This document shows positions 1-64,000 of a stretch of DNA of 64,000 nt, in pieces; the stretch's first letter is position 1; every line of letters begins with the position of its first letter. The translations under genes and the position numbers were made by a program. The stretch lies in contig NZ_CP048437.1 in NCBI RefSeq assembly GCF_010509575.1, positions 558,001 through 622,000 of the forward strand. Reading direction: 5' to 3'. Source of the DNA: Faecalibacterium duncaniae (GTDB lineage Bacteria > Bacillota > Clostridia > Oscillospirales > Ruminococcaceae). Under the pieces are notes generated by a model, which was not told the origin of the DNA, ran no database searches, and was given only the letters and a program-made list of their open reading frames with translations.

Positions 1-42
1 GCACAGCGCTTTTTCTTATCCATAAAAACGAAAAAACAAACA

Positions 43-1251
43 TTATTTCTGCACGCCGCTCTCGCACTGTTCGATGAACTGTTTGGCCACGCGGGGGCTG
101 CGGCCGCCAGCGCGGATGGCGAAGGCCTCGGCCTTGACCAGCAGCTCTTCCATGGGCATCTGGATGTGGTGCTGTTTTGCCAGCTCTTCCAGAATGGCGG
201 CAAAGCGGGCTTTCTCGGGCCGCTGGAAGGTGACGGTCAGGCCGAACCGGGCGGAAAGGCTCATCAGTTCCTGCCGGGTGTCGGCTTCGTGGATGTCGTC
301 GCCGGTGCGGTCGGTCAGGGTCTCCTTGATGAGGTGGCGGCGGTTGGAGGTGGCATACACCGCAATGTTCCGGGCCCGGCCGCCCACGCTGCCCTCAAGG
401 ATGGCTTTCAGGGCGGCAAAGTTGTCGTCGTTGGAGGAGAAGCTCAGGTCATCGATGAAGAGGATGAATTTGAGGGGGTTGGCTGCCAGCTGATCCATCA
501 GGTCGGGGATCTGGTAGAGCTGGTTCTTCTTGACCTCCACCAGCCGCAGGCCGTCGGCGGCATACTCGTTGGCAATGGCCTTGACCGTGCTGGATTTGCC
601 GGTGCCGGCATCGCCGTAGAGCAGGACATTGTTGGCGGGGGAACCGGCCAGCAGGGCGCGGGTGTTGGCAATGACCTTTTCCCGCTCCTTCTCGTAGCCC
701 GGCAGCTCGCTGAGCTTCTGGGGGTCGGGGTACTTCACGGGCACCAGCTGGCCGTTCTCCACTGTGAACACATGGTGCTTGGCAAACATGCCGTAGCCCT
801 TCTTCCCGGCTTCCCGCATCCGCTGGTTATAGGCGGCGGTCAGGTCGAGCTGCCTTGCCTCCCAACGGGGCAGGAACGCCAGCTCCCGGTTCTGCCGGTC
901 GGCGGCTTCCAGCAGCGCGTCCAGCGTCAGGCCGCAGAGCTTCTGCAAAAAGTTCAGCTCACTGTTCAGGGCGGCCTCCATCACAGGGGAGAGCTGGCCT
1001 GCAGCAGCCTGCCGCACACAGAAGGTCTCTGTCTCCAGCACGGCGTTGGAAAGATAATCGCCCAGATTGGTGGTGTGGGCGAACAGGGCGGCTTCAAAGG
1101 CGGCCACAGCATCGCACAGGGGGGCGATGGTATCGTCAGCCGCTTCCAGCCGGTCGGTCAGCGCCGCCAGCTTTGCCACAACGGGGTCGCCCAGCAGGGC
1201 ACGGAAGACAACAAGCCCGTGGAGCCGGGCATTCCATTCACGAAGTTGCAT
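43..1251 (-). CDS. DUF815-type AAA+ ATPase
   Basis: A cytosolic P-loop ATPase of 402 aa. The N-terminal half (about residues 1-190) is helical with no motif I recognise. The C-terminal half holds a Walker A loop (GDAGTGKSS, near residue 212), a Walker B strand (FILFIDDLSF, near 268) and a sensor-like ATSNRRHLIKE near 305. This arrangement and length fit the DUF815 family of stand-alone AAA+ proteins, whose cellular role is not established. The ATG follows a GAGAGGA ribosome site by about 8 bases. It is transcribed away from the ilv genes and has no operon partner in the window. Family call is good; function is unknown. Confidence 0.85.
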   Translation of the reverse strand: MQLREWNARLHGLVVFRALLGDPVVAKLAALTDRLEAADDTIAPLCDAVAAFEAALFAHTTNLGDYLSNAVLETETFCVRQAAAGQLSPVMEAALNSELNFLQKLCGLTLDALLEAADRQNRELAFLPRWEARQLDLTAAYNQRMREAGKKGYGMFAKHHVFTVENGQLVPVKYPDPQKLSELPGYEKEREKVIANTRALLAGSPANNVLLYGDAGTGKSSTVKAIANEYAADGLRLVEVKKNQLYQIPDLMDQLAANPLKFILFIDDLSFSSNDDNFAALKAILEGSVGGRARNIAVYATSNRRHLIKETLTDRTGDDIHEADTRQELMSLSARFGLTVTFQRPEKARFAAILEELAKQHHIQMPMEELLVKAEAFAIRAGGRSPRVAKQFIEQCESGVQK

Positions 1252-1280
1252 AGGAAAATCCTCTCTTTTTAACGGCCTTG

Positions 1281-1330
1281 CCCTCTCAGGCGCGCCGCGC
1301 CAGCTCCCCCAAAGGGGGAGCCATTGGCAG
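1281..1330. repeat. Half copy of the dispersed double-hairpin repeat
   Basis: It reads CCCTCTCAGGCG, then a short GC hairpin, then CAGCTCCCCCAAAGGGGGAG. It matches the left half of the longer copies at 10719, 24872 and 33285, but the right half is missing. Confidence 0.7.
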
Positions 1331-1454
1331 GCCGGTCAGAAGGCTGTTTATTTTTATAACAGTGTAGAATTGATTATACTCTTGGAAAAGGCGCTTAGCA
1401 AGGGTGTGTTCAATTATCTTCATCTTTCGGCTGATTCACTTTACAAATCGTCGA

Positions 1455-1482
1455 TTGACAAAGGCCCGATTTATAGTATAAT
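1455..1482 (+). promoter_or_regulatory. Promoter of the ilv operon
   Basis: TTGACA at 1455-1460 and TATAAT at 1477-1482, 16 bases apart. Both hexamers match the vegetative consensus fully. Confidence 0.8.
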
Positions 1483-1582
1483 TGACCCAACGTTCAAATC
1501 GGAATGCAAGATGCGAAAAGTAACGTGTCTGAGGGAAATTTTGTTGAGAGTGTAAGAGGAAAAGGAACAGGAGCAACTTACC

Positions 1583-3247
1583 ATGCAGTTAAATGGTTCG
1601 CAAATTTTTGTTGAAGTTCTCTGCGAACAGGGCGTGGACACCATCTTCGGCTACCCCGGAGGTGCTGTGCTGAACCTGTACGACGAGCTGTATAAGAATT
1701 CTGACCGCATCCACCATGTGCTGACCGCCCACGAGCAGGGCGCTTCTCATGCGGCCGATGGCTATGCCCGCGCAACGGGCCGCACCGGCGTGGTGCTGGC
1801 CACCAGCGGCCCGGGTGCCACCAACCTGGTCACCGGCATTGCCACTGCCTACATGGACTCCGTGCCCATGGTCGCCTTTACCGGCAATGTGCCGACCCCC
1901 GGTCTGGGCAAGGACAGCTTTCAGGAGGCCTACATCGAGGGCATCACGATGCCCATCACCAAGCACAACTTCACGGTGCGCAAGGTAGAAGAGCTGGCCG
2001 ACACCATGCGTGCGGCGTTCCGCATTGCGCAGAGCGGCCGCAAGGGCCCGGTGCTGGTGGATATCCCCAAGGATGTCACCGCTGCTGTCTGTGAGTTCAC
2101 TCCCAAGCAGCCGGAGCAGATCCGCACCGTGACCACCTACGACGAACAGCAGGTCAAGTGGGCCGCCGATATCATCAACGCGGCCCAGCGCCCGCTGGTC
2201 TATTTTGGCGGCGGCGTGCGGAGCGCGGCTTCCTGCCAGCCCCTGCGTGACCTGATCCACAAGGCGGAGATCCCCGCCACCTATACCCTGATGGCCGCAG
2301 GCGTTGTGCCCTACGGTGACCCGATGAACATCGGCATGGTCGGAATGCACGGCTGCTACACCTCCAACCGGGCGGTTGCGGATTGCGACGTGCTGATCGC
2401 ACTGGGCACCCGCTTTTCTGACCGCGTGGCCCTGAACCCCAAGACCTTTGCCAGGAATGCCACCATCATCCAGATCGATATCGACCCCAGTGAGCTGGGC
2501 AAGAATGTGGATGTGGATCTTGCCATTGCCGGTGATGTCTGCTATGTCCTGAGCGGGATGCTCCCCCTCATTGAGGAGAAGAAGCACCCCGACTGGATGA
2601 AGATGATCCACGAGTGGCAGGCGCAGGATTACCACCCTGTGTCCGACCCCACCCGCCTGATGCCCCATCAGGTCATCGGCGAGGTGTGCAGCCAGTGCGG
2701 CCCCGAGGCCGTGTATGTCACCGACGTGGGCCAGCACCAGATGTGGGCGGCCCAGTACATCCGCCACACCAAGAGCCGCGGCTTTATCACCAGCGGCGGC
2801 CTGGGCACCATGGGCTTTGGCTATGGCGCGGCCATCGGCGCGCAGATGGCGCTGGGCCGGGAGCAGCGGGTGGTCATGTTCACGGGCGACGGTTCCTTCC
2901 ACATGAACCTCAACGAGGCCTGCACCGCTGTCAGCTATGAGCTGCCCATCATCACGGTCATCTTCAACAACTCTGTGCTGGGCATGGTGCGCCAGTGGCA
3001 GACCACTTTCTACGAAAAGCGCTACTCCCAGACCGACCCTCACCGCCGCACCGACTTTGTCAAGCTGGCGGACGGCTTTGGCCTGAAGGGCTACCGCTGC
3101 ACCAACCTCCCCGAGTTCCAGGCCGCATTTGCCGATGCCCTCAAGCAGAAGGGCCCCACCTGGATCGAGTGCATCATCGACAAGGACGAAAAGGTCCTGC
3201 CCATGATCCCCGGCGGCGGCGACATCAATGATATCATCATGGAATAA
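1583..3247 (+). CDS. ilvB: Acetolactate synthase, large (catalytic) subunit
   Basis: Catalyses the TPP-dependent condensation of pyruvate with pyruvate or 2-ketobutyrate, the first shared step of valine, leucine and isoleucine synthesis. At 554 aa it has the usual length. The three TPP-enzyme domains are present: an N-terminal pyrimidine-binding domain with the catalytic Glu in AHEQGASHAADGYARATG (near residue 49), a central domain, and a C-terminal PP-binding domain with TGDGSFHMNLNEA...NN near residues 430-460. An AGGAG site lies 9 bases before the ATG. It starts the ilvB-ilvN-ilvC-ilvD cluster, and ilvN follows 13 bases after its stop. Confidence 0.97.
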   Translation: MQLNGSQIFVEVLCEQGVDTIFGYPGGAVLNLYDELYKNSDRIHHVLTAHEQGASHAADGYARATGRTGVVLATSGPGATNLVTGIATAYMDSVPMVAFTGNVPTPGLGKDSFQEAYIEGITMPITKHNFTVRKVEELADTMRAAFRIAQSGRKGPVLVDIPKDVTAAVCEFTPKQPEQIRTVTTYDEQQVKWAADIINAAQRPLVYFGGGVRSAASCQPLRDLIHKAEIPATYTLMAAGVVPYGDPMNIGMVGMHGCYTSNRAVADCDVLIALGTRFSDRVALNPKTFARNATIIQIDIDPSELGKNVDVDLAIAGDVCYVLSGMLPLIEEKKHPDWMKMIHEWQAQDYHPVSDPTRLMPHQVIGEVCSQCGPEAVYVTDVGQHQMWAAQYIRHTKSRGFITSGGLGTMGFGYGAAIGAQMALGREQRVVMFTGDGSFHMNLNEACTAVSYELPIITVIFNNSVLGMVRQWQTTFYEKRYSQTDPHRRTDFVKLADGFGLKGYRCTNLPEFQAAFADALKQKGPTWIECIIDKDEKVLPMIPGGGDINDIIME

Positions 3248-3260
3248 GGAGGACTGACCC

Positions 3261-3824
3261 ATGGAATCCAAACGCAGAGTCATCAGTCTGCTGGTGGACA
3301 ACCAGAGCGGTGTTCTGGCCCGGGTGTCCAACCTGTTCTGCCGCCGCGGCTTCAATATCGACAGCCTGACGGTGTCCGCCACCAACGACCCGGCGGTCAG
3401 CCGCATCACCGTGACCATCACCAGCGATGAAAAGGCGCTGAGCCAGCTCATCCTCCAGACCGAGCGGCTGGAAGTGACCCGGCAGGTGTTCGTTCTGGAT
3501 CACGAGAATTCGCTGGAGCGGGAGCTGCTGCTGCTCAAGGTGGCTGCCGATGTCCACAACCGCAGTGAGCTGCGGGAGATCGCCAGCATCTACAAGGCAA
3601 AGATCATTGATTTTTCGCCCGACAGCATGGTGCTGGAGCTGACCGGCCGCCCCGAAAAGGTGGACGCGTTCCTCAAGATCCTGGCAGATTACAAGATCCT
3701 TGAGCAGTGCCGCACCGGCGTGACCGCCCTGGAGCGCGGCGGGATGCACCAGCACATGCAGAAGCCCCCGCAGGAGGTGCGGGCAGCCCAGCTGCCCCTG
3801 CCCGGGACCCATTGCCCGCAGTAA
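3261..3824 (+). CDS. ilvN: Acetolactate synthase, small (regulatory) subunit
   Basis: The regulatory partner of IlvB; in this family it binds valine and confers feedback inhibition. The 187-aa protein starts with an ACT domain (RRVISLLVDNQSGVLARVSN, residues 5-25) carrying the glycine-rich ligand loop. A second domain follows, typical of the longer IlvH-type subunits. The start follows AAGGAGGA by 7 bases and lies 13 bases after ilvB, so the two are probably made together in stoichiometric amounts. The last 20 or so residues (from about 165) are low-complexity and not obviously conserved. Confidence 0.95.
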   Translation: MESKRRVISLLVDNQSGVLARVSNLFCRRGFNIDSLTVSATNDPAVSRITVTITSDEKALSQLILQTERLEVTRQVFVLDHENSLERELLLLKVAADVHNRSELREIASIYKAKIIDFSPDSMVLELTGRPEKVDAFLKILADYKILEQCRTGVTALERGGMHQHMQKPPQEVRAAQLPLPGTHCPQ

Positions 3825-3884
3825 GGCATAATCTCTCAGTTTTCCATAAAAATCAAAATATAAAAATAAAACAGGAAAGAGTAA

Positions 3885-4919
<1,035 letters not shown>

Positions 4920-4921
4920 TT

Positions 4922-5040
4922 AACTCCCCCAGTCGCCTGCGGCGACAGCCCCCTCAAAGAGGGAGCCTTTTGTCTGATCGCAGCGTGAAGCCTCCCTCCG
5001 TGAGGGAGGTGGCATCGCGCAAGCGATGACGGAAGGAGTT
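4922..5040. repeat. Dispersed double-hairpin repeat, full copy
   Basis: It begins AACTCCCCCAGTC and ends with the inverted form GACGGAAGGAGTT. Inside are a GTCGCCTGCGGCGAC hairpin, a CCCTCAAAGAGGG hairpin, a CCTCCCTCCGTGAGGGAGG hairpin and a CATCGCGCAAGCGATG hairpin. It lies between ilvC and ilvD, within a likely operon. Confidence 0.85.
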
Positions 5041-5069
5041 CAGCCAAAAGCTGCTTTTAAAACTAAGAA

Positions 5070-5099
5070 AGGCTCCCTCCTTTGGGAGGGGGTCTTTTG
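5070..5099 (+). other. GC hairpin followed by a T run before ilvD
   Basis: An imperfect stem (GGCTCCCTCC with GGAGGGGGTC, allowing G-T pairs) is followed by TTTTG, 20 bases before the ilvD start. It could act as a weak terminator or attenuator, or be a stray repeat half. The sequence alone does not decide. Confidence 0.4.
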
Positions 5100-5122
5100 T
5101 TATAAGGAAAAGAGGATATGTT

Positions 5123-6781
5123 ATGAGAAGCGATAACGTGACCAAGGGCTCGGAGCGGGCCCCCAACCGAAGCTTATTCTACGCACTGGGTTACACCCCT
5201 GAAGAGCTGGAGCGCCCGCTGATCGGCGTGGTCAGCGCTTACAGCGAGATCGTGCCCGGCCACATGAATCTGGATAAGATCGCCGATGCCGTCAAGGCCG
5301 GTGTGGAGATGGCGGGCGGCACCCCCATCCTGATCCCTGCCATCGGTGTCTGCGATGGCATCGCCATGGGCCATGTGGGCATGAAATACTCCCTGGCCTC
5401 CCGCGAGCTGATCTGCGACAGCGTGGAGACCATGCTGATGGCTCATCAGCTGGACGGTCTGGTGCTGGTGCCCAACTGCGATAAGATCGTGCCCGGCATG
5501 GTTATGGCCGCGGTCCGCATGGATGTGCCCGCGGTGGTCTGCTCCGGCGGCCCCATGCTGGCCGGCAGCTACGGCGGCGAGGAAGTCAGCCTTTCCAAGA
5601 TGTTCGAGGCTGTGGGCGCTTACAAGGCCGGTATGATCACCGACGAGCAGCTGGAAGACTGCACCTGCAACTGCTGCCCCAGCTGCGGCAGCTGCTCCGG
5701 CATGTACACCGCCAACAGCATGAACTGCCTGTGCGAGGCCATTGGCATTGCCCTGCCCGGCAACGGCACCATCCCGGCGGTCTACTCCAAGCGCCTGCAG
5801 CTGGCCAAGCACGCCGGTATGGCCATCATGGACATGGTCAACAAGGGCATCACCGCCCGCCAGATCATCAACGAGCGCTCCATCCGCAACGCACTGACCT
5901 GCGATATGGCGCTGGGCTGCTCCACCAATACCGTCCTGCATCTGCTGGCCATTGCCTACGAGGCTGGTGTGCCCATTGACCTGAAGCTCTTCAACGAGAT
6001 CAGCGCCAGGACCCCCAACCTCTGCCATCTGGCCCCCGCAGGCCCCACCCACATGCCCGACCTCTATGCCGCAGGCGGTATCCCCGCCGTGCAGGCAGAG
6101 CTGGCCAAGAAGGGCCTGCTGGATCTGGATGTGCCCACCGTGACTGGCAAGACCCTGGGGGAGAACATCAAGGGTGCCCACATCCTGAACGAAAAGGCCA
6201 TCCGCCCCATCGAAAACCCCTACTCCCAGACCGGCGGCCTGCAGATCCTGTGGGGCAACATCGCTCCGGACGGCTGCGTGGTCAAGCGCAGTGCCGTGGC
6301 CCCCGAGATGCAGCAGCACTCCGGCCCGGCCCGCGTGTTCAACAGCGAGGAGACCGCCATTGCGGCCATCTACGCAGGCCAGATCGTCCCGGGCGACGTG
6401 GTGGTCATCCGCTACGAGGGCCCCAAGGGCGGCCCCGGTATGCGCGAGATGCTCAACCCCACCTCTGCTCTGGCCGGTATGAAGCTGGATAAGACCGTGG
6501 CCCTCATCACCGACGGCCGCTTCTCCGGCGCAAGCCGCGGCGCGGCCATCGGCCATGTCAGCCCCGAGGCTGCTTCCGGCGGCCCCATCGGCCTGATCGA
6601 GGAGGGCGATACCATCAGTATTGATATCCCCAACGCAAAGATCACGCTGGAGGTCAGCGACGAGGTGCTGGCCGAGCGCAAGGCAAAGTACGTTGCGCCC
6701 GAGCCCAACATCAAGACCGGCTGGCTCAGCCGCTATGCCCGCATGGTCACCAGTGCAAACCTGGGTGCGGTGCTGAAGTGA
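5123..6781 (+). CDS. ilvD: Dihydroxy-acid dehydratase
   Basis: Iron-sulfur enzyme that dehydrates the 2,3-dihydroxy acids to the keto acids that give valine and isoleucine (third common step). 552 aa, normal length. Cluster-ligand regions are visible: VCDGIAMGH (near residue 73), [10 protein letters not shown] (near 117) and [15 protein letters not shown] (near 190). The last is preceded by three extra cysteines (CTCNCCP), which I note as unusual. The start follows GAGG by 7 bases. It closes the ilv cluster and a strong terminator follows. Confidence 0.97.
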
Positions 6782-6803
6782 CCCGGAAGACCGCATAACA
6801 GCA

Positions 6804-6841
6804 AAAGCTCCCGACGCGCAGAACGTCGGGAGCTTTTTTTA
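6804..6841 (+). terminator. Terminator of the ilv cluster
   Basis: AAGCTCCCGACG and CGTCGGGAGCTT form a perfect 12-bp stem over a 7-base loop, followed by a run of T. Confidence 0.93.
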
Positions 6842-6876
6842 TCCGAAACAGCGGGATACAGAAAATTGGACAAAAG

Positions 6877-6907
6877 AAAAAGCATCCTGAATCACTTCAA
6901 GATGCTT
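6877..6907 (-). terminator. Terminator after the initiator tRNA
   Basis: Read on the minus strand, AAGCATCTTGA pairs with TCAGGATGCTT and is followed by TTTTC. It lies just past the tRNA 3' end. Confidence 0.8.
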
Positions 6908-6909
6908 GG

Positions 6910-6986
<77 letters not shown>

Positions 6987-7028
6987 ATATTTACTTGTCT
7001 GCATCAGCTGTTCGCTGACTGCTCAAAT

Positions 7029-7057
7029 ATAATACCACAGAGGCGGGTGGATGTCAA
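7029..7057 (-). promoter_or_regulatory. Promoter of tRNA-fMet
   Basis: On the minus strand, TTGACA (7052-7057) and TATTAT (7029-7034) with a 17-base spacer, about 36 bases before the tRNA. Confidence 0.85.
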
Positions 7058-7075
7058 GGGTTTTGAAAAAGTTTT

Positions 7076-8242
7076 TTACTTTTTCTTTCTGGGATGGCGG
7101 ACACGGTAGTAGATCACGCCGCAGACCGCGCCGATGAGGATGGCGGGCCATGCGCCCACAAGGAACACCGCCACAGCCTGTGCGCCGGACACGAAGCCGG
7201 TCCAGCCATTGCGCAGGGCGGCCAGCAGCTTTGCGCCGAAGCTGGTGCTGGTGGGGGTCAGGGTCTCCACTTCGTTCAGGGTGATATAGACGGTGCAGCA
7301 GGAGACCTGATTGCTGTACCAGTCCAGCTGGCTCTGCCAGCTCTCGATCTGGTACTGCACATCGCTCAGGCTGGACTCGATCTCCAGCAGGTCGGCCAGG
7401 GTGTCGGCCTGTGCCTGCAGCTCCTGCAGGCGGGTGCGCTGGGCGGTCAGGCTGGCCAGCCGGGCCTCGGTGTCCATATACCGGGTGGTGATATCCTCCG
7501 CCTGCTGGTTCTGGTAGGTCACGCTGCCGGACTGGGCAGCGGCGGCCAGAAAGCTCTTGTAGCTGTCCTGGGGCACCCGCAAAGTCAGGCTGACGCTTCG
7601 GGTGCTGTCGGTGTTGGTGTACTCGCTGCTGGATTCCATATAGCCGTCTGCGTCAGAAAGGGCCGCATCCAGTGCCGCACGGGCGGTATCGTAATCCCGG
7701 GTCTCCAGCGTGAGGTTGGCAGTATAGATGATCTTGGCGCTGTCGGCGGTGCGGGTGGAAGCATCGCTCTCCGCTTCGCCGGAGGTCAGCAGGGAACCGC
7801 CGGTGGCAGTGTCTGCTGACCGGTAGCCGTCCTCTGCGCTGAAGGAGGAGATACCGTTGTCCGCAGAACCGTAGGTGGCGTTTTCGGTGTCCTCCATGGA
7901 GTAAACAGCGGCCTGCGGGGCGGCTGCCTTGGTGGCGGCGGCAGAGTAGTTGGAGGAAGAGCCGCCGCCCAGCAGGGTGACCCCCTCCCATTCGTAGGCA
8001 TGCACGGCACCGTACAGGCAGACCCCGCAGACTGCCGCGCAGGCGGCCAACTGGGCCCAGCGCCGGGCGGGGAAGCGGAGGGGCTTCTTCTGTTTTTTGG
8101 GGGTTGGGGAAGGCGCGGGTATGGCGATGCTCTTGGCACCGGGTGTCTCGGCGGCATTGGCCTGCAGGGCAAGCAGCTTTGCCTTCAGGTCATCGGAAGC
8201 GTGCAGATCGTCCACTTCCATCTTGTATTCATACCACCTCAT
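7076..8242 (-). CDS. DUF4349 membrane protein, possible sigma-factor partner
   Basis: A 388-aa protein. A short cytosolic N-terminus has the acidic, alpha-helical look of anti-sigma domains. One membrane segment follows (near residues 66-85, LAACAAVCGVCLYGAVHAY), then a Ser/Ala-rich linker. The DUF4349 domain spans about residues 168-330 and includes a coiled coil. A second membrane segment (near 355-375) precedes a basic tail. It overlaps the ECF sigma gene by 14 bases, and the first ATG follows AGGAG by 7 bases, so the two are translationally coupled. That suggests it senses or restrains the sigma factor, though DUF4349 proteins are not all anti-sigma factors. Confidence 0.75.
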   Translation of the reverse strand: MRWYEYKMEVDDLHASDDLKAKLLALQANAAETPGAKSIAIPAPSPTPKKQKKPLRFPARRWAQLAACAAVCGVCLYGAVHAYEWEGVTLLGGGSSSNYSAAATKAAAPQAAVYSMEDTENATYGSADNGISSFSAEDGYRSADTATGGSLLTSGEAESDASTRTADSAKIIYTANLTLETRDYDTARAALDAALSDADGYMESSSEYTNTDSTRSVSLTLRVPQDSYKSFLAAAAQSGSVTYQNQQAEDITTRYMDTEARLASLTAQRTRLQELQAQADTLADLLEIESSLSDVQYQIESWQSQLDWYSNQVSCCTVYITLNEVETLTPTSTSFGAKLLAALRNGWTGFVSGAQAVAVFLVGAWPAILIGAVCGVIYYRVRHPRKKK

Positions 8243-8720
8243 CTTCGATCTCCTCCTTCAGCAGCGTATGTAACTGGGCGCGTGCCCGCCGCAGCCAGCT
8301 GAGCACCGTGTTGGTGGGTGCACCCAGCATCCGGCCTACCTCGGCGGCGGTGTAGCCCTCGTAATAATGGAGGTACACGGCGTTGCGGTAGTTTTCCGGC
8401 AGAGTGCGCACCGCATCGAGCACACTGCCGTCATTTCCGGATTCCGGGGCAGGAATGTTTTCGTCCAGTTCGGTGTCCTTCTGGCGCGCGGCCCGGGTGA
8501 TATCCCGGCAGCGATTGATGGCGACCCGCAGCAGCCAGGCTTTGAGGTGCTCCTCACTCTCAAAGCGGCCTTCGTAGCGCAGGAGCTTTTCAAACACATC
8601 CTGCACCACGTCCTCCGCATCGGCGGCGCAGCTGCAATTGTGCATCGCGGCGCGGAACACGGTGTCGCTGTATCGCTGTACAGCCAGCGCAAAAACTTCG
8701 TCTTTGGTCAACTGTCCCAT
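8229..8720 (-). CDS. ECF-type RNA polymerase sigma factor
   Basis: A 163-aa sigma-70 family protein of extracytoplasmic-function size. Region 2 (about residues 10-75) includes the conserved AEDVVQDVFEKLLRY. Region 4 (about 105-155) is a helix-turn-helix with LPENYRNAVYLHYYEGYTA. I chose the ATG at 8720 over an upstream one because AAAGGAG precedes it and homologous alignment would start at MGQLTKDEV. It is followed by an overlapping DUF4349 gene and preceded by an uncharacterised gene on the same strand. The stimulus is unknown. Confidence 0.88.
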   Translation of the reverse strand: MGQLTKDEVFALAVQRYSDTVFRAAMHNCSCAADAEDVVQDVFEKLLRYEGRFESEEHLKAWLLRVAINRCRDITRAARQKDTELDENIPAPESGNDGSVLDAVRTLPENYRNAVYLHYYEGYTAAEVGRMLGAPTNTVLSWLRRARAQLHTLLKEEIEDEVV

Positions 8721-8761
8721 AAGTCTCTTTCTCTCCTTTGCGGCCCCGGGCGGGGCTGGTG

Positions 8762-8806
8762 GAAACAACTGTTTCAAAGGGACGTTTCACCCCATATACG
8801 GGTGAA
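8762..8806. promoter_or_regulatory. Two inverted repeats before the ECF sigma gene
   Basis: GAAACAACTGTTTC (8762-8775) is a perfect dyad. TTCACCC and GGGTGAA (8786-8806) form a second one. On the minus strand the region also contains TGAAAC, which resembles an ECF -35, but I do not see a convincing matched -10. They may be an operator or a hairpin between the two genes. Confidence 0.4.
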
Positions 8807-8823
8807 GCGCACGGATTATTGCA

Positions 8824-9396
8824 TTAACGATATAGCCTTTGGAAAAGGGCAATTTTCTCCGCAAGATACAGATCTGCTTTGGGGTGGGCCAGCCAGTGCT
8901 TCTGCCGGGTGGTCTGGCATAGGCGGCGGGCAAGGGCGGCAGGGTCGGTGTCGATGGCCTCCACATCCTGCAGGGTCAATTGCAGGGTCAGAGCGGCCGG
9001 GACATCCGGCAGGGGCGGCAGCGGGTCCTCCCAGACAAAGGGAGGCAGCAGCTGCACCGCGCAGACAGCGCGGGAACACTCCTCGGTGAGCAGCAGGGCG
9101 GCGGGGGAGCCATCCGGTTCCACATGCAGGCTGCTGTAAAGCAGCTGGAGGTTCCGGGGAGCAGAGAGCAGAACAGCACCCTCATCCGCCGTTTCGCTGA
9201 GGGTGAGGCACCCGGCGGCCTCGTCGGCATAGATGCGCCGGGCCGGTGCCCGGAAGCTGGCATAGAGCGCAGGCAGGTGGAAAACCCCCGCCTTGTCCAG
9301 CCCGTGCTGCAGCAGCAGATAGAATTCGGTCAGCGGGTGGTCCGGGTCCGGCTGTGGCATCCCGAAGTCCGGCCGGGAAAGATGTCCTCCGCCCAT
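8824..9396 (-). CDS. Uncharacterised protein
   Basis: I do not recognise this 190-aa protein. It has no signal peptide or membrane segment and is rich in Leu, Ala and Pro. It looks like a compact soluble alpha/beta protein with a helical C-terminus (DTDPAALARRLCQTTRQKHW onward). The start at 9396 was chosen because GGAGGGAG precedes it; a longer frame runs to 9594 without a ribosome site. It has its own strong promoter and lies just before the ECF sigma gene on the same strand, so it may be co-transcribed with it. Confidence 0.7.
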   Translation of the reverse strand: MGGGHLSRPDFGMPQPDPDHPLTEFYLLLQHGLDKAGVFHLPALYASFRAPARRIYADEAAGCLTLSETADEGAVLLSAPRNLQLLYSSLHVEPDGSPAALLLTEECSRAVCAVQLLPPFVWEDPLPPLPDVPAALTLQLTLQDVEAIDTDPAALARRLCQTTRQKHWLAHPKADLYLAEKIALFQRLYR

Positions 9397-9429
9397 AGTC
9401 TCCCTCCTTTTCCAGTGCATTGCCCTTTT

Positions 9430-9458
9430 AGTATATGGGTTTTGCAACGGATTTTCAA
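9430..9458 (-). promoter_or_regulatory. Promoter of the 8824-9396 gene
   Basis: Minus strand TTGAAA (9453-9458) and TATACT (9430-9435), 17-base spacer, about 35 bases before the chosen start. It supports that start over the upstream one, which would place the promoter inside the coding region. Confidence 0.8.
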
Positions 9459-9555
9459 CTGTAATTGCAACGCTTTCGGAGAATGGGAAATTTTCCCGCG
9501 CGGCCAGGACTCTTTGCGGGGGAGCCTCCGGCAGACCAAAACGGGAGACAGAAGC

Positions 9556-9586
9556 AAAAAGCCCGATCGTTCGGGAACGACCGGGT
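9556..9586 (-). terminator. Terminator of argF
   Basis: Minus strand CCCGGTCGTT pairs with AACGATCGGG over a CCCG loop, followed by CTTTTT. Confidence 0.88.
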
Positions 9587-9615
9587 CTGTGCATATTGTG
9601 CTGAGAGAGACGCAG

Positions 9616-10614
9616 TTACTTCTGATAGCCCAGCGTAGCCGCCATCACGGCTTTGATGGTGTGCATCCGGTTTTCGGCCTCGTCAAAGACGATGCTCTGG
9701 GGGCCCTCGAATACCTCATCGGTCACCTCCATGGCATCGCGGCCAAAGCGCTCGCCCATCTCTTTACCCACAGCGGTCTTGTGGTCGTGGTAGGCGGGCA
9801 GGCAGTGCATAAACACGGCCTTGGAGCCTGCAATATTCATCAACTCCTGATTGATCTGATAGGGGGCCAGGTCGTGGATGCGCTCGGCCCAGACCTCGAT
9901 GGGCTCGCCCATGGAGACCCACACATCGGTGTAGAGGACATCGGCACCCTGAGCGGCCTTGGCGGGGTCCTCCTCAAAGGTCAGGGTGGCACCGGTCTCG
10001 GCGGCAATGGCCTGGCACTGTGCGATCAGAGCGGCATCCGGCTGATACTTTTTGGGGGCGCAGGCGGTGAAGTGCAGGCCCATCTTGGCACAGCCCACCA
10101 TCAGGCTGTTGCCCATGTTGTAGCGGGCATCGCCGAAGTAGACGAAATGGATGCCCTTCAGGCTGCCGAAGTGCTCCCGGATGGTCAGGAAGTCGGCAAG
10201 GATCTGGGTGGGGTGGAACTCGTTGGTCAGGCCGTTCCAGACCGGAACACCGGCGTAATGGGCAAGGTCTTCCACGATCTCCTGCCCATAGCCGCGGTAC
10301 TCAATGCCGTCAAACATCCGGCCCAGCACCCGGGCGGTGTCGGCAATGGATTCCTTTTTGCCGATCTGGCTGCCCGACGGGTCAAGGTAGGTGACCTCCA
10401 TGCCCAGATCGTGAGCGGCGACCTCAAAGCTGCAGCGGGTGCGGGTGGAGGTCTTTTCAAAGATCAGCGCGATGTTCTTGCCTGCCAGCTGCTCATTGTG
10501 GCGGATGCCGGCCTTTTTCCTGGCCTTCAGGTCAGCGGCCAGATCGAGCAGCTCCTCGATCTCGGCAGGGGTGTAGTCCAGAAGCTTCAGAAAACTGCGA
10601 TTTTTCAGACTCAT
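9616..10614 (-). CDS. argF: Ornithine carbamoyltransferase
   Basis: Transfers the carbamoyl group from carbamoyl phosphate to ornithine to give citrulline, a step of arginine synthesis (or, run with a carbamate kinase, catabolism). 332 aa, normal trimer-subunit length. Motifs: STRTRCSFE for carbamoyl phosphate (near residue 57), HPTQILADF (near 134) and the ornithine loop FMHCLPA (near 272). It is monocistronic, with a consensus promoter, an ARG-box-like site in the leader and a terminator. No arc genes are adjacent, and the ARG-box-like site favours the biosynthetic role. The carbamoyl phosphate could come from carAB at 41-45 kb. Confidence 0.96.
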
Positions 10615-10642
10615 TGTATACTTTCCTCTCTATGCAATGCAA

Positions 10643-10659
10643 AATGTATATTTATTCGA
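10643..10659 (-). promoter_or_regulatory. ARG-box-like operator of argF
   Basis: On the minus strand it reads TCGAATAAATATACATT, close to the ArgR/AhrC half-site pattern TGAATAAAAATNCA. It lies just downstream of the argF -10, where ArgR would block initiation. A second AT-rich match (TTTATTCGTTATATAAT) overlaps the promoter. Confidence 0.55.
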
Positions 10660-10671
10660 TAAGATGGTTCT

Positions 10672-10700
10672 ATTATATAACGAATAAACTGTATTTTCAA
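10672..10700 (-). promoter_or_regulatory. Promoter of argF
   Basis: Minus strand TTGAAA (10695-10700) and TATAAT (10672-10677), 17-base spacer. Confidence 0.88.
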
Positions 10701-10718
10701 GGGAAAGTTTTGGGAGAG

Positions 10719-10934
10719 AACCTCTCAGTCGCGGGCGCTGCCGCGACAGCTCCCCTAGTAGGGGAGCCCTTGGCAGAGGATTCATTTTTCGCAATGATCG
10801 CTGGCGCTCCAAAACCGATGCCTGCCGCAGGGCAAACAGGAGCGAAGCGCTGACCCACGAAAACGCAACGGTATGCCAAGGCCTCTCCTACTAGGAGAGG
10901 TGGCATCGAGCGAAGCGATGATGACGGAGAGGTT
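10719..10934. repeat. Dispersed double-hairpin repeat, long copy
   Basis: Ends are AACCTCTCAGTC and the inverted GACGGAGAGGTT. The left half has hairpins GTCGCGGGCGCTGCCGCGAC and CTCCCCTAGTAGGGGAG. The right half has CCTCTCCTACTAGGAGAGG and a CATCGAGCGAAGCGATG stem. The middle (about 95 bases) differs from other copies and carries the inverted pair CTTGGCA/ATGCCAAG. Confidence 0.88.
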
Positions 10935-10943
10935 TCGCTCCCC

Positions 10944-11423
10944 TTACAGCTCCAGCAGTTCCTTCCGCCCGCTGGGGGTGTAGGCGGTCAGCCGCACGCC
11001 TGCTTTTTTGAACATGAACCGCGCTGCCACGCTGGAATCGGAATCGTGGTACTTGTCGCCGTAGTACACCACCTCGGAGATGCCGGACTGGATGATGGCC
11101 TTGGCGCACTCGTTGCAGGGGAAGAGGGTCACGTAGACCCGGGCACCCTTCAGGTTGTTGTGGGCGCTGTTCAGGATGGCGTTGAGCTCCGCATGGCAGA
11201 CATACATATACTTCGTGTCCAGCGGGTCGCCCTCGCGCTCCCACGGCATGGCATCGTCATCGCATCCAATGGGCATTCCGTTGTAGCCCAGGGAGAGGAT
11301 CTTGTTCTCCGGGCTGACGATGCAGGCTCCCACCTGGCTGCTGGGGTCCTTGGAGCGCATGGCGGTGAGCAGGGCGATGCCCATAAAGTATTCATCCCAG
11401 TTGATGTAATCGGTGCGTTTCAT
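10944..11423 (-). CDS. dCMP deaminase family protein
   Basis: A 159-aa zinc-dependent cytidine/deoxycytidylate deaminase. The zinc motif CHAELNAI (near residue 71) supplies His and the catalytic Glu, and [10 protein letters not shown] (near 100) supplies two Cys. The fold and length match dCMP deaminases (ComEB-like), which make dUMP for thymidylate synthesis. The start at 11423 is set by GGGAGG 9 bases upstream; the frame extends 48 codons further with no ribosome site. Monocistronic. Confidence 0.9.
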
Positions 11424-11457
11424 GGCAAAGTGCCTCCCTCTATCTTTCATTGGGTCT

Positions 11458-11486
11458 ATTGTACCATGCCAACCCACGTCCTGCAA
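11458..11486 (-). promoter_or_regulatory. Promoter of the dCMP deaminase gene
   Basis: Minus strand TTGCAG (11481-11486) and TACAAT (11458-11463), 17-base spacer; position fits the shorter start. Confidence 0.72.
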
Positions 11487-11572
11487 TCGATTTTGCGCGC
11501 ATCCGGTCAAAATGCACAAAAGTACCCCGGGAAGTTTGGCGGGCAGATGAAAGAAAATTTCGGACAATCTAT

Positions 11573-11600
11573 TTGAAAATCATTTGGAGTGTGGTATTAT
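11573..11600 (+). promoter_or_regulatory. Promoter of the EF-G-like gene
   Basis: TTGAAA (11573-11578) and TATTAT (11595-11600), 16-base spacer, about 66 bases before the chosen ATG. Confidence 0.7.
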
Positions 11601-11666
11601 CTTTGTAAAATATGCCACAAAAACGGAGAGGCTGCTCCGTGCGGCGGAAATGAGGGAAAAACCGAT

Positions 11667-13751
11667 ATGAAATACGCAAGCAACAACATCCGTAATATCT
11701 TGATTGCAGGCCATGCCGGCAGCGGCAAAACGACGCTGACTGAGGCACTGGTCTATTTTTCGGGCGCAGCAGAGCGTATGGGCCGTGTTGAGGACGGCAC
11801 CACGATTTCGGACTTTGACCCTGAGGAAGCAAAGCGGAAGGCAAGTCTGTCGGCATCCGTGGTGCCGGTGGAGTACGAAGGCATCAAGTACAACCTGATC
11901 GATGCGCCGGGCCTGTTCGACTTTGAGGCAGGTGAGTATGAGGGCATCCGCGCTGCCGAGAGCGTGCTGGTGTGTGTTTCCGGCCGCAGCGGCGTGACCG
12001 TGGGCGCGGAGAAAGCCTTCCAGCTGGCCCGCAAGAACGGCAAGGCCACCATGGTGTTCATCTCCAAGTGCGACCTGGAAAATGCCAACTACTTCAAGAT
12101 CCTGGAGGAGATGAAGATCAAGTTCGGCTCCACCGTCTGCCCCTGTGTTGTGCCCGCCAAGCTGGACGACGGCACCCCTGTCTACATCAACCTGTTCAGC
12201 CAGAAGGCCTTCAAGTATGAGAGCGGCAAGCAGATCCAGGTGGAGCTGCCCGATATCGGCCACCGCTTCCAGGGCCTGATCGAGGCTATGAGCGAGGCCA
12301 TTGCCGAGACCGACGATGAGCTGATGGAAAAGTTCTTCGGCGGTGAACCCTTTACGACCGAGGAGATCGTTGAGGGAATGCGCAAGGGCGTTAAGGACGG
12401 CCTGATCACCCCCGTGTTCTGCGGCAGCGCCGTCAACCAGCAGGCATTGGATATGCTGCTGTTCAATATGCACAAGCTCCTGCCCAGCCCGCAGCACGAT
12501 GCCGCCATCCTGGCCGAGAATGCCAGCGGCGAGCCTGTGGAGCTGCATTGTGATGAGACCGAGCCCACCGCAGCCTATGTCTTTAAGACTGTGGCTGACC
12601 CGTTTGTGGGCAAGCTGAGCTACCTGCGCGTGATCAGCGGCAAGGTGACCAGCGGCGCTGCTCTGGTCAACGCCCGCACCGGCGAGACCGAGAAGATCGG
12701 CAAGCCCCTGACCGTCATCGGCAAGAAGCAGACCGAGACCGACGGCATCGGTGCCGGTGATATCGGCGCTGTGGCAAAGCTGGTCAGCGCAAAGACCGGC
12801 GATACCCTGTGCGATGCTTCCCGCGTGGTCAAGCTGCCTGCCGCTGCCTTCCCGCTGCCCAGCCTGTTCATGGCAGTCACCGTGGCCAAAAAGGGCGATG
12901 AGGGCAAGATCTCCAGCGCGCTGGCCCGCCTGATGGAAGAAGATCCGACCCTGAGCTACATCAATAATGCCGAGACCCACCAGCAGATCATTGGTGGCCT
13001 GGGTGAGCAGCATCTGGATGTGGTCAAGGCCAAGCTGAAGAATAAGTTCGGCGTGGAGATCGGTCTGGAAGCTCCTCGCATTGCCTACCGTGAGTCCATC
13101 CGCAAGGCCTGCCAGAAGCAGGGCCGCCATAAGAAGCAGACCGGCGGCCACGGCCAGTTCGGCGATGTCGTCATCAATTTCGAGCCCTGTGACAGCGAGC
13201 AGGTCGTGTTTGAGGAAAAGGTGTTCGGCGGCAGCGTGCCCAAGAACTTCTTCCCGGCTGTGGAAAAGGGTGTCCGCCTTGCCGCCGAAAAGGGCGTGCT
13301 GGCCGGTTATCCTGTGGTCGGCCTGAAGGCTACCCTGCTGGATGGCAGCTACCACCCCGTGGACAGCTCCGAGATGGCCTTTATCATGGCTGCAAAGCTG
13401 GCCTATAAGGCTGCAATGCCCGAGGCAGGCCCCGTCATTCTGGAGCCCATCCATACCCTGAAGGCCCATGTCCCCAACGACAACACCGGCGATATCATGG
13501 GCGATGTGACCAAGCGCCGCGGCCGCGTGCTGGGCATGGAACCCGATGAGGATGGCATGCAGACCGTTATTGCAGAGGTCCCGCTGGCTGAGCTGAGCAA
13601 CTTTACCACCTTTATCCGGCAGATCACCCAGGGCCGCGGCTGGTTCACCACCGAGTTTGCCCGCTACGAGATCCTGCCCGAGATGCTGGTGCCTGCTGTG
13701 GTGGAGCAGGCCAAGAAGCTGGGCAACCTGGATGAGGGCGCGGAGGATTAA
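11667..13751 (+). CDS. Elongation factor G paralogue (translational GTPase)
   Basis: A 694-aa GTPase with the five-domain EF-G layout: GTP-binding domain, domain II, and domains III-V ending in a C-terminal EF-G fold (GHGQFGDVVINFEP, then HVPNDNTGDIMGDVTKRRGR). The G motifs depart from housekeeping EF-G. G1 is GHAGSGKTT instead of a GHVDHGKTT-like loop, G3 is DAPG instead of DTPG, and the base-specificity motif is SKCD instead of NKMD. It is therefore likely a second, specialised EF-G-like factor rather than fusA. The ATG at 11667 begins MKYASNNIRN, where the family starts; 26 upstream in-frame codons overlap the promoter. It stands alone between a promoter and a terminator. Confidence 0.85.
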   Translation: MKYASNNIRNILIAGHAGSGKTTLTEALVYFSGAAERMGRVEDGTTISDFDPEEAKRKASLSASVVPVEYEGIKYNLIDAPGLFDFEAGEYEGIRAAESVLVCVSGRSGVTVGAEKAFQLARKNGKATMVFISKCDLENANYFKILEEMKIKFGSTVCPCVVPAKLDDGTPVYINLFSQKAFKYESGKQIQVELPDIGHRFQGLIEAMSEAIAETDDELMEKFFGGEPFTTEEIVEGMRKGVKDGLITPVFCGSAVNQQALDMLLFNMHKLLPSPQHDAAILAENASGEPVELHCDETEPTAAYVFKTVADPFVGKLSYLRVISGKVTSGAALVNARTGETEKIGKPLTVIGKKQTETDGIGAGDIGAVAKLVSAKTGDTLCDASRVVKLPAAAFPLPSLFMAVTVAKKGDEGKISSALARLMEEDPTLSYINNAETHQQIIGGLGEQHLDVVKAKLKNKFGVEIGLEAPRIAYRESIRKACQKQGRHKKQTGGHGQFGDVVINFEPCDSEQVVFEEKVFGGSVPKNFFPAVEKGVRLAAEKGVLAGYPVVGLKATLLDGSYHPVDSSEMAFIMAAKLAYKAAMPEAGPVILEPIHTLKAHVPNDNTGDIMGDVTKRRGRVLGMEPDEDGMQTVIAEVPLAELSNFTTFIRQITQGRGWFTTEFARYEILPEMLVPAVVEQAKKLGNLDEGAED

Positions 13752-13802
13752 ACCACTCCGTCTCGTATCCGCTCGACAGCTCTCCTGATAGGAGAGCCAA
13801 GT
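13752..13802. repeat. Half copy of the dispersed hairpin repeat
   Basis: It reads AACCACTCCGTC, a degenerate stem, then CAGCTCTCCTGATAGGAGAG. It resembles the left half only and sits directly after the EF-G-like stop codon. Confidence 0.65.
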
Positions 13803-13825
13803 GAAGTTCATATTGACATTTCCGG

Positions 13826-13868
13826 AGCCCTGCTGGCAATTCCCTCTGCCGGCGGGGCTTTTTGTTGT
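13826..13868 (+). terminator. Terminator of the EF-G-like gene
   Basis: GCCCTGCTGGCA pairs with TGCCGGCGGGGC over an 8-base loop, followed by TTTTTGTT. Confidence 0.85.
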
Positions 13869-13890
13869 TGGGGGAAGGGAACAAAACAGA

Positions 13891-13933
13891 AAAAGGCGGG
13901 GCATCAGCTTACTGCACTGATGCCCCGCCTTTT
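13891..13933. terminator. Two-way terminator between convergent genes
   Basis: AAAAGGCGGGGCATCAG and CTGATGCCCCGCCTTTT are a perfect 17-bp inverted repeat with a 9-base loop. The A and T runs make it work on either strand. Confidence 0.93.
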
Positions 13934-13943
13934 GCAGGTCAGA

Positions 13944-14528
13944 TCATTTTTTCCGTTTTCCGGGTTTCTTTTTCCGCACGCTGTACCCGAAGGTGCCCAG
14001 CTTTTTGCCCAGGCTCAGGTACTCGCCGTGGCTGTACACGATCAGCTTTGCTTTGTCCAGGCAGAGCTTGCCGTTTTCGTCCAGCAGGCTCTCATCCACA
14101 TCGCAGGCCACGACTTCGGCCAGGAACAGGTCATGGCTGCCCAGCGGGATGACCTGCGTGACCCTGCATTCCAGATTGACCGGGCTTTCCTCCAGGATGG
14201 GGCAGTCGGTCAGAACGCTGCCCGGGGCGGCGTGGAGCTTACAGGCGGCAAACTTGTCGTTGTCGCGGCCGCTCTTCACGCCGCACCAGTCCACCGCACG
14301 CACCAGCTGTTCAGTGGGCAGGTTGATGGCAAACTGTCCGCTCTCCTTGATGAGGTGGTGGCTGTACCGCTCGGGGCGGACGCTGATGGATACCATGCTG
14401 GGCTGGGTGCAGATGGTGCCTGTCCAGCCGATGGTGATGAGGTTGGGCTGCTCCAGCCCGCCGCAGGAGACCAGCACCGGCGGTTCCGGGTTCAGCAGGG
14501 TGCTGCCCCGCCAGCTCTGTTTGCTCAT
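13944..14528 (-). CDS. Flavin reductase-like (FMN-binding) protein
   Basis: A 194-aa protein of the flavin-reductase-like fold, a split beta-barrel that binds FMN as a dimer. Visible family features are the N-terminal PPVLVSCGG, then NLITIGWTGTICTQPSMVSIS, where flavin contacts occur, and the FAINLPTEQLVRAVDWCGVKSG segment. The C-terminus is strongly basic (RKKKPGKRKK). Members reduce free flavins or act as redox proteins; the substrate cannot be told here. Its start overlaps the stop of the glycosyltransferase gene upstream by 4 bases (ATGA), so the two are coupled. Confidence 0.87.
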   Translation of the reverse strand: MSKQSWRGSTLLNPEPPVLVSCGGLEQPNLITIGWTGTICTQPSMVSISVRPERYSHHLIKESGQFAINLPTEQLVRAVDWCGVKSGRDNDKFAACKLHAAPGSVLTDCPILEESPVNLECRVTQVIPLGSHDLFLAEVVACDVDESLLDENGKLCLDKAKLIVYSHGEYLSLGKKLGTFGYSVRKKKPGKRKK

Positions 14529-15502
14529 CCGTGATACTTCCTTTCATAGGGGGCCCAGGTGCGTTCCGAGATGATGTAGCGCGGGCGGGCCTTTGTTTCC
14601 ATATAGATCTTGCCGATGTATTCGCCGATGACACCCAGGCAGACCAGCTGCACGCCGCCTACAAAGCAGACGATGCAGATGGTGGAGGCCCAGCCGGCCA
14701 CCACGCTGCCCATGGCCGCCTGCACGATGGCCCAGATCACGCCGATGAAGCTGATGAGGCTGACCACGATGCCTGCCCCGGTGATGAGCCGGATGGGCTT
14801 GTTGGAAAGGCTGGTGATGCCATCAAAGGCCAGCGCCAGCATTTTGCGCAGGGGATAGTGGCTCTCACCGGCCAGCCGCTCGTGCCGTTCGTAGAACACC
14901 TGCTCGCTCTGGAAGCCCACCAGCGGCACCATGCCGCGCAGGAAGATGTTGACCTCCTTGTAGTCGGCAAAGCTGTCCAGCACCCGGGCGCTGATGAGCC
15001 GGTAGTCGGCGTGGTTGAACACGATATCCGCGCCAAGGGCATTCATCAGGTGGTAGAAGCCCTCGGCGGTGAACCGTTTGAAGAAGGTGTCGGTGTCCCG
15101 GCGGCTGCGCACGCCGTAGACCACCTCGGCACCGTCCAGATATTTCTGCACCATCTCATCCATGGCGTTGATGTCATCCTGACCATCGCAGTCAATGGAG
15201 ATGGTGATGTCGCAGTTGTTGGCGCGGGCCTCCATCAGGCCCGCCAGCACGGCGTTCTGATGGCCCCGGTTCCGGCTCTGGGAAATGCCGATGAAATGCG
15301 CGTCCTGCTTTGCAAAGCTGCAGATGAGCTCCCAGGTCTTATCGCGGGAACCATCGTTGACGAACAGCACCCGGCTCTTGTCGCTGATCATGCCTTTTTC
15401 GGTGAGGCTGGTGATCTTTTGCAGGAACATCGGCGCTGTAATGGGCAGCACCTGCTCCTCGTTGTAGCAGGGAATCACGATCCAGAGAATTGGTTTAGAC
15501 AT
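14525..15502 (-). CDS. Family 2 glycosyltransferase, membrane-anchored (GtrB/DPM1-like)
   Basis: A 325-aa enzyme with an N-terminal GT2 domain (IVIPCYNEEQVLP at residues 8-20; nucleotide/metal motif ISIDCDGQDD near 100). Two C-terminal membrane segments follow (near residues 235-258 and 270-292). This build is typical of transferases that load a sugar from a nucleotide donor onto polyprenyl phosphate at the inner face of the membrane. A GtrA-type protein that could flip such a product lies elsewhere, at 27.0 kb. It is coupled by overlap to the flavin reductase gene and lies 20 bases downstream of the Crp/Fnr gene, so the three may share a transcript. Confidence 0.88.
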   Translation of the reverse strand: MSKPILWIVIPCYNEEQVLPITAPMFLQKITSLTEKGMISDKSRVLFVNDGSRDKTWELICSFAKQDAHFIGISQSRNRGHQNAVLAGLMEARANNCDITISIDCDGQDDINAMDEMVQKYLDGAEVVYGVRSRRDTDTFFKRFTAEGFYHLMNALGADIVFNHADYRLISARVLDSFADYKEVNIFLRGMVPLVGFQSEQVFYERHERLAGESHYPLRKMLALAFDGITSLSNKPIRLITGAGIVVSLISFIGVIWAIVQAAMGSVVAGWASTICIVCFVGGVQLVCLGVIGEYIGKIYMETKARPRYIISERTWAPYERKYHG

Positions 15503-15522
15503 AGTTACAGATCACTTTCCTT

Positions 15523-16203
15523 TTATAGAATCATCTGCCGCAGAGCTTCCGGCTCCAGCAGCTTAAAGCTGGAACGGTAGGTGTCCAGCAGGCCGTCCCG
15601 CTGCATCAGGCTCAGCTCCCGGGAAAGGGCGCTGCGGTCGCAGTTGAGGTAATCGGCCAGCTGGATGCGGGAGAAGGGGATGGTAAAGGTCATGCTGCCC
15701 TGCTGCTCGGCCTCGCTGAGCAGGTAGGCGCAGACCTTGGCCCGCAGGGTCTTCATCACCAGCAGGTCCACCCGGCGGGAGAGCAGGAAATATTTATCGC
15801 TGATGGTCCGCACCAGATTCTGCAGCAGGCGCTGGCGGGCAGCGGAGCCGTCCGGCTGGAGCAGCTTCTCGTAGGGAAAGAGCAGGACCTCGCAGGGGGC
15901 GGATGCCACCACCGTGACCGGGCTGTCCAGGCTGGAACCGCCCAGCACATCACCAAACACGCCCCCCGGCCCCATGTGGGTGATGGGGATCCGTGCCCCG
16001 CCCGGTGCCGGGCGGTAGGCTTCGATGCTTCCGGTCAGCACAACGCCGACCCGGCGGCTGGGGGCCCCGGCCTGCACCAGCGCCTCGCCCCGGCCATAAC
16101 TGCGGATGCAGGCCCCCAGCTCACTGAGCAGGGGGCGCAGTTCCCCGGCGGAGATCCCGGCAAAAAGAGAGGTGGATTGTAACAGCGGCAGATAGTTTTC
16201 CAT
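15523..16203 (-). CDS. Crp/Fnr family transcriptional regulator
   Basis: A 226-aa regulator with an N-terminal cyclic-nucleotide-binding-like beta barrel (about residues 10-125, including GGVFGDVLGG) and a C-terminal winged helix (RIQLADYLNCDRSALSRELS, about residues 170-190). I see no N-terminal Cys cluster of the FNR type. The start MENYLPLLQS is where the family begins; its ribosome site is weak (ACGGAA). It is divergent from an ABC transporter, and the shared gap carries a perfect 18-bp palindrome. Control of that transporter and of itself is the simplest guess. Effector unknown. Confidence 0.88.
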   Translation of the reverse strand: MENYLPLLQSTSLFAGISAGELRPLLSELGACIRSYGRGEALVQAGAPSRRVGVVLTGSIEAYRPAPGGARIPITHMGPGGVFGDVLGGSSLDSPVTVVASAPCEVLLFPYEKLLQPDGSAARQRLLQNLVRTISDKYFLLSRRVDLLVMKTLRAKVCAYLLSEAEQQGSMTFTIPFSRIQLADYLNCDRSALSRELSLMQRDGLLDTYRSSFKLLEPEALRQMIL

Positions 16204-16282
16204 GTCAGTTCCGTGAGGTTTTCCCCGGGCCCTCACCGCCCTTCTGCAATTCCGTTGCATGGGCAACGGTATTTTTAGCTCC

Positions 16283-16311
16283 ATTATAGTAAACTTGAGC
16301 GCGTAAAGCAA
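16283..16311 (-). promoter_or_regulatory. Promoter of the Crp/Fnr gene
   Basis: Minus strand TTGCTT (16306-16311) and TATAAT (16283-16288), 17-base spacer. Confidence 0.72.
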
Positions 16312-16320
16312 ATGATTTTG

Positions 16321-16338
16321 CAAAATTTGCAAATTTTG
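16321..16338. promoter_or_regulatory. 18-bp perfect palindrome, candidate Crp/Fnr operator
   Basis: CAAAATTTGCAAATTTTG equals its own reverse complement. It lies between the divergent Crp/Fnr regulator and the ABC transporter, 41 bases before the transporter ATG and just upstream of the regulator -35. The transporter side has no good promoter hexamers, which would suit an activated promoter. Confidence 0.65.
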
Positions 16339-16378
16339 TTTCTGGTTGGAACAACAAAGAGAGGAAGGAATCTGAACC

Positions 16379-17404
16379 ATGATGAAAAAACTGACTTCCC
16401 TGCTGCTGTCTGCGGCGCTGATGATCAGCCTGCTGGCCTGCGGGGCTTTTGCCGCCAAAACAGAAAGCGGCGTGCGCATTGCGGGCCTGAAGGGCCCCAC
16501 CACCATGGGCCTGGTCAATCTGCTGGATATGGAGCGCAGCGGCAAGGCAAGCCAGCACTACGACTTGCAGCTCTATGGTGCGGCGGACGAGATCGTGCCC
16601 AAGCTCATCAAGGGTGAACTGGATATGGCCGCCATCCCCGCCAACCTGGCCGCGACCCTCTACCAGAAGACCAATGGCGGCATCCAGGTGATGGCCGTGA
16701 ACACGCTGGGCGTGCTGTATGTGGTAGAAAAGGGCGACAGTGTCCACAGCTTTGCCGACCTGAAGGGCCGCACCATCCTGTCTACCGGCAAGGGCACCAC
16801 GCCGGAGTATGTTCTGCGCTACCTGCTCACCAAGAATGGCCTGGACCCTGACAAGGATGTGAAGATCGAGTATTACAGCGAAGCATCTGAGGTGACCGCC
16901 CAGATGGCCGCCTCCAAAAAGGATGCCATTGCCGTTCTGCCCCAGCCCTATGTGACCGCCGCCCAGCTGAAGGACAGCAGCCTGCGGGTGGTGCTGGACC
17001 TGACCAAGGAGTGGAACAAGGTCTGTGACACCCAGCTCATCACGGGGGTCACCGTTGTCCGCACCGAGTACGCCAAAGAGAACCCGGACATCGTGGCAAA
17101 TTTCCTGCGGGATTACGAGAAGAGCATCAAGGCCGCCCAGACAGATATTGCCGGTACGGCGGCTCTCTGTGAGGAGACCGGCGTGGTGGCCAAAAAGGCC
17201 ATTGCCCAGAAGGCGCTGCCCCAGTGCAACATCGTTTACCGTGTGGGGGACGAGATGAAGGCTGATGTCAATGCCTACCTCAAGGTGCTGTATGATGCTT
17301 CCCCCGCTGCAGTGGGCGGCAAGCTGCCGGATGCAAACTTCTACTACACCAAGGCCACGCCCGGCCAGGTGTTCTGGAAAAGCGTCCAGCGCAGTTTTCA
17401 GTAA
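16379..17404 (+). CDS. ABC transporter substrate-binding lipoprotein (NMT1/SsuA-like)
   Basis: A 341-aa exported binding protein. The N-terminus is a signal peptide (MMKKLTSLLLSAALMISLLA) running into C-G, a plausible though imperfect lipobox (LLAC). The mature part has the type II periplasmic-binding fold of the NMT1/SsuA/TauA group, with the early IAGLKGPTTMGLV ligand loop and the central LKGRTILSTGKGTTPEYVLR segment. These proteins serve uptake of sulfonates, nitrate or thiamine precursors; the ligand here is not determined. The start has AGAGAGGAAGGA upstream. A terminator separates it from the permease gene, which would favour excess binding protein. Confidence 0.88.
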   Translation: MMKKLTSLLLSAALMISLLACGAFAAKTESGVRIAGLKGPTTMGLVNLLDMERSGKASQHYDLQLYGAADEIVPKLIKGELDMAAIPANLAATLYQKTNGGIQVMAVNTLGVLYVVEKGDSVHSFADLKGRTILSTGKGTTPEYVLRYLLTKNGLDPDKDVKIEYYSEASEVTAQMAASKKDAIAVLPQPYVTAAQLKDSSLRVVLDLTKEWNKVCDTQLITGVTVVRTEYAKENPDIVANFLRDYEKSIKAAQTDIAGTAALCEETGVVAKKAIAQKALPQCNIVYRVGDEMKADVNAYLKVLYDASPAAVGGKLPDANFYYTKATPGQVFWKSVQRSFQ

Positions 17405-17417
17405 ACCGATAAAAAGG

Positions 17418-17445
17418 AGAGCCGTGCAGCCGCACGGCTCTTTTT
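17418..17445 (+). terminator. Internal terminator between binding protein and permease
   Basis: GAGCCGTGC pairs perfectly with GCACGGCTC over a 4-base loop, followed by TTTTT. It sits inside the operon, so it probably lets only part of the transcription through. Confidence 0.85.
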
Positions 17446-17467
17446 GAGTGAGAACGGAGCAGGTAAA

Positions 17468-18244
17468 ATGAAACAGACAAAAAAACGCCGCGCAGGGCTG
17501 CTGGCAGCGGCGGTGTTCTGGCTGGCCGTCTGGCAGGCGGCGGCTATGGCCATCGGGCAGGAGGTCTTTCTGGTGTCACCCATTCAGGCGGCGGGCACCC
17601 TGATGGAGCTGCTGCCGCAGGCCGATTTCTGGCAGCGGGTGGGGTTCAGCGCCGGGCATATCCTGCTGGGTTTTGCGCTGGGCGTGGTGGTCAGCGTTCT
17701 GCTGGCGGCTGCCGCCGAGCGCTGGGCCTGGGTGGACACGCTGCTGGCCCCGGTCATCCAGCTGGTCAAGGCCACGCCGGTGGCCAGCTTCATCATTCTG
17801 GCGCTGGTGTGGGTCAGCGGGCGGTCGCTCTCCATCCTCATCAGCTTTCTGATGGTCCTGCCCGTGCTGTACAGTGCCGTGCGCACCGGCATCGAGAGCG
17901 CGGACGTGCAGCTGCTGGAAATGGCACAGGTGTTCCACCTGCCGCTGGCCCGGCGGGTCAAAGCCATCTGGCTGCCCGCCATTCTGCCGGCCTTCCGGCA
18001 GGGGTGCAGCGTGGCGCTGGGCATCTGCTGGAAGAGTGGTGTGGCCGCCGAGGTCATCGGCCTGCCCGATGGCAGCATCGGGGATGCCCTCTACCGGGCA
18101 AAGATCACACTCTCCACCGGGGAGCTGTTCGCCTGGACGTTCGTCATCATCCTGCTGAGCGCAGGCTTTGAGAAGCTGTTCCTGGCCCTGCTGGACAAGG
18201 CGGTGGTCCGCGTGTTGGGAGAGGATGTGGCAAAAAATGATTAA
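17468..18244 (+). CDS. ABC transporter permease (SsuC/TauC-like)
   Basis: A 258-aa integral membrane protein with about six membrane segments and the ABC-coupling loop (EMAQVFHLPLARRVKAIWLPA, residues about 155-175, close to the EAA motif). It is the membrane channel for the binding protein encoded upstream. I chose the ATG at 17468, 8 bases after GGAG; an in-frame TTG at 17444 is possible but overlaps the terminator T run. Its last 8 bases overlap the ATPase gene. Confidence 0.9.
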   Translation: MKQTKKRRAGLLAAAVFWLAVWQAAAMAIGQEVFLVSPIQAAGTLMELLPQADFWQRVGFSAGHILLGFALGVVVSVLLAAAAERWAWVDTLLAPVIQLVKATPVASFIILALVWVSGRSLSILISFLMVLPVLYSAVRTGIESADVQLLEMAQVFHLPLARRVKAIWLPAILPAFRQGCSVALGICWKSGVAAEVIGLPDGSIGDALYRAKITLSTGELFAWTFVIILLSAGFEKLFLALLDKAVVRVLGEDVAKND

Positions 18245-18815
18245 CAAACTGGAAATTTGCGGATTAACAAAACGCTTTGGAGAAAAAACGCTCTTTGAGG
18301 ATCTGGATCTGACCCTTGTGGAGCCTGCCGTTCTCTGGGCACCCAGCGGCTGGGGTAAGACCACCCTGCTCCGCATCCTGATGGGGCTGGAGGTGCCGGA
18401 TTCGGGCACGGTGCAGGGCGTGGGCCGGGTCGGTGCTGTCTTTCAGGAGGACCGGCTCTGCCCGCAGCTGACCGCCGTGCAGAACGTGGAACTGGTGCTT
18501 CCGGAGGGAAAAACACAATACAAAACGCAAATCGTGTCGGATTTTCAACGATTTGGATATGATGAGCGGGCGCTTGCCCTGCCTGCCCGGAAGCTTTCCG
18601 GCGGGCAGAAGCGCCGTGCGGCCCTGCTCCGTGCCCTCTGGGCCGGGTGCGATACCCTGCTGCTGGACGAACCCTTCACCGGCATGGACCCGGAGACCAT
18701 GAAAAAAGCCGCAGCGCTCCTGAAAGAGCGCCGCGGCGAACGGGCTGTTCTGTTGGCCACCCATGACCGGGAAGCCATCCGGGAGCTGGGGTGGAGGGTC
18801 ATTGACCTGACGTAA
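18237..18815 (+). CDS. ABC transporter ATP-binding protein
   Basis: A 192-aa ATPase, short for its family (usually 240-260). Walker A is APSGWGKTT (near residue 36), the signature is LSGGQKRRAALLRAL (near 118), and Walker B is LLLDEPF (near 140), followed by the switch His in ATHD. The signature GGQKRR replaces the usual GGQ(R/Q)QR. The start ATG overlaps the permease end by 8 bases. It completes a three-gene importer. Confidence 0.9.
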   Translation: MINKLEICGLTKRFGEKTLFEDLDLTLVEPAVLWAPSGWGKTTLLRILMGLEVPDSGTVQGVGRVGAVFQEDRLCPQLTAVQNVELVLPEGKTQYKTQIVSDFQRFGYDERALALPARKLSGGQKRRAALLRALWAGCDTLLLDEPFTGMDPETMKKAAALLKERRGERAVLLATHDREAIRELGWRVIDLT

Positions 18816-18819
18816 GCGA

Positions 18820-18848
18820 TTGTATTTTGTCAGAAAATATGATATCCT
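18820..18848 (+). promoter_or_regulatory. Promoter of the small membrane-peptide gene
   Basis: TTGTAT (18820-18825) and TATCCT (18843-18848), 17-base spacer, starting 5 bases after the ABC ATPase stop. It would give an untranslated leader of about 155 bases. Confidence 0.6.
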
Positions 18849-18888
18849 AAAAATACAGCTTTTAAGCTGTCATCAGGTGTTGCCTTAA

Positions 18889-18962
18889 ACGTAGGCGGCT
18901 GAACGCTCCTTACCGAACCGCAAAGGTTTTACTTACTGGTAAACAGGCATCGGGAGGGCGGC
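18889..18962 (+). repeat. Direct repeats DRa and DRb, leader-side copies
   Basis: ACGTAGGCGGCT (18889-18900) and GGAGGGCGGC (18953-18962) in the leader of the small peptide gene. Both recur on the same strand, in the same order, at 19182-19211 beyond its terminator (ACGTAAGGAGCT and GGAGGGCAGC). Confidence 0.5.
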
Positions 18963-19009
18963 TTTTTTGGGCGCACAATCCCGACGCTTCGGCGAAAGGA
19001 GGAATGCGC

Positions 19010-19129
19010 ATGACTTTGTCAGAAGTGCTGCTGCTGTTGACATTTGTTTCCAGCGTAGCATATGGCGTTTTTGACATCACATGGAAAATCAGCCATGACG
19101 ACAAAAAATATAAAAACAAAAAAGACTGA
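19010..19129 (+). CDS. 39-aa membrane peptide, candidate type I toxin
   Basis: The peptide begins MTLSEVLLLLTFVSSVAYGV, a single membrane helix, and ends in a charged tail rich in Lys and Asp. That is the build of type I toxins (Fst, TxpA and the putative holin-like toxins). AGGAGG lies 7 bases before the ATG at 19010; an ATG 6 bases earlier is too close to the ribosome site. The stop codon lies inside the stem of a two-way terminator. A consensus promoter beyond it points back toward the gene. No other function is suggested by the neighbours. The coding call is good; the toxin role is inferred. Confidence 0.7.
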   Translation: MTLSEVLLLLTFVSSVAYGVFDITWKISHDDKKYKNKKD

Positions 19130-19171
19130 CCGCCATCTATGCTTCCCCAAGCAAATCGGTCAATCTTTTTT
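19118..19171. terminator. Shared two-way terminator of toxin mRNA and antisense RNA
   Basis: AAAAAAGACTGACCG is matched by CGGTCAATCTTTTTT, with an inner TGCTT/AAGCA stem. The A and T runs on both sides allow termination in either direction. Confidence 0.8.
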
Positions 19172-19181
19172 GATACGAGTA

Positions 19182-19211
19182 ACGTAAGGAGCTAGCCGTT
19201 TGGAGGGCAGC
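19182..19211 (+). repeat. Direct repeats DRa and DRb, antisense-side copies
   Basis: ACGTAAGGAGCT (19182-19193) and GGAGGGCAGC (19202-19211), imperfect copies of the leader repeats at 18889 and 18953. Confidence 0.5.
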
Positions 19212-19226
19212 ACCTTTTGTAATTTC

Positions 19227-19255
19227 AGTATATACGTTTCAACGTAAATTGTCAA
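19227..19255 (-). promoter_or_regulatory. Antisense promoter
   Basis: Minus strand TTGACA (19250-19255) and TATACT (19227-19232), exactly 17 bases apart. It lies after the hemW stop codon and does not serve any annotated gene. Confidence 0.85.
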
Positions 19256-19262
19256 GCAAAAG

Positions 19263-20345
19263 TCACAGCAGCTCTGCCAGAATGCTGTTCTGCACAATGA
19301 GACCGGCGGGGGTGAGGGCAAGGGTGCTGCCATCGAAGGTGGCATAGCCGGACTTCACACAGTTTTTCACAAAGGCGAGCTGGGCGGTGGAAAACTCCTT
19401 CCCGTAGCGGGCCTTATAGGCGGCAAGATCCAGCCCCTTGCGCAGCCGCAGCTGTAAAATGAGATAGTCCTCTGCGCCGCAGCCTCCGTCCATAACGGGG
19501 GCTGCTTTGTCGTTCAGGAAGGCCTCGGTGTCAGAGGGGTAATAGAATCGTCTGCCGCCCATGCAGGAGTGCGCCGCCGGGCCAAGGCCGAGGTAATCCC
19601 CACAGTCCCAGTAGATGAGGTTGTGCCTGCCCTCATAGCCGGGCTTTGCAAAGTTCGAGATCTCATACTGCCGGTATCCGTGGTGCTCCAGGTGCTCCAC
19701 GGCGTAGAGGTAAAAGTCTGCTGCTTCGTCGGGGGAGGGCAGACCCTCGGGCGGGTGCCTGCCAAAGGCGGAATCCGGTTCGATCTTTAAGAGGTAAGCG
19801 GAGATGTGCGTTGCCCCGCCCTCCGCAATGAGCTCCAGTGTCTCGTCGAACTCGGCCTGCGTATAATGGGGCAGGGCCAGCATAATGTCGCCGCTGATGT
19901 TGGTAAAGCCTGCCCGCCGTGCCGCCGCAAAGGCAGCCCGGGCCTGCCGGGCGGTGTGGGGGCGGCCCAGCGTTTTCAGCTGGCTGTCCCGGGCCGACTG
20001 TACCCCGAAAGAGATGCGGTTCACCCCGGCTTCCCGGAAACCGCACAGGGTCTGCTCGGTTACGGTCTCAGGGTTGGCCTCCAGCGTGATCTCCGCCCCG
20101 GGTGCCGGAGCTGCCGCCGCAATGAGCCGGGCGGCATCGGCAGGGGAGAGCAGGCTGGGGGTGCCGCCGCCAAAATAGATCGTGTCCGGGTGAAGAGGCG
20201 CTTCCGGCGCAAAGCGGGCAAGCTCCCGCAGAAGGGCATCCACATACTGGGTGGGCACGCCGCGCTGGCCGGGGGCAGAATAGAAATCACAATACCGGCA
20301 TTTGGAAAAGCAGTAGGGAATATGCAGATAAAGTCCAAGAGACAT
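19263..20345 (-). CDS. hemW: HemW-like radical SAM protein (heme chaperone family)
   Basis: A 360-aa radical SAM protein. The [4Fe-4S] motif CFSKCRYC (residues 12-19) has the CX3CX2C spacing, followed by FGGGTPSLL (near 60) and EANPETV (near 90) for SAM binding. The C-terminal HemN-like domain is present. Family members were long called oxygen-independent coproporphyrinogen oxidase, but this shorter form with a single Cys cluster fits HemW, which delivers heme. The GTPase LepA, a frequent neighbour of hemW in Firmicutes, is not in this window. Monocistronic. Confidence 0.9.
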   Translation of the reverse strand: MSLGLYLHIPYCFSKCRYCDFYSAPGQRGVPTQYVDALLRELARFAPEAPLHPDTIYFGGGTPSLLSPADAARLIAAAAPAPGAEITLEANPETVTEQTLCGFREAGVNRISFGVQSARDSQLKTLGRPHTARQARAAFAAARRAGFTNISGDIMLALPHYTQAEFDETLELIAEGGATHISAYLLKIEPDSAFGRHPPEGLPSPDEAADFYLYAVEHLEHHGYRQYEISNFAKPGYEGRHNLIYWDCGDYLGLGPAAHSCMGGRRFYYPSDTEAFLNDKAAPVMDGGCGAEDYLILQLRLRKGLDLAAYKARYGKEFSTAQLAFVKNCVKSGYATFDGSTLALTPAGLIVQNSILAELL

Positions 20346-20458
20346 ACAATATCACAGCCTTTTTCACGAAACGTTCATTTCTATGCAGTATACTATAAAA
20401 CGTAGACCGGAGCAAGGCGGAATGCCCGCCCCGGCAAAAAGACTGGAGGAGTTCCACA

Positions 20459-21160
20459 ATGGATTACAGAAATTATGACCGCGGCTATGCGGAGCCCACG
20501 ATGAGCGCATCGGACTATATGACCCGCACCTACCGCTGGATGGCCTGCGGCCTGCTCATCACCTTCGCCATGGCCTATCTCACTGCGACGACCTCGCTCA
20601 TCTATCTGGTCGATTCGCTCTATCTTGTGCTGACCATTGCGGAGCTGGCGCTGGTATTCGTGCTGAGCTCCCGGGTGCAGACCATGTCGGTGGGAGCTGC
20701 CCGCGCGACCTTTTTCGGTTATGCACTGCTCAACGGCATGGTGCTGAGCTACTATTTCCTTGTTTTCTCGGCAAGCACCCTGATCATGGCGCTGCTGGCA
20801 ACGTCCCTTTACTTCGGGCTGATGGCTGTTTACGGCACCACCACCCATAAGGACCTGACCGGCTGGGGCCCCCGCCTGATGATGGCTCTGGTTGCCATGA
20901 TCATCACCGGCTTTGTGGGGATGCTGTTCGGCTTCGGCTTTGGCGGCTCGGTGCTCTACTGCGGCATCGGTCTGGTGGTGTTCATGCTGCTGACCGCTTA
21001 CGATACCCAGAAGCTGCAGCAGATGTACAGCTACTACTCCGCTGATGCTGAGATGGCCGAAAAGGCTTCCATCTATGGCGCGCTGACCCTGTATCTGGAC
21101 TTCATCAACATCTTCCTGTATGTTGTCCGCCTGATGGGCAACAACCGCCGCCGCAGCTGA
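20459..21160 (+). CDS. Bax inhibitor-1/YccA family membrane protein
   Basis: A 233-aa protein with about seven membrane segments, starting after a 30-residue cytosolic N-terminus. The C-terminal region has the conserved acidic residues of the BI-1 family (LTAYDTQKLQQMYSYY and LYLDFINIFLYVVRLMG). Family members form pH-sensitive calcium leak channels; in bacteria the role is unclear (YccA modulates FtsH in E. coli). AGGAG precedes the ATG. It is monocistronic and a terminator follows. Confidence 0.92.
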   Translation: MDYRNYDRGYAEPTMSASDYMTRTYRWMACGLLITFAMAYLTATTSLIYLVDSLYLVLTIAELALVFVLSSRVQTMSVGAARATFFGYALLNGMVLSYYFLVFSASTLIMALLATSLYFGLMAVYGTTTHKDLTGWGPRLMMALVAMIITGFVGMLFGFGFGGSVLYCGIGLVVFMLLTAYDTQKLQQMYSYYSADAEMAEKASIYGALTLYLDFINIFLYVVRLMGNNRRRS

Positions 21161-21174
21161 TCTGTGTATTTCAG

Positions 21175-21221
21175 CCCTCTCCGTCAAGGCCTCAGGCTTT
21201 GACGGAGAGGGTTTTCTTTTT
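21175..21221 (+). terminator. Terminator of the BI-1 family gene
   Basis: CCCTCTCCGTCAAGGC and a near-perfect complement ending GACGGAGAGGG, then TTTTCTTTTT. Confidence 0.9.
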
Positions 21222-21305
21222 ATAAAATGTGTATAAACCCGGTTCCGAAATCGCATACTGCAATCAGAAAATCAAGCGAAACCATGACGGATTGGAGTAA
21301 CGAAC

Positions 21306-22097
21306 ATGGAACAGATCAGGAAATTTCTGCGGGACAAAGGGTTTGCACTGGCACTGCTGGCCTGTCTGGTGGCGGCAGCGGCGGCGGGGGTCTGGGCGGT
21401 GCGCACCGTGCGCGACGAGCTGGACAAGAACCTTTCGGGCCTGAAGACACCGGACAGCACATCCACGGCCCCCGGCATCGATGAGGGGCTTTCCACCACC
21501 ACGCCACAGGAGGACGAAACAACATGGGAATGGCCGACCGAACCCGCCGCAAACAGTGTAAGCAATGTGCCCAAGGCGGCCTCCTCGGCATCGCGGAGTG
21601 CATCTTCGGCCTCCTCTGCGCCGCAGGCTGGCTCTGGCTCGGTGCGCGAACCATCCGCGCTGCAAGGTGCATCCTCGCCTGCCAGCAGTTCGGCAGCGCC
21701 TGCTTCCACGCAGCCGGTCTCTGGCAGGGTGCTCAATGGATACAGCGGCGATGAGCTGGTCTACAACAAGACCCTGGGCGACTGGCGCACCCACAACGGC
21801 ATCGACTATGCCTGCGCAAAGGATGCTGCCGTCCAAAGCCCCACGGCGGGCACGGTGGTGCTGGCCGGTTCCGATGGCAGCTGGGGCCCCACTGTGGCGA
21901 TCAAGGACAGTGCGGGCCGTGTCTGGCGGCTCTGCGGCGTGGCCAGCCCGGCGGTGAAGGAGGGCGAGACGGTCAGTGCTGGGCAGACATTGGGTAAAGT
22001 GGGCAGCGTCAGCTGTGAATGCGCCGAGGAAAGCCATATCCACCTGGAAGTGAAGCAGGACGACAGTTATCTTGACCCCGCAAAACTGATGCAGTGA
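21306..22097 (+). CDS. M23 family metallopeptidase, SpoIIQ-like, membrane-anchored
   Basis: A 263-aa protein with one N-terminal membrane helix (residues about 12-33), an extracellular Ser/Ala/Thr-rich linker (about 40-140) and a C-terminal LytM domain. Zinc ligands expected for M23 are visible: the HNGID motif (HxxxD, near residue 162) and HIHLEV near the end (HxH). It is therefore probably an active cell-wall endopeptidase. The run DELVYNKTLGDWRTHNGID closely resembles clostridial SpoIIQ, which is odd if this organism does not sporulate. The start follows an AGTAACGAAC stretch without a strong ribosome site, so it is less certain. Confidence 0.85.
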   Translation: MEQIRKFLRDKGFALALLACLVAAAAAGVWAVRTVRDELDKNLSGLKTPDSTSTAPGIDEGLSTTTPQEDETTWEWPTEPAANSVSNVPKAASSASRSASSASSAPQAGSGSVREPSALQGASSPASSSAAPASTQPVSGRVLNGYSGDELVYNKTLGDWRTHNGIDYACAKDAAVQSPTAGTVVLAGSDGSWGPTVAIKDSAGRVWRLCGVASPAVKEGETVSAGQTLGKVGSVSCECAEESHIHLEVKQDDSYLDPAKLMQ

Positions 22098-22101
22098 CCC
22101 C

Positions 22102-22132
22102 AAGCGGCAGACGCGACTGTCTGCCGCTTTTC
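22102..22132 (+). terminator. Terminator of the M23 gene
   Basis: AAGCGGCAGAC pairs with GTCTGCCGCTT over a 6-base loop, followed by TTCTG. Confidence 0.85.
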
Positions 22133-22156
22133 TGTGCTTTTCCAAAGGAATGCAGA

Positions 22157-22185
22157 TTGCAATTGCGGGCCGATTCTGGTATGAT
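22157..22185 (+). promoter_or_regulatory. Promoter of the FAD oxidoreductase-cmk-plsC genes
   Basis: TTGCAA (22157-22162) and TATGAT (22180-22185), 17-base spacer. Confidence 0.75.
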
Positions 22186-22232
22186 AAACTAGAACAAATT
22201 TCGACAGGCAGTGAATTGCGGGAGGAACCAGA

Positions 22233-23525
22233 ATGGCAAAGGTGTTGATCGTGGGGGCCGGTGCGGCCGGGCTGATGGCGGCGGGGGCCGCTGTGCGGCA
22301 GGGGCATCAGGTAACGGTGCTGGAGCATACCGACAAGCCCGGTCAGAAGATCCTGGTCACGGGCAAGGGGCGCTGCAATGTGACCAACGACTGCACCGCG
22401 GAGGAGTTTCTGCACCATGTCCGCACCAATCCGCGCTTTCTGTTCTCCTCGCTGGGGGCGTTCCCGCCCGCCAGGACCATGGAGCTGTTCGAGAGCCTGG
22501 GCGTGGAGCTGAAGGTGGAGCGCGGCCGCCGGGTGTTCCCGGTGTCCGACAAAGCCGAAGAGATCCGGCAGGCACTGCTCCGCTACGCACAGGACGCGGA
22601 GATCGTCTATGACGGGGCAAAAAAGCTGCTTCTGGAAGAGCTGCCCCCGGAGCCGGAAGCCGCCCCTGCCGTGCCGGAAAATCCGCGCCATCCCAAAAAG
22701 AAAAAAGCCGGGCCTGCCCTGCGCTGTGTCGGTGTGCGGGGGACTTCCGGGAAAGAATACCGGGCCGATGCCGTGCTGGTGGCCACCGGCGGTGTGAGCT
22801 ACCCCACTACCGGCTCCACCGGTGACGGCTACCGGCTGGCCCGGCAGGCCGGGCACACCCTTGTGGAGCCGGTGCCCAGTCTGGTCAGTCTGGTCAGCCA
22901 TGACCCGGACTGCAAAAAGATGATGGGGCTTGCCCTGAAAAATGTGACCCTGACCCTTTTTGAGGACGGCAAGGACATCTTTGAGGAGCAGGGCGAGATG
23001 CTGTTCACCCACTTTGGCATCAGCGGCCCGCTGACCCTGAGCGCGTCCAGCCATCTGGGTGATATGAAAAAACACAAGTACCACGCCGAGATCGACCTGA
23101 AGCCCGCCCTGAGCGAGGAGCAGCTCTATGACCGCATCACCCGGGATTTTGCCCTGCTGGCCAACCATGCCGCCCAGGGGGCGCTGGTCAAGCTGCTGCC
23201 TGCCAGTATGCAGCCGGTCATGGTGGCACGCTGGGGCATTGACCCTGCCACAAAGGCCAACCAGATCACCCGGGAGCAGAAGCGGGAGCTGGTGCGCCTG
23301 ATGAAGCACTGGAACGTGCCCATCGATGCCCGGGGCGACCTGGCCCATGCGGTCATCACTTCCGGCGGCGTGTCCGTGCGGGAGGTGGACCCCAGGACCA
23401 TGCAGAGCAAGAAGGCGCTGGGCCTTTACTTTGCAGGTGAGGTGCTGGATGTGGATGCCTATACCGGCGGCTACAACCTGCAGATCGCTTTCTGTACGGC
23501 GCAGAGTTTTGCAAATCACCTCTGA
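22233..23525 (+). CDS. NAD(P)/FAD-dependent oxidoreductase, HI0933/BaiN family
   Basis: A 430-aa flavoprotein. The N-terminal dinucleotide loop GAGAAGLMAAGAA and GKGRCNVTND (near residue 45) are typical of the HI0933/YhiN family. The C-terminal GEVLDVDAYTGGYNLQIAF closes the FAD site. One clostridial member, BaiN, has been linked to bile-acid reduction, but most members have no known substrate, so I give no specific reaction. A GGGAGGA site precedes the ATG. It leads a compact run with cmk and plsC. Confidence 0.88.
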   Translation: MAKVLIVGAGAAGLMAAGAAVRQGHQVTVLEHTDKPGQKILVTGKGRCNVTNDCTAEEFLHHVRTNPRFLFSSLGAFPPARTMELFESLGVELKVERGRRVFPVSDKAEEIRQALLRYAQDAEIVYDGAKKLLLEELPPEPEAAPAVPENPRHPKKKKAGPALRCVGVRGTSGKEYRADAVLVATGGVSYPTTGSTGDGYRLARQAGHTLVEPVPSLVSLVSHDPDCKKMMGLALKNVTLTLFEDGKDIFEEQGEMLFTHFGISGPLTLSASSHLGDMKKHKYHAEIDLKPALSEEQLYDRITRDFALLANHAAQGALVKLLPASMQPVMVARWGIDPATKANQITREQKRELVRLMKHWNVPIDARGDLAHAVITSGGVSVREVDPRTMQSKKALGLYFAGEVLDVDAYTGGYNLQIAFCTAQSFANHL

Positions 23526-23592
23526 GAGGTTGGACAGAGCAGAGCTTGACCGATGATAAAATACTTATTATATAAATAAAGGAGAATCCAAA

Positions 23593-24258
23593 ATGGTTTC
23601 AGTTGCAATCGACGGCCCTGCGGGGGCAGGCAAATCCACCCTGGCGCGGCGGCTGGCCGCAGAGATGGGCTACATCTATGTGGATACCGGTGCCATGTTC
23701 CGCACCATCGGCCTGTATGCCCTGCGCAAGGGCGTGGACCCGAAGGACAATGCGGCGGTCAACACCCTGCTGCCGGAGATCGGCCTGCGGGTGGACTGCA
23801 TTGACGGGGAGCAGCATATCTATCTGAACGGTGAGGACGTGAGCACCGCCATCCGCACGGAGGAGGCCGGCATGGCCGCCTCTGCCGTGGGTGCCAACCC
23901 GGAAGTCCGCGCCTTCCTGCTGGAGCTGCAGCGCGGCATGACCAAGACCCAGAACGTCCTGATGGATGGCCGGGATATCGGCACTGTGGTGCTGCCGGAT
24001 GCCACTGTCAAGATCTTTCTGACCGCCGCCCCCGAAGCCCGGGCCAGACGGCGCTGGCTGGAATACCAGCAGAAGGGCATGGAGGTCGCCTTTGAGGATG
24101 TGCTGGCTGATGTGAAGCAGCGGGACTATCAGGACACCCACCGTGCCGCCGCCCCCCTGAAACAGGCCGAGGATGCAGTGCTGCTGGATACCTCTGACCT
24201 CAACTTTGAGCAGAGCCTTGCGGCGATGAAAAAGATTATTGCAGAAAAGGTTAATTAA
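23593..24258 (+). CDS. cmk: Cytidylate kinase
   Basis: Phosphorylates CMP and dCMP to the diphosphates using ATP. 221 aa, normal length. The P-loop is GPAGAGKST (residues 8-16). The CMP-binding VDTGAMFRTIGLYALR and DGRDIGTVVLPDA (near residue 130) are conserved. plsC follows directly after its stop codon, a pairing often seen in Firmicutes, and in many genomes ispH-rpsA comes next, as it does here. Confidence 0.96.
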   Translation: MVSVAIDGPAGAGKSTLARRLAAEMGYIYVDTGAMFRTIGLYALRKGVDPKDNAAVNTLLPEIGLRVDCIDGEQHIYLNGEDVSTAIRTEEAGMAASAVGANPEVRAFLLELQRGMTKTQNVLMDGRDIGTVVLPDATVKIFLTAAPEARARRRWLEYQQKGMEVAFEDVLADVKQRDYQDTHRAAAPLKQAEDAVLLDTSDLNFEQSLAAMKKIIAEKVN

Positions 24259-24870
24259 ATGGTACTATATTACATACTGCTGCCGCTGGCCTGGCTGGTG
24301 TTCCACATCGGCTTCCGGGTCCATACCGTTGGCCGCGAGAATCTGCGCAAGGTGCAGACCAAAGGCTGCATCATTGCCCCCAACCACGTTTCAGCCATTG
24401 ACCCGGTGTTCATCGTCATCAGCCGGTTCTGGGGCAGGCGGATGCTCGTTTTTGCCAAAAAGGAGCTGTTTGAGATCAACGCCCTGCTCACCTGGTTCTT
24501 CCGCTGCTGCGGCGCGCTCTGCGTGCGCGGCACCAAGGAGGAGCTGGAGATCATTGACCGGACCGTGGAGGCCTGCCGGGCGGGGGAGACCCTGCTCATC
24601 TTCCCGGAGGGCACCCGCGAAAAAGAGGGCAGGCTCCTGCCGCCCAAGAGCGGCCTGTTCGTCATTGCGGCGCAGGCCGGGGTGGATGTGGTGCCGGTGC
24701 GCATCCGCTACGATACGCCGGACGGGAAGATGCGGCTGTTCTGCCGGGTGAACGTCATCTACGGCGAGCCGATGCCCGCCGCCCAGTTCGCCATGGAGAG
24801 CCGCCGGGATATGAAGGTGCTCCGGGCCAATAAGCAGGCACTGCTGGATGCCTGGGAACAGCTGAAGTGA
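24259..24870 (+). CDS. plsC: 1-acyl-sn-glycerol-3-phosphate acyltransferase
   Basis: Adds the second acyl chain to lysophosphatidic acid to make phosphatidic acid at the membrane. 203 aa, on the short side. The catalytic HX4D motif is NHVSAID (near residue 39), and the substrate motif FPEGTREKEG lies near 117. The N-terminus is hydrophobic. Its ATG directly follows the cmk stop codon with a ribosome site inside cmk, so the two are coupled. Confidence 0.93.
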   Translation: MVLYYILLPLAWLVFHIGFRVHTVGRENLRKVQTKGCIIAPNHVSAIDPVFIVISRFWGRRMLVFAKKELFEINALLTWFFRCCGALCVRGTKEELEIIDRTVEACRAGETLLIFPEGTREKEGRLLPPKSGLFVIAAQAGVDVVPVRIRYDTPDGKMRLFCRVNVIYGEPMPAAQFAMESRRDMKVLRANKQALLDAWEQLK

Positions 24871-24871
24871 G

Positions 24872-24986
24872 AACCTCTCCGTCACCTTCGGTGACACCTC
24901 CCCTGGTAGGGAGGGCAAGAAAACAACAGCGTAAACTTGACTCCCCTATTAGGGGAGCTGCCGAGCGAATGCGAGGCTGAGAGGTT
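24872..24986. repeat. Dispersed double-hairpin repeat, full copy
   Basis: Ends AACCTCTCCGTC and inverted GGCTGAGAGGTT. Hairpins: GTCACCTTCGGTGAC, CCTCCCCTGGTAGGGAGG, CTCCCCTATTAGGGGAG and a GCCGAGCGAATGCGAGGC stem. It separates plsC from ispH-rpsA. Confidence 0.87.
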
Positions 24987-25004
24987 TAGAGAAGGAGAAA
25001 CGCT

Positions 25005-26915
25005 ATGGAAATTCGTCTTGCCAAAACCGCTGGCTTCTGCTTTGGCGTGAACCGCGCGGTGGAGCTGACCTACAATCTGCTGAACGAGGGTCATAAGGTG
25101 GCAACGCTGGGCCCGCTGATCCATAACCCGCAGGCGGTGGCCGATATGGAAAGGCGCGGTGCGCTGGTGGCTGATACCGTGGACGATATCCCCACCGGGT
25201 ACGAGGTCATCATCCGCAGCCACGGCGTGCCCCGCACCATCTATGATACTTTGGAGCAGCGCGGCCTTGTTTACCACGATGCCACCTGCCCCTTTGTGAA
25301 GAAGATCCAGAGCATTGCCGCCCGGGCCGAGGCCGAGGGCGCGGTGCTTCTGGTGGCCGGTGATGCTGCCCACCCCGAGGTGCAGGGTATCGTGGGCCAT
25401 ACCCGGGGAGAGGTATTTGTGTTCAGCGATCTGGACGAGCTGAAGGCCTGGAAAGGCCCTTCTGACCCCCAAAAGCCCATTTTTGCGGTTGCACAGACCA
25501 CATTTCAGGTAACAAAATGGCAAGAAAGTTCGGAGTTTCTCAAAAAAGCCTATACAAACGCCCGAATTTTTGATACAATATGTAATGCGACGTGGGCGAG
25601 GCAACAGGAAGCGGAAGACCTCAGCCAACAATGCGACATCATTGTTGTCATTGGCGGTCATCATTCTTCCAATACCCAAAAGCTGGTACAGGTCGCCGCA
25701 AAGCATACGAAAGCCGTGACGGTCGAGACAGCGAGCGAACTTCGGCCGGAATGGTTTGCAGATGTAAAAACGGCGGGCGTAACAGCAGGGGCTTCAACGC
25801 CATCGTCTATTATTGAGGAGGTACTTAACAGTATGAGCGCAGAAATCAATGACAGCATGAGCTTCGAGGAGATGCTGAACGCATCCGAGGAGAAGCGTGT
25901 TCATGCAGGCAGTATTGTGAAAGGAATCGTGACCAGCATCTCTGCCAACGAGATCCAGGTGGATATCGGAGCCAAGCAGACCGGCTTTGTCAAGCTGAGC
26001 GAGCTGACCGATGATTCCTCCGCCAAGGTCGAAGACCTGGTGAAGGTTGGCGATGAGCTGGACCTCATCGTCGAGAAGGTTATGGACCAGGACGGCGTTA
26101 TCCAGCTCTCCCGCAAGAAGCTCGCATCTCGCAAGGGCATGGAAGAGATCGCCAAGGCTGCTGAATCCGGCGAGGTCGTCGAGGGCGATGTCACCGAGTT
26201 CAACAAGGGCGGCGTTGTCGTCAACGTCAAGGGTGTTAAGGTGTTCGTTCCCCGTTCTCAGGCCACGATGCGCCGTGACGAGGACTACACTGCTCTGGTT
26301 GGCCAGCATGTCCAGCTGGTTGTTACCGAGTGCTCCGGCCGCAAGATCGTCGGCAGCATCAACAAGGTCACCGCTGAGCAGAACAAGGCAAAGCGTGAGG
26401 AGTTCTGGGCAAATGTCGAGGTGGGCAAGACCTACACCGGCGTTGTCAAGAGCCTGACCTCTTACGGTGCATTCGTCGATATCGGCGGTGTGGACGGCCT
26501 GTGCCACATCAGCGAGCTGAGCTGGAACCGCATCAAGCATCCCTCCGAGGTTGTCTCCGTTGGTGACACCATCGAAGTGTATGTGAAGGACATCGACACC
26601 GAGAACCACAAGGTCTCTCTGGGCTACAAGAAGGCTGAGGACAACCCCTGGGAGCAGCTGAAGAACAACTACCCCATCGGCAGCACCTTCCATGCTCCGG
26701 TCGTGTCCCTGACCAAGTTCGGTGCATTCGTCCGCATCCTGCCGGGTGTTGACGGTCTGGTCCACATCAGCGAGATCAGCAATGATCGCGTTGAGAAGGT
26801 CTCCGACGCACTGAAGGTCGGCGATATGGTCGATGTGAAGCTGCTGGATGTTGACTTCGACAAGAAGCGCATCAGCCTGTCCATGAAGGCTCTGCTGAAC
26901 GACGACGCTGAGTAA
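25005..26915 (+). CDS. ispH-rpsA: Fused HMBPP reductase (IspH) and ribosomal protein S1
   Basis: One 636-aa frame joins two proteins. Residues 1 to about 275 are IspH, the [4Fe-4S] enzyme of the last non-mevalonate isoprenoid step; the three ligand Cys are seen in [18 protein letters not shown] and [10 protein letters not shown]. From about 278 on come four S1 RNA-binding domains (repeats such as [21 protein letters not shown] and [20 protein letters not shown]), an S1-like protein. The same fusion is known in other clostridia. A strong AGGAGG (25818-25823) before the in-frame ATG at 25834, just where S1 begins, could let S1 also be made alone. Codon use changes sharply between about 25480 and 25835. 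Confidence 0.93.
25818..25836 (+). promoter_or_regulatory. Internal ribosome-binding site at the IspH-S1 junction
   Basis: AGGAGG is followed after about 11 bases by an in-frame ATG (25834) that begins [15 protein letters not shown], a normal S1 N-terminus. The bases also encode Glu-Glu in the fusion. Confidence 0.55.
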
Positions 26916-26954
26916 TCAGTCCGTGGTTCGCTGAGTTTCAGACACAATGCGACT

Positions 26955-26995
26955 ACAGCCCCGTTGCCGGGTAACGGCGGCGGGGCTGTTTTTAT
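26955..26995 (+). terminator. Terminator of ispH-rpsA
   Basis: ACAGCCCCG pairs with CGGGGCTGT, with an inner CCGTT/AACGG stem, followed by TTTTATT. Confidence 0.9.
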
Positions 26996-27005
26996 TAACA
27001 AAGCC

Positions 27006-27623
27006 ATGATAAAATTTTTTAAAAAGCACTGGGAGGTCATCTCCTACCTGATCTTCGGCGTGCTGACCACCCTGCTGAATATTGTGCTGTACGCCCTGTT
27101 CAACAGGCTGTTCGGCTACACCGCCGCCAACAGCTGGGGCAATGTGCTGGACAACATCCTCTGCATCCTGTTTGCCTACGCCACCAACCGGGCCTTTGTG
27201 TTCAACAGCAAGACCAGAGGCAGGGCGATGGCAAAGGAGTTTGGTGCATTTGTCACCTGCCGTCTGGGTACAATGCTGCTGGACACTGCAATTATGCTGG
27301 TGCTGGGCAATCTGCTGGCGGCCCAGGGCGCAGCGCTGATGGACGAGCTGATGCAGGGGGTGCTGAGCGTGGTGGCCCACTGGCTTGGCCCGGATACGGC
27401 CATACAGATGGCAGCCTCCTATGCAGGCACACCGGCGGGGGTCACGGATGGCTCTGCCGCTATTGCCGTCATCGGCGGTGCAGACGGCCCCACGGCAATC
27501 TTCGTTACCAGCCGCTACAATGCGCAGGCGCTGTGGGGGCTGTGCGTCAAGGTGTTCTCGAATGTGATCGTTGTGGTGCTGAACTATGTGTTCAGCAAGC
27601 TGATCATCTTTAAGAAAAAGTAA
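27006..27623 (+). CDS. GtrA family membrane protein with a GGADGPT insert
   Basis: A 205-aa protein with four membrane segments (about residues 10-30, 42-60, 82-102 and 178-198), the GtrA fold linked to flipping or handling of polyprenyl-linked sugars. Between segments three and four there is an added region with IAVIGGADGPTAIFV, a motif otherwise known from the beta subunit of sodium-pumping decarboxylases. The ATG at 27006 has no clear ribosome site and follows the upstream terminator by only 10 bases; a TTG at 26964 lies inside that terminator. Promoter not seen. Confidence 0.8.
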   Translation: MIKFFKKHWEVISYLIFGVLTTLLNIVLYALFNRLFGYTAANSWGNVLDNILCILFAYATNRAFVFNSKTRGRAMAKEFGAFVTCRLGTMLLDTAIMLVLGNLLAAQGAALMDELMQGVLSVVAHWLGPDTAIQMAASYAGTPAGVTDGSAAIAVIGGADGPTAIFVTSRYNAQALWGLCVKVFSNVIVVVLNYVFSKLIIFKKK

Positions 27624-27741
27624 CTCCCTCTGTCTGCACCTACGGTGCAGCCACCTCCCTCTGGGAGGGAGGCATTGCCTTGCATTTGCCGACAAGGCTC
27701 CCTCTCAGAGGGAGCTGTCACCGAAGGTGACTGAGGGAGTT
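27622..27741. repeat. Dispersed double-hairpin repeat, full copy
   Basis: Ends AACTCCCTCTGTC and inverted GACTGAGGGAGTT. Hairpins: CTGCACCTACGGTGCAG, CCTCCCTCTGGGAGGGAGG, CTCCCTCTCAGAGGGAG and GTCACCGAAGGTGAC. Confidence 0.88.
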
Positions 27742-27772
27742 TTAAGTAACAAAACAATGGAGGTACGGTATT

Positions 27773-27910
27773 ATGAAACGTGGTCTGAAAGGTTTTGCAT
27801 TCCTGGTTTCCGGTCTTGTTCTGGGCATCATTGGTGCCACCGCATCCGTAACGGCAATTGCCCTGAGCGCTGTGGGCATGGCAAAGGTCCGCCGTGCCAG
27901 CAAGAATTGA
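27773..27910 (+). CDS. 45-aa small membrane protein
   Basis: A short frame starting MKRGLKGFAFLVSGLVLGII with a long hydrophobic, Ala/Gly/Val-rich stretch (about residues 8-36) and a basic end (KVRRASKN). AATGGAGG precedes the ATG by 9 bases. Codon use matches the neighbours. It ends 16 bases before deoC and is probably on the same transcript. I do not recognise it. Confidence 0.65.
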   Translation: MKRGLKGFAFLVSGLVLGIIGATASVTAIALSAVGMAKVRRASKN

Positions 27911-27926
27911 TGGAGGAAAATAATAT

Positions 27927-28592
27927 ATGACCCGTGAAGAAATCCTCTCCCATGTCGATCATACCCTGCTGAAGCCTGAGGCCACCTGGCCCCAGATCCA
28001 GACCATCTGTGACGAGGCCATTGCCAACCACACCGCATCCGTCTGCATCAACACCTGCTATGTAAAGCAGGCGGTTGAGTATATGGCGGGCCGCATCCCG
28101 GTGTGCTGCGTGGTGGGCTTCCCTCTGGGTGCTATGGATACCGCCAGCAAGGCCTTTGAGGCCAAGACTGCCATTGAGAACGGCGCTGCCGAGGTGGACA
28201 TGGTCATCAACATCGGCCGCCTGAAGAACAAGGAATACGATGCTGTCCGTGAGGACATCCGTGCCGTCAAGCAGGCTGTGGGCGACAAGGTGCTCAAGGT
28301 CATCATTGAGACCTGTCTGCTGACCGACGAGGAAAAGGAAAAGATGTGCGACATCGTCTGCGAGGCAGGCGCTGACTACATCAAGACCAGCACCGGCTTC
28401 TCCACCGCAGGCGCTACCTTCCACGATGTGGAGCTGATGGTCAAGGGCGTGCATGGCCGCTGCAAGGTCAAGGCTGCCGGCGGCATCTCCACCGTGGAGG
28501 ATATGGAAAAGTTCCTCGCTCTGGGCGCAGACCGTCTGGGCACCTCCAGGGCGGTCAAGCTGCTGAACGGCGAACAGGCTAAGGGTTACTAA
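27927..28592 (+). CDS. deoC: Deoxyribose-phosphate aldolase
   Basis: Cleaves 2-deoxyribose 5-phosphate to glyceraldehyde 3-phosphate and acetaldehyde in deoxynucleoside breakdown. 221 aa, normal TIM-barrel length. The Schiff-base Lys lies in ADYIKTSTGFS (near residue 151), the accessory Lys in KVKAAGGI (near 180), and the Asp in VDMVINIG (near 90). TGGAGG precedes the ATG. No other deo genes are adjacent. Confidence 0.95.
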   Translation: MTREEILSHVDHTLLKPEATWPQIQTICDEAIANHTASVCINTCYVKQAVEYMAGRIPVCCVVGFPLGAMDTASKAFEAKTAIENGAAEVDMVINIGRLKNKEYDAVREDIRAVKQAVGDKVLKVIIETCLLTDEEKEKMCDIVCEAGADYIKTSTGFSTAGATFHDVELMVKGVHGRCKVKAAGGISTVEDMEKFLALGADRLGTSRAVKLLNGEQAKGY

Positions 28593-28674
28593 GAGAGCTT
28601 CGGGAAACTCCCGGTACTTCTAGGGGAAATCCTAATCAATTTCGTTGAGATGTCTAAAAAGAGTGATACTCTTC

Positions 28675-28703
28675 TTGACAATCTGACGAAGAGATGATAA
28701 GAT
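28675..28703 (+). promoter_or_regulatory. Promoter of metK
   Basis: TTGACA (28675-28680) and TAAGAT (28698-28703), 17-base spacer, upstream of the riboswitch. Confidence 0.82.
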
Positions 28704-28729
28704 ATCTCTCGGAAAACAACTGAATACCG

Positions 28730-28866
28730 ACTTATCAAGAGCGGCTGAGGGGACAGGCCCTGTGAAGCCCGACAACCTGTGCGAAAGCATAAGGTGCCAA
28801 ATCCTGCGGGAAACCGAAAGATAAGAGTGCAAACGCTCAGAGCTTCGGTTCTGAGCGTTTTTGTTT
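28730..28866 (+). promoter_or_regulatory. SAM-I riboswitch (S-box) with terminator
   Basis: The aptamer starts ACTTATCAAGAG and closes with GATAAGAG (P1). In between are AGCGGCTGAGGGGACAGGCC, TGAAGCCCGACAACC and GGTGCCAAATCCTGC, the conserved S-box cores. It is followed by AAACGCTCAGA / TCTGAGCGTTT and TTTGTTT (28830-28866), the expression-platform terminator. High SAM should stop transcription before metK. Confidence 0.95.
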
Positions 28867-28931
28867 GCGCAAACTTGATGGACGTGTATGAAGCTGTGCA
28901 AGATTCACCACACACATGGAGGACAAAATTT

Positions 28932-30086
28932 ATGGCAAGACACCTGTTTACTTCTGAGTCCGTCACCGAGGGACATCCGGACAAGATCTGCGACCAGATC
29001 TCCGATGCTATCCTGGACGAGATCCTGACCCACGATCCCGATGCCCGCGTGGCCTGCGAGACCTGCGCTTCCACCGGTCTGGTCCACATCATGGGCGAGA
29101 TCACCACCAACTGCTATGTCGATTTCCAGAAGATCGTCCGCGAGGTCATCTCTGACATCGGTTACACCCGTGCAAAGTACGGCTTTGACGCTGACACCTG
29201 CGCTGTTATCTCCAACATCGACGGCCAGAGCCCCGATATCGCACTGGGCACCAACGACCAGGTCGGCGGTGCCGGTGACCAGGGCATGATGTTCGGCTAT
29301 GCCTGCGATGAGACCCCTGAGCTGATGCCCATGCCCATCAGCCTGGCTCACAAGCTGGCCAAGAAGCTGACCGAGGTGCGCAAGAGCGGCGAGCTGGATT
29401 ACCTGCGCCCGGATGGCAAGAGCCAGGTCACCGTGGAGTACGACGAGAACAACAAGCCCATCCGCGTGGATGCAGTCGTCATCTCCAGCCAGCACAGCGA
29501 GAGCGTGACCATGGAGCAGCTCCGGGCCGATATCATGGAGAAGGTCATCAAGGCCACCATCCCTGCCGAGCTGCTGGATGAGAACACCAAGTACTACATC
29601 AACCCCACCGGCCGCTTTGTTGTGGGCGGCCCGCAGGGTGACAGCGGCCTGACCGGCCGCAAGATCATCGTTGACACTTACGGCGGCTACGCCCGCCACG
29701 GCGGCGGCGCATTCTCCGGCAAGGACCCCAGCAAGGTGGACCGCAGTGCCGCTTACGCAACCCGCTGGGTTGCCAAGAACATCGTGGCTGCCGGTCTGGC
29801 CAAGCAGTGTGAGGTGCAGGTGGCCTACGCCATCGGCGTGGCAAAGCCTGTGTCCATCATGGTGGATACCTTTGGCACCGGCACCGTGGCCGATGAGAAG
29901 ATCGAGCAGGCAGTGGAGAAGGTCTTTGACCTGACCCCCGCTGCCATCATCCGTGACCTCGGCCTGCGGAAGCCCATCTACCGCAAGCTGGCCGCCTACG
30001 GCCACATGGGCCGCGAGGATCTGGGCGTGAAGTGGGAGAACACCGACCGCGTGGATGAGCTCAAGGCCGCTGTTGCAGCGCTGTAA
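28932..30086 (+). CDS. metK: S-adenosylmethionine synthetase
   Basis: Makes SAM from methionine and ATP. 384 aa, normal length. [10 protein letters not shown] at the N-terminus binds the methionine and metal. [10 protein letters not shown] (near residue 115) and [16 protein letters not shown] (near 255) are the family signatures. The ATG at 28932 follows TGGAGG; a longer frame starting at 28779 would run through the riboswitch terminator and is rejected. It sits under a SAM-I riboswitch, giving feedback from its own product. Confidence 0.97.
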
Positions 30087-30097
30087 AACTGAAACGC

Positions 30098-30134
30098 AAA
30101 GCGCCCTGTACCGTGAAAGGTGCAGGGCGCTTTT
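30098..30134 (+). terminator. Terminator of metK
   Basis: AAAGCGCCCTGTACC with GGTGCAGGGCGCTTTT over a short loop. Confidence 0.92.
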
Positions 30135-30150
30135 CTATGGTGGGCGGCAG

Positions 30151-30200
30151 ACAAACAAAAAACGCTCCCCCGTGCAGGTGGGAAAGCGTTTTTTGTTTGT
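30151..30200. terminator. Second, two-way terminator after metK
   Basis: ACAAACAAAAAACGCT is matched by AAGCGTTTTTTGTTTGT, with a GC-rich inner part. It is symmetrical enough to work on both strands. Confidence 0.8.
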
Positions 30201-30505
30201 CCTTTTCAGGACAGGGTAAATGATAAGAAGGTAAATGAAGAAAATAGCATAATAATAGAAGGATGAACAACAGGAGTACCGGAGAGGAAAGCGCGTCGTT
30301 TCGCTTTGTATCCAACTGACGCTCCTGTTGGATACAAGATAACACTTTTCACAGAAAAATACAAGAGCTTTTTTGAAAAAAGTTCTCTTGTTCGAGCAAA
30401 AAATGTAATTTTGTCACAACGCACAAAAATGGGAGAGATGCGTTTGGCAAAGTGATGAAACAAGCACGGGCTGGGGCGTGGGTACAGAATTGCAGAAGCT
30501 GATTC
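30201..30505. other. AT-rich gap with two strong inverted repeats
   Basis: About 300 bases without a gene, more AT-rich than its surroundings. It contains TTGTATCCAAC/GTTGGATACAA (30306-30337, perfect 11-bp arms) and a long A/T stem from ACAAGAG to CTCTTGT (30361-30391). Neither has a T run that would make it an ordinary terminator. No ORF with a ribosome site was found. Confidence 0.55.
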
Positions 30506-30534
30506 TTTACAACGGGATGCGGCTGTGTTATGAT
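30506..30534 (+). promoter_or_regulatory. Promoter of the MATE gene
   Basis: TTTACA (30506-30511) and TATGAT (30529-30534), 17-base spacer. Confidence 0.75.
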
Positions 30535-30608
30535 GGATACATCTATGAGAAAAGGACGCTCTGTGGCCCGGAAGGGCAGAAAAGGTGTGGGAAGAAGTGA
30601 GGAATAGA

Positions 30609-31982
30609 ATGGAACATACGATCACACAAAACAAGGCCCCGTGCTTTGGCGGGCGGGCCCCGCTGTTCAGCCAGCGTGACCTGCTCAGGCTGGTGGGGCC
30701 GCTGCTGGTGGAGCAGCTGCTGGCCGTGACGGTGGGCATGGCCGATACCATGATGGTCTCCCGCTGCGGCGAAGCCGCCATCTCGGGTGTCAGCCTGGTG
30801 GATATGATCAACAACCTCATCATCGTGCTGTTTGCGGCGCTGGCCACCGGCGGCGCGGTGGTGGTCAGCCAGTATCTGGGTGCAAAGGAGCAGAAGCACG
30901 CCAACGCAAGCTCGGGTCAGCTGATCCTGCTCAGCGCTCTGCTGGGCGTGGGTGTGGGGGTGTTCTGCTTTGTGCTGGCCCGCCCCATGATCCGGCTGTG
31001 CTATGGCAGTATCGATGCCGACGTACTGGAGGCCGGTGTGCTCTACCTGCGCATCACGGCGGTCAGCTACCCGTTCCTGGCCATGTACAATGCCGGTGCT
31101 GCGCTCTTCCGCAGCATGGGCAACTCCAAAATCTCCATGCAGATCAGCATCCTGATGAACATCATCAACATCGTGGGCAATGCGGTCTGCATCTTTGTGC
31201 TGGGCATGGGCGTGGACGGCGTTGCCTGGCCCAGCGTCCTCTCCCGTGCTGTGGCGGCGGTGCTCATCCTGAACCGCTGCTACCAGAAGGGCCACATGCT
31301 CACCGTGCCCAAAACGATCCGGCTGGATGGCCGGATGGCAAAGCGCATCCTGGGCATCGGCATCCCGTCTGCCTTTGAGAACAGCCTGTTCCAGGCGGGC
31401 CGCATTCTGGTGGTGAGCATGATCTCCACCTTCGGCACCGTGCAGATCGCCGCCAATGCCGTGGCAAACAATCTGGACGGCATGGGCTGCATCCCGGGGC
31501 AGGCCATTGGTCTGGCCATGATCACGGTGGTGGGCCGCTGCGTTGGCGCAGGGGACAATGAACAGACCGTTTTCTACACCCGCAAGCTGCTGCTCTGGGC
31601 CTACATCTCTATGGGGATCTTCAACGGCGGCATCCTGCTCTTCCTCAAGCCGCTGGTGGGCATCTACGCTCTCTCCGGTGAGACCATGGCGCTGGCCATC
31701 CTGCTGGTGCAGATCCACGCGGGCAGCGGCCTGTTCCTGTGGCCGGCCTCCTTTGTTCTGCCCAACGCCCTGCGCGCGGCCAACGATGTGAAATTTACCA
31801 TGGTGGTCTCTGTGCTCAGCATGGCCATCTGGCGGCTGGGGTTCAGCTACCTGCTCTGTGTCAGGATGGGCTGGGGCGCTGTGGGTGTCTGGATCGCCAT
31901 GGTCATTGACTGGGTCTGCCGTGTCATCTGCTTTGTGGCGCGCATGAAGAGCGGCGCATGGAAAACAAAATATCAGGCATAA
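30609..31982 (+). CDS. MATE family efflux transporter
   Basis: A 457-aa integral membrane protein with about 12 membrane segments in two homologous halves, as in the MATE (NorM/DinF) family of cation-driven drug and metabolite exporters. Typical stretches are MADTMMVSRCGEAAISGVSL (near residue 45) and the equivalent QIAANAVANNLDGMG in the second half. The ATG at 30609 follows GAGG by 7 bases; an in-frame GTG lies 24 bases upstream. Only 14 bases separate it from the exonuclease gene. Confidence 0.92.
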   Translation: MEHTITQNKAPCFGGRAPLFSQRDLLRLVGPLLVEQLLAVTVGMADTMMVSRCGEAAISGVSLVDMINNLIIVLFAALATGGAVVVSQYLGAKEQKHANASSGQLILLSALLGVGVGVFCFVLARPMIRLCYGSIDADVLEAGVLYLRITAVSYPFLAMYNAGAALFRSMGNSKISMQISILMNIINIVGNAVCIFVLGMGVDGVAWPSVLSRAVAAVLILNRCYQKGHMLTVPKTIRLDGRMAKRILGIGIPSAFENSLFQAGRILVVSMISTFGTVQIAANAVANNLDGMGCIPGQAIGLAMITVVGRCVGAGDNEQTVFYTRKLLLWAYISMGIFNGGILLFLKPLVGIYALSGETMALAILLVQIHAGSGLFLWPASFVLPNALRAANDVKFTMVVSVLSMAIWRLGFSYLLCVRMGWGAVGVWIAMVIDWVCRVICFVARMKSGAWKTKYQA

Positions 31983-31996
31983 GAAAGGAACAGGAT

Positions 31997-32749
31997 ATGA
32001 AACTGATCAGCTGGAACGTCAACGGCCTGCGGGCCTGCCTGACCCACGATTTTGCAGCAAGCTTCGCGGCGCTGGATGCCGACATCTTCTCGGTGCAGGA
32101 GACCAAGATGCAGCCGGGGCAGGCTGATTTTGCCCCCGAGGGCTACACCGAGTACACCTACTCTGCCGAGAAAAAGGGCTACTCCGGCACGGCCTGCTGG
32201 TGCAAAACGGCCCCGCTGGCCGTGACCACCGGCATCGGCAGGGAGGAGCACGACCACGAGGGCCGGGTGCTGACGCTGGAATATCCCGGCTTCTATCTGG
32301 TCAACTGCTACACGCCCAACAGCCAGGACGGCCTGAAGCGGCTGGACTACCGCATGACCTGGGAGGATGCGTTCCGGGCCTACCTGCTGGAGTTGGACGC
32401 AAAAAAGCCGGTCATCCTCTGCGGTGACCTGAACGTGGCCCACACCGAGATCGACATCAAGAATGCGAAGACCAACCGGATGAGCGCGGGCTTCACTGAC
32501 CAGGAGCGGGCCAAGATGACTGAGCTGCTGGCGGCGGGCTTTACCGACACCTTCCGCGCTGTCCACCCGGACGAGGTGAAGTACAGCTGGTGGAGCTACC
32601 GCTTCCACGCCCGGGAAAAGAACGCGGGCTGGCGCATTGATTATTTCATCGTTTCAAACCGCATCGCCGACAAGGTGACCGCTGCCGAGATCCACAACGA
32701 GGTGTTCGGTTCCGACCACTGCCCGGTGGAGCTGGTCATCGACCTGTAA
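31997..32749 (+). CDS. xth: Exodeoxyribonuclease III / AP endonuclease
   Basis: A DNA-repair phosphodiesterase of the EEP fold, 250 aa. Visible catalytic motifs: ISWNVNGLRA (N-terminus), QETKM with the metal-binding Glu (near residue 35), GDLNVAHTEIDI (near 148) and the final GSDHCPV with the catalytic His. Members cut abasic sites and remove 3' blocks. The ATG follows AAGGAACAGGA. It probably shares the MATE promoter. Confidence 0.95.
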   Translation: MKLISWNVNGLRACLTHDFAASFAALDADIFSVQETKMQPGQADFAPEGYTEYTYSAEKKGYSGTACWCKTAPLAVTTGIGREEHDHEGRVLTLEYPGFYLVNCYTPNSQDGLKRLDYRMTWEDAFRAYLLELDAKKPVILCGDLNVAHTEIDIKNAKTNRMSAGFTDQERAKMTELLAAGFTDTFRAVHPDEVKYSWWSYRFHAREKNAGWRIDYFIVSNRIADKVTAAEIHNEVFGSDHCPVELVIDL

Positions 32750-32788
32750 GCCGTTACGATCATGGTCTTATGATAAGGAGAAAACTGG

Positions 32789-33271
32789 ATGCTCAAGAAT
32801 TATCTGATGGTGTTTTTTGTCTCGATGGTGCCGGTCATTGAACTGCGCGGTGCCATTCCGATCGGGCTGGGCATGGGCCTGCCCGCCCTGCCCACCTATC
32901 TGGTCTGCGTGCTCGGCAATATGCTGCCGGTGCCCTTTATCTATCTGTTTGCCCGCAGGTTCCTCATCTGGGGCTACCACAAGCCGGTCATCGGGCCGGT
33001 GTGCAAGTTCTTCATCACCAAGGGAGAAATGGGCGGCCGCAAGCTGGAGGAAAAGGCCGGCAAGGGCCTGACCGTTGCCCTGCTGCTCTTTGTGGGAATC
33101 CCGCTGCCCGGCACCGGTGCCTGGACCGGTACGCTGGCAGCCTCCATTCTGGACATGAAGTTCAAGGATGTTCTCATTGCCTGTATGGGCGGTGTGCTGC
33201 TGGCGGGCATCATCATGGGTCTGGCCAGCGCCGGTGTGCTGGGCGCGGCCAGCAGCCTGTTTGCAGTGTGA
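32789..33271 (+). CDS. Small multidrug export-like membrane protein (COG2426)
   Basis: A 160-aa membrane protein with about four segments. ELRGAIPIGLGMGLP (near residue 20) and GIPLPGTGAWTGTLAAS (near 105) are the signature loops of the COG2426 / small multidrug export family (a DedA/SNARE-associated-like fold). The transport role is only assumed for the family. AAGGAG precedes the ATG. Confidence 0.85.
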   Translation: MLKNYLMVFFVSMVPVIELRGAIPIGLGMGLPALPTYLVCVLGNMLPVPFIYLFARRFLIWGYHKPVIGPVCKFFITKGEMGGRKLEEKAGKGLTVALLLFVGIPLPGTGAWTGTLAASILDMKFKDVLIACMGGVLLAGIIMGLASAGVLGAASSLFAV

Positions 33272-33284
33272 CAGATAGGAGAAT

Positions 33285-33399
33285 AAATCTCTCCGTCGCG
33301 GGCTTTGCCGCGACAGCTCCCCTGGTAGGGGAGCCGAGTCCTGCCCTCTCCTATTAAGAGAGGTGGCATTGAGCGATAGCGATGATGACGGAGAGGTTT
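33285..33399. repeat. Dispersed double-hairpin repeat, full copy
   Basis: Ends AAATCTCTCCGTC and inverted GACGGAGAGGTTT. Hairpins: GTCGCGGGCTTTGCCGCGAC, CTCCCCTGGTAGGGGAG, CCTCTCCTATTAAGAGAGG and a CATTGAGCGATAGCGATG stem. Confidence 0.87.
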
Positions 33400-33424
33400 C
33401 GTACAGAAGCAGGCTGCCGAAGGC

Positions 33425-33473
33425 TGGCAAAAGCGCTTTAAGTGTGTTACAATAAACAGTAACGTGTCGTTAC
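33425..33473 (+). promoter_or_regulatory. Promoter of pepV with a small dyad at the start site
   Basis: TGGCAA (33425-33430) and TACAAT (33448-33453), 17-base spacer. GTAACG-TGT-CGTTAC (33459-33473) covers the expected transcription start and could be an operator. Confidence 0.6.
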
Positions 33474-33496
33474 GACAAAGAAAGGACGAAGCAATC

Positions 33497-34885
33497 ATGG
33501 ATCAGGCATTGAATCAGAAGATCGACGCCTTTATTGCGGCGAACAAGGAGCAGATTCTGGAGGACATCGCGGCGCTGGTGGCCATCAACAGTGTGGAGGG
33601 CACCCCGACCGAGGAAGCTCCCTTTGGTGAGGGCCCCCGCGCGGCGCTGGACAAGACGCTGGAGCTGGCTGCAGGCATGGGTCTGGCGACCCGCAACTGC
33701 GAGAACTACATCGGCTATGCCGAGCTGGCCGGTGCAGACCCCGAGAAGTATCTGGCAACCATCTGCCATGTGGATGTGGTGCCCGTGGGCAACGGCTGGA
33801 GCCAGGAACCCTTCAAGATGCAGATCCGGGACGGCTGGATGATCGGCCGTGGTGTGGCCGATGACAAGGGCCCCATGGTGGTTACCCTGTACGCCCTGAA
33901 GTTCCTCAAGGAGGAGGGCGTTTCCCTGCGGTATCCCATCCGCGCAATGGTTGGCGACAACGAAGAGACCCACATGAACGATGTGGAATATTACCTCAAG
34001 AACTACCCGGCCCCGGTGTTCTGCTTCACCCCGGATGCAGAGTTCCCGGTGTGCAACGGTGAGAAGGGCCATTTCGGTGCGGAGCTGGTCAGCCCGGTGT
34101 GCAACGGCGAGATCAAGGAGTTTGAGGGTGGCGTTGCCAACAATGCAGTCCCCGACCGCGCCAGCGCACTGGTGGAGACTGACATCACCAAGCTGAAGAA
34201 TGCCCCCAACATCACGCTGGAGCCGGAAGGCAATGGGGTTCGTATCCGGGGCTGGGGCAAGAGCGGCCATGCCGCCATGCCCGAGGGCACGGTCAACGCC
34301 ATCGGTCTGGTGGTGAACTACCTGCTGGACAACGGCCTGTGCAACGATGCAGAGCGCGCCTATCTGGAAGCCCTGAAAAAGCTGCACGCTTCCACCGCAG
34401 GCACCGGCCTGGGCATCGACTGCGCCGACGGCCCCTTCGGCCCCCTGACCATCATCGGCGGCCGCATCTTCATGCGAGAGGGCCGGATCGTCCAGACCAT
34501 GGACAGCCGTTACCCCACCTGCACCAACGCCGAGAAGATGAAGGAGCAGATCAAAGCTGCCATTGGCACGGGTGCTTCTCTGGAGAAGGCCGAGGGTGCC
34601 GAGCCCTTCTATATCGCAGCCGATACCCCCGCCATCAAGGCCTGCATCGAGACCTACAACGAGGTCACCGGCGAGAATGCCACGCCCTTTACCATGGGCG
34701 GCGGCACCTATGCCCGCCACTTCCCCTATGCGGTGAGCTTTGGCCCCGAGCACGAGGACATGGTGCTGCCTGAGTTCGGCGGCCCGATGCACGGTGCCAA
34801 CGAGGCAGCTCCCATCGATAAGCTGCTGGAGGCCCTGAAGATCTACATCATCGCCCTGCTGCGGCTGGAGGAGATCGACTTCTGA
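33497..34885 (+). CDS. pepV: M20 family dipeptidase (PepV/Sapep-like)
   Basis: A 462-aa di-zinc peptidase. Metal ligands are seen in CHVDVVPVG (HxD, near residue 90), GVADDKGP (near 122) and GDNEETHMND (near 157, with the catalytic Glu). A lid domain interrupts the catalytic domain as in PepV. It should cut dipeptides in the cytosol. The ATG at 33497 is preceded by AAGGA; the frame opens 11 codons earlier inside the promoter dyad. It overlaps the next gene by one base (TGATG). Confidence 0.9.
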   Translation: MDQALNQKIDAFIAANKEQILEDIAALVAINSVEGTPTEEAPFGEGPRAALDKTLELAAGMGLATRNCENYIGYAELAGADPEKYLATICHVDVVPVGNGWSQEPFKMQIRDGWMIGRGVADDKGPMVVTLYALKFLKEEGVSLRYPIRAMVGDNEETHMNDVEYYLKNYPAPVFCFTPDAEFPVCNGEKGHFGAELVSPVCNGEIKEFEGGVANNAVPDRASALVETDITKLKNAPNITLEPEGNGVRIRGWGKSGHAAMPEGTVNAIGLVVNYLLDNGLCNDAERAYLEALKKLHASTAGTGLGIDCADGPFGPLTIIGGRIFMREGRIVQTMDSRYPTCTNAEKMKEQIKAAIGTGASLEKAEGAEPFYIAADTPAIKACIETYNEVTGENATPFTMGGGTYARHFPYAVSFGPEHEDMVLPEFGGPMHGANEAAPIDKLLEALKIYIIALLRLEEIDF

Positions 34886-35304
34886 TGAACGTTCTGGTCA
34901 TTGACGGCCAGGGCGGCGGTCTGGGCCGCCAGCTGGTGGCGGCCATCTCTGCCGCCTGCCCGGAAGCCCGGCTGACCGCCGTGGGCACCAACAGCCTTGC
35001 GACTTCGGCCATGCTCAAGGCGGGGACGGTCCGCGCCGCCACCGGCGAGAACGCCGTGGTCGTGAACTGCCGCATCGCGGATGTTATCGTGGGGCCCATC
35101 GGTATTGTGATCGCTGACGCGCTGCTGGGCGAGATCACCCCCGCCATGGCAGCGGCAGTCTGCCAGAGCCCCGCCCGGCGGGTGCTGGTGCCCATCAACC
35201 ACTGTGAGAACATCGTGGTGGCCGTGCCCGACCAGCCCATCGGCCAGCTGGTGGCGGCAGCGGCACAAAAGGTCAAAGAATTGGCTGAAACTCCTTGTAA
35301 ATAA
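34885..35304 (+). CDS. DUF3842 family protein
   Basis: A 139-aa protein with an N-terminal nucleotide-binding-like loop (MNVLVIDGQGGGLGRQLVAA). VGTNSLATSAMLKAG and INHCENIVVAVP are typical of the DUF3842 family, found in clostridia with no known function. Its ATG overlaps the pepV stop by one base, so it is coupled to pepV. A terminator follows. Confidence 0.85.
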   Translation: MNVLVIDGQGGGLGRQLVAAISAACPEARLTAVGTNSLATSAMLKAGTVRAATGENAVVVNCRIADVIVGPIGIVIADALLGEITPAMAAAVCQSPARRVLVPINHCENIVVAVPDQPIGQLVAAAAQKVKELAETPCK

Positions 35305-35307
35305 CAG

Positions 35308-35354
35308 AAAAGCAGCTGCGTTCCGTGTGTGCGGAGCGCAGCTGCTTTCGTTTT
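35308..35354. terminator. Terminator of the pepV operon, usable on both strands
   Basis: AAAGCAGCTGCG and CGCAGCTGCTTT, with an inner CTCCGC-like stem, then CGTTTT. On the other strand TTTTC follows. Confidence 0.85.
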
Positions 35355-35445
35355 GCAGAAGCTTTGTGCAGTTTTTGCGGATAGTACCGCCATGCCAGCG
35401 GCTCCCCTATGAGGAAAGCTGGCACGCAAAGTGGGACAGAAAGGT

Positions 35446-36117
35446 TCAGCGCTGCTGTTTCTGGATGACCTCGTGGATGCTGGGGGGCACATCCCCCTGT
35501 GCGTCCTTTTCCAGCCTGCTGATGCGGCGGTCCAGCTCGGTGAGGCGCTGGGCCATGACATCCGGCAGATCTTGCTGGTCCAGGTCATCGGCGGGGTTGA
35601 CGGCCTTGTTGTTGATGCGCACCACCTCGGCGGGCACGCCCACGGCGGTGCAGTTGGCGGGCAGGTTGCGCAGCACAACGCTGCCTGCGCCGATGCGGGC
35701 GTTATCGCCGATATACACCGGGCCCAGCACCTTGGTGCCCGCGCCGATCAGCACATTGTTGCCCAGGGTGGGGTGGCGCTTGCCGGTGTCCTTGCCGGTT
35801 CCGCCCAGCGTCACGCCGTGGTAGATGGTGCAGTTGTCGCCGATCACGGTGGTCTCGCCGAACACGATGCCCATGCCGTGGTCGATGAACAGGCACCTGC
35901 CGATCTGGGCACCGGGGTGAATCTCGATGCCGGTCTTGTGGCGGCCATGCTGGCTGACCCAGCGGGCAAGGAAAAAGTGCCCGTGCTCATACAGCCAGTG
36001 GGCAATGCGGTGGTAGACCAGGATATGGAAGCCGGGGTACAGCAGGATGACCTCCAGCACACTGCGTGCGGCGGGGTCTTTGCGCTGGATGTTCCGTGCG
36101 TCCTCCAATAAGCTCAT
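35446..36117 (-). CDS. cysE: Serine O-acetyltransferase
   Basis: Makes O-acetylserine from serine and acetyl-CoA, the direct substrate of CysK at 63.3 kb. 223 aa, the shorter EpsC/CysE type. The left-handed beta-helix hexapeptide repeats run from about residue 65 to 160 ([20 protein letters not shown], then [20 protein letters not shown]). The catalytic His lies in FIDHG. The C-terminal 40 residues are charged and helical. Monocistronic, on the minus strand. The leader carries a small AGCCGC/GCGGCT hairpin before the ribosome site. Confidence 0.95.
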
Positions 36118-36346
36118 GTGGGAAACCCTCCCTTTTTGTTCAGCCGCCTCGGTGCGGCTCTCTCTTTTTGACAGATACTATAATAACACATGCAAACTTC
36201 AATGTACAGTACTTTGGTAGGAATTGACGGAGAAAAATCCCCCTCCGCGCAGGGATTATGGGGCGGGAAACGGGTTTTCGGTAGAGTAGCCAAAATTCCG
36301 GGAGATACAGCCAAAACCTTTTCACACAGGAATCTTACAGAAAGCA
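36118..36346. other. Divergent gap between cysE and the pyr leader
   Basis: It holds the cysE promoter (36175-36202, minus) and about 140 bases to the pyr promoter in which I see no gene, repeat or operator. Confidence 0.6.
36175..36202 (-). promoter_or_regulatory. Probable promoter of cysE
   Basis: Minus strand TTGAAG (36197-36202) and TAGTAT (36175-36180), 16-base spacer. The -10 is imperfect. Confidence 0.5.
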
Positions 36347-36376
36347 TTGACACATTTTGCGTTTCTATGATAAAAT
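36347..36376 (+). promoter_or_regulatory. Promoter of the pyr leader and pyrC
   Basis: TTGACA (36347-36352) and TAAAAT (36371-36376), 18-base spacer. Transcription should start near 36383. Confidence 0.82.
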
Positions 36377-36416
36377 ATAACGAAAACAAATGCGAAGGAA
36401 AAGGAGAAGCGGACGA

Positions 36417-36503
36417 ATGCTGTCAAAAATGAATGCTGAACTGAAAAAGCAGTTTGCAGCCGTTTTTGCGGTGGGCTCCGTGTTTCCTTTTTTCGCTTTT
36501 TGA
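36417..36503 (+). CDS. 28-aa pyr leader peptide
   Basis: The ATG is 10 bases after AGGAG. The peptide starts MLSKMNAELKKQ and ends in VFPFFAF, encoded by a U-rich stretch (TTTCCTTTTTTCGCTTTTTGA). The TGA stop (36501-36503) overlaps the first bases of the attenuator stem, so a ribosome finishing the leader would keep the terminator from forming. This matches the layout of the enterobacterial pyrBI leader, where low UTP slows polymerase in U tracts and lets the ribosome catch up. No PyrR-binding loop is seen. An internal ATG at 36429 is a possible alternative start. Confidence 0.72.
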   Translation: MLSKMNAELKKQFAAVFAVGSVFPFFAF

Positions 36504-36535
36504 ACTTTTCCGTTTGTGGAAAAGTTCTTTTTTTT
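36502..36535 (+). terminator. Attenuator before pyrC
   Basis: GAACTTTTCC pairs perfectly with GGAAAAGTTC over a 6-base loop, followed by eight T. It lies between the leader peptide and pyrC. Confidence 0.92.
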
Positions 36536-36600
36536 GCCTGTCCGCGGGCTGCAATGCCTGCATCCGCCCATCCGAAATACGAACAGGGAGGTAAAAGAAT

Positions 36601-37791
36601 ATGCTGCTCATCAACGCTGTAAACGCTGCGGGCCGCCCGGTGGAGCTTTTCGTGAAAGACGGAAAGATCGCCGCCGTGGGTCAGGATCTTTCCGCACTGG
36701 CCGGGGAGGGGGAGACTGTCCTCGATGCAGGCGGTCTGACCGTGCTGCCCGCCTTTGTGGACCTGCACTGCCACTGGCGCACCCCGGGCTTTGAATATAA
36801 GGAGGACATTGCCACCGGAAGCATGGCTGCGGCCGCAGGCGGCTACACCTTTGTCAACCTGATGCCCAACACAAAGCCGGTCTGCTCCTCTGCCGCACAG
36901 GCAGCTATGGTGGAACAGAAGGCCGCCGAGGTGGGCCTGTGCGATGTGAACCAGACTGTTTCCATCACCGAGAACTTTGACGGCAAGACCATCGACCACC
37001 TCAAGACCTTACCCGCCAGCGTGAAGTTCATCACCGAGGATGGCCACGGTGTGCAGGACAACGCCACCATGGCCCGGGCCTTTGCCATCTGCACCCAGCG
37101 GGACATCACCGTGATGAGCCACGCCGAGGATATGGAGATCAGCCCCTGGGACTACCGGCTGGCCGAAGACCTGGAGACCGTGCGCAACTGCTGGCTGAGC
37201 GAGTACTACCAGACCAGGCTGCACATGTGCCACGTTTCCACCCGTGGCGCGCTGGAGGCCATCCAGATGGCAAAGCTGCGCGGCGCACCCGTGACCTGCG
37301 AGGTGACCCCGCATCACCTGTGGTTCAACAATGAGACCTGCGATTACCGGGTCAACCCGCCCATCCGCACCGCGGATGATGTGCAGGCACTCATCGACGG
37401 TATCCGTTCCGGTGTGGTGGATGCCATTGCCACCGACCACGCTCCCCACTCCGAGGAAGACAAGCTGAAGGGCATGGCCGGTATGGTGGGCAGCGAGACC
37501 GCCTTTGGGGTCTGCTACACCAAGCTCTGCAGGGAAGAGGGCCTGCCGCTGGAACTGCTGGTGCACCTGATGAGCACCCGCCCGGCAGAGATCCTGGGCC
37601 TTGCCAAGGGCCAGCTGGAGCCCGGCTACGATGCAGACTTCGTGCTGGTGGATCTCGACACCCCCTACACCGTGGACAAAGAAAAGCTGCACTCCAAGAG
37701 CCATAACTGCCCCTTTGACGGTGCACAGCTCTACGGCAGGGTCTATGCCACCATCAAGGGCGGCAAGCTGACCTATCAGGCTGAGGAGTAA
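36601..37791 (+). CDS. pyrC: Dihydroorotase
   Basis: Closes carbamoyl aspartate to dihydroorotate, third step of UMP synthesis. 396 aa; zinc amidohydrolase. Metal site residues lie in DLHCHWRTPG (HxH, near residue 57), in two single-His positions further on (MSHAED near 176, CHVSTRG near 210) and in ATDHAPHSEEDK (near 278). GGGAGG precedes the ATG by 8 bases. It is the first structural gene behind the attenuator. The preceding enzyme gene, pyrB, is not in the window. Confidence 0.95.
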   Translation: MLLINAVNAAGRPVELFVKDGKIAAVGQDLSALAGEGETVLDAGGLTVLPAFVDLHCHWRTPGFEYKEDIATGSMAAAAGGYTFVNLMPNTKPVCSSAAQAAMVEQKAAEVGLCDVNQTVSITENFDGKTIDHLKTLPASVKFITEDGHGVQDNATMARAFAICTQRDITVMSHAEDMEISPWDYRLAEDLETVRNCWLSEYYQTRLHMCHVSTRGALEAIQMAKLRGAPVTCEVTPHHLWFNNETCDYRVNPPIRTADDVQALIDGIRSGVVDAIATDHAPHSEEDKLKGMAGMVGSETAFGVCYTKLCREEGLPLELLVHLMSTRPAEILGLAKGQLEPGYDADFVLVDLDTPYTVDKEKLHSKSHNCPFDGAQLYGRVYATIKGGKLTYQAEE

Positions 37792-37800
37792 TGCACTGAG

Positions 37801-37940
37801 GCCCTCTCCGTCATCGCTTGCGCGATGCCACCTCTCCCAAAGGGAGAGGCAATTGCGGCTCACGGCCAGCTGCTGCTGAGCCTGGGATATGCATAAGCTC
37901 TCCCTTTTGGGAGAGCTGGACGCGAAGCGGCCTGAGAGGG
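37801..37940. repeat. Dispersed double-hairpin repeat inside the pyr cluster
   Basis: Ends GCCCTCTCCGTC and inverted CCTGAGAGGGC. Hairpins: CATCGCTTGCGCGATG, CCTCTCCCAAAGGGAGAGG, CTCTCCCTTTTGGGAGAG and a degenerate right stem. It lies between pyrC and pyrF. Confidence 0.85.
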
Positions 37941-38018
37941 CGAGGACGCTGACAAAAAGCCAACACAACAAAGAAATATAGATAATAAAAGAGAGACAGA
38001 TACAGGAGGAACCCGACA

Positions 38019-38885
38019 ATGACAAACATGGACAAGCTTTACGAAGCAGTTGCAGCCCGCGGCCCGGTGTGTGTGGGCCTGGACACTGATTTCAGCTACC
38101 TGCCCGCTGACTTTGTGGACACCACCCTGACCAAGGGGGAAAACATCGTTCGCTTCAACAAGAAGCTCATCGATGCCACCAAGGCTGTGGCTGGCTGCTA
38201 CAAGGTGCAGATCGCATACTACGAGTCCCTGGGTCTGGAGGGCATGAAGGCCTACGCCGAGACCCTGGCCGCTGTCCGCGAGGCCGGTATCCCTGTCATC
38301 GCCGATATCAAGCGCGGCGATATCGCCAAGACCGCCGAGATGTACGCCATGGGCCACTTCACCGGCGACTTCGAGGCTGATTTCGTCACCCTGGCCCCCT
38401 ACATGGGTCTGGATTCCATCAGCCCCTACCTGCCCTATGCCGAAAAGCAGGGCAAGGGCATGTTCGTCCTCTGCCGCACCTCCAACGGCGGTGCCAAGGA
38501 CTTTGAGTATGAGAAGCTGGCAGACGGCCGCCACGTCTACGATCTGGTGGGCGACAAGCTGAACGCTCTGGGCAAGGACTACATGGGCGAGCACGGCTAC
38601 TCCTCCATCGGTCTGGTCATCGGCGGCACCCACATCGAGGAGGCCACCGAGATCCGCGCCAAGTATCAGGACAGCTTCTTCCTCATCCCTGGCTACGGCG
38701 CACAGGGCGGAAAGGCGGAGGATATTGCCCAGTACCTGACCAAGGGCAACGGCGGCGTGGTCAACTCCAGCCGCGGCATCCTGCTGGCCTACAAGAAGCA
38801 GCCCGGCGTGGCCTTTGATGAGGCCGCTTACAACGAGTGTGTGAACATGAAGGAGGCCATTGCTCATGCGTGCAGCCTGCTGTGA
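38019..38885 (+). CDS. pyrF: Orotidine 5'-phosphate decarboxylase (family 2)
   Basis: Decarboxylates OMP to UMP, the last step. 288 aa, longer than the common 230-aa form and typical of the second subfamily. CVGLDTDFSYLP at the N-terminus and the catalytic ADIKRGDIAKT (DxKxxD, near residue 92) are present. CAGGAGGA precedes the ATG. The pyrK gene begins within its last 20 bases. Confidence 0.95.
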   Translation: MTNMDKLYEAVAARGPVCVGLDTDFSYLPADFVDTTLTKGENIVRFNKKLIDATKAVAGCYKVQIAYYESLGLEGMKAYAETLAAVREAGIPVIADIKRGDIAKTAEMYAMGHFTGDFEADFVTLAPYMGLDSISPYLPYAEKQGKGMFVLCRTSNGGAKDFEYEKLADGRHVYDLVGDKLNALGKDYMGEHGYSSIGLVIGGTHIEEATEIRAKYQDSFFLIPGYGAQGGKAEDIAQYLTKGNGGVVNSSRGILLAYKKQPGVAFDEAAYNECVNMKEAIAHACSLL

Positions 38886-39639
38886 AGCTACCGTTCTGAG
38901 CCATGAGAGCATCCTGCCGGACATCCGGCTCCTGCGTGCCCTCTGGCCTGACCGGGAACATGCCCCCCACGCCGGGCAGTTCTTTACCCTGCGTGCCTGG
39001 GGTGCCGATGAGGCTCCCTTCCTGTCCCGCCCCATCAGCGTGCACAAGTGGGAGCCGGAGACCCAGACCATTGAGTTCCTGTATCAGGTCATCGGCGAGG
39101 GCACTCACAAAATTGCCCAGCTGAAGACCGGCGATACCTTCCAGCTGACCGGCCCCATGGGCAACGGCTTTGATATCCCGGCCCTGGCCGAACAATACCA
39201 TAAGATCGCCGTGGTGGGCGGCGGCATTGGCACCGCCCCCATGTATCAGGTCACCCGGGAACTGGCAGCTGCCGGTGTTAAGCCGGACGTGTTCTTCGGC
39301 TTCCGGGATACCCCCTACTGCATGGAAGAGTACCGCTCCATCGCAAATGTGGTAAAGGTCTCCACCGATACCGGCGCGGTGGGCTTCCACGGCTTTGTGA
39401 CCCAGCTGTATGACCCGGCAGATTACGATGCAGTGCTGATCTGCGGCCCCACCGTGATGATGAAAAACGCCGCCCGGATCTGTGCCGAAAAGGGCACCCC
39501 CTGCTTCGTGAGCCTGGAAAAGAAGATGGCCTGCGGCATTGGTGCCTGCCTTGGCTGCACCTGCGAGACCAAGGGCGGCGAGGGCAAGAGCGTGTGCAAG
39601 AATGGCCCGGTCTTTGATGCAACGGAGGTGTTCTTCTGA
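38866..39639 (+). CDS. pyrK: Dihydroorotate dehydrogenase, electron-transfer subunit
   Basis: Passes electrons from PyrD to NAD+ through FAD and a [2Fe-2S] cluster. 257 aa. FAD-binding RPISV (near residue 55) and the NAD loop GGGIGTAPM (near 120) are visible. The cluster Cys are in ACGIGACLGCTC and SVCKNGP near the end. The ATG at 38866 has AAGGAGG 9 bases upstream; a TTG two codons earlier is less likely. It overlaps pyrF by 20 bases and pyrD by one, so production is tightly coupled. Confidence 0.94.
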   Translation: MRAACCEATVLSHESILPDIRLLRALWPDREHAPHAGQFFTLRAWGADEAPFLSRPISVHKWEPETQTIEFLYQVIGEGTHKIAQLKTGDTFQLTGPMGNGFDIPALAEQYHKIAVVGGGIGTAPMYQVTRELAAAGVKPDVFFGFRDTPYCMEEYRSIANVVKVSTDTGAVGFHGFVTQLYDPADYDAVLICGPTVMMKNAARICAEKGTPCFVSLEKKMACGIGACLGCTCETKGGEGKSVCKNGPVFDATEVFF

Positions 39640-40565
39640 TGGCTGACCTGAAAACAAACCTGCTGGGCTTTGTGATGAACAGCCCGGTCATCGGTGCTTC
39701 CGGCACTGTGGGCTACGGCGTGGAGTACGAGGAACTGGCCGATTTTTCCAAGATCGGCGGCATCTCCGGCAAGGGCCTGACCCTGCACGGCCAGTACGGC
39801 AACAAGGGCGAGCGCCTGTGGGAGACCCCCTCCGGCCTCATCAACAGCATCGGCCTGCAGAACCCCGGCGTTCAGCATTTCATTGACGTGGAACTGAACG
39901 AGATGCTGGAGCTCAAGCAGAAATACGGCACAGTGGCCATTGCCAACTTGGGCGGACACAGTGAGGAAGAGTATGTTGAGGGCGCGGCTCTGCTGAGCGA
40001 GAGCGCTGTGGACATCGTGGAGCTGAACATCTCCTGCCCCAACGTCAAGGTGGGCGGCATGGCCTACGGCGTGAAGGCCGAGGCTGCCGGTGAGGTGGTG
40101 CGGATGGTCCGCGCGGCCTGCAAAAAGCCCCTGATGGTCAAGCTGAGCCCCCAGGCAGAGAACATCCCTGAGATGTGCAAGGCTGTGGAGGCCGCCGGTG
40201 CGGATGCCATCAGCCTGACCAACACCTTCCAGGCCTGCGCCATCGATCTGGAAAAGCGCAAGCCGGTGTTCAACAACATCTTTGCCGGTCTGTCCGGCCC
40301 GGCGGTGCGGCCCATTGCCCTGCGCATGGTCTGGCAGGCTGTGGGTGCCGTGAACATTCCGGTGGTGGGTCTGGGCGGCATTGCCACCGGCCGCGACGCA
40401 CTGGAATTCATCATGGCAGGTGCCACGGCGGTACAGGTGGGCGCGGCAAACTTTGCCAACCCCCGCGCCATGGAGACCATTGCCGACGAGATGGCACAGT
40501 GGATGGATGCCCACGGCGTGAAAACGCTGGAGGAGATCCGCGGCTGCGCCCGAAATGCTGAATAA
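39639..40565 (+). CDS. pyrD: Dihydroorotate dehydrogenase, catalytic subunit (class 1B)
   Basis: FMN enzyme that oxidises dihydroorotate to orotate. 308 aa. Class 1 is shown by the catalytic Cys in ELNISCPNVK (near residue 133), and the adjacent pyrK makes it class 1B (NAD-linked). GLGGIATGRDALEFIMAGAT (near 247) holds the FMN phosphate. TGATG overlap with pyrK. Confidence 0.96.
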   Translation: MADLKTNLLGFVMNSPVIGASGTVGYGVEYEELADFSKIGGISGKGLTLHGQYGNKGERLWETPSGLINSIGLQNPGVQHFIDVELNEMLELKQKYGTVAIANLGGHSEEEYVEGAALLSESAVDIVELNISCPNVKVGGMAYGVKAEAAGEVVRMVRAACKKPLMVKLSPQAENIPEMCKAVEAAGADAISLTNTFQACAIDLEKRKPVFNNIFAGLSGPAVRPIALRMVWQAVGAVNIPVVGLGGIATGRDALEFIMAGATAVQVGAANFANPRAMETIADEMAQWMDAHGVKTLEEIRGCARNAE

Positions 40566-40627
40566 TCAAGCTGATATACCAGAATAACCACGGCTTATGC
40601 GTATAAAGCGAAAATTTGCGCATAAAT

Positions 40628-40656
40628 TTGCAATTACTGCAAAAGCGTGGTACAAT
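40628..40656 (+). promoter_or_regulatory. Promoter of pyrE-carA-carB
   Basis: TTGCAA (40628-40633) and TACAAT (40651-40656), 17-base spacer, in the only sizeable gap after pyrD. No attenuator is seen behind it. Confidence 0.78.
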
Positions 40657-40701
40657 ACCGTTCAAAAGATATTTTTCATAAAAAAGAGAGGGAGAACTAC
40701 A

Positions 40702-41295
40702 ATGAGTGAAGCACTTGAAATTCTGAAGAGCTGTGACGCATTCCTGGAGGGCCATTTCCTGCTCTCCTCCGGCCGCCATTCCAGCGCATACTGCCAGATG
40801 GCCTACCTGCAGCAGTACCCTGACCGCTGCGCCGAGGTAATGAAGGCTGTGGCCGATCAGATCAAGAAGCTGGATGTGGATGTCATCGTGGGACCTGCCA
40901 TGGGCGGCATCGTCTATGCTTACGAGCTGGCCCGCCAGACCGGCAAGCGCGCCATCTTCACCGAGCGCGTGGACAATGTGATGACCCTGAAGCGCTTTGC
41001 CATCCATCCGGGTGAAAAGTGCATCATTGCTGAGGACGTTGTCACCACCGGCATCTCCTCCCTGGAGACCAAGCGCGTGATCGAAGAGGCCGGCGGCATC
41101 TGCCTGGGCATCACCTGCGTGGTGGACCGCACCAAGCCCGAGGCTCCGTCTCCCATTCCCATCCTGGCCAGCGCCCTGAAGCTGGACCTGCCTAACTACG
41201 CACCCGAGGAGTGCCCCATCTGCAAGGAGGGCAAGCTGCCTCTGGTGCACCTGGGTAGCCGCAAGATGAAGCAGGAAGCCAAGCAGACCCTGTAA
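40702..41295 (+). CDS. pyrE: Orotate phosphoribosyltransferase
   Basis: Joins orotate to PRPP to give OMP. 197 aa, normal length. The PRPP-binding motif is IIAEDVVTTGISS (near residue 110). GAGGGAG precedes the ATG at 40702; the longer frame from 40597 would start upstream of the promoter and is rejected. First gene of a second pyr transcription unit. Confidence 0.95.
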   Translation: MSEALEILKSCDAFLEGHFLLSSGRHSSAYCQMAYLQQYPDRCAEVMKAVADQIKKLDVDVIVGPAMGGIVYAYELARQTGKRAIFTERVDNVMTLKRFAIHPGEKCIIAEDVVTTGISSLETKRVIEEAGGICLGITCVVDRTKPEAPSPIPILASALKLDLPNYAPEECPICKEGKLPLVHLGSRKMKQEAKQTL

Positions 41296-41329
41296 CTTGA
41301 CAACAACCGTGTTGAAACAAGGAGTACCT

Positions 41330-42439
41330 ATGAACGCTTATCTTCTTTTGGCAAACGGCATGGTCTTTGCAGGCCAGTCAGTGGGTGCTGAGGGCGTTAC
41401 CGTGGGCGAAGTCGTCTTTGCCACCGGTATGGTGGGCTTTGAAGAGACCCTGACCGACCCCAGCTACTACGGCCAGATCATCACCCAGACCTATCCCCTC
41501 ATCGGCAACTACGGCATGAACAAGGACGATATGGAGTCGGACCGCATCTGGGCCAAGGGCTACATTGTGCGCGAGGCCTGCACCACCCCCTCCAACTGGC
41601 GCTGTGAGGAGACGTTGGACAGCTTTTTGAAGAAAAACAATACCATCGGCATCGAGGGCATCGACACCCGCCACCTGACCCGCATCATCCGGGAGAGCGG
41701 TGTGATGAACGGTGCCATCCTGACCACCTTTGACCCCGCTGACCCTGCCAACAAGGCCGAGACGGAGAAGCTGCTGGAGACCATCCGCGCCTATGCCGTG
41801 ACGGATGCTGTCAAGAGCGTGACCTGCGAGAAGCCCGAGGTCTTTCACGAGAAGGGCGAGACCCACATCGTGCTGATGCACTACGGCTGCAAGCGCAATA
41901 TCGTGCGCTGCCTGGTCAAGCGCGGCTGCAAGGTAACGGTGATGCCTGCCTTTGCCACCGCTGAGGAAGTGGCTGCCCTGAATCCGGACGGCATCATGCT
42001 GTCCAACGGCCCCGGCGACCCTGCCGAGCCGGTGGAGGTCATTGAGAACCTGAAGCAGATCTTTGCGCTGGGCATCCCCACCTTCGGCATCTGCCTGGGC
42101 CACCAGCTCAGCGCTCTGGCCGCCGGTGCCAAGACCATGAAGCTGAAGTATGGCCACCGCGGTGCCAACCAGCCTGTCACTGATTTTGAGTCGGGCCGCA
42201 CCTTCATCACCAGCCAGAACCACGGCTATGCGGTCGTGGGCGAGGAGCTGCCCGCCGAGATGGGCGAGGTGGCACAGGTGAACGCCAACGACGGCACCTG
42301 CGAGGGCATCAAGTACAAGAAGTGGAACTGCTTCACGGTCCAGTTCCACCCGGAAGCCAACGGCGGCCCCAAGGATACGGAGTTCCTGTTCGACCGCTTC
42401 CTGAACAACGTCAAAGCAGCAAAAAAGGAGGTGCGCTGA
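41330..42439 (+). CDS. carA: Carbamoyl-phosphate synthase, small (glutaminase) subunit
   Basis: Releases ammonia from glutamine for CarB. 369 aa. The class I amidotransferase domain is C-terminal, with the nucleophile in GICLGHQLSA (near residue 260) and the His/Glu pair in FHPEAN (near 348). The ATG at 41330 is 5 bases after AAGGAG; an earlier in-frame start at 41297 lacks a site. It is one base short of touching carB. Confidence 0.96.
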   Translation: MNAYLLLANGMVFAGQSVGAEGVTVGEVVFATGMVGFEETLTDPSYYGQIITQTYPLIGNYGMNKDDMESDRIWAKGYIVREACTTPSNWRCEETLDSFLKKNNTIGIEGIDTRHLTRIIRESGVMNGAILTTFDPADPANKAETEKLLETIRAYAVTDAVKSVTCEKPEVFHEKGETHIVLMHYGCKRNIVRCLVKRGCKVTVMPAFATAEEVAALNPDGIMLSNGPGDPAEPVEVIENLKQIFALGIPTFGICLGHQLSALAAGAKTMKLKYGHRGANQPVTDFESGRTFITSQNHGYAVVGEELPAEMGEVAQVNANDGTCEGIKYKKWNCFTVQFHPEANGGPKDTEFLFDRFLNNVKAAKKEVR

Positions 42440-42440
42440 A

Positions 42441-45400
42441 ATGCCCAAGGACCCCAGAATCAAAAAGGTGCTGGTCATCGGCTCCGGCCCCATCATCATC
42501 GGCCAGGCCGCTGAGTTCGACTACTCCGGCACCCAGGCGTGCCGCGCCCTGAAAGCAGAGGGCATTGAGACCGTTCTGCTCAACTCCAACCCCGCTACCA
42601 TTATGACCGACCCGGATGTGGCCGATCATGTCTATATCGAGCCCATGACCCTTGAGGTGGTGGAGCGCATCCTGGAGATCGAGAAGCCTGACTCCGTTCT
42701 GCCCAACCTGGGCGGCCAGATGGGCCTGAACCTCTCCATGGAGCTGGCCCGTTCCGGCTATCTGGACCGCACCGGCATCCGCCTGCTGGCCTGCAAGCCT
42801 GAGACCATCGACCGCGCCGAGGATCGTGAGCTGTTCAAGGAGACGATGGAAAAGCTGCATCAGCCCATCATCCCTTCTGAGGTCGTGGAGACCCTGCAGG
42901 ATGCGCTGGCCTGTGCGGACCGCATCGGCTACCCCGTCATCGTCCGCCCTGCATTTACCATGGGCGGTACCGGCGGCGGCATCTGCGAAAACAAGGAAAA
43001 GCTCATCGAGATCGGTACCAACGGCCTGCGTCTTTCCCCCATTCATCAGATCCTGGTGGAAAAGTGCATCGCCGGTTGGAAAGAGATCGAGTACGAGGTC
43101 ATGCGCGACCACAAGGGCAACGTGATCACCGTCTGCAACATGGAGAACCTGGACCCCGTCGGTATCCACACCGGCGATTCCGTGGTCGTGGCTCCCTCCC
43201 AGACCCTGACCGATCACGAGTACCAGATGCTGCGCACCGCCGCGCTGGATATCATCACCGAGCTGGGCATCGAGGGCGGCTGCAACTGCCAGTTTGCCCT
43301 GAAGCCCGACAGCTATGATTACGCGGTCATCGAGGTCAACCCCCGTGTGTCCCGTTCTTCCGCTCTGGCCTCCAAGGCCACCGGCTACCCCATTGCCAAG
43401 GTGGCCACCAAGATCGCCATCGGCTATACGCTGGACGAGATCACCAATGATGTCACCGGCAAGACCTGCGCCTGCTTTGAGCCTGCGCTGGACTACATCG
43501 TGGTCAAGTATCCGAAGTGGCCCTTTGATAAGTTCGTCTACGCCGACAAGTCTCTGGGCACCCAGATGATGGCCACCGGCGAGGTGATGAGCATTGGCAA
43601 CAGCTTCGAGGCAGCTATGATGAAGGCGGTCTCCTCCATCGAGCTGGGTATGGACACCCTGACCCACAAGCCCTTTGAGGAGCTGACCGATGACGAGATC
43701 GTGGCCCACCTGCATGTGCAGGATGCGGAGCGCGTGTTCTGTGTCTACGAGGCCCTCAAGCGCGGCATCGACCACGAGACCATCTGGAAGATCACCAAGA
43801 TCGACTGGTGGTTCCTGGATAAGATGCAGCACTTGGCTGACCTGGAAAAGGGTCTGGCAAAGTGCAACGGCGTGCTGAGCCTGGAGCAGTATCAGACCGC
43901 CAAGAAGTATGGCTTCCAGGATAAGACCATCAAGCGTCTGGCACAGGTGGATGCTCTGCCTGTGGAGAACTACCGCGCCGGTTTCAAGATGGTCGATACC
44001 TGTGCTGCTGAGTTCTCGGCCAACACTCCGTACTTCTACTCCACCTACGACGGCGACAACGAGGCCGCCGAGTTTATTGCTGCCAGAGAGGCAGAGGCTG
44101 CCGCAAACGGCCAGCCCAAGAAGAAAAAGGTGCTGGTCTTTGGTTCCGGCCCCATCCGCATCGGTCAGGGCATCGAGTTCGACTACTGCTCTGTCCACTG
44201 TGTCTGGACCCTGAAGAACCACGGCTGCGAGGCCATCCTCGTCAACAACAACCCCGAGACCGTATCCACCGACTTTGACACCGGCGACCGTCTGTACTTC
44301 GACCCCCTGAACCCGGAGAGTGTGGACAACATCATCGCCACCGAAAAGCCCGATGCCTGCGTGGTCCAGTTCGGCGGCCAGACCGCCATCAAGCTGGCAA
44401 AGCACATGGATGAGATCGGCCTGCCCATTCTGGGCACCCCGGCGGATGCCATTGACGAGGCAGAGGACCGCGAGCGCTTTGACGAACTGCTGGAGCGCTG
44501 CAAGATCCCCCGTGCGCCCGGCCGCACCGTGTTCAATCTGGAGGAGGCTCTGGCTGCCGCCGATGAGATCGGCCTGCCTGTCCTGATGCGTCCCTCCTAC
44601 GTTCTGGGCGGTCAGAACATGATCGTTGCCTACACCAAGGCCGATGTCATCGAGTACATGGGCGTTATCACCGAGCATGTGGACATGGATCATCCTGTCC
44701 TGCTGGATAAGTATATCATGGGTACCGAGTGCGAGGTCGATGCCATCTGCGATGGCGAAAACTTCCTCATCCCCGGCATCATGGAGCAGGTGGAGCGTAC
44801 CGGTGTCCACTCCGGCGACTCGATCTGTGTCTACCCGGCACAGCATCTGACCCAGGCCGAGATCGACACCATGGTGGATTACACCGGCCGCTTTGCCCGC
44901 GAGCTCCACGTCACCGGTCTGGTCAATGTCCAGTACGCTGTTTCCAACGGCAAGGTCTATGTCATCGAGGTCAACCCCCGTTCCTCCCGTACCGTGCCTT
45001 ACATCTCCAAGGTCACCGGCGTGCCCATGGTGGATCTGGCTGTGCGCTGCTGCCTGGGCGAGAAGCTGGCAGATATGGGCTACGGCACCGGCCTGCACCC
45101 CAATGCCCCCTATGTGGCCGTTAAGGTGCCTGTGTTCAGCTTTGAGAAGCTGCATGGTGTGGATACCCAGTTTGGCCCCGAGATGAAGTCTACCGGCGAG
45201 GTGCTGGGCATTGCCCCCAACTATCACGATGCCCTGCTCAAGGGCCTGATCGGCGCGGGCTATACCTTTAAGACTCCCGGTCCCGCCTCCTGCTGTATCT
45301 TTACGGTGAAGGACAGCGACAAGCCCGAGTTTGTGGATATCGCCTGGAAGCTCAAGAGCATGGGCTACAAGCTGTACGGCACCTCCGGCACCTGTGCATG

Positions 45401-45692
45401 GCTCAACAAGCACATGGTCCCCTGCAACGAGGTGCGCAACATGTCCGGCGAGTCCCCCAACATCGTGGACCTGCTCCAGAGCGGTCTGGTGGACTATGTG
45501 TTCTCCACCAGTGCCAAGGGCCGTGACCCCAAGCGCGATTCTGTCCGGCTGCGCCGCAAGGCCGTGGAGCTGAGCATCCCCTGCATCACTGCTGTGGATA
45601 CCGCCAACGCACTGGTCGATTGCCTGCGCAGCGACCATGACCTGAAGAATATCCCGCTGGTGGATATTGCAACGCTGTATCATAAAAAATAA
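42441..45692 (+). CDS. carB: Carbamoyl-phosphate synthase, large subunit
   Basis: Makes carbamoyl phosphate from ammonia, bicarbonate and two ATP, feeding both pyrimidine and arginine (argF) synthesis. 1083 aa, with the usual two ATP-grasp halves: the first from GSGPIIIGQAAEFDYSG (near residue 16), the second from FGSGPIRIGQGIEFDYCS (near 565). The C-terminal MGS-like allosteric domain (from about 935) is present; it binds UMP or ornithine in relatives. GGAGG lies in the end of carA. No obvious terminator follows. Confidence 0.97.
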   Translation: MPKDPRIKKVLVIGSGPIIIGQAAEFDYSGTQACRALKAEGIETVLLNSNPATIMTDPDVADHVYIEPMTLEVVERILEIEKPDSVLPNLGGQMGLNLSMELARSGYLDRTGIRLLACKPETIDRAEDRELFKETMEKLHQPIIPSEVVETLQDALACADRIGYPVIVRPAFTMGGTGGGICENKEKLIEIGTNGLRLSPIHQILVEKCIAGWKEIEYEVMRDHKGNVITVCNMENLDPVGIHTGDSVVVAPSQTLTDHEYQMLRTAALDIITELGIEGGCNCQFALKPDSYDYAVIEVNPRVSRSSALASKATGYPIAKVATKIAIGYTLDEITNDVTGKTCACFEPALDYIVVKYPKWPFDKFVYADKSLGTQMMATGEVMSIGNSFEAAMMKAVSSIELGMDTLTHKPFEELTDDEIVAHLHVQDAERVFCVYEALKRGIDHETIWKITKIDWWFLDKMQHLADLEKGLAKCNGVLSLEQYQTAKKYGFQDKTIKRLAQVDALPVENYRAGFKMVDTCAAEFSANTPYFYSTYDGDNEAAEFIAAREAEAAANGQPKKKKVLVFGSGPIRIGQGIEFDYCSVHCVWTLKNHGCEAILVNNNPETVSTDFDTGDRLYFDPLNPESVDNIIATEKPDACVVQFGGQTAIKLAKHMDEIGLPILGTPADAIDEAEDRERFDELLERCKIPRAPGRTVFNLEEALAAADEIGLPVLMRPSYVLGGQNMIVAYTKADVIEYMGVITEHVDMDHPVLLDKYIMGTECEVDAICDGENFLIPGIMEQVERTGVHSGDSICVYPAQHLTQAEIDTMVDYTGRFARELHVTGLVNVQYAVSNGKVYVIEVNPRSSRTVPYISKVTGVPMVDLAVRCCLGEKLADMGYGTGLHPNAPYVAVKVPVFSFEKLHGVDTQFGPEMKSTGEVLGIAPNYHDALLKGLIGAGYTFKTPGPASCCIFTVKDSDKPEFVDIAWKLKSMGYKLYGTSGTCAWLNKHMVPCNEVRNMSGESPNIVDLLQSGLVDYVFSTSAKGRDPKRDSVRLRRKAVELSIPCITAVDTANALVDCLRSDHDLKNIPLVDIATLYHKK

Positions 45693-45707
45693 CGCACAAA
45701 ATGTAAC

Positions 45708-45739
45708 TCGTGCGCAATATTATGCGTTTCGTGCGCAAT
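45708..45739. repeat. Paired 11-bp direct repeat upstream of the HU gene
   Basis: TCGTGCGCAAT occurs at 45708-45718 and again at 45729-45739, 21 bases (two helical turns) apart, just upstream of the HU -10. It looks like a binding site for a dimer on one face of the DNA. Confidence 0.55.
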
Positions 45740-45765
45740 CTCTCGTAATGAGGGGCTGCATTTGT

Positions 45766-45771
45766 TATACT
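45766..45771 (+). promoter_or_regulatory. -10 element of the HU gene
   Basis: TATACT. The -35 region 17 bases upstream (TCGTAA) is poor, which may mean that an activator is needed. Confidence 0.55.
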
Positions 45772-45832
45772 CAACAACGCAAAATTTGCCAAAAGACGTT
45801 ACTTTTGGACGTTCCAGGAGGATATCGATACA

Positions 45833-46144
45833 ATGACTCGTTCCCAGATGATCGAAACCGTGGCACGCAAGACCGGCTTTACCGAAGCACAGGTCGAGAC
45901 CACGATGGACGCTTTGTTTGACCAGATCGCTGACTGCCTGCGTGCAGACGAGAAGGTGACCATTGCCGGCTTTGGCCGTTTTGAGATGCGTCCCCGCAAG
46001 CCCAAGGCTTACACCAACCCCAAGACCAAGGTCTCCAGCCGTCTGGAGTCCACCTCCATCCCCGGCTTCAAGGCCAGCGGCCGTTTCAAGCAGAAGCTGG
46101 AAGCAGGCCGTGCCGCCGCTCAGAGCGTGGAAGAGACCGCCTGA
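45833..46144 (+). CDS. hup: HU family DNA-binding protein
   Basis: A small nucleoid protein of 103 aa, about ten longer than typical HU. The N-terminal helices (SQMIETVARKTGFTEAQVET) and the FGRFEMRPRKPKAYTNPKT segment at the base of the DNA-binding arm are clear. The arm region (VSSRLESTSIPGFKASGRFK) is altered compared with standard HU, and the tail is Ala/Glu-rich. CAGGAGGA precedes the ATG. Own terminator. Confidence 0.92.
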   Translation: MTRSQMIETVARKTGFTEAQVETTMDALFDQIADCLRADEKVTIAGFGRFEMRPRKPKAYTNPKTKVSSRLESTSIPGFKASGRFKQKLEAGRAAAQSVEETA

Positions 46145-46169
46145 GCGCGTACATCCCAGATCCAACCGC

Positions 46170-46203
46170 AGAGCCGTGCCCCAAAAGGGCGCGGCTCTTT
46201 TTG
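46170..46203 (+). terminator. Terminator of the HU gene
   Basis: AGAGCCGTGCCC pairs with GGGCGCGGCTCT over AAAA-type loop, then TTTT. Confidence 0.9.
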
Positions 46204-46207
46204 CGTG

Positions 46208-46236
46208 CTGACAAGCGCCGCGTTTCATGGTATACT
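46208..46236 (+). promoter_or_regulatory. Promoter of the DEAD-box helicase gene
   Basis: CTGACA (46208-46213) and TATACT (46231-46236), 17-base spacer. Confidence 0.8.
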
Positions 46237-46273
46237 GAACAAAACAAGGGTAGAAGGATAAGGAGTATCAAAC

Positions 46274-47461
46274 ATGCTTTACAGTGAGTTGCAGTGCAGT
46301 GAAGCCATCCACAAGGCCGTGGAGCGGATGGGGTTTGCAGAGATGACGGAAATTCAGGAAAAGACCATCCCTGTGATGCTGGCAGGCCGGGATGTGATCG
46401 CCAAGGCCCCCACCGGCACCGGCAAGACCTGTGCCTTCGGCATCCCGGTGGCGGAACATATCGACCCGGAAAAAAAGTACCCGCAGGCTGTGATCATGGC
46501 CCCCACCCGGGAGCTTGCCCAGCAGATCGCCGAGGAGCTGACCGAGCTGACCTACTTTATGCCTGAGGTGCAGGTGGCCTGCGTGTACGGCGGTGCCAAC
46601 ATGGAAAAGCAGGCCAGGCGTTTGGCAGAGGGCTGCCAGATCGTGGTGGCCACCCCGGGCCGCCTGATGGACCACTATAAGCACCACAGCATCGATCTGG
46701 CCCATGTGACCCAGGTGGTGCTGGACGAGGCCGATGAGATGCTGAACATGGGCTTTTATAAGGACGTGCGGCATATCATTGAGCTGATGAAGGCCCGCAA
46801 AAGCCTGTCCATGTTCTCCGCCACCATCAGCCGCGAGGTCATGGACATCGGCTGGCTGTATCAGAACAACGCCGAGGAGATCACCGTTCAGCCCAGGGAG
46901 GAGAGCCAGCCCAAGATCACCCAGTACATGCTGGAGACCTCCGGCCGCAACAAGCTGTCCGACCTGGCCCAGATCATCATTGGCGAGGGCTACAAGCGGG
47001 TCATGGTGTTCTGCGATACCAAGTTCAATACCGCCACCCTGGCCAACCAGCTGGCCCGTCTGGGCTTCTCTGTGGACTGCCTCCACGGCGACCTCTCCCA
47101 GAAGGAACGCAACCAGATCATGCAGAACTTCCGGGACGGCAGGCTGGCCATCCTTGTGGCCACCGATGTGGCTGCCCGCGGCATCGATGTCTCGGATGTG
47201 GATGCGGTCATCAACTACGATGTCCCCGGCGACAACGAACATTACACCCACCGGATCGGCCGCACCGGCCGCGCCAAAAAGGAGGGCGTGAGCTATCTGT
47301 TCTATGTGCCCGAGGAGAAAAAGCGGGTGCAGGAGCTTCTCCGCCTGACCCGCAACACCGACCTGTGTACCCCGGTCCACTTTGATTTCAACCATGAGCG
47401 CATCGTGGTGGAGAAAAAGCAGGACAATGCCGACCGGTTCCAGATCAAGTGCTATTTCTAA
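46274..47461 (+). CDS. DEAD-box ATP-dependent RNA helicase
   Basis: A 395-aa RNA helicase with the full core motif set: Q motif region, APTGTGKT (I), PTRELA (Ia), LDEADEM (II), SATIS (III), RGIDV (V) and HRIGRTGR (VI). The C-terminal extension that directs CsdA or DbpA to its substrate is almost absent (about 25 residues after motif VI region), so this is a minimal helicase. Likely acts in ribosome assembly or RNA decay, but the target cannot be told. A repeat copy follows its stop. Confidence 0.94.
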   Translation: MLYSELQCSEAIHKAVERMGFAEMTEIQEKTIPVMLAGRDVIAKAPTGTGKTCAFGIPVAEHIDPEKKYPQAVIMAPTRELAQQIAEELTELTYFMPEVQVACVYGGANMEKQARRLAEGCQIVVATPGRLMDHYKHHSIDLAHVTQVVLDEADEMLNMGFYKDVRHIIELMKARKSLSMFSATISREVMDIGWLYQNNAEEITVQPREESQPKITQYMLETSGRNKLSDLAQIIIGEGYKRVMVFCDTKFNTATLANQLARLGFSVDCLHGDLSQKERNQIMQNFRDGRLAILVATDVAARGIDVSDVDAVINYDVPGDNEHYTHRIGRTGRAKKEGVSYLFYVPEEKKRVQELLRLTRNTDLCTPVHFDFNHERIVVEKKQDNADRFQIKCYF

Positions 47462-47468
47462 AGGAAGA

Positions 47469-47577
47469 AACTCCCCCAGTCTGCTCCGCAGACAGCCCCC
47501 TCAAGGAGGGAGCCTGCCCGTACGGTAAGCCTCCCTCTCTGAGGGAGGTGTCGAGCGAATGCGAGACGAAGGGAGTT
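47469..47577. repeat. Dispersed double-hairpin repeat, full copy
   Basis: Ends AACTCCCCCAGTC and inverted GACGAAGGGAGTT. Hairpins: GTCTGCTCCGCAGAC, CCCCTCAAGGAGGG, CCTCCCTCTCTGAGGGAGG and a TCGAGCGAATGCGA stem. Confidence 0.87.
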
Positions 47578-47594
47578 CTTTTTTCAAAAAACCA

Positions 47595-47625
47595 TTGACC
47601 TTCCCCTTTCTGGAAGGTGTAAGAT
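47595..47625 (+). promoter_or_regulatory. MerR-type promoter with operator
   Basis: TTGACC (47595-47600) and TAAGAT (47620-47625) are 19 bases apart, the lengthened spacer typical of MerR-controlled promoters. ACCTTCC and GGAAGGT (47598-47618) form a perfect dyad centred in the spacer. Confidence 0.85.
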
Positions 47626-47652
47626 GGTGCCTGTAAGGAGGCTGCGGAGCCA

Positions 47653-48306
47653 ATGAAGATCAACGAGGTGGAAGCCGCCGTGGGCGTGACCAAAAAGAAT
47701 ATCCGCTTTTATGAGGAAGAGGGGCTCATCAGCCCCCGGCGGGAGCCCGGCAACGGCTACCGCAGTTACTCGGAAGCGGATGTCGAGCGTCTGCGGCGCA
47801 TCAAACTGCTGCGCAAACTGGATGTGCCGCTGGCCGAGATCCGGCAGATGCTGGAGGGAGAGTGCACGCTGGCTGAGGGAATGACCCGCCAGCTGGAACG
47901 CTTGAACACCCGCCGCACCGATCTGGACGAAGCAGTGAACTTCTGCACTCTGCTTCAAAAGGAACCTGTCAGCCTCAATGAACTGGATGTGGAACAGACG
48001 CTGGCGCGCCTGACCGCAAAGGAAGAACAGGGAGTGAGTTTTGTGAACATTGAGCAGACAGACCGGAAAGCGGAGCGTGTCCGGGGTGCGCTGGTGGGAG
48101 CCGGATTGTTTACTGCGATCATGCTGCTGTCCATCGGCATCATGGCGTGGGCGTTCTGCGTCGATCCGCAGGATGTGCCGCCGCTGCCGCTGCTGGTGGT
48201 GCTGTTCGGCATCCCGGCGGGCTGCATTATCGGCACGCTGAAGGTGCTGGTGGATCGTCTCAAAGAGATTGGAAAGGGAGAAGAAGATGCTTATCGTAAC
48301 TATTAA
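47653..48306 (+). CDS. MerR family regulator with a membrane domain
   Basis: A 217-aa protein. The N-terminal MerR winged helix (VTKKNIRFYEEEGLISPRRE, residues 12-31) and a dimerisation coiled coil are followed, unusually, by two membrane helices (about residues 152-172 and 178-197) instead of a soluble ligand domain. It would thus be a membrane-tethered regulator. AAGGAGG precedes the ATG. The 19-bp-spaced promoter with a dyad directly upstream points to autoregulation. It heads an operon with the YbjQ and CPBP genes. Confidence 0.88.
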   Translation: MKINEVEAAVGVTKKNIRFYEEEGLISPRREPGNGYRSYSEADVERLRRIKLLRKLDVPLAEIRQMLEGECTLAEGMTRQLERLNTRRTDLDEAVNFCTLLQKEPVSLNELDVEQTLARLTAKEEQGVSFVNIEQTDRKAERVRGALVGAGLFTAIMLLSIGIMAWAFCVDPQDVPPLPLLVVLFGIPAGCIIGTLKVLVDRLKEIGKGEEDAYRNY

Positions 48307-48598
48307 CGAAGTCCCCGGTAAAAAGATCGAGGCTCTGGGGGTGGTGCGGGGCAGCACCGTGCAGAGCCGCAACCTTGGCCACGACATCATGGCCGGGTTC
48401 CGCACCCTTGTGGGCGGCGAAGTCACAGACTACGCTGAGATGCTCACCGAGGCCCGGCAGATCGCCACAGGCCGCATGGCAAAGAATGCGGAGGAACTGG
48501 GAGCCGATGCTGTGGTTGGGATGCGTTACGCCTCCGCCAGTGTCATGCAGGGTGCGGCAGAGGTCATTGCTTACGGAACGGCGGTGAAATTTGTATGA
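48287..48598 (+). CDS. YbjQ family (heavy-metal-binding domain) protein
   Basis: A 103-aa protein of the YbjQ/UPF0145 family, which forms ring-like pentamers. Typical segments: IEALGVVRGSTVQSRNLGHD (near residue 14) and LGADAVVGMRYASASV (near 70). The old name heavy-metal-binding is not well supported. The ATG at 48287 follows AAAGGGAG. It overlaps the MerR gene by 20 bases and the CPBP gene by 4. Confidence 0.9.
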   Translation: MLIVTINEVPGKKIEALGVVRGSTVQSRNLGHDIMAGFRTLVGGEVTDYAEMLTEARQIATGRMAKNAEELGADAVVGMRYASASVMQGAAEVIAYGTAVKFV

Positions 48599-49497
48599 GT
48601 GCAAAAGAAAAGCAGGGCTTTTCCCTTTATTTCCTGATTGCCTTTGGTCTGGCGTGGCTGTGCCAGGTGGGCGGCTGTATGGCCCTGCTCCAGCAGAAGA
48701 ATGCCGTGCTGTATCAGCTGGCACTGATCGCCACTATGTTTTGCCCGCTGCTGGCTGTGCTGCTGGTGCAAAAAGTGTTTCTGCGCCAGCCTGTCGGCAT
48801 CGGCTGGAAGGTGCAGGGCAAACGGCGGTTCTGGCTGGCTGCATGGTTTGGCCCGGCAGTGTTCACCCTGCTGGGTGCGGTGCTGTATTTTGCGGTGTTC
48901 CCCTCCCGGCTGGACTTTTCCGGCAGTTGGCTGGTAGCCGCCTACGGCGGTGAGATGGATGCCCAGACCCTGCGCAGCGAGCTGGGGGTCTCTACCCTCA
49001 GCTTTCTGCTGCAAAACGGGCTGTTTGCGGTGATCCTTGCCCCTGCCATCAACATGTTTCCCGCACTGGGCGAGGAAGTCGGCTGGCGCGGCTACATGAT
49101 GCCCCGCCTGAAGGAGCGGTTCGGCCTGCTGAATGCCCGTCTGTTAGGCGGCGTTGTGTGGGGTGTTTGGCATTGGCCCCTGATGCTGCTGGTGGGTTAC
49201 GAGTACGGCACAAACTATCTGGGCGCACCGGTGCTGGGGCTTGTAGTGTGGTGTGTGGTCTGCTTTGCCCTGAACACCCTGCTGGATCTCCTCTACGAGA
49301 AAACAGGCTGTATCTGGGTGCCTGCCATTGCGCATGGTGCTTTCAATGCCATTGTGGCGCTGCCGCAGGTACTGATTACCCCGGCAGATGCATATTATAA
49401 TGTACTGGGTCCCATGCCCATCGGTTTGATCTCTGTGCTGCCCATGCTTGCTGTGGCGGTAGGATTGACCCTGCATCAGATGAAACAGGAACAGTAA
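48595..49497 (+). CDS. CPBP family intramembrane metalloprotease
   Basis: A 300-aa membrane protein with about eight segments. The abortive-infection (CPBP/Rce1-like) catalytic motifs are complete: EEVGWRGYM (EExxxR, near residue 162), a His in VWHWPLM (near 192) and a third in AIAHGAFNA (near 242). Members process prenylated proteins or peptides, or give immunity to bacteriocins. Coupled to the YbjQ gene by a 4-base overlap (ATGA). Substrate unknown. Confidence 0.9.
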   Translation: MSAKEKQGFSLYFLIAFGLAWLCQVGGCMALLQQKNAVLYQLALIATMFCPLLAVLLVQKVFLRQPVGIGWKVQGKRRFWLAAWFGPAVFTLLGAVLYFAVFPSRLDFSGSWLVAAYGGEMDAQTLRSELGVSTLSFLLQNGLFAVILAPAINMFPALGEEVGWRGYMMPRLKERFGLLNARLLGGVVWGVWHWPLMLLVGYEYGTNYLGAPVLGLVVWCVVCFALNTLLDLLYEKTGCIWVPAIAHGAFNAIVALPQVLITPADAYYNVLGPMPIGLISVLPMLAVAVGLTLHQMKQEQ

Positions 49498-49658
49498 GAG
49501 GAAAACGCAATCCCCGGCGGTCAGATCGACTGCCGGGGATTTTCTGCGCTTATAATATAAATAAGGAAAGCAGCGTTCAAGCGATGGCGCAGACCCTGCC
49601 CGGAAGCACACTCCTTTTGCGAAATATAGAAAAAACTCAAAAAAGATGCAAAAAAGTG
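49498..49658. other. Gap between the CPBP gene and the rrn promoters
   Basis: It contains the CPBP operon terminator (49509-49543) and about 110 bases of AT-rich sequence leading into rrn P1, with no gene seen. Confidence 0.6.
49509..49543 (+). terminator. Terminator of the MerR-YbjQ-CPBP operon
   Basis: AATCCCCGGC pairs with GCCGGGGATT, then TTCTG; an inner GGTC/GACT stem extends it. Confidence 0.85.
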
Positions 49659-49687
49659 TTGACAGAAGGCTGGGGATGTGGTATTAT
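49659..49687 (+). promoter_or_regulatory. rrn promoter P1
   Basis: TTGACA (49659-49664) and TATTAT (49682-49687), 17-base spacer, with an A-rich upstream region that could serve as an UP element. Confidence 0.85.
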
Positions 49688-49817
49688 ACTTGAGCGCCAA
49701 GGGCCGCCGGAAAGAATGACTTCTGAAAGCGGCAGAAGCAAAGCGAAAGAACCAATATGGATACGTTGAAAAACGAACCACAAGTTCGAAAAGATCGAAA
49801 AGCTTCTAAAAAAGTAC

Positions 49818-49846
49818 TTGACAAAAAATCACTTCTGTGGTAAAAT
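49818..49846 (+). promoter_or_regulatory. rrn promoter P2
   Basis: TTGACA (49818-49823) and TAAAAT (49841-49846), 17-base spacer; preceded by an A/T-rich stretch. Confidence 0.87.
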
Positions 49847-50040
49847 AATCAAGCTGTCAGCCGCTAAGGCTGAGGTGCACAGGACCTTGAAAATTGAACA
49901 ATATCGAAAAACTTGTAACGGAACCTATTTTCGTGTTGGAAAAACACGTTAAACAATTCCAAACAAAGTAATTCACACAGGACGCAAGCGATTGCGTGCT
50001 GAGCGAAAAAGATTTAACACTTTTAAGTGATAAATATCAT

Positions 50041-54655
<4,615 letters not shown>

Positions 54656-54777
54656 ACAATTCGCTTGAATTCTCAAGTCAATGACAAAATGTGAGCAGTG
54701 ATTATTCAGTTTTGAAGGCACGTCCTTCATCGTAAGACAGCATAGAGAGTCTTGGAAAACAGCATCTGTTGCGAAAC

Positions 54778-54820
54778 GCAATCCAGCTGTTGTTGCCAAC
54801 GATTTTAAAAGCTGGATTGC
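54778..54820. repeat. 11-bp inverted repeat between 23S and 5S
   Basis: GCAATCCAGCT (54778-54788) and AGCTGGATTGC (54810-54820) are perfect complements. No T run follows, so it may be a processing signal or a weak terminator in front of the 5S promoter. Confidence 0.6.
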
Positions 54821-54831
54821 AGTAAAAACAC

Positions 54832-54860
54832 TGGACAAAGTAAAACAAAAATGTTATACT
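54832..54860 (+). promoter_or_regulatory. Separate promoter for 5S rRNA
   Basis: TGGACA (54832-54837) and TATACT (54855-54860), 17-base spacer, ending about 14 bases before the 5S gene. Confidence 0.65.
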
Positions 54861-54874
54861 GAACCAGTCATATT

Positions 54875-54993
<119 letters not shown>

Positions 54994-54998
54994 AAGTG

Positions 54999-55032
54999 AA
55001 AGCTCTGAGATGAAAGTCTCAGGGCTTTTTTG
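54999..55032 (+). terminator. rrn operon terminator
   Basis: AAAGCTCTGAGA pairs with TCTCAGGGCTTTTTT over a short loop. Confidence 0.92.
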
Positions 55033-55089
55033 TTGTGTATTACCGAAATGCGAAGATACAGTTTGTTCAAACCGCGCAAAGCGTACTGC

Positions 55090-55118
55090 TTGACAAACTG
55101 CCTACTATGTAATACAAT
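55090..55118 (+). promoter_or_regulatory. Promoter of the PadR operon
   Basis: TTGACA (55090-55095) and TACAAT (55113-55118), 17-base spacer. Confidence 0.88.
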
Positions 55119-55148
55119 GTAGATAAGCTACAACGCATTGCATAGTAG
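55102..55148. promoter_or_regulatory. Nested dyad, candidate PadR operator
   Basis: CTACTATG (55102) is matched by CATAGTAG (55141-55148). Inside it CAATGTAG and CTAC...CATTG are arranged symmetrically around ATAAG (55123-55127). The site covers the spacer, -10 and start point of the padR promoter. Confidence 0.7.
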
Positions 55149-55167
55149 ATAGAAAGGAGGAAGCGGA

Positions 55168-55497
55168 TTGGAAAATAATGCACAGCTGCTAAAGGGTGTA
55201 TTGGAATATTGCGTGCTACGGCTGATTGAAAAAGAACCAACCTATGGCTATGAAATAGTGATGCAGTTAAAACAGGTCGGTTTTGCAGAGATTAGCGAAA
55301 GCACGCTGTATCCGCTGCTTTTACGCCTGGAGCAGCAGGAGAAGGTGACAGTGGAGCGGCGACCTTCTCCCAAGGGACCAAGCCGGAAGTACTATGTGAT
55401 CACCGAAAGGGGGACGGATTCTCTTTTGGATTTTCAACAGGAATGGAACCGACTGTGCGGTTTGGTAGAAAAGATTTTTCGGGAGGATAGAAGATGA
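55168..55497 (+). CDS. PadR family transcriptional regulator
   Basis: A 109-aa winged-helix repressor of the short PadR type. The conserved YGYEIVMQLKQVGFAEISES and STLYPLLLRLEQQEKV (residues 26-60) are clear. The start is TTG at 55168, set by AAAGGAGG 7 bases before it; no in-frame ATG exists nearby. It overlaps the membrane protein gene by 4 bases. A consensus promoter with a large dyad lies upstream, so it probably represses its own operon. Confidence 0.9.
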   Translation: MENNAQLLKGVLEYCVLRLIEKEPTYGYEIVMQLKQVGFAEISESTLYPLLLRLEQQEKVTVERRPSPKGPSRKYYVITERGTDSLLDFQQEWNRLCGLVEKIFREDRR

Positions 55498-56162
55498 ATA
55501 ACTATTTCACCTTGCGAAGAGCGAACCGTCTGCGCGTAAAACTGCTCAACAGCAAAAGCCAGGAGCAAATCAGAGAGGTTATTCGATATCTGCGGCGTAC
55601 CAGTTGGGATGAGTGCGGAGTAGAGCTGATATACAGTGACCTGATCGATATGGCGGTGCAGGCCAATGAGAATGGGCAGGAACTATTCAACGTGATTGAG
55701 GATGCAAAAACCTTTGCTGAGGAGGTTAAGTCAAGCCTTAAAACTTTGAGGACTGGAGATTATTTCTGGTTTGTGGCACCACTGTATTTCTTCTTTGGCT
55801 GGGGGATAGGGGGGCTGCTGCTGTATCCGGTGGTTCCGGACTGGGTGTTTGAACTCTCACTTGGGTATTTGGTGCAGCTTGTGGTCTGCATAACTGCTTT
55901 TTGCTGGCTGTTCCGGAAGATGATGGAGCAGGCGGGGTTTCCGCCAAGCAAGCATCGTCTGAAATACTGCGGCTGGCTGGTGCTTTATATTGCAGTGCTG
56001 TATGCAACAGGTGCATTTTTTACACGGATCGCTGGAGCTTTTGTTTTGCTGCGCCTGCCGATTTTGCCTTATGCCCTTTTCAGCCTCCTGCTGGGTGCGG
56101 GGTTGTATGGCATAAAATTTTGGAAGTATGGCAAAGATGAACGTTTGAGAGAACGTATCTGA
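55494..56162 (+). CDS. PadR-linked membrane protein (HAAS/DUF1048-like N-terminus)
   Basis: A 222-aa protein. The first 85 residues are soluble and helical and resemble the HAAS or DUF1048 domains often encoded beside PadR regulators (LIYSDLIDMAVQANENGQEL). About four membrane segments follow (near 92-110, 118-138, 155-175 and 185-205). Codon use is more AT-rich than average for the window. The ATG overlaps the padR stop (ATGA). Function unknown. Confidence 0.7.
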   Translation: MNNYFTLRRANRLRVKLLNSKSQEQIREVIRYLRRTSWDECGVELIYSDLIDMAVQANENGQELFNVIEDAKTFAEEVKSSLKTLRTGDYFWFVAPLYFFFGWGIGGLLLYPVVPDWVFELSLGYLVQLVVCITAFCWLFRKMMEQAGFPPSKHRLKYCGWLVLYIAVLYATGAFFTRIAGAFVLLRLPILPYALFSLLLGAGLYGIKFWKYGKDERLRERI

Positions 56163-56227
56163 ATCCTCCTTATGATGTACGTCTGCCGGGCCGTGGAAAA
56201 CGAGTTCATCCCTGACCTGAACAAAGT

Positions 56228-56272
56228 AAAGAAGCGCTTCATCCTCTCCCGGATGAGGCGCTTCTTTTCTCA
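56228..56272. terminator. Two-way terminator between the PadR and MoxR operons
   Basis: AAGAAGCGCTTCATCC and GGATGAGGCGCTTCTTTTC form a long stem. The minus strand also ends in a T run (TTCTTTACTTT). Confidence 0.85.
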
Positions 56273-56286
56273 TAGATGATAGGTGC

Positions 56287-57825
56287 TTACTGCCCTCCGT
56301 GGCGGCGGTCCTCGGCAGCGAGTTCCTGCTGCAGCGCGGCCTTGCGATGGTCGAGCAGCAGGTCTTTGTTGTACCGGAAATAGCGGTTGCAGCCATTTTC
56401 GGTGATGAAGGCATGGGAAGCGGGGTTCAAGGTCAGCTCTGTGACGAACACCACCATCTCCTGACTTTCGGCAAAGGCGTTCTCCATAAAGTCAAATGCA
56501 GCTTCCAGCGCGGCGCTGGCGGCTTCCTGTGCCTGATCCCGGGCCTCGGCAAGGGACTGGAACTGTGTGCGCAGGAGGTCAAAGGCGGGCTGTGTGCTCA
56601 CCGCATTGGCGCGGCGCAGCTCCGCATCCCAGCTGCGGAGGGCGGCATATACCTGCAGGCGGGTATTCAGCGCGTCATGGCTCAGCAGACCGGCGGCACG
56701 CTGGCGCTGGGTCTCGGCATCATAGTCCGTGACCATCTGACCGAACAGGGTAAGCTCCCCATCCGGGATGTCCGCAGGCAGGGTGGAAAAGCCCTGTTTG
56801 GCCTCCCGCAGGAAGGCGTAGCAGGCATCGGCGACGGCATCGGCCTGCCGGGAAGCAGTGAACCGGGTGTTCAGACCGGACAGAATCAGACTGACCAGCG
56901 AGAGCCGTTCATCAAACGGTGCATTGAGCAGGCGGGCATAAACGGCAGGCTTGACCTGACCGGCCAGAATCTCCTCTACGCCGTAGTCATCACGATACTT
57001 ATAATAGAGATCAAGATAGGCAGAGAAGTCCTCTGCGATCTTCTGGTGCTGGAGATACTGCCGGATGAGCGCTTCATCTGCCTGCAGGCCCAGCGATTCA
57101 TAGGTGTCCAGCAGGTTGGAGAGATCCTCCCAGCCGCGGGCAGTGACGAACTGTGTGCCGTCCACGTCGGCGTTGATCTGGTAGAAGTTCTGGGGATGCA
57201 GATCGAGGTAGCTCAGGATGGCACTGTGGATGTGGGCTGTGCGGGCGTAATCTTTCCATACCTGCAGGTCGGGCTCAATGTCCATCCGACGGACACGATC
57301 CAGCGTGACGATATCGAAATCACGGACGGATTTGTTATACTCCGGCGGGTTGCCTGCCGCCACGATGACCCAGCCGGCAGGCACTGCCTGGTTGCCGAAG
57401 GTCTTGCACTGCAGGAATTGCAGCATGGTGGGGGCCAGCGTCTCGGAAACGCAGTTGATCTCGTCGATGAAGAGAATGCCCTCTTTCAGGCCGGTGGCTT
57501 CCATCTTGGCGTAGACGCTGGAAATGATCTCGCTCATGGTGTATTCGGTCACAGAGACATCCTTGTCGCCATAATGGCGCTGCCGGATGAAGGGCAGGCC
57601 CACGGCGCTCTGGCGGGTGTGGTGGGTGATGGTGTAGGCCACCAGTGCCACGCCGCACTCCCGGGCGGCCTGCTCCATGATCTGGGTCTTGCCGATGCCC
57701 GGAGGGCCCATCAGCAGGATGGGGCGCTGCCGGATGGAGGGAATGGCATACTCGCCCAATGCGTCCTTGGCCAGGTAGGCTTTGACAGTGTGTTCGATCT
57801 CTTCTTTGGCGCGTTTGATATTCAT
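56287..57825 (-). CDS. MoxR-like AAA+ ATPase
   Basis: A 512-aa AAA+ protein. Walker A is GPPGIGKTQ (near residue 40), Walker B is GILFIDEIN (near 120), and sensor 1 is VIVAAGNPPEYN (near 158). This is the MoxR/AAA_5 type, acting as a chaperone together with a VWA-domain partner, here encoded 12 bases upstream. The C-terminal 250 residues are helical and specific to this subgroup. GAGGATG precedes the ATG. Third gene of a minus-strand operon. Confidence 0.9.
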   Translation of the reverse strand: MNIKRAKEEIEHTVKAYLAKDALGEYAIPSIRQRPILLMGPPGIGKTQIMEQAARECGVALVAYTITHHTRQSAVGLPFIRQRHYGDKDVSVTEYTMSEIISSVYAKMEATGLKEGILFIDEINCVSETLAPTMLQFLQCKTFGNQAVPAGWVIVAAGNPPEYNKSVRDFDIVTLDRVRRMDIEPDLQVWKDYARTAHIHSAILSYLDLHPQNFYQINADVDGTQFVTARGWEDLSNLLDTYESLGLQADEALIRQYLQHQKIAEDFSAYLDLYYKYRDDYGVEEILAGQVKPAVYARLLNAPFDERLSLVSLILSGLNTRFTASRQADAVADACYAFLREAKQGFSTLPADIPDGELTLFGQMVTDYDAETQRQRAAGLLSHDALNTRLQVYAALRSWDAELRRANAVSTQPAFDLLRTQFQSLAEARDQAQEAASAALEAAFDFMENAFAESQEMVVFVTELTLNPASHAFITENGCNRYFRYNKDLLLDHRKAALQQELAAEDRRHGGQ

Positions 57826-57837
57826 AAGTTCACATCC

Positions 57838-59280
57838 TCACGAGTTGTTCAATTCACGGTAAGGGTCGTCCTCTTCGGCCAGCGCGTCGGCCAGTGCCGA
57901 TGCGGCCCGGGCCGTTGGCCCTGAAAATTCATCCTCATCCAGAACCACCTTCATGGCCCAGGGGGGAACGTTGGCATCATCGAATTTTTCACCCAGGAAC
58001 AGGAACGCGGTGTCGTAGGCCGGGCGGCGGGCCGGGTAGGTACCCATGCCATCGGTAAAATAGAGCAGGCCCCGCAGGTTGGAGAACTTCTTCTCGGCGC
58101 AGAGCTGGTTCACATATTCAAAGGCAGGCCGGAAATCAGTGCCGCCGCCGCCCCGCAGCTCAAAGTGGTTCATGGCATGGATGAGCTCGTCTTCGTTACG
58201 GATGAGCAGATCCTGCCGGATGGCGTTGTCTGCCTGAATGAGATGCAGGTTCATCCGGTGAAAGAAGTTCTCCCGCCCTTTCAGCAGGGTATAGGTCTCG
58301 GCCAGAAAGGCCCGTACCAGCTCGCCGGAGGTGGAGTAGCTGGTATCAATGACCAGCGCCAGCTCCTCGATCTTCTTGCTTTCCCGGGTCTCCAGGGGCT
58401 CGATCAGGGGCATGTTACCGTAGACCGACAGGCCGTAGGTGTAGAAGTTCAGGTCGAACTCATCCGGATCGAGGTGGACCTCCTCCCGGGTCACGCAGAA
58501 CCGCCGCAGGAAATCCTGATAGCTCCGGCGGCTGCGGTTGGCGGCCTTGACCTGCTGCTTCAGGGCATCGGCACCGTCACCGGCTTCCTTGTCCCGCAGG
58601 TCCAGCTCGGTCTGCATCCGCTCACCGATCTTCTGCCACGTCTTCTGGGGCAGGGGCGTGGGCATCTGCTGGGGCTGCTCGGGGGCATCCTTGGGCCACA
58701 GGCGGTGGTCATCGGTGTAGAATTCCCGCTCCAGCTGGCGCAGAATGCCGGGGGTCTGGCCAGCCAGCCATCGGTAAGCCGGGGCAGCGGCCACCACCCT
58801 GCCCTCCGCGGCAATGGCGGCGTAGGCGTTCTGGCGCACCCAGGTCAGCGGGCGCTTGACACTGAAACGATTCAGGCTGTCCAGCACATTCTCTACGGCG
58901 ATATCGCAGGCCAGATTCCACAGCCGGGCATCACGCTTGCCCTTGAGCCAGAGATGCCGGAATACGCAGTGGAATACCGTGTGCAGATACAACCGATTGA
59001 GATATTTTGGATTCTCCTGGTAGAGCCGCAGCAGGGCGCTGGGCTGATAATAGAGGTTCACGCCGTCTGTGGCCAGCACGCCGCACCGCTCGTCCGGTAC
59101 TGGGGTCAGGGCACTGAGCGCCATATCCAGAAAGCGGAAGTCGAGGTACAGCCCGCTGCGCACCACAGCCAGCACCTCGCCGCCCATCCGGGCCTGCCAC
59201 TCCTCGTGGGTCTCAGGGCGTTTGGATGCAAAGGGCTTGCGGGGGTCGAAGAATTTTTCTTTTTCAGAAATCAAAATCAT
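57838..59280 (-). CDS. VWA-like / DUF2201 family protein
   Basis: A 480-aa protein. The N-terminal half matches the putative metallopeptidase domain of DUF2201, but its zinc motif reads HTVFHCVFRH, with Thr in place of the catalytic Glu, so peptidase activity is unlikely. The C-terminal half is a VWA-like domain with DTSYSTS (MIDAS, near residue 310), GGGGTDF (near 382) and a later TDG. It is the natural partner of the MoxR ATPase. The ATG at 59280 is almost on top of GGAGG; a TTG at 59274 has better spacing, so the start is uncertain. It overlaps the upstream gene by 17 bases. Confidence 0.83.
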   Translation of the reverse strand: MILISEKEKFFDPRKPFASKRPETHEEWQARMGGEVLAVVRSGLYLDFRFLDMALSALTPVPDERCGVLATDGVNLYYQPSALLRLYQENPKYLNRLYLHTVFHCVFRHLWLKGKRDARLWNLACDIAVENVLDSLNRFSVKRPLTWVRQNAYAAIAAEGRVVAAAPAYRWLAGQTPGILRQLEREFYTDDHRLWPKDAPEQPQQMPTPLPQKTWQKIGERMQTELDLRDKEAGDGADALKQQVKAANRSRRSYQDFLRRFCVTREEVHLDPDEFDLNFYTYGLSVYGNMPLIEPLETRESKKIEELALVIDTSYSTSGELVRAFLAETYTLLKGRENFFHRMNLHLIQADNAIRQDLLIRNEDELIHAMNHFELRGGGGTDFRPAFEYVNQLCAEKKFSNLRGLLYFTDGMGTYPARRPAYDTAFLFLGEKFDDANVPPWAMKVVLDEDEFSGPTARAASALADALAEEDDPYRELNNS

Positions 59281-60340
59281 ACCTCCGCTTCTTCGGGGCG
59301 GAACCCCTCTTTTTGTGCTCTGCGTCGGCCAGCAGCGCAGCAGCAGCTGCGTTGTCTGCCTTGGCGGCAAGCGCCGCGCCCTCAGCAAAGGCAGCAGCAT
59401 CCAGCACATCCAGCGCCAGCAGATCCTTTATGCTGTCGGTATCCTGTGCCTTCAGCAGGCGCTGGAGCACGAGGCCGGTGTGAGAGGCCAGAAATTCACG
59501 GTAGGGGTCCTTTGCCTTTTCGGTCAGGTTCCATGGCCAGCGCAGGCGGTCGAAGCAGAGCATGGCCGCCACGCCCTGATCCTCGGCAGCGTGGCCGTCC
59601 GGGAAGATGGCATCATATTCTGCGGAAAGGATTTTTCCATCCAGAAAACACTGTCTGTAATGATATCCCTGCCCCGAAAAGGTGTGAAGCAGGATGTGGG
59701 CGGGGCTTTCCTCCACGTCCTCCCAGTAGGCGGGGTACCATAGCCCTGCCCGGGGACGTGCCTCACCCGGGAGCCAGAACAGTGCCCGCACGGCCTCGGT
59801 GATGTTGTTCACAAGGGCGAACAGGCCGGTCTTTTCCTCAGGAGCGGCCCGGACAAGGAGGTCTGCCAGCGCAAAACAGTTCAGGAACACGTCGCTGCCC
59901 ACGGTCAGGTCGCCGGCTCCCACACTGAGCCGCCGCAGCCTGCGGCAGTTGTAAAAGGCGCAGCTGCCGATGACCTGCAGGCTGTCCGGCAGGATGACCT
60001 CCTCCACGAAATTGCCGCACACCGGGTGCAGCTCCTCCGGGGCAGCAGCCCCTTCCCCGAAGTCGAGGTCATAGCGGCCATGCCGTCCGGTCAGGTTGCG
60101 GCCAAAGGCCTGCACAAGGGCGCAGGTGCCGTCCGGGCTGACTTCATAGCGGCAGAGCGTATCGGCCCTGGGCAGGCTTCTGGGCTTCTCGGAGAAGCAG
60201 TAGTCCCCCAGCTCGGTGATGGCCAGCACCCCGCCCTCCGGGCCCGGTACGCTTGCGGGAAGGGCCGCACAGGGCGCGTCGCCGTAAACACGGGTCAGGC
60301 GGGCGGTGTTCTTCTGTAACGGGATGATATCGATAAACAT
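59264..60340 (-). CDS. Leucine-rich-repeat-like protein of the MoxR operon
   Basis: A 358-aa soluble protein. Its middle (about residues 108-165) carries two or three BspA/LRR_5-like units (VEEVILPDSLQVIGSCAFYN, then CRRLRRLSVG). The C-terminal third is helical, with Ala-rich stretches, and ends in a basic KKRGSAPKKRR. The first 100 residues are not recognised. AGGAGA precedes the ATG at 60340. It is the first gene of the three-gene operon and may act as a substrate adaptor, but that is a guess. Confidence 0.75.
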   Translation of the reverse strand: MFIDIIPLQKNTARLTRVYGDAPCAALPASVPGPEGGVLAITELGDYCFSEKPRSLPRADTLCRYEVSPDGTCALVQAFGRNLTGRHGRYDLDFGEGAAAPEELHPVCGNFVEEVILPDSLQVIGSCAFYNCRRLRRLSVGAGDLTVGSDVFLNCFALADLLVRAAPEEKTGLFALVNNITEAVRALFWLPGEARPRAGLWYPAYWEDVEESPAHILLHTFSGQGYHYRQCFLDGKILSAEYDAIFPDGHAAEDQGVAAMLCFDRLRWPWNLTEKAKDPYREFLASHTGLVLQRLLKAQDTDSIKDLLALDVLDAAAFAEGAALAAKADNAAAAALLADAEHKKRGSAPKKRRYDFDF

Positions 60341-60353
60341 AGGGTCTCCTAAC

Positions 60354-60390
60354 AAAAAAACTGCTGCACGGGCAGAGCCGTGCAGCAGTT
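60354..60390 (-). terminator. Terminator of glnS and the small ORF
   Basis: Minus strand ACTGCTGCACGG pairs with CCGTGCAGCAGT across a short loop, followed by TTTTTT. Confidence 0.92.
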
Positions 60391-60403
60391 GGGAGGGATG
60401 CGG

Positions 60404-60556
60404 TTACTGTGCGGCCTGTGAAGAAGCGGTAGAGGCGGCCGCATTGTCGGCAGCTGGAACCGTGCCGGTATTGGCAATATACAGGCTGAGGAACACACCC
60501 ATGATGAGGGTGGCAACAGCCATCAGGATCGCATTCCGGATCAGATGCTTTTTCAT
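60404..60556 (-). CDS. 50-aa small single-span membrane protein
   Basis: It starts MKKHLIRNAILMAVATLIMG, one membrane helix, and ends in an Ala/Ser/Gln-rich exposed tail. AAAGGAG lies 9 bases before the ATG. It follows glnS by 24 bases and is ended by a strong terminator, so it is probably co-transcribed. I do not recognise it. Confidence 0.7.
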   Translation of the reverse strand: MKKHLIRNAILMAVATLIMGVFLSLYIANTGTVPAADNAAASTASSQAAQ

Positions 60557-60580
60557 CTGTTTGTACTCCTTTGAAAGGAT

Positions 60581-62239
60581 TTACTTTGCAGGCTTGAAGC
60601 TGTCGCGCAGGGTGACCACGCGGTTGTACACGCCGGGGTTCTTGCTGTCCGGGGTGAAGAAGCCGGTGCGGACAAACTGGAACTTCTCGCCGGGCTTGGC
60701 ATCCTTCAGGCTCTCTTCCAGCTTGCAGCCCTTGCGCACCACAACGCTCTCGGGGTTCAGGTAGTCCTTGTAGTCGCTGCCCTCGGGGATGGCGTTCATG
60801 TTGGCCTCGGTAAACAGCTTGTCGTACAGGCGGACTTCAGCATCCACAGCGTGGTCAGCGCTGACCCAGTGGATGGTGCCCTTGACCTTGCGGCCATCGG
60901 CGGGGTTGCCGTTGCCGGTCTCAAGGTCGGCGGTGCAGTGGATGGCGGCGATGCTGCCGTCGGGGTTCTTCTCCACGCTCTCACACTTGACGATGTAAGC
61001 GCCCATCAGACGGACTTCACCGCCAATGGTCAGACGCTTGAACTTCGGGGGCGGCACCTCGGCAAAGTCCTCGCTCTCGATCCACAGCTCGCGGGTAAAG
61101 GCGACCTTGCGGGTGGAGGCATCGTTGGCTTCGCGGTTGGGGTTGTTGGCCACCTCAAAGAATTCAGTCTTGTCGGCGGGGTAGTTGTCCACGACCAGCT
61201 TCACAGGGTCCAGTACGGCGATCCGGCGCTGGGCGGTCAGGTCCAGCTCACTGCGGATGCAGGCTTCCAGCTGACGCATGTCGATCAGGTTGTCGGACTT
61301 GGAGATGCCGGCCTCCCGGACAAAGGTGAAGATGGAGGTGGGGGTGTAGCCGCGGCGGCGCAGGCCGCACAGGGTCGGCATCCGGGGATCATCCCAGCCA
61401 TCCACGATGCCCATTTCCACCAGCTCGCGCAGGTAGCGCTTGCTCATCACGGTGTTGGTCATGTTCAGGCGGGCGAACTCGCGCTGCTTGGGGAACTCGG
61501 TGCCAAAGATATTCTCGATGACCCAGTTGTACAGGGGACGATGATTCTCGAACTCCAGGCTGCACATGCTGTGGGTGATGCCCTCAATGGCATCCTGGAT
61601 GGGATGCGCAAAGTCGTACATGGGGTAGATGCACCACTTATTGCCCTGGCGGTGGTGTTCAGCATACTTGATGCGGTAGATGGCCGGGTCACGCATGTTC
61701 ATGTTGGGGCTGGCCAGGTCGATCTTGGCACGCAGAGTCTTTTCACCCTCCTGGAACTCACCGGCACGCATCCGGCGGAACAGGTCCAGATTCTCCTCCG
61801 GGGTGCGGCCACGCCACGGAGAGGGACGGCTGGGCTTGCCGGCATCGGCACCACGGTACTCGCGCATCTCGTCACGGGTCAGGTCGTCCACGTAGGCCTT
61901 GCCTTCCAAGATGAGCTTCTCGGCGTACTCGTAGCACTTGTCAAAATAATCGCTGCCATAGAAGATGCCGCCGTTGGGGTCAGCGCCCAGCCAGTGCAGA
62001 TCCTCAATGATGCTGTTGACATACTCCTCACCTTCGCGGGCGGGGTTGGTGTCGTCCAGGCGCAGGTTGAACTTGCCGCCATACTGGTTTGCGATGGACC
62101 AGTTGATGTAGATGGCCTTGGCGCTGCCGATGTGCAGGTAGCCGTTGGGCTCCGGCGGGAAGCGGGTATGGATCTCGCTGATCTTACCCTCGGCCAGGTC
62201 AGCGTCGATGATCTCCGTCAAAAAGTTTTTATCTGCCAT
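60581..62239 (-). CDS. glnS: Glutaminyl-tRNA synthetase
   Basis: Charges tRNA-Gln directly. 552 aa, normal length. PPEPNGYLHIGSAKAI contains the HIGH motif (near residue 33), and VMSKRYL is the KMSKS equivalent (near 268). The C-terminal anticodon-binding beta-barrels are present. Many Firmicutes lack this enzyme and use the GatCAB route. The ATG at 62239 is preceded by AGGGGGA; the frame runs 66 codons further over the promoter. Confidence 0.96.
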   Translation of the reverse strand: MADKNFLTEIIDADLAEGKISEIHTRFPPEPNGYLHIGSAKAIYINWSIANQYGGKFNLRLDDTNPAREGEEYVNSIIEDLHWLGADPNGGIFYGSDYFDKCYEYAEKLILEGKAYVDDLTRDEMREYRGADAGKPSRPSPWRGRTPEENLDLFRRMRAGEFQEGEKTLRAKIDLASPNMNMRDPAIYRIKYAEHHRQGNKWCIYPMYDFAHPIQDAIEGITHSMCSLEFENHRPLYNWVIENIFGTEFPKQREFARLNMTNTVMSKRYLRELVEMGIVDGWDDPRMPTLCGLRRRGYTPTSIFTFVREAGISKSDNLIDMRQLEACIRSELDLTAQRRIAVLDPVKLVVDNYPADKTEFFEVANNPNREANDASTRKVAFTRELWIESEDFAEVPPPKFKRLTIGGEVRLMGAYIVKCESVEKNPDGSIAAIHCTADLETGNGNPADGRKVKGTIHWVSADHAVDAEVRLYDKLFTEANMNAIPEGSDYKDYLNPESVVVRKGCKLEESLKDAKPGEKFQFVRTGFFTPDSKNPGVYNRVVTLRDSFKPAK

Positions 62240-62303
62240 AGTGGTTTCCCCCTTGGTTTCAGGGCATCGCAGCCCGGAATTACACTTTCTTTCAATACAC
62301 TTT

Positions 62304-62332
62304 ATAATACACCATTTTTGGCTCTGCTTCAA
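62304..62332 (-). promoter_or_regulatory. Promoter of glnS
   Basis: Minus strand TTGAAG (62327-62332) and TATTAT (62304-62309), 17-base spacer. Confidence 0.78.
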
Positions 62333-62394
62333 GGCAAAAATACAAAGTAAGGGTGGTTTTTGGTGCCCCGGGCAGATTTCTGCATTCTGCGCAC

Positions 62395-62423
62395 TTGACG
62401 AATGCACAAAAAAAGGGTATAGT
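62395..62423 (+). promoter_or_regulatory. Promoter of tRNA-Pro
   Basis: TTGACG (62395-62400) and TATAGT (62418-62423), 17-base spacer. Confidence 0.82.
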
Positions 62424-62442
62424 ATGGTAGTATTCATTTTTA

Positions 62443-62515
62443 CGGGGTGTTGCGCAGTTGGTAGCGCGCCTGCTTTGGGAGCAGGAGGCCGCGAGTTCGA
62501 GTCTCGCCACTCCGA
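62443..62515 (+). tRNA. tRNA-Pro (TGG)
   Basis: A 73-nt cloverleaf: acceptor CGGGGTG/CACTCCG, anticodon TGG in the loop TTTGGGA, T-arm GTTCGAGTC. CCA is not encoded. It has its own promoter and terminator. Confidence 0.94.
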
Positions 62516-62522
62516 TATAACA

Positions 62523-62574
62523 AAAAGTCACGATGAACCGTTTATAAATGCGGTTTTGTCGTGGCTTTCTTTGT
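62523..62574. terminator. Terminator between tRNA-Pro and the Rrf2 gene
   Basis: AGTCACGATGAACCG pairs with CGGTTTTGTCGTGGCT, followed by TTCTTTG. On the minus strand it ends in GACTTTTTG, so it can serve both sides. Confidence 0.8.
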
Positions 62575-62628
62575 TGTATAAATGCTCTGAAAACTCTGAT
62601 TTGTGCCTTTTTGCCTTGTTTCTGTCAT

Positions 62629-63060
62629 TTAGATGATATAATCATTCCCTGCCTGGTCGGGTGCGGCGAGGTCGGCCAGAGTGATCTTGCCAAAGTAGTC
62701 GGCGATCATGTCGTTCAGGCCCTTCCACATCGTATAGGTTCGGCAGTTGGGCAGCCGCTCGCAGGCGGGAGCACCGGGCACAAGGCAGCTCACGGGGGCA
62801 AGGCTGCCCTCGGTCAGCAGCAGGATCTCTGCCACGGTGTACTGGTCGGGGGTGCGGGTCAGCCGGTAGCCGCCGCCCTTGCCGCGCAGACCTTCCAGAA
62901 AGCCGTTCTGCACCAGCACCTTCAGGATGTTTTCCAGATATTTTTCCGAGATCTCCTGCCGTTCGGCGACCTCCTTCAGCGGCACATACCGCTCCGCCTG
63001 GTGTTCGGCCAGGTCGATCATTACGCGCAGTGCGTAACGGCCCTTGGTTGAAACGATCAT
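62629..63060 (-). CDS. Rrf2 family transcriptional regulator (IscR/CymR-like)
   Basis: A 143-aa winged-helix regulator. MIVSTKGRYALRVMIDLAEH opens the family, and RGKGGGYRLTR forms the wing (near residue 65). Three Cys in the C-terminal part (CLVPGAPACERLPNC, near 95-110) are spaced roughly as the [2Fe-2S] ligands of IscR, so it may sense iron-sulfur or redox state. It is divergent from cysK, which also makes a CymR-like cysteine regulator possible. The ATG follows AAGGAG. Similar ACAAACC sites lie in both promoters. Confidence 0.88.
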   Translation of the reverse strand: MIVSTKGRYALRVMIDLAEHQAERYVPLKEVAERQEISEKYLENILKVLVQNGFLEGLRGKGGGYRLTRTPDQYTVAEILLLTEGSLAPVSCLVPGAPACERLPNCRTYTMWKGLNDMIADYFGKITLADLAAPDQAGNDYII

Positions 63061-63160
63061 AGCTTTTCTCCTTATCAACCCCTCAGACGCTTTGCGCCAG
63101 CGGCCCAGTCAGGGGAGGCAATGCGCAGGCATGGATAGCGGGGTTGTCCTCTTCTCATTA

Positions 63161-63187
63161 ACAAACCTATTATACAACAGGGTTTGT
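63161..63187. promoter_or_regulatory. Candidate Rrf2 operator, rrf2 side
   Basis: ACAAACC (63161-63167) and GGTTTGT (63181-63187) form a dyad around the rrf2 -10. On the minus strand TACAAACCCTGTTG is shared with the cysK side. Confidence 0.55.
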
Positions 63188-63197
63188 AACTTTTCAA
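63169..63197 (-). promoter_or_regulatory. Promoter of the Rrf2 gene
   Basis: Minus strand TTGAAA (63192-63197) and TATAAT (63169-63174), 17-base spacer. Confidence 0.85.
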
Positions 63198-63216
63198 TCG
63201 CTTTTTCGTTTTTCCA

Positions 63217-63245
63217 TTGACAAAGGGGGAAAAGAGGACTATAAT
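63217..63245 (+). promoter_or_regulatory. Promoter of cysK
   Basis: TTGACA (63217-63222) and TATAAT (63240-63245), 17-base spacer; both consensus. Confidence 0.9.
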
Positions 63246-63256
63246 ACCATCAAACC

Positions 63257-63276
63257 TACAAACCATGTTGGTTTAC
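63257..63276. promoter_or_regulatory. Candidate Rrf2 operator, cysK side
   Basis: TACAAACCATGTTGGTTTAC contains the dyad AAACC-ATGTT-GGTTT just after the cysK start point and shares TACAAACC(A/C)TGTTG with the rrf2 side. Confidence 0.6.
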
Positions 63277-63341
63277 AGGAAATATGGAATGCGTCAGAAT
63301 AACATCCCGGGCCCTGCGCCCGCAGAGGGAGGACTTTTACT

Positions 63342-64000
63342 ATGAGCAAGATTTACACTTCCGCAGATCAGCTGATTGGCCACACTCCGCTGCTGGAGCT
63401 GACCCATATCGAGAAGGAAGCCGACCTGAAGGCCACCGTTCTGGCCAAGCTGGAATACTTCAACCCCGCCGGCTCTGTCAAGGATCGCATTGCCAAGAAG
63501 ATGATCGACGATGCCGAGGCCACCGGCAAGCTGAAGCCCGGTTCCGTGATCATTGAGCCTACCTCCGGCAACACAGGCATTGGTCTGGCCGCTGTGGCCG
63601 CTGCCAAGGGCTACCGCATCATCATCGTGATGCCCGAGACCATGAGCGTGGAGCGCCGCCAGCTGATGAAGGCTTACGGCGCAGAGCTGGTCCTGAGCGA
63701 GGGCGCAAAGGGCATGAAGGGTGCCATTGCCAAGGCGGATGAGCTGGCAAAGGAGATCCCCAACGCCTTTATCCCCGGCCAGTTCGTGAACCCTGCCAAT
63801 CCGCAGGCACACATCGAGACCACCGGTCCTGAGATCTGGGAGGACACCGATGGTCAGGTCGATCTCTTTGTGGCTGGCGTTGGCACCGGCGGCACCGTTA
63901 CCGGCGTGGGCAAGTACCTCAAGAGCAAGAACCCCAATGTCAAGGTCGTGGCTGTGGAGCCTGCCTCCTCTCCTGTGCTGAGCAAGGGCGTTGCAGGTGC
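63342..64000 (+). CDS. cysK: Cysteine synthase (O-acetylserine sulfhydrylase), cut by the window end
   Basis: Makes cysteine from O-acetylserine (the CysE product) and sulfide, using PLP. The first 219 residues are in the window. The PLP Lys lies in NPAGSVKDR (near residue 46), the substrate loop is TSGNTGIG (near 73), and the phosphate loop is [10 protein letters not shown] (near 179). GGGAGG precedes the ATG by 9 bases. Normal length would be about 305-310 residues, so the remaining third is outside. Confidence 0.95.

Follow-up and report, generated by a model that had tools for sequence, protein, structure and literature searches.

The window analysed here, a 64,000-nt stretch of the Faecalibacterium duncaniae genome (one contig, 3.10 Mb), carries on its forward strand an operon for de novo pyrimidine synthesis, pyrC-F-K-D-E-carA-carB, behind a short leader. 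Family models identify pyrC (dihydroorotase, 36601..37791; TIGR00857, 324 bits against a cut-off of 279), pyrF (orotidine-5'-phosphate decarboxylase, 38019..38885; TIGR02127), pyrK (dihydroorotate dehydrogenase electron-transfer subunit, 38860..39639, start codon unsure; NF000798), pyrD (dihydroorotate dehydrogenase, 39639..40565; NF005574), pyrE (orotate phosphoribosyltransferase, 40702..41295; TIGR01367) and carA (carbamoyl-phosphate synthase small subunit, 41333..42439; NF009475), and an ORF of 1083 aa at 42441..45692 is what we take, from its sequence and place, to be carB, encoding the large subunit. A pyrB gene that scores 350 bits, over its family cut-off, is found apart from the operon (G000:C1:1672175-1676074), directly 3' of a gene that by eye resembles those for GntR-type regulators; no terminator was found before it. 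Elsewhere in the window there is an ordinary SAM riboswitch (RF00162, 69.7 bits) at 28729-28827.

The predicted promoter (36347..36376, forward strand) has 11/12 consensus matches: TTGACA (36347-36352), an 18-nt spacer and an extended -10, TAAAAT (36371-36376), preceded by TG. Hexamers resembling this promoter are also seen, by eye, upstream of relatives' leaders. Reiterative initiation was considered, and the predicted start region, AACGAAAAC, is without a T run. The promoter scan gave no second forward-strand promoter-like site in 36100-36620, and the ORF upstream (presumably a cysE-like gene) is transcribed divergently; expression of the operon therefore seems to require polymerase to pass the terminator described below. 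A palindrome, TTTTCGGTA-gag-TAGCCAAAA, lies at 36274-36297, with its centre about 62 nt upstream of the -35, and by eye a similar motif is found at 19/19 named Faecalibacterium loci (L031-L049) with the divergent cysE-like gene. With up to two mismatches allowed, its pattern occurs at one place in the genome, but the control, the pattern reversed, matches 3 times; the palindrome could be an operator, serving either pyr or the divergent gene.

Within the leader, a ribosome-binding region (36398..36416, with the Shine-Dalgarno sequence (SD) AAAGGAG at 36400-36406) precedes a 28-codon ORF (36417..36503) that encodes MLSKMNAELKKQFAAVFAVGSVFPFFAF and for which we propose the name pyrL-like. A first U tract, UUUUU, occupies 36463..36467; by eye, 19/23 Faecalibacterium leaders have four or more T in a row at this position, the exceptions being L015, L016, L017 and L022. 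A hairpin-like site predicted at 36467-36482, which might stabilise a polymerase pause, precedes TTTCCTTTTTT, and the Anaerofilum leaders contain, by eye, GGGGC..GCCCC. The U-rich tail of the ORF (36477..36500), a candidate slow zone for RNA polymerase at low UTP, leads into a TGA stop codon (36501-36503) whose GA forms the first two bases of an intrinsic terminator, the putative attenuator (36502..36535), with a perfect 10-bp stem (36502-36511/36518-36527), a 6-nt loop and T8 at 36528-36535. The fold of 36381-36600 has a z of -5.2 against 200 shuffles. Between the terminator and pyrC lies the pyrC SD, GGGAGG (36586..36591), which can pair, within 36529-36599, with the terminator T run and the GCCU behind it. 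On re-check, the coordinates that the sequence-only reading had given for this anatomy (promoter, SD, 28-codon ORF, TGA-stem overlap, 10-bp stem, T8, then pyrC) are exact.

As a measure of chance, 864 kb of the genome (the window plus 800 kb) holds 116 terminator-like sites, and at 2 of these a short SD-preceded ORF (16-40 codons) stops at the stem start: the pyr leader and one other, the peptide of which resembles, by eye, a tRNA sequence read as protein.

Conservation of the leader and absence of PyrR

The gene behind the leader, pyrC, is present in 31/31 Faecalibacterium genomes (only as fragments in G026) and is 95% identical to ours in F. longum, 91-92% in F. prausnitzii strains and 86% in F. 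gallinarum. Conservation of the short ORF and of its overlap with the stem had been proposed as a check of the sequence-only reading, and both hold across the genus: in 29 of the 30 loci with upstream sequence the ORF is in frame and stops on the stem base, the stop codon in each beginning one base before the stem start, while in the thirtieth (L004) the frame continues and the stop lies in the terminator loop. The peptides meanwhile drift, for example from MLSKMNAELKKQFAAVFAVGSVFPFFAF to MLCAHALEKLKMCFAAGFFAAGLFPVSES.

For a wider view we sampled the family (197 genomes, 125 genera), in which 30 genomes from 19 genera, three of them Faecalibacterium, have a pyrC at least 50% identical to ours. 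One of the 27 non-genus genomes (G203) was excluded because its contig ends too early. Among the remaining 26, the stop is on the stem base in 18, from 12 genera (some judged by eye), and inside the terminator in three (G076, G078 and G178); in two (G108 and G117) the ORF runs through the terminator, in one (G171) it stops 11 nt before it, and in two (G198 and G145) no recognisable leader ORF was found. The leaders of G042, G108, G117, G159 and G171 were judged by eye. The ORF-less leaders of G198 and G145 precede pyrB and show, by eye, a 5' arm rich in purines opposite a pyrimidine-rich 3' arm and a U tract; they may sense in some other way. The same leader as ours stands before pyrB in Anaerofilum, with pyrC further on, and in Clostridium acidisoli and C. 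akagii the leaders carry AGAGAGACTNNNAAGG instead, which we take to be PyrR-like. Across the leaders compared, ORF length ranges from 16 to 39 codons and the peptide is almost wholly changed, yet frame, register and U-richness are constant. Constraint on the ORF as coding sequence is moderate (dN/dS ~0.46; 69 pairs, 20 leaders) and could stem from RNA structure.

In a pyrC tree of 38 rows, 27 stop-on-stem leaders share one branch (support 100/99) with a single loop leader and a single before-stem leader, and leaders with a through-running ORF, a loop stop or no ORF branch outside it (midpoint root; labels partly by eye). Since the arrangement of E. coli, in which the ORF passes through the terminator, lies outside the stem branch, we suggest, only tentatively given the long branches and midpoint rooting, a backward shift of the stop codon to the stem base.

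The terminator core pattern occurs in 20/197 family genomes, with pyrC or pyrB beside it at all 20 loci (5 of which were collapsed as copies of leaders already read) and with one exact match in our own genome. Outside the family, no match was found among same-order genomes, the 7/394 matches all lying within the family. For quantitative comparison we assembled a set of leaders that have the terminator pattern and an SD, with an ORF of 14-45 codons whose stop lies between -8 and +24 from the terminator core; 111 pattern rows reduced to 55 leaders, the same leader having matched at two or three offsets, and two loop-stop leaders were left out of the structure tests, leaving 53. Because these criteria select for it, the 53/55 frequency of stem-base stops is a biased rate, and the locus counts above (29/30 and 18/26) are less so.

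Attenuation by PyrR, as in Bacillus, is common among the relatives, 86/197 family genomes having PyrR over cut-off. In the genus, however, no PyrR protein was found over cut-off in any of the 31 genomes (best match 29.9 bits against 138), and the PyrR element RF00515 is absent from our own genome, the leader matching it at 22.5 bits against a cut-off of 54. PyrR control was therefore rejected, and we give it practically no chance; the sequence-only reading, which saw no PyrR site and suggested a search for pyrR, was right on this point. Over the family, PyrR is present in 0/30 genomes with our pyrC type and in 86/167 others (Fisher p 5e-9, a value that overstates independence because the genomes are related); by genus, it is present in 0/13 with the exact terminator pattern versus 61/112 others (p 1e-4). 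Loss of PyrR alone does not predict the leader, since most other PyrR-less genomes are also without the leader pattern.

A different RNA-binding protein that binds a nucleotide, or a riboswitch, could also act at this terminator, with the ORF incidental. The core CTTTTCC/GGAAAAG is strongly conserved in sequence, beyond what its shape would need, which speaks for such a device; against this, the leader gives no Rfam match over cut-off, and the region 5' of the terminator varies widely between genera, whereas ORF frame, stop register and SD complementarity are constant. We consider this reading improbable.

Composition of the ORF end and its pairing with the ribosome-binding region

The end of the leader ORF is rich in U: over the 55 leader ORFs the final 33 nt average 0.43 T, compared with 0.204 in 19,324 ordinary coding windows, 0.6% of which reach 0.43, and in 52/55 leaders it exceeds that of the earlier part of the ORF. 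The encoded peptides are correspondingly rich in Phe (our own ends in VFPFFAF, and over the 55 leaders Phe makes up 133/605 residues of the last 11 codons, more than any other residue), raising the option of a leader of the trp/his/phe type in which a ribosome stalls at Phe codons and an antiterminator forms. We regard this as very unlikely. Individual leaders have between 1 and 4 Phe codons in this stretch, none at an invariant position, and a stop inside the terminator would leave no room for an antiterminator between the ORF and the terminator; a ribosome stalled early would, moreover, uncover the terminator, so that starvation would lower expression, the wrong sign. Codon variability and geometry thus led us to reject Phe sensing. 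An antiterminator made from the SD and the terminator 5' arm was likewise rejected, the mean probability of SD-terminator pairing being only 0.03 (GGAAAAG of the SD is also the sequence of the terminator 3' arm).

What the SD region is predicted to pair with, in 43/53 leaders, is the tail of its own ORF. In our leader, 36398-36407 would pair with 36483-36492 and 36409-36413 with 36477-36481, making the ribosome-binding region the 5' half, and the ORF tail (36477-36496) the anti-SD strand, of a stem that could lock the SD. Covariation was assessed by computing, for the 53 leaders (23 sequence clusters), the pairing of the 26 nt before the start codon with the final 36 nt of the ORF. Pairs from the same leader average -19.8 kcal/mol versus -15.5 (sd 0.63) when tails are exchanged (z -6.8), and 0/20,000 permutations were as low. 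None of the controls was significant (upstream with tail, z +0.5; SD with ORF start, -0.7; ORF start with tail, +0.2), the SD with the reversed tail leaning the same way as the true pairs (z -1.4, P 0.09). The two strands differ from leader to leader: GAAAGGGGAAC with GTTCCCCGTTTC in L018, ACGAAAAAAGGAGACGCCGG with CGGTGTTTCCTTTTTTCGT in L008 and L036, and CAGCAGAGGAGGCGTT with AACGCGCCTTTGCTG in L097.

Folding gives a mean SD-tail pairing probability of 0.71 in the leaders, versus 0.32 after codon shuffling and 0.17 in 300 ordinary genes (the value to set beside the 0.03 for the terminator is 0.67), and 92% of the 53 leaders have some SD pairing above 0.7, as do 16% of the 300 ordinary genes. 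In 10/53 leaders the SD-tail value is 0.6 or less: an earlier segment of the ORF hides the SD in L054, L061, L062, L068, L092, L093 and L120, and SD pairing is weak in L055, L060 and L098. RNAalifold, applied to two Faecalibacterium clades, gave GGGGAAC/GUUCCCC for one and, for the other, weak mixed structures without an SD-tail stem. This conserved, covarying pairing (z -6.8, 43/53 leaders) had escaped the sequence-only reading, the pyrBI-like picture of which was to that extent incomplete.

Part of the U-richness may be mere anti-SD sequence. It is not only that, because T remains 0.36 at positions of the ORF end outside the SD-paired ones, again compared with 0.204 in ordinary windows. The composition also bears on the signal, since a ribosome covering the terminator could report translation capacity or a general slowing of RNA polymerase (by ppGpp or CTP, for example) instead of UTP. 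The tail is pyrimidine-rich as a whole (Y 0.66, 55 leaders) and the anti-SD tract of one clade, GUUCCCC, is not U-rich, which would suit such a sensor; on the other side, U exceeds C over the last 12 nt before the stop in the 55 leaders, only pyrimidine genes stand behind the sites read, and our own genome has a single exact match to the terminator pattern. A signal other than UTP therefore seems to us unlikely, less so than the protein or riboswitch reading above.

Proposed mechanism and relation to known systems

The leader shares with that of E. coli pyrBI (PyrL, NF007587) a promoter, a short U-rich ORF, a terminator ending in T8 followed in E. coli by GCCC, and a pyrimidine gene next. It differs in that the E. 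coli ORF passes through the terminator and stops just before pyrB, whereas the Faecalibacterium stop lies at the first stem base, and in that it precedes pyrC-F-K-D-E-carAB, with pyrB elsewhere. The Klebsiella and Photobacterium leaders stop, by eye, in the terminator loop, again unlike ours. The proposal of a pyrBI-style attenuator stands as regards the terminator, the SD-preceded ORF reaching it and the U-rich tract, and is incomplete as regards the stop. NF007587 (cut-off 61 bits) had no match to our peptide or to those of four relatives, with E. coli as control scoring 120 bits and Klebsiella 54; if the leader works like pyrBI, it does so outside the PyrL peptide family.

The anatomy, its conservation, the register of stop and stem, the SD-tail covariation and the absence of PyrR, all read from sequence, point to a mechanism like that of E. 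coli pyrBI, in which a leader peptide attenuates transcription of the operon for de novo pyrimidine synthesis, an assignment that we hold to be quite probable. The switch probably turns the pathway on when UTP runs low; translation of the ORF, pausing, UTP as the signal and the order of events are what we infer. When UTP is plentiful, RNA polymerase would clear the U-rich end of the ORF before a ribosome could follow; the tail just transcribed would pair with the SD region and keep ribosomes from loading, and the terminator would fold, so that pyrC-carB would not be made. With scarce UTP, polymerase would be slowed in the U tracts while the SD is still open, allowing a ribosome to load, catch up and be on the stop codon when polymerase is at the release point, where it would cover the whole terminator 5' arm and permit read-through into pyrC.

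The geometry suits this scheme. With the first base of the stop as nucleotide 1, the core of the 5' arm ends at nucleotide 10-12 in all 53 leaders, and a ribosome with a stop codon in its A site reaches about nucleotide 12-13, so it should cover the arm. In 47/53 leaders, 21-29 nt separate the stop from the T run (in the other 6, by eye, the script took a T run in the loop), which is about the size of one ribosome front plus one polymerase exit channel; the closest trailing ribosome, with polymerase at the release site, would therefore sit on the stop. Geometrically the arrangement agrees with the idea in the sequence-only reading that a ribosome blocks the terminator, and it does not fit a PyrR or trp-type device. 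In E. coli, a stop codon 5 bp before a terminator is described as lowering termination from ~90% to <10%, an effect relieved beyond 27 nt (PMC4824070), and pyrBI is described as sensing UTP via RNA polymerase pausing and a trailing ribosome: in vitro on pyrL, polymerase pauses when UTP is low, and termination falls when a ribosome is coupled to it (PMC10135430). By analogy with pyrL, the U-rich tail would supply the UTP-dependent slow step.

More tentatively, and with somewhat less than even confidence, we suggest that the switch is a race for ribosome loading and not for elongation, in which the anti-SD sequence of the ORF tail is a timed lock that closes translation once it has been made. 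The outcome would then be set by whether a ribosome loads before polymerase leaves the U-rich tail. Such a race would explain the SD-tail covariation over 23 clusters and would make a pyrBI-like UTP sensor workable where polymerase outruns ribosomes; the lock and the withdrawal of the stop codon to the stem base would be this lineage's two innovations, and the lock, an ORF end closing its own start, would be a new part for leader-peptide attenuators.

This matters because Bacillota are classed, at phylum level, as organisms with runaway transcription and lagging ribosomes (PMC13323073), and a conserved, putatively coupling-dependent leader among them is unexpected. By placing the choice at the loading of the ribosome, while polymerase still has only a short lead, the SD lock may offer a way out of the runaway problem. 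Genomic indicators of coupling gave the following picture. Distances from stop codon to terminator in Faecalibacterium (70 sites) are indistinguishable both from those of E. coli (15 sites, p 0.28) and from those of Acetoanaerobium (10 sites, p 0.44). The purine fraction of coding sequence is 0.514 in Faecalibacterium, 0.513 in E. coli and 0.566 in Acetoanaerobium; this bias says nothing on coupling here, because no Rho over cut-off was found in our own genome (best 45 bits against 509) and Rho loss alone is described as relaxing the bias (PMC13323073). The leader is found in PyrR-less members of a branch of gut Bacillota, and if translation-coupled attenuation works there, the runaway view of the phylum needs an exception, for which the leader is a ready assay; as the sequences diverge across genera with the logic constant, there are many natural variants to compare.

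The PyrR attenuator (RF00515; Bacillus and other genera of this family) likewise places attenuation before pyr genes, and the Faecalibacterium leader differs from it in having a coding leader in place of PyrR and a PyrR-binding loop. The leaders of hisS/hisZ, tlrB and vmlR in Firmicutes use competing RNA structures. They too link a short ORF to a terminator in Bacillota (PMC2965389, PMC12288461; for vmlR also PMC9226507), in response to histidine or to ribosome-targeting drugs, whereas the Faecalibacterium ORF itself reaches the terminator stem. Our literature search, which was incomplete for reviews and is no proof of absence, found no published account of this pyr leader. Five gammaproteobacterial pyrB leaders did not yield specific SD-tail pairing; Aeromonas shows the best pairing of the SD with its own tail, and the others do not pair clearly. 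In one family leader with an ORF running through the terminator (G117), the ORF end, NRGVFFLPAARR, resembles by eye that of E. coli PyrL, NRGAFFCPGVRR, a likeness that probably reflects the similar terminators that the two ORFs cross.
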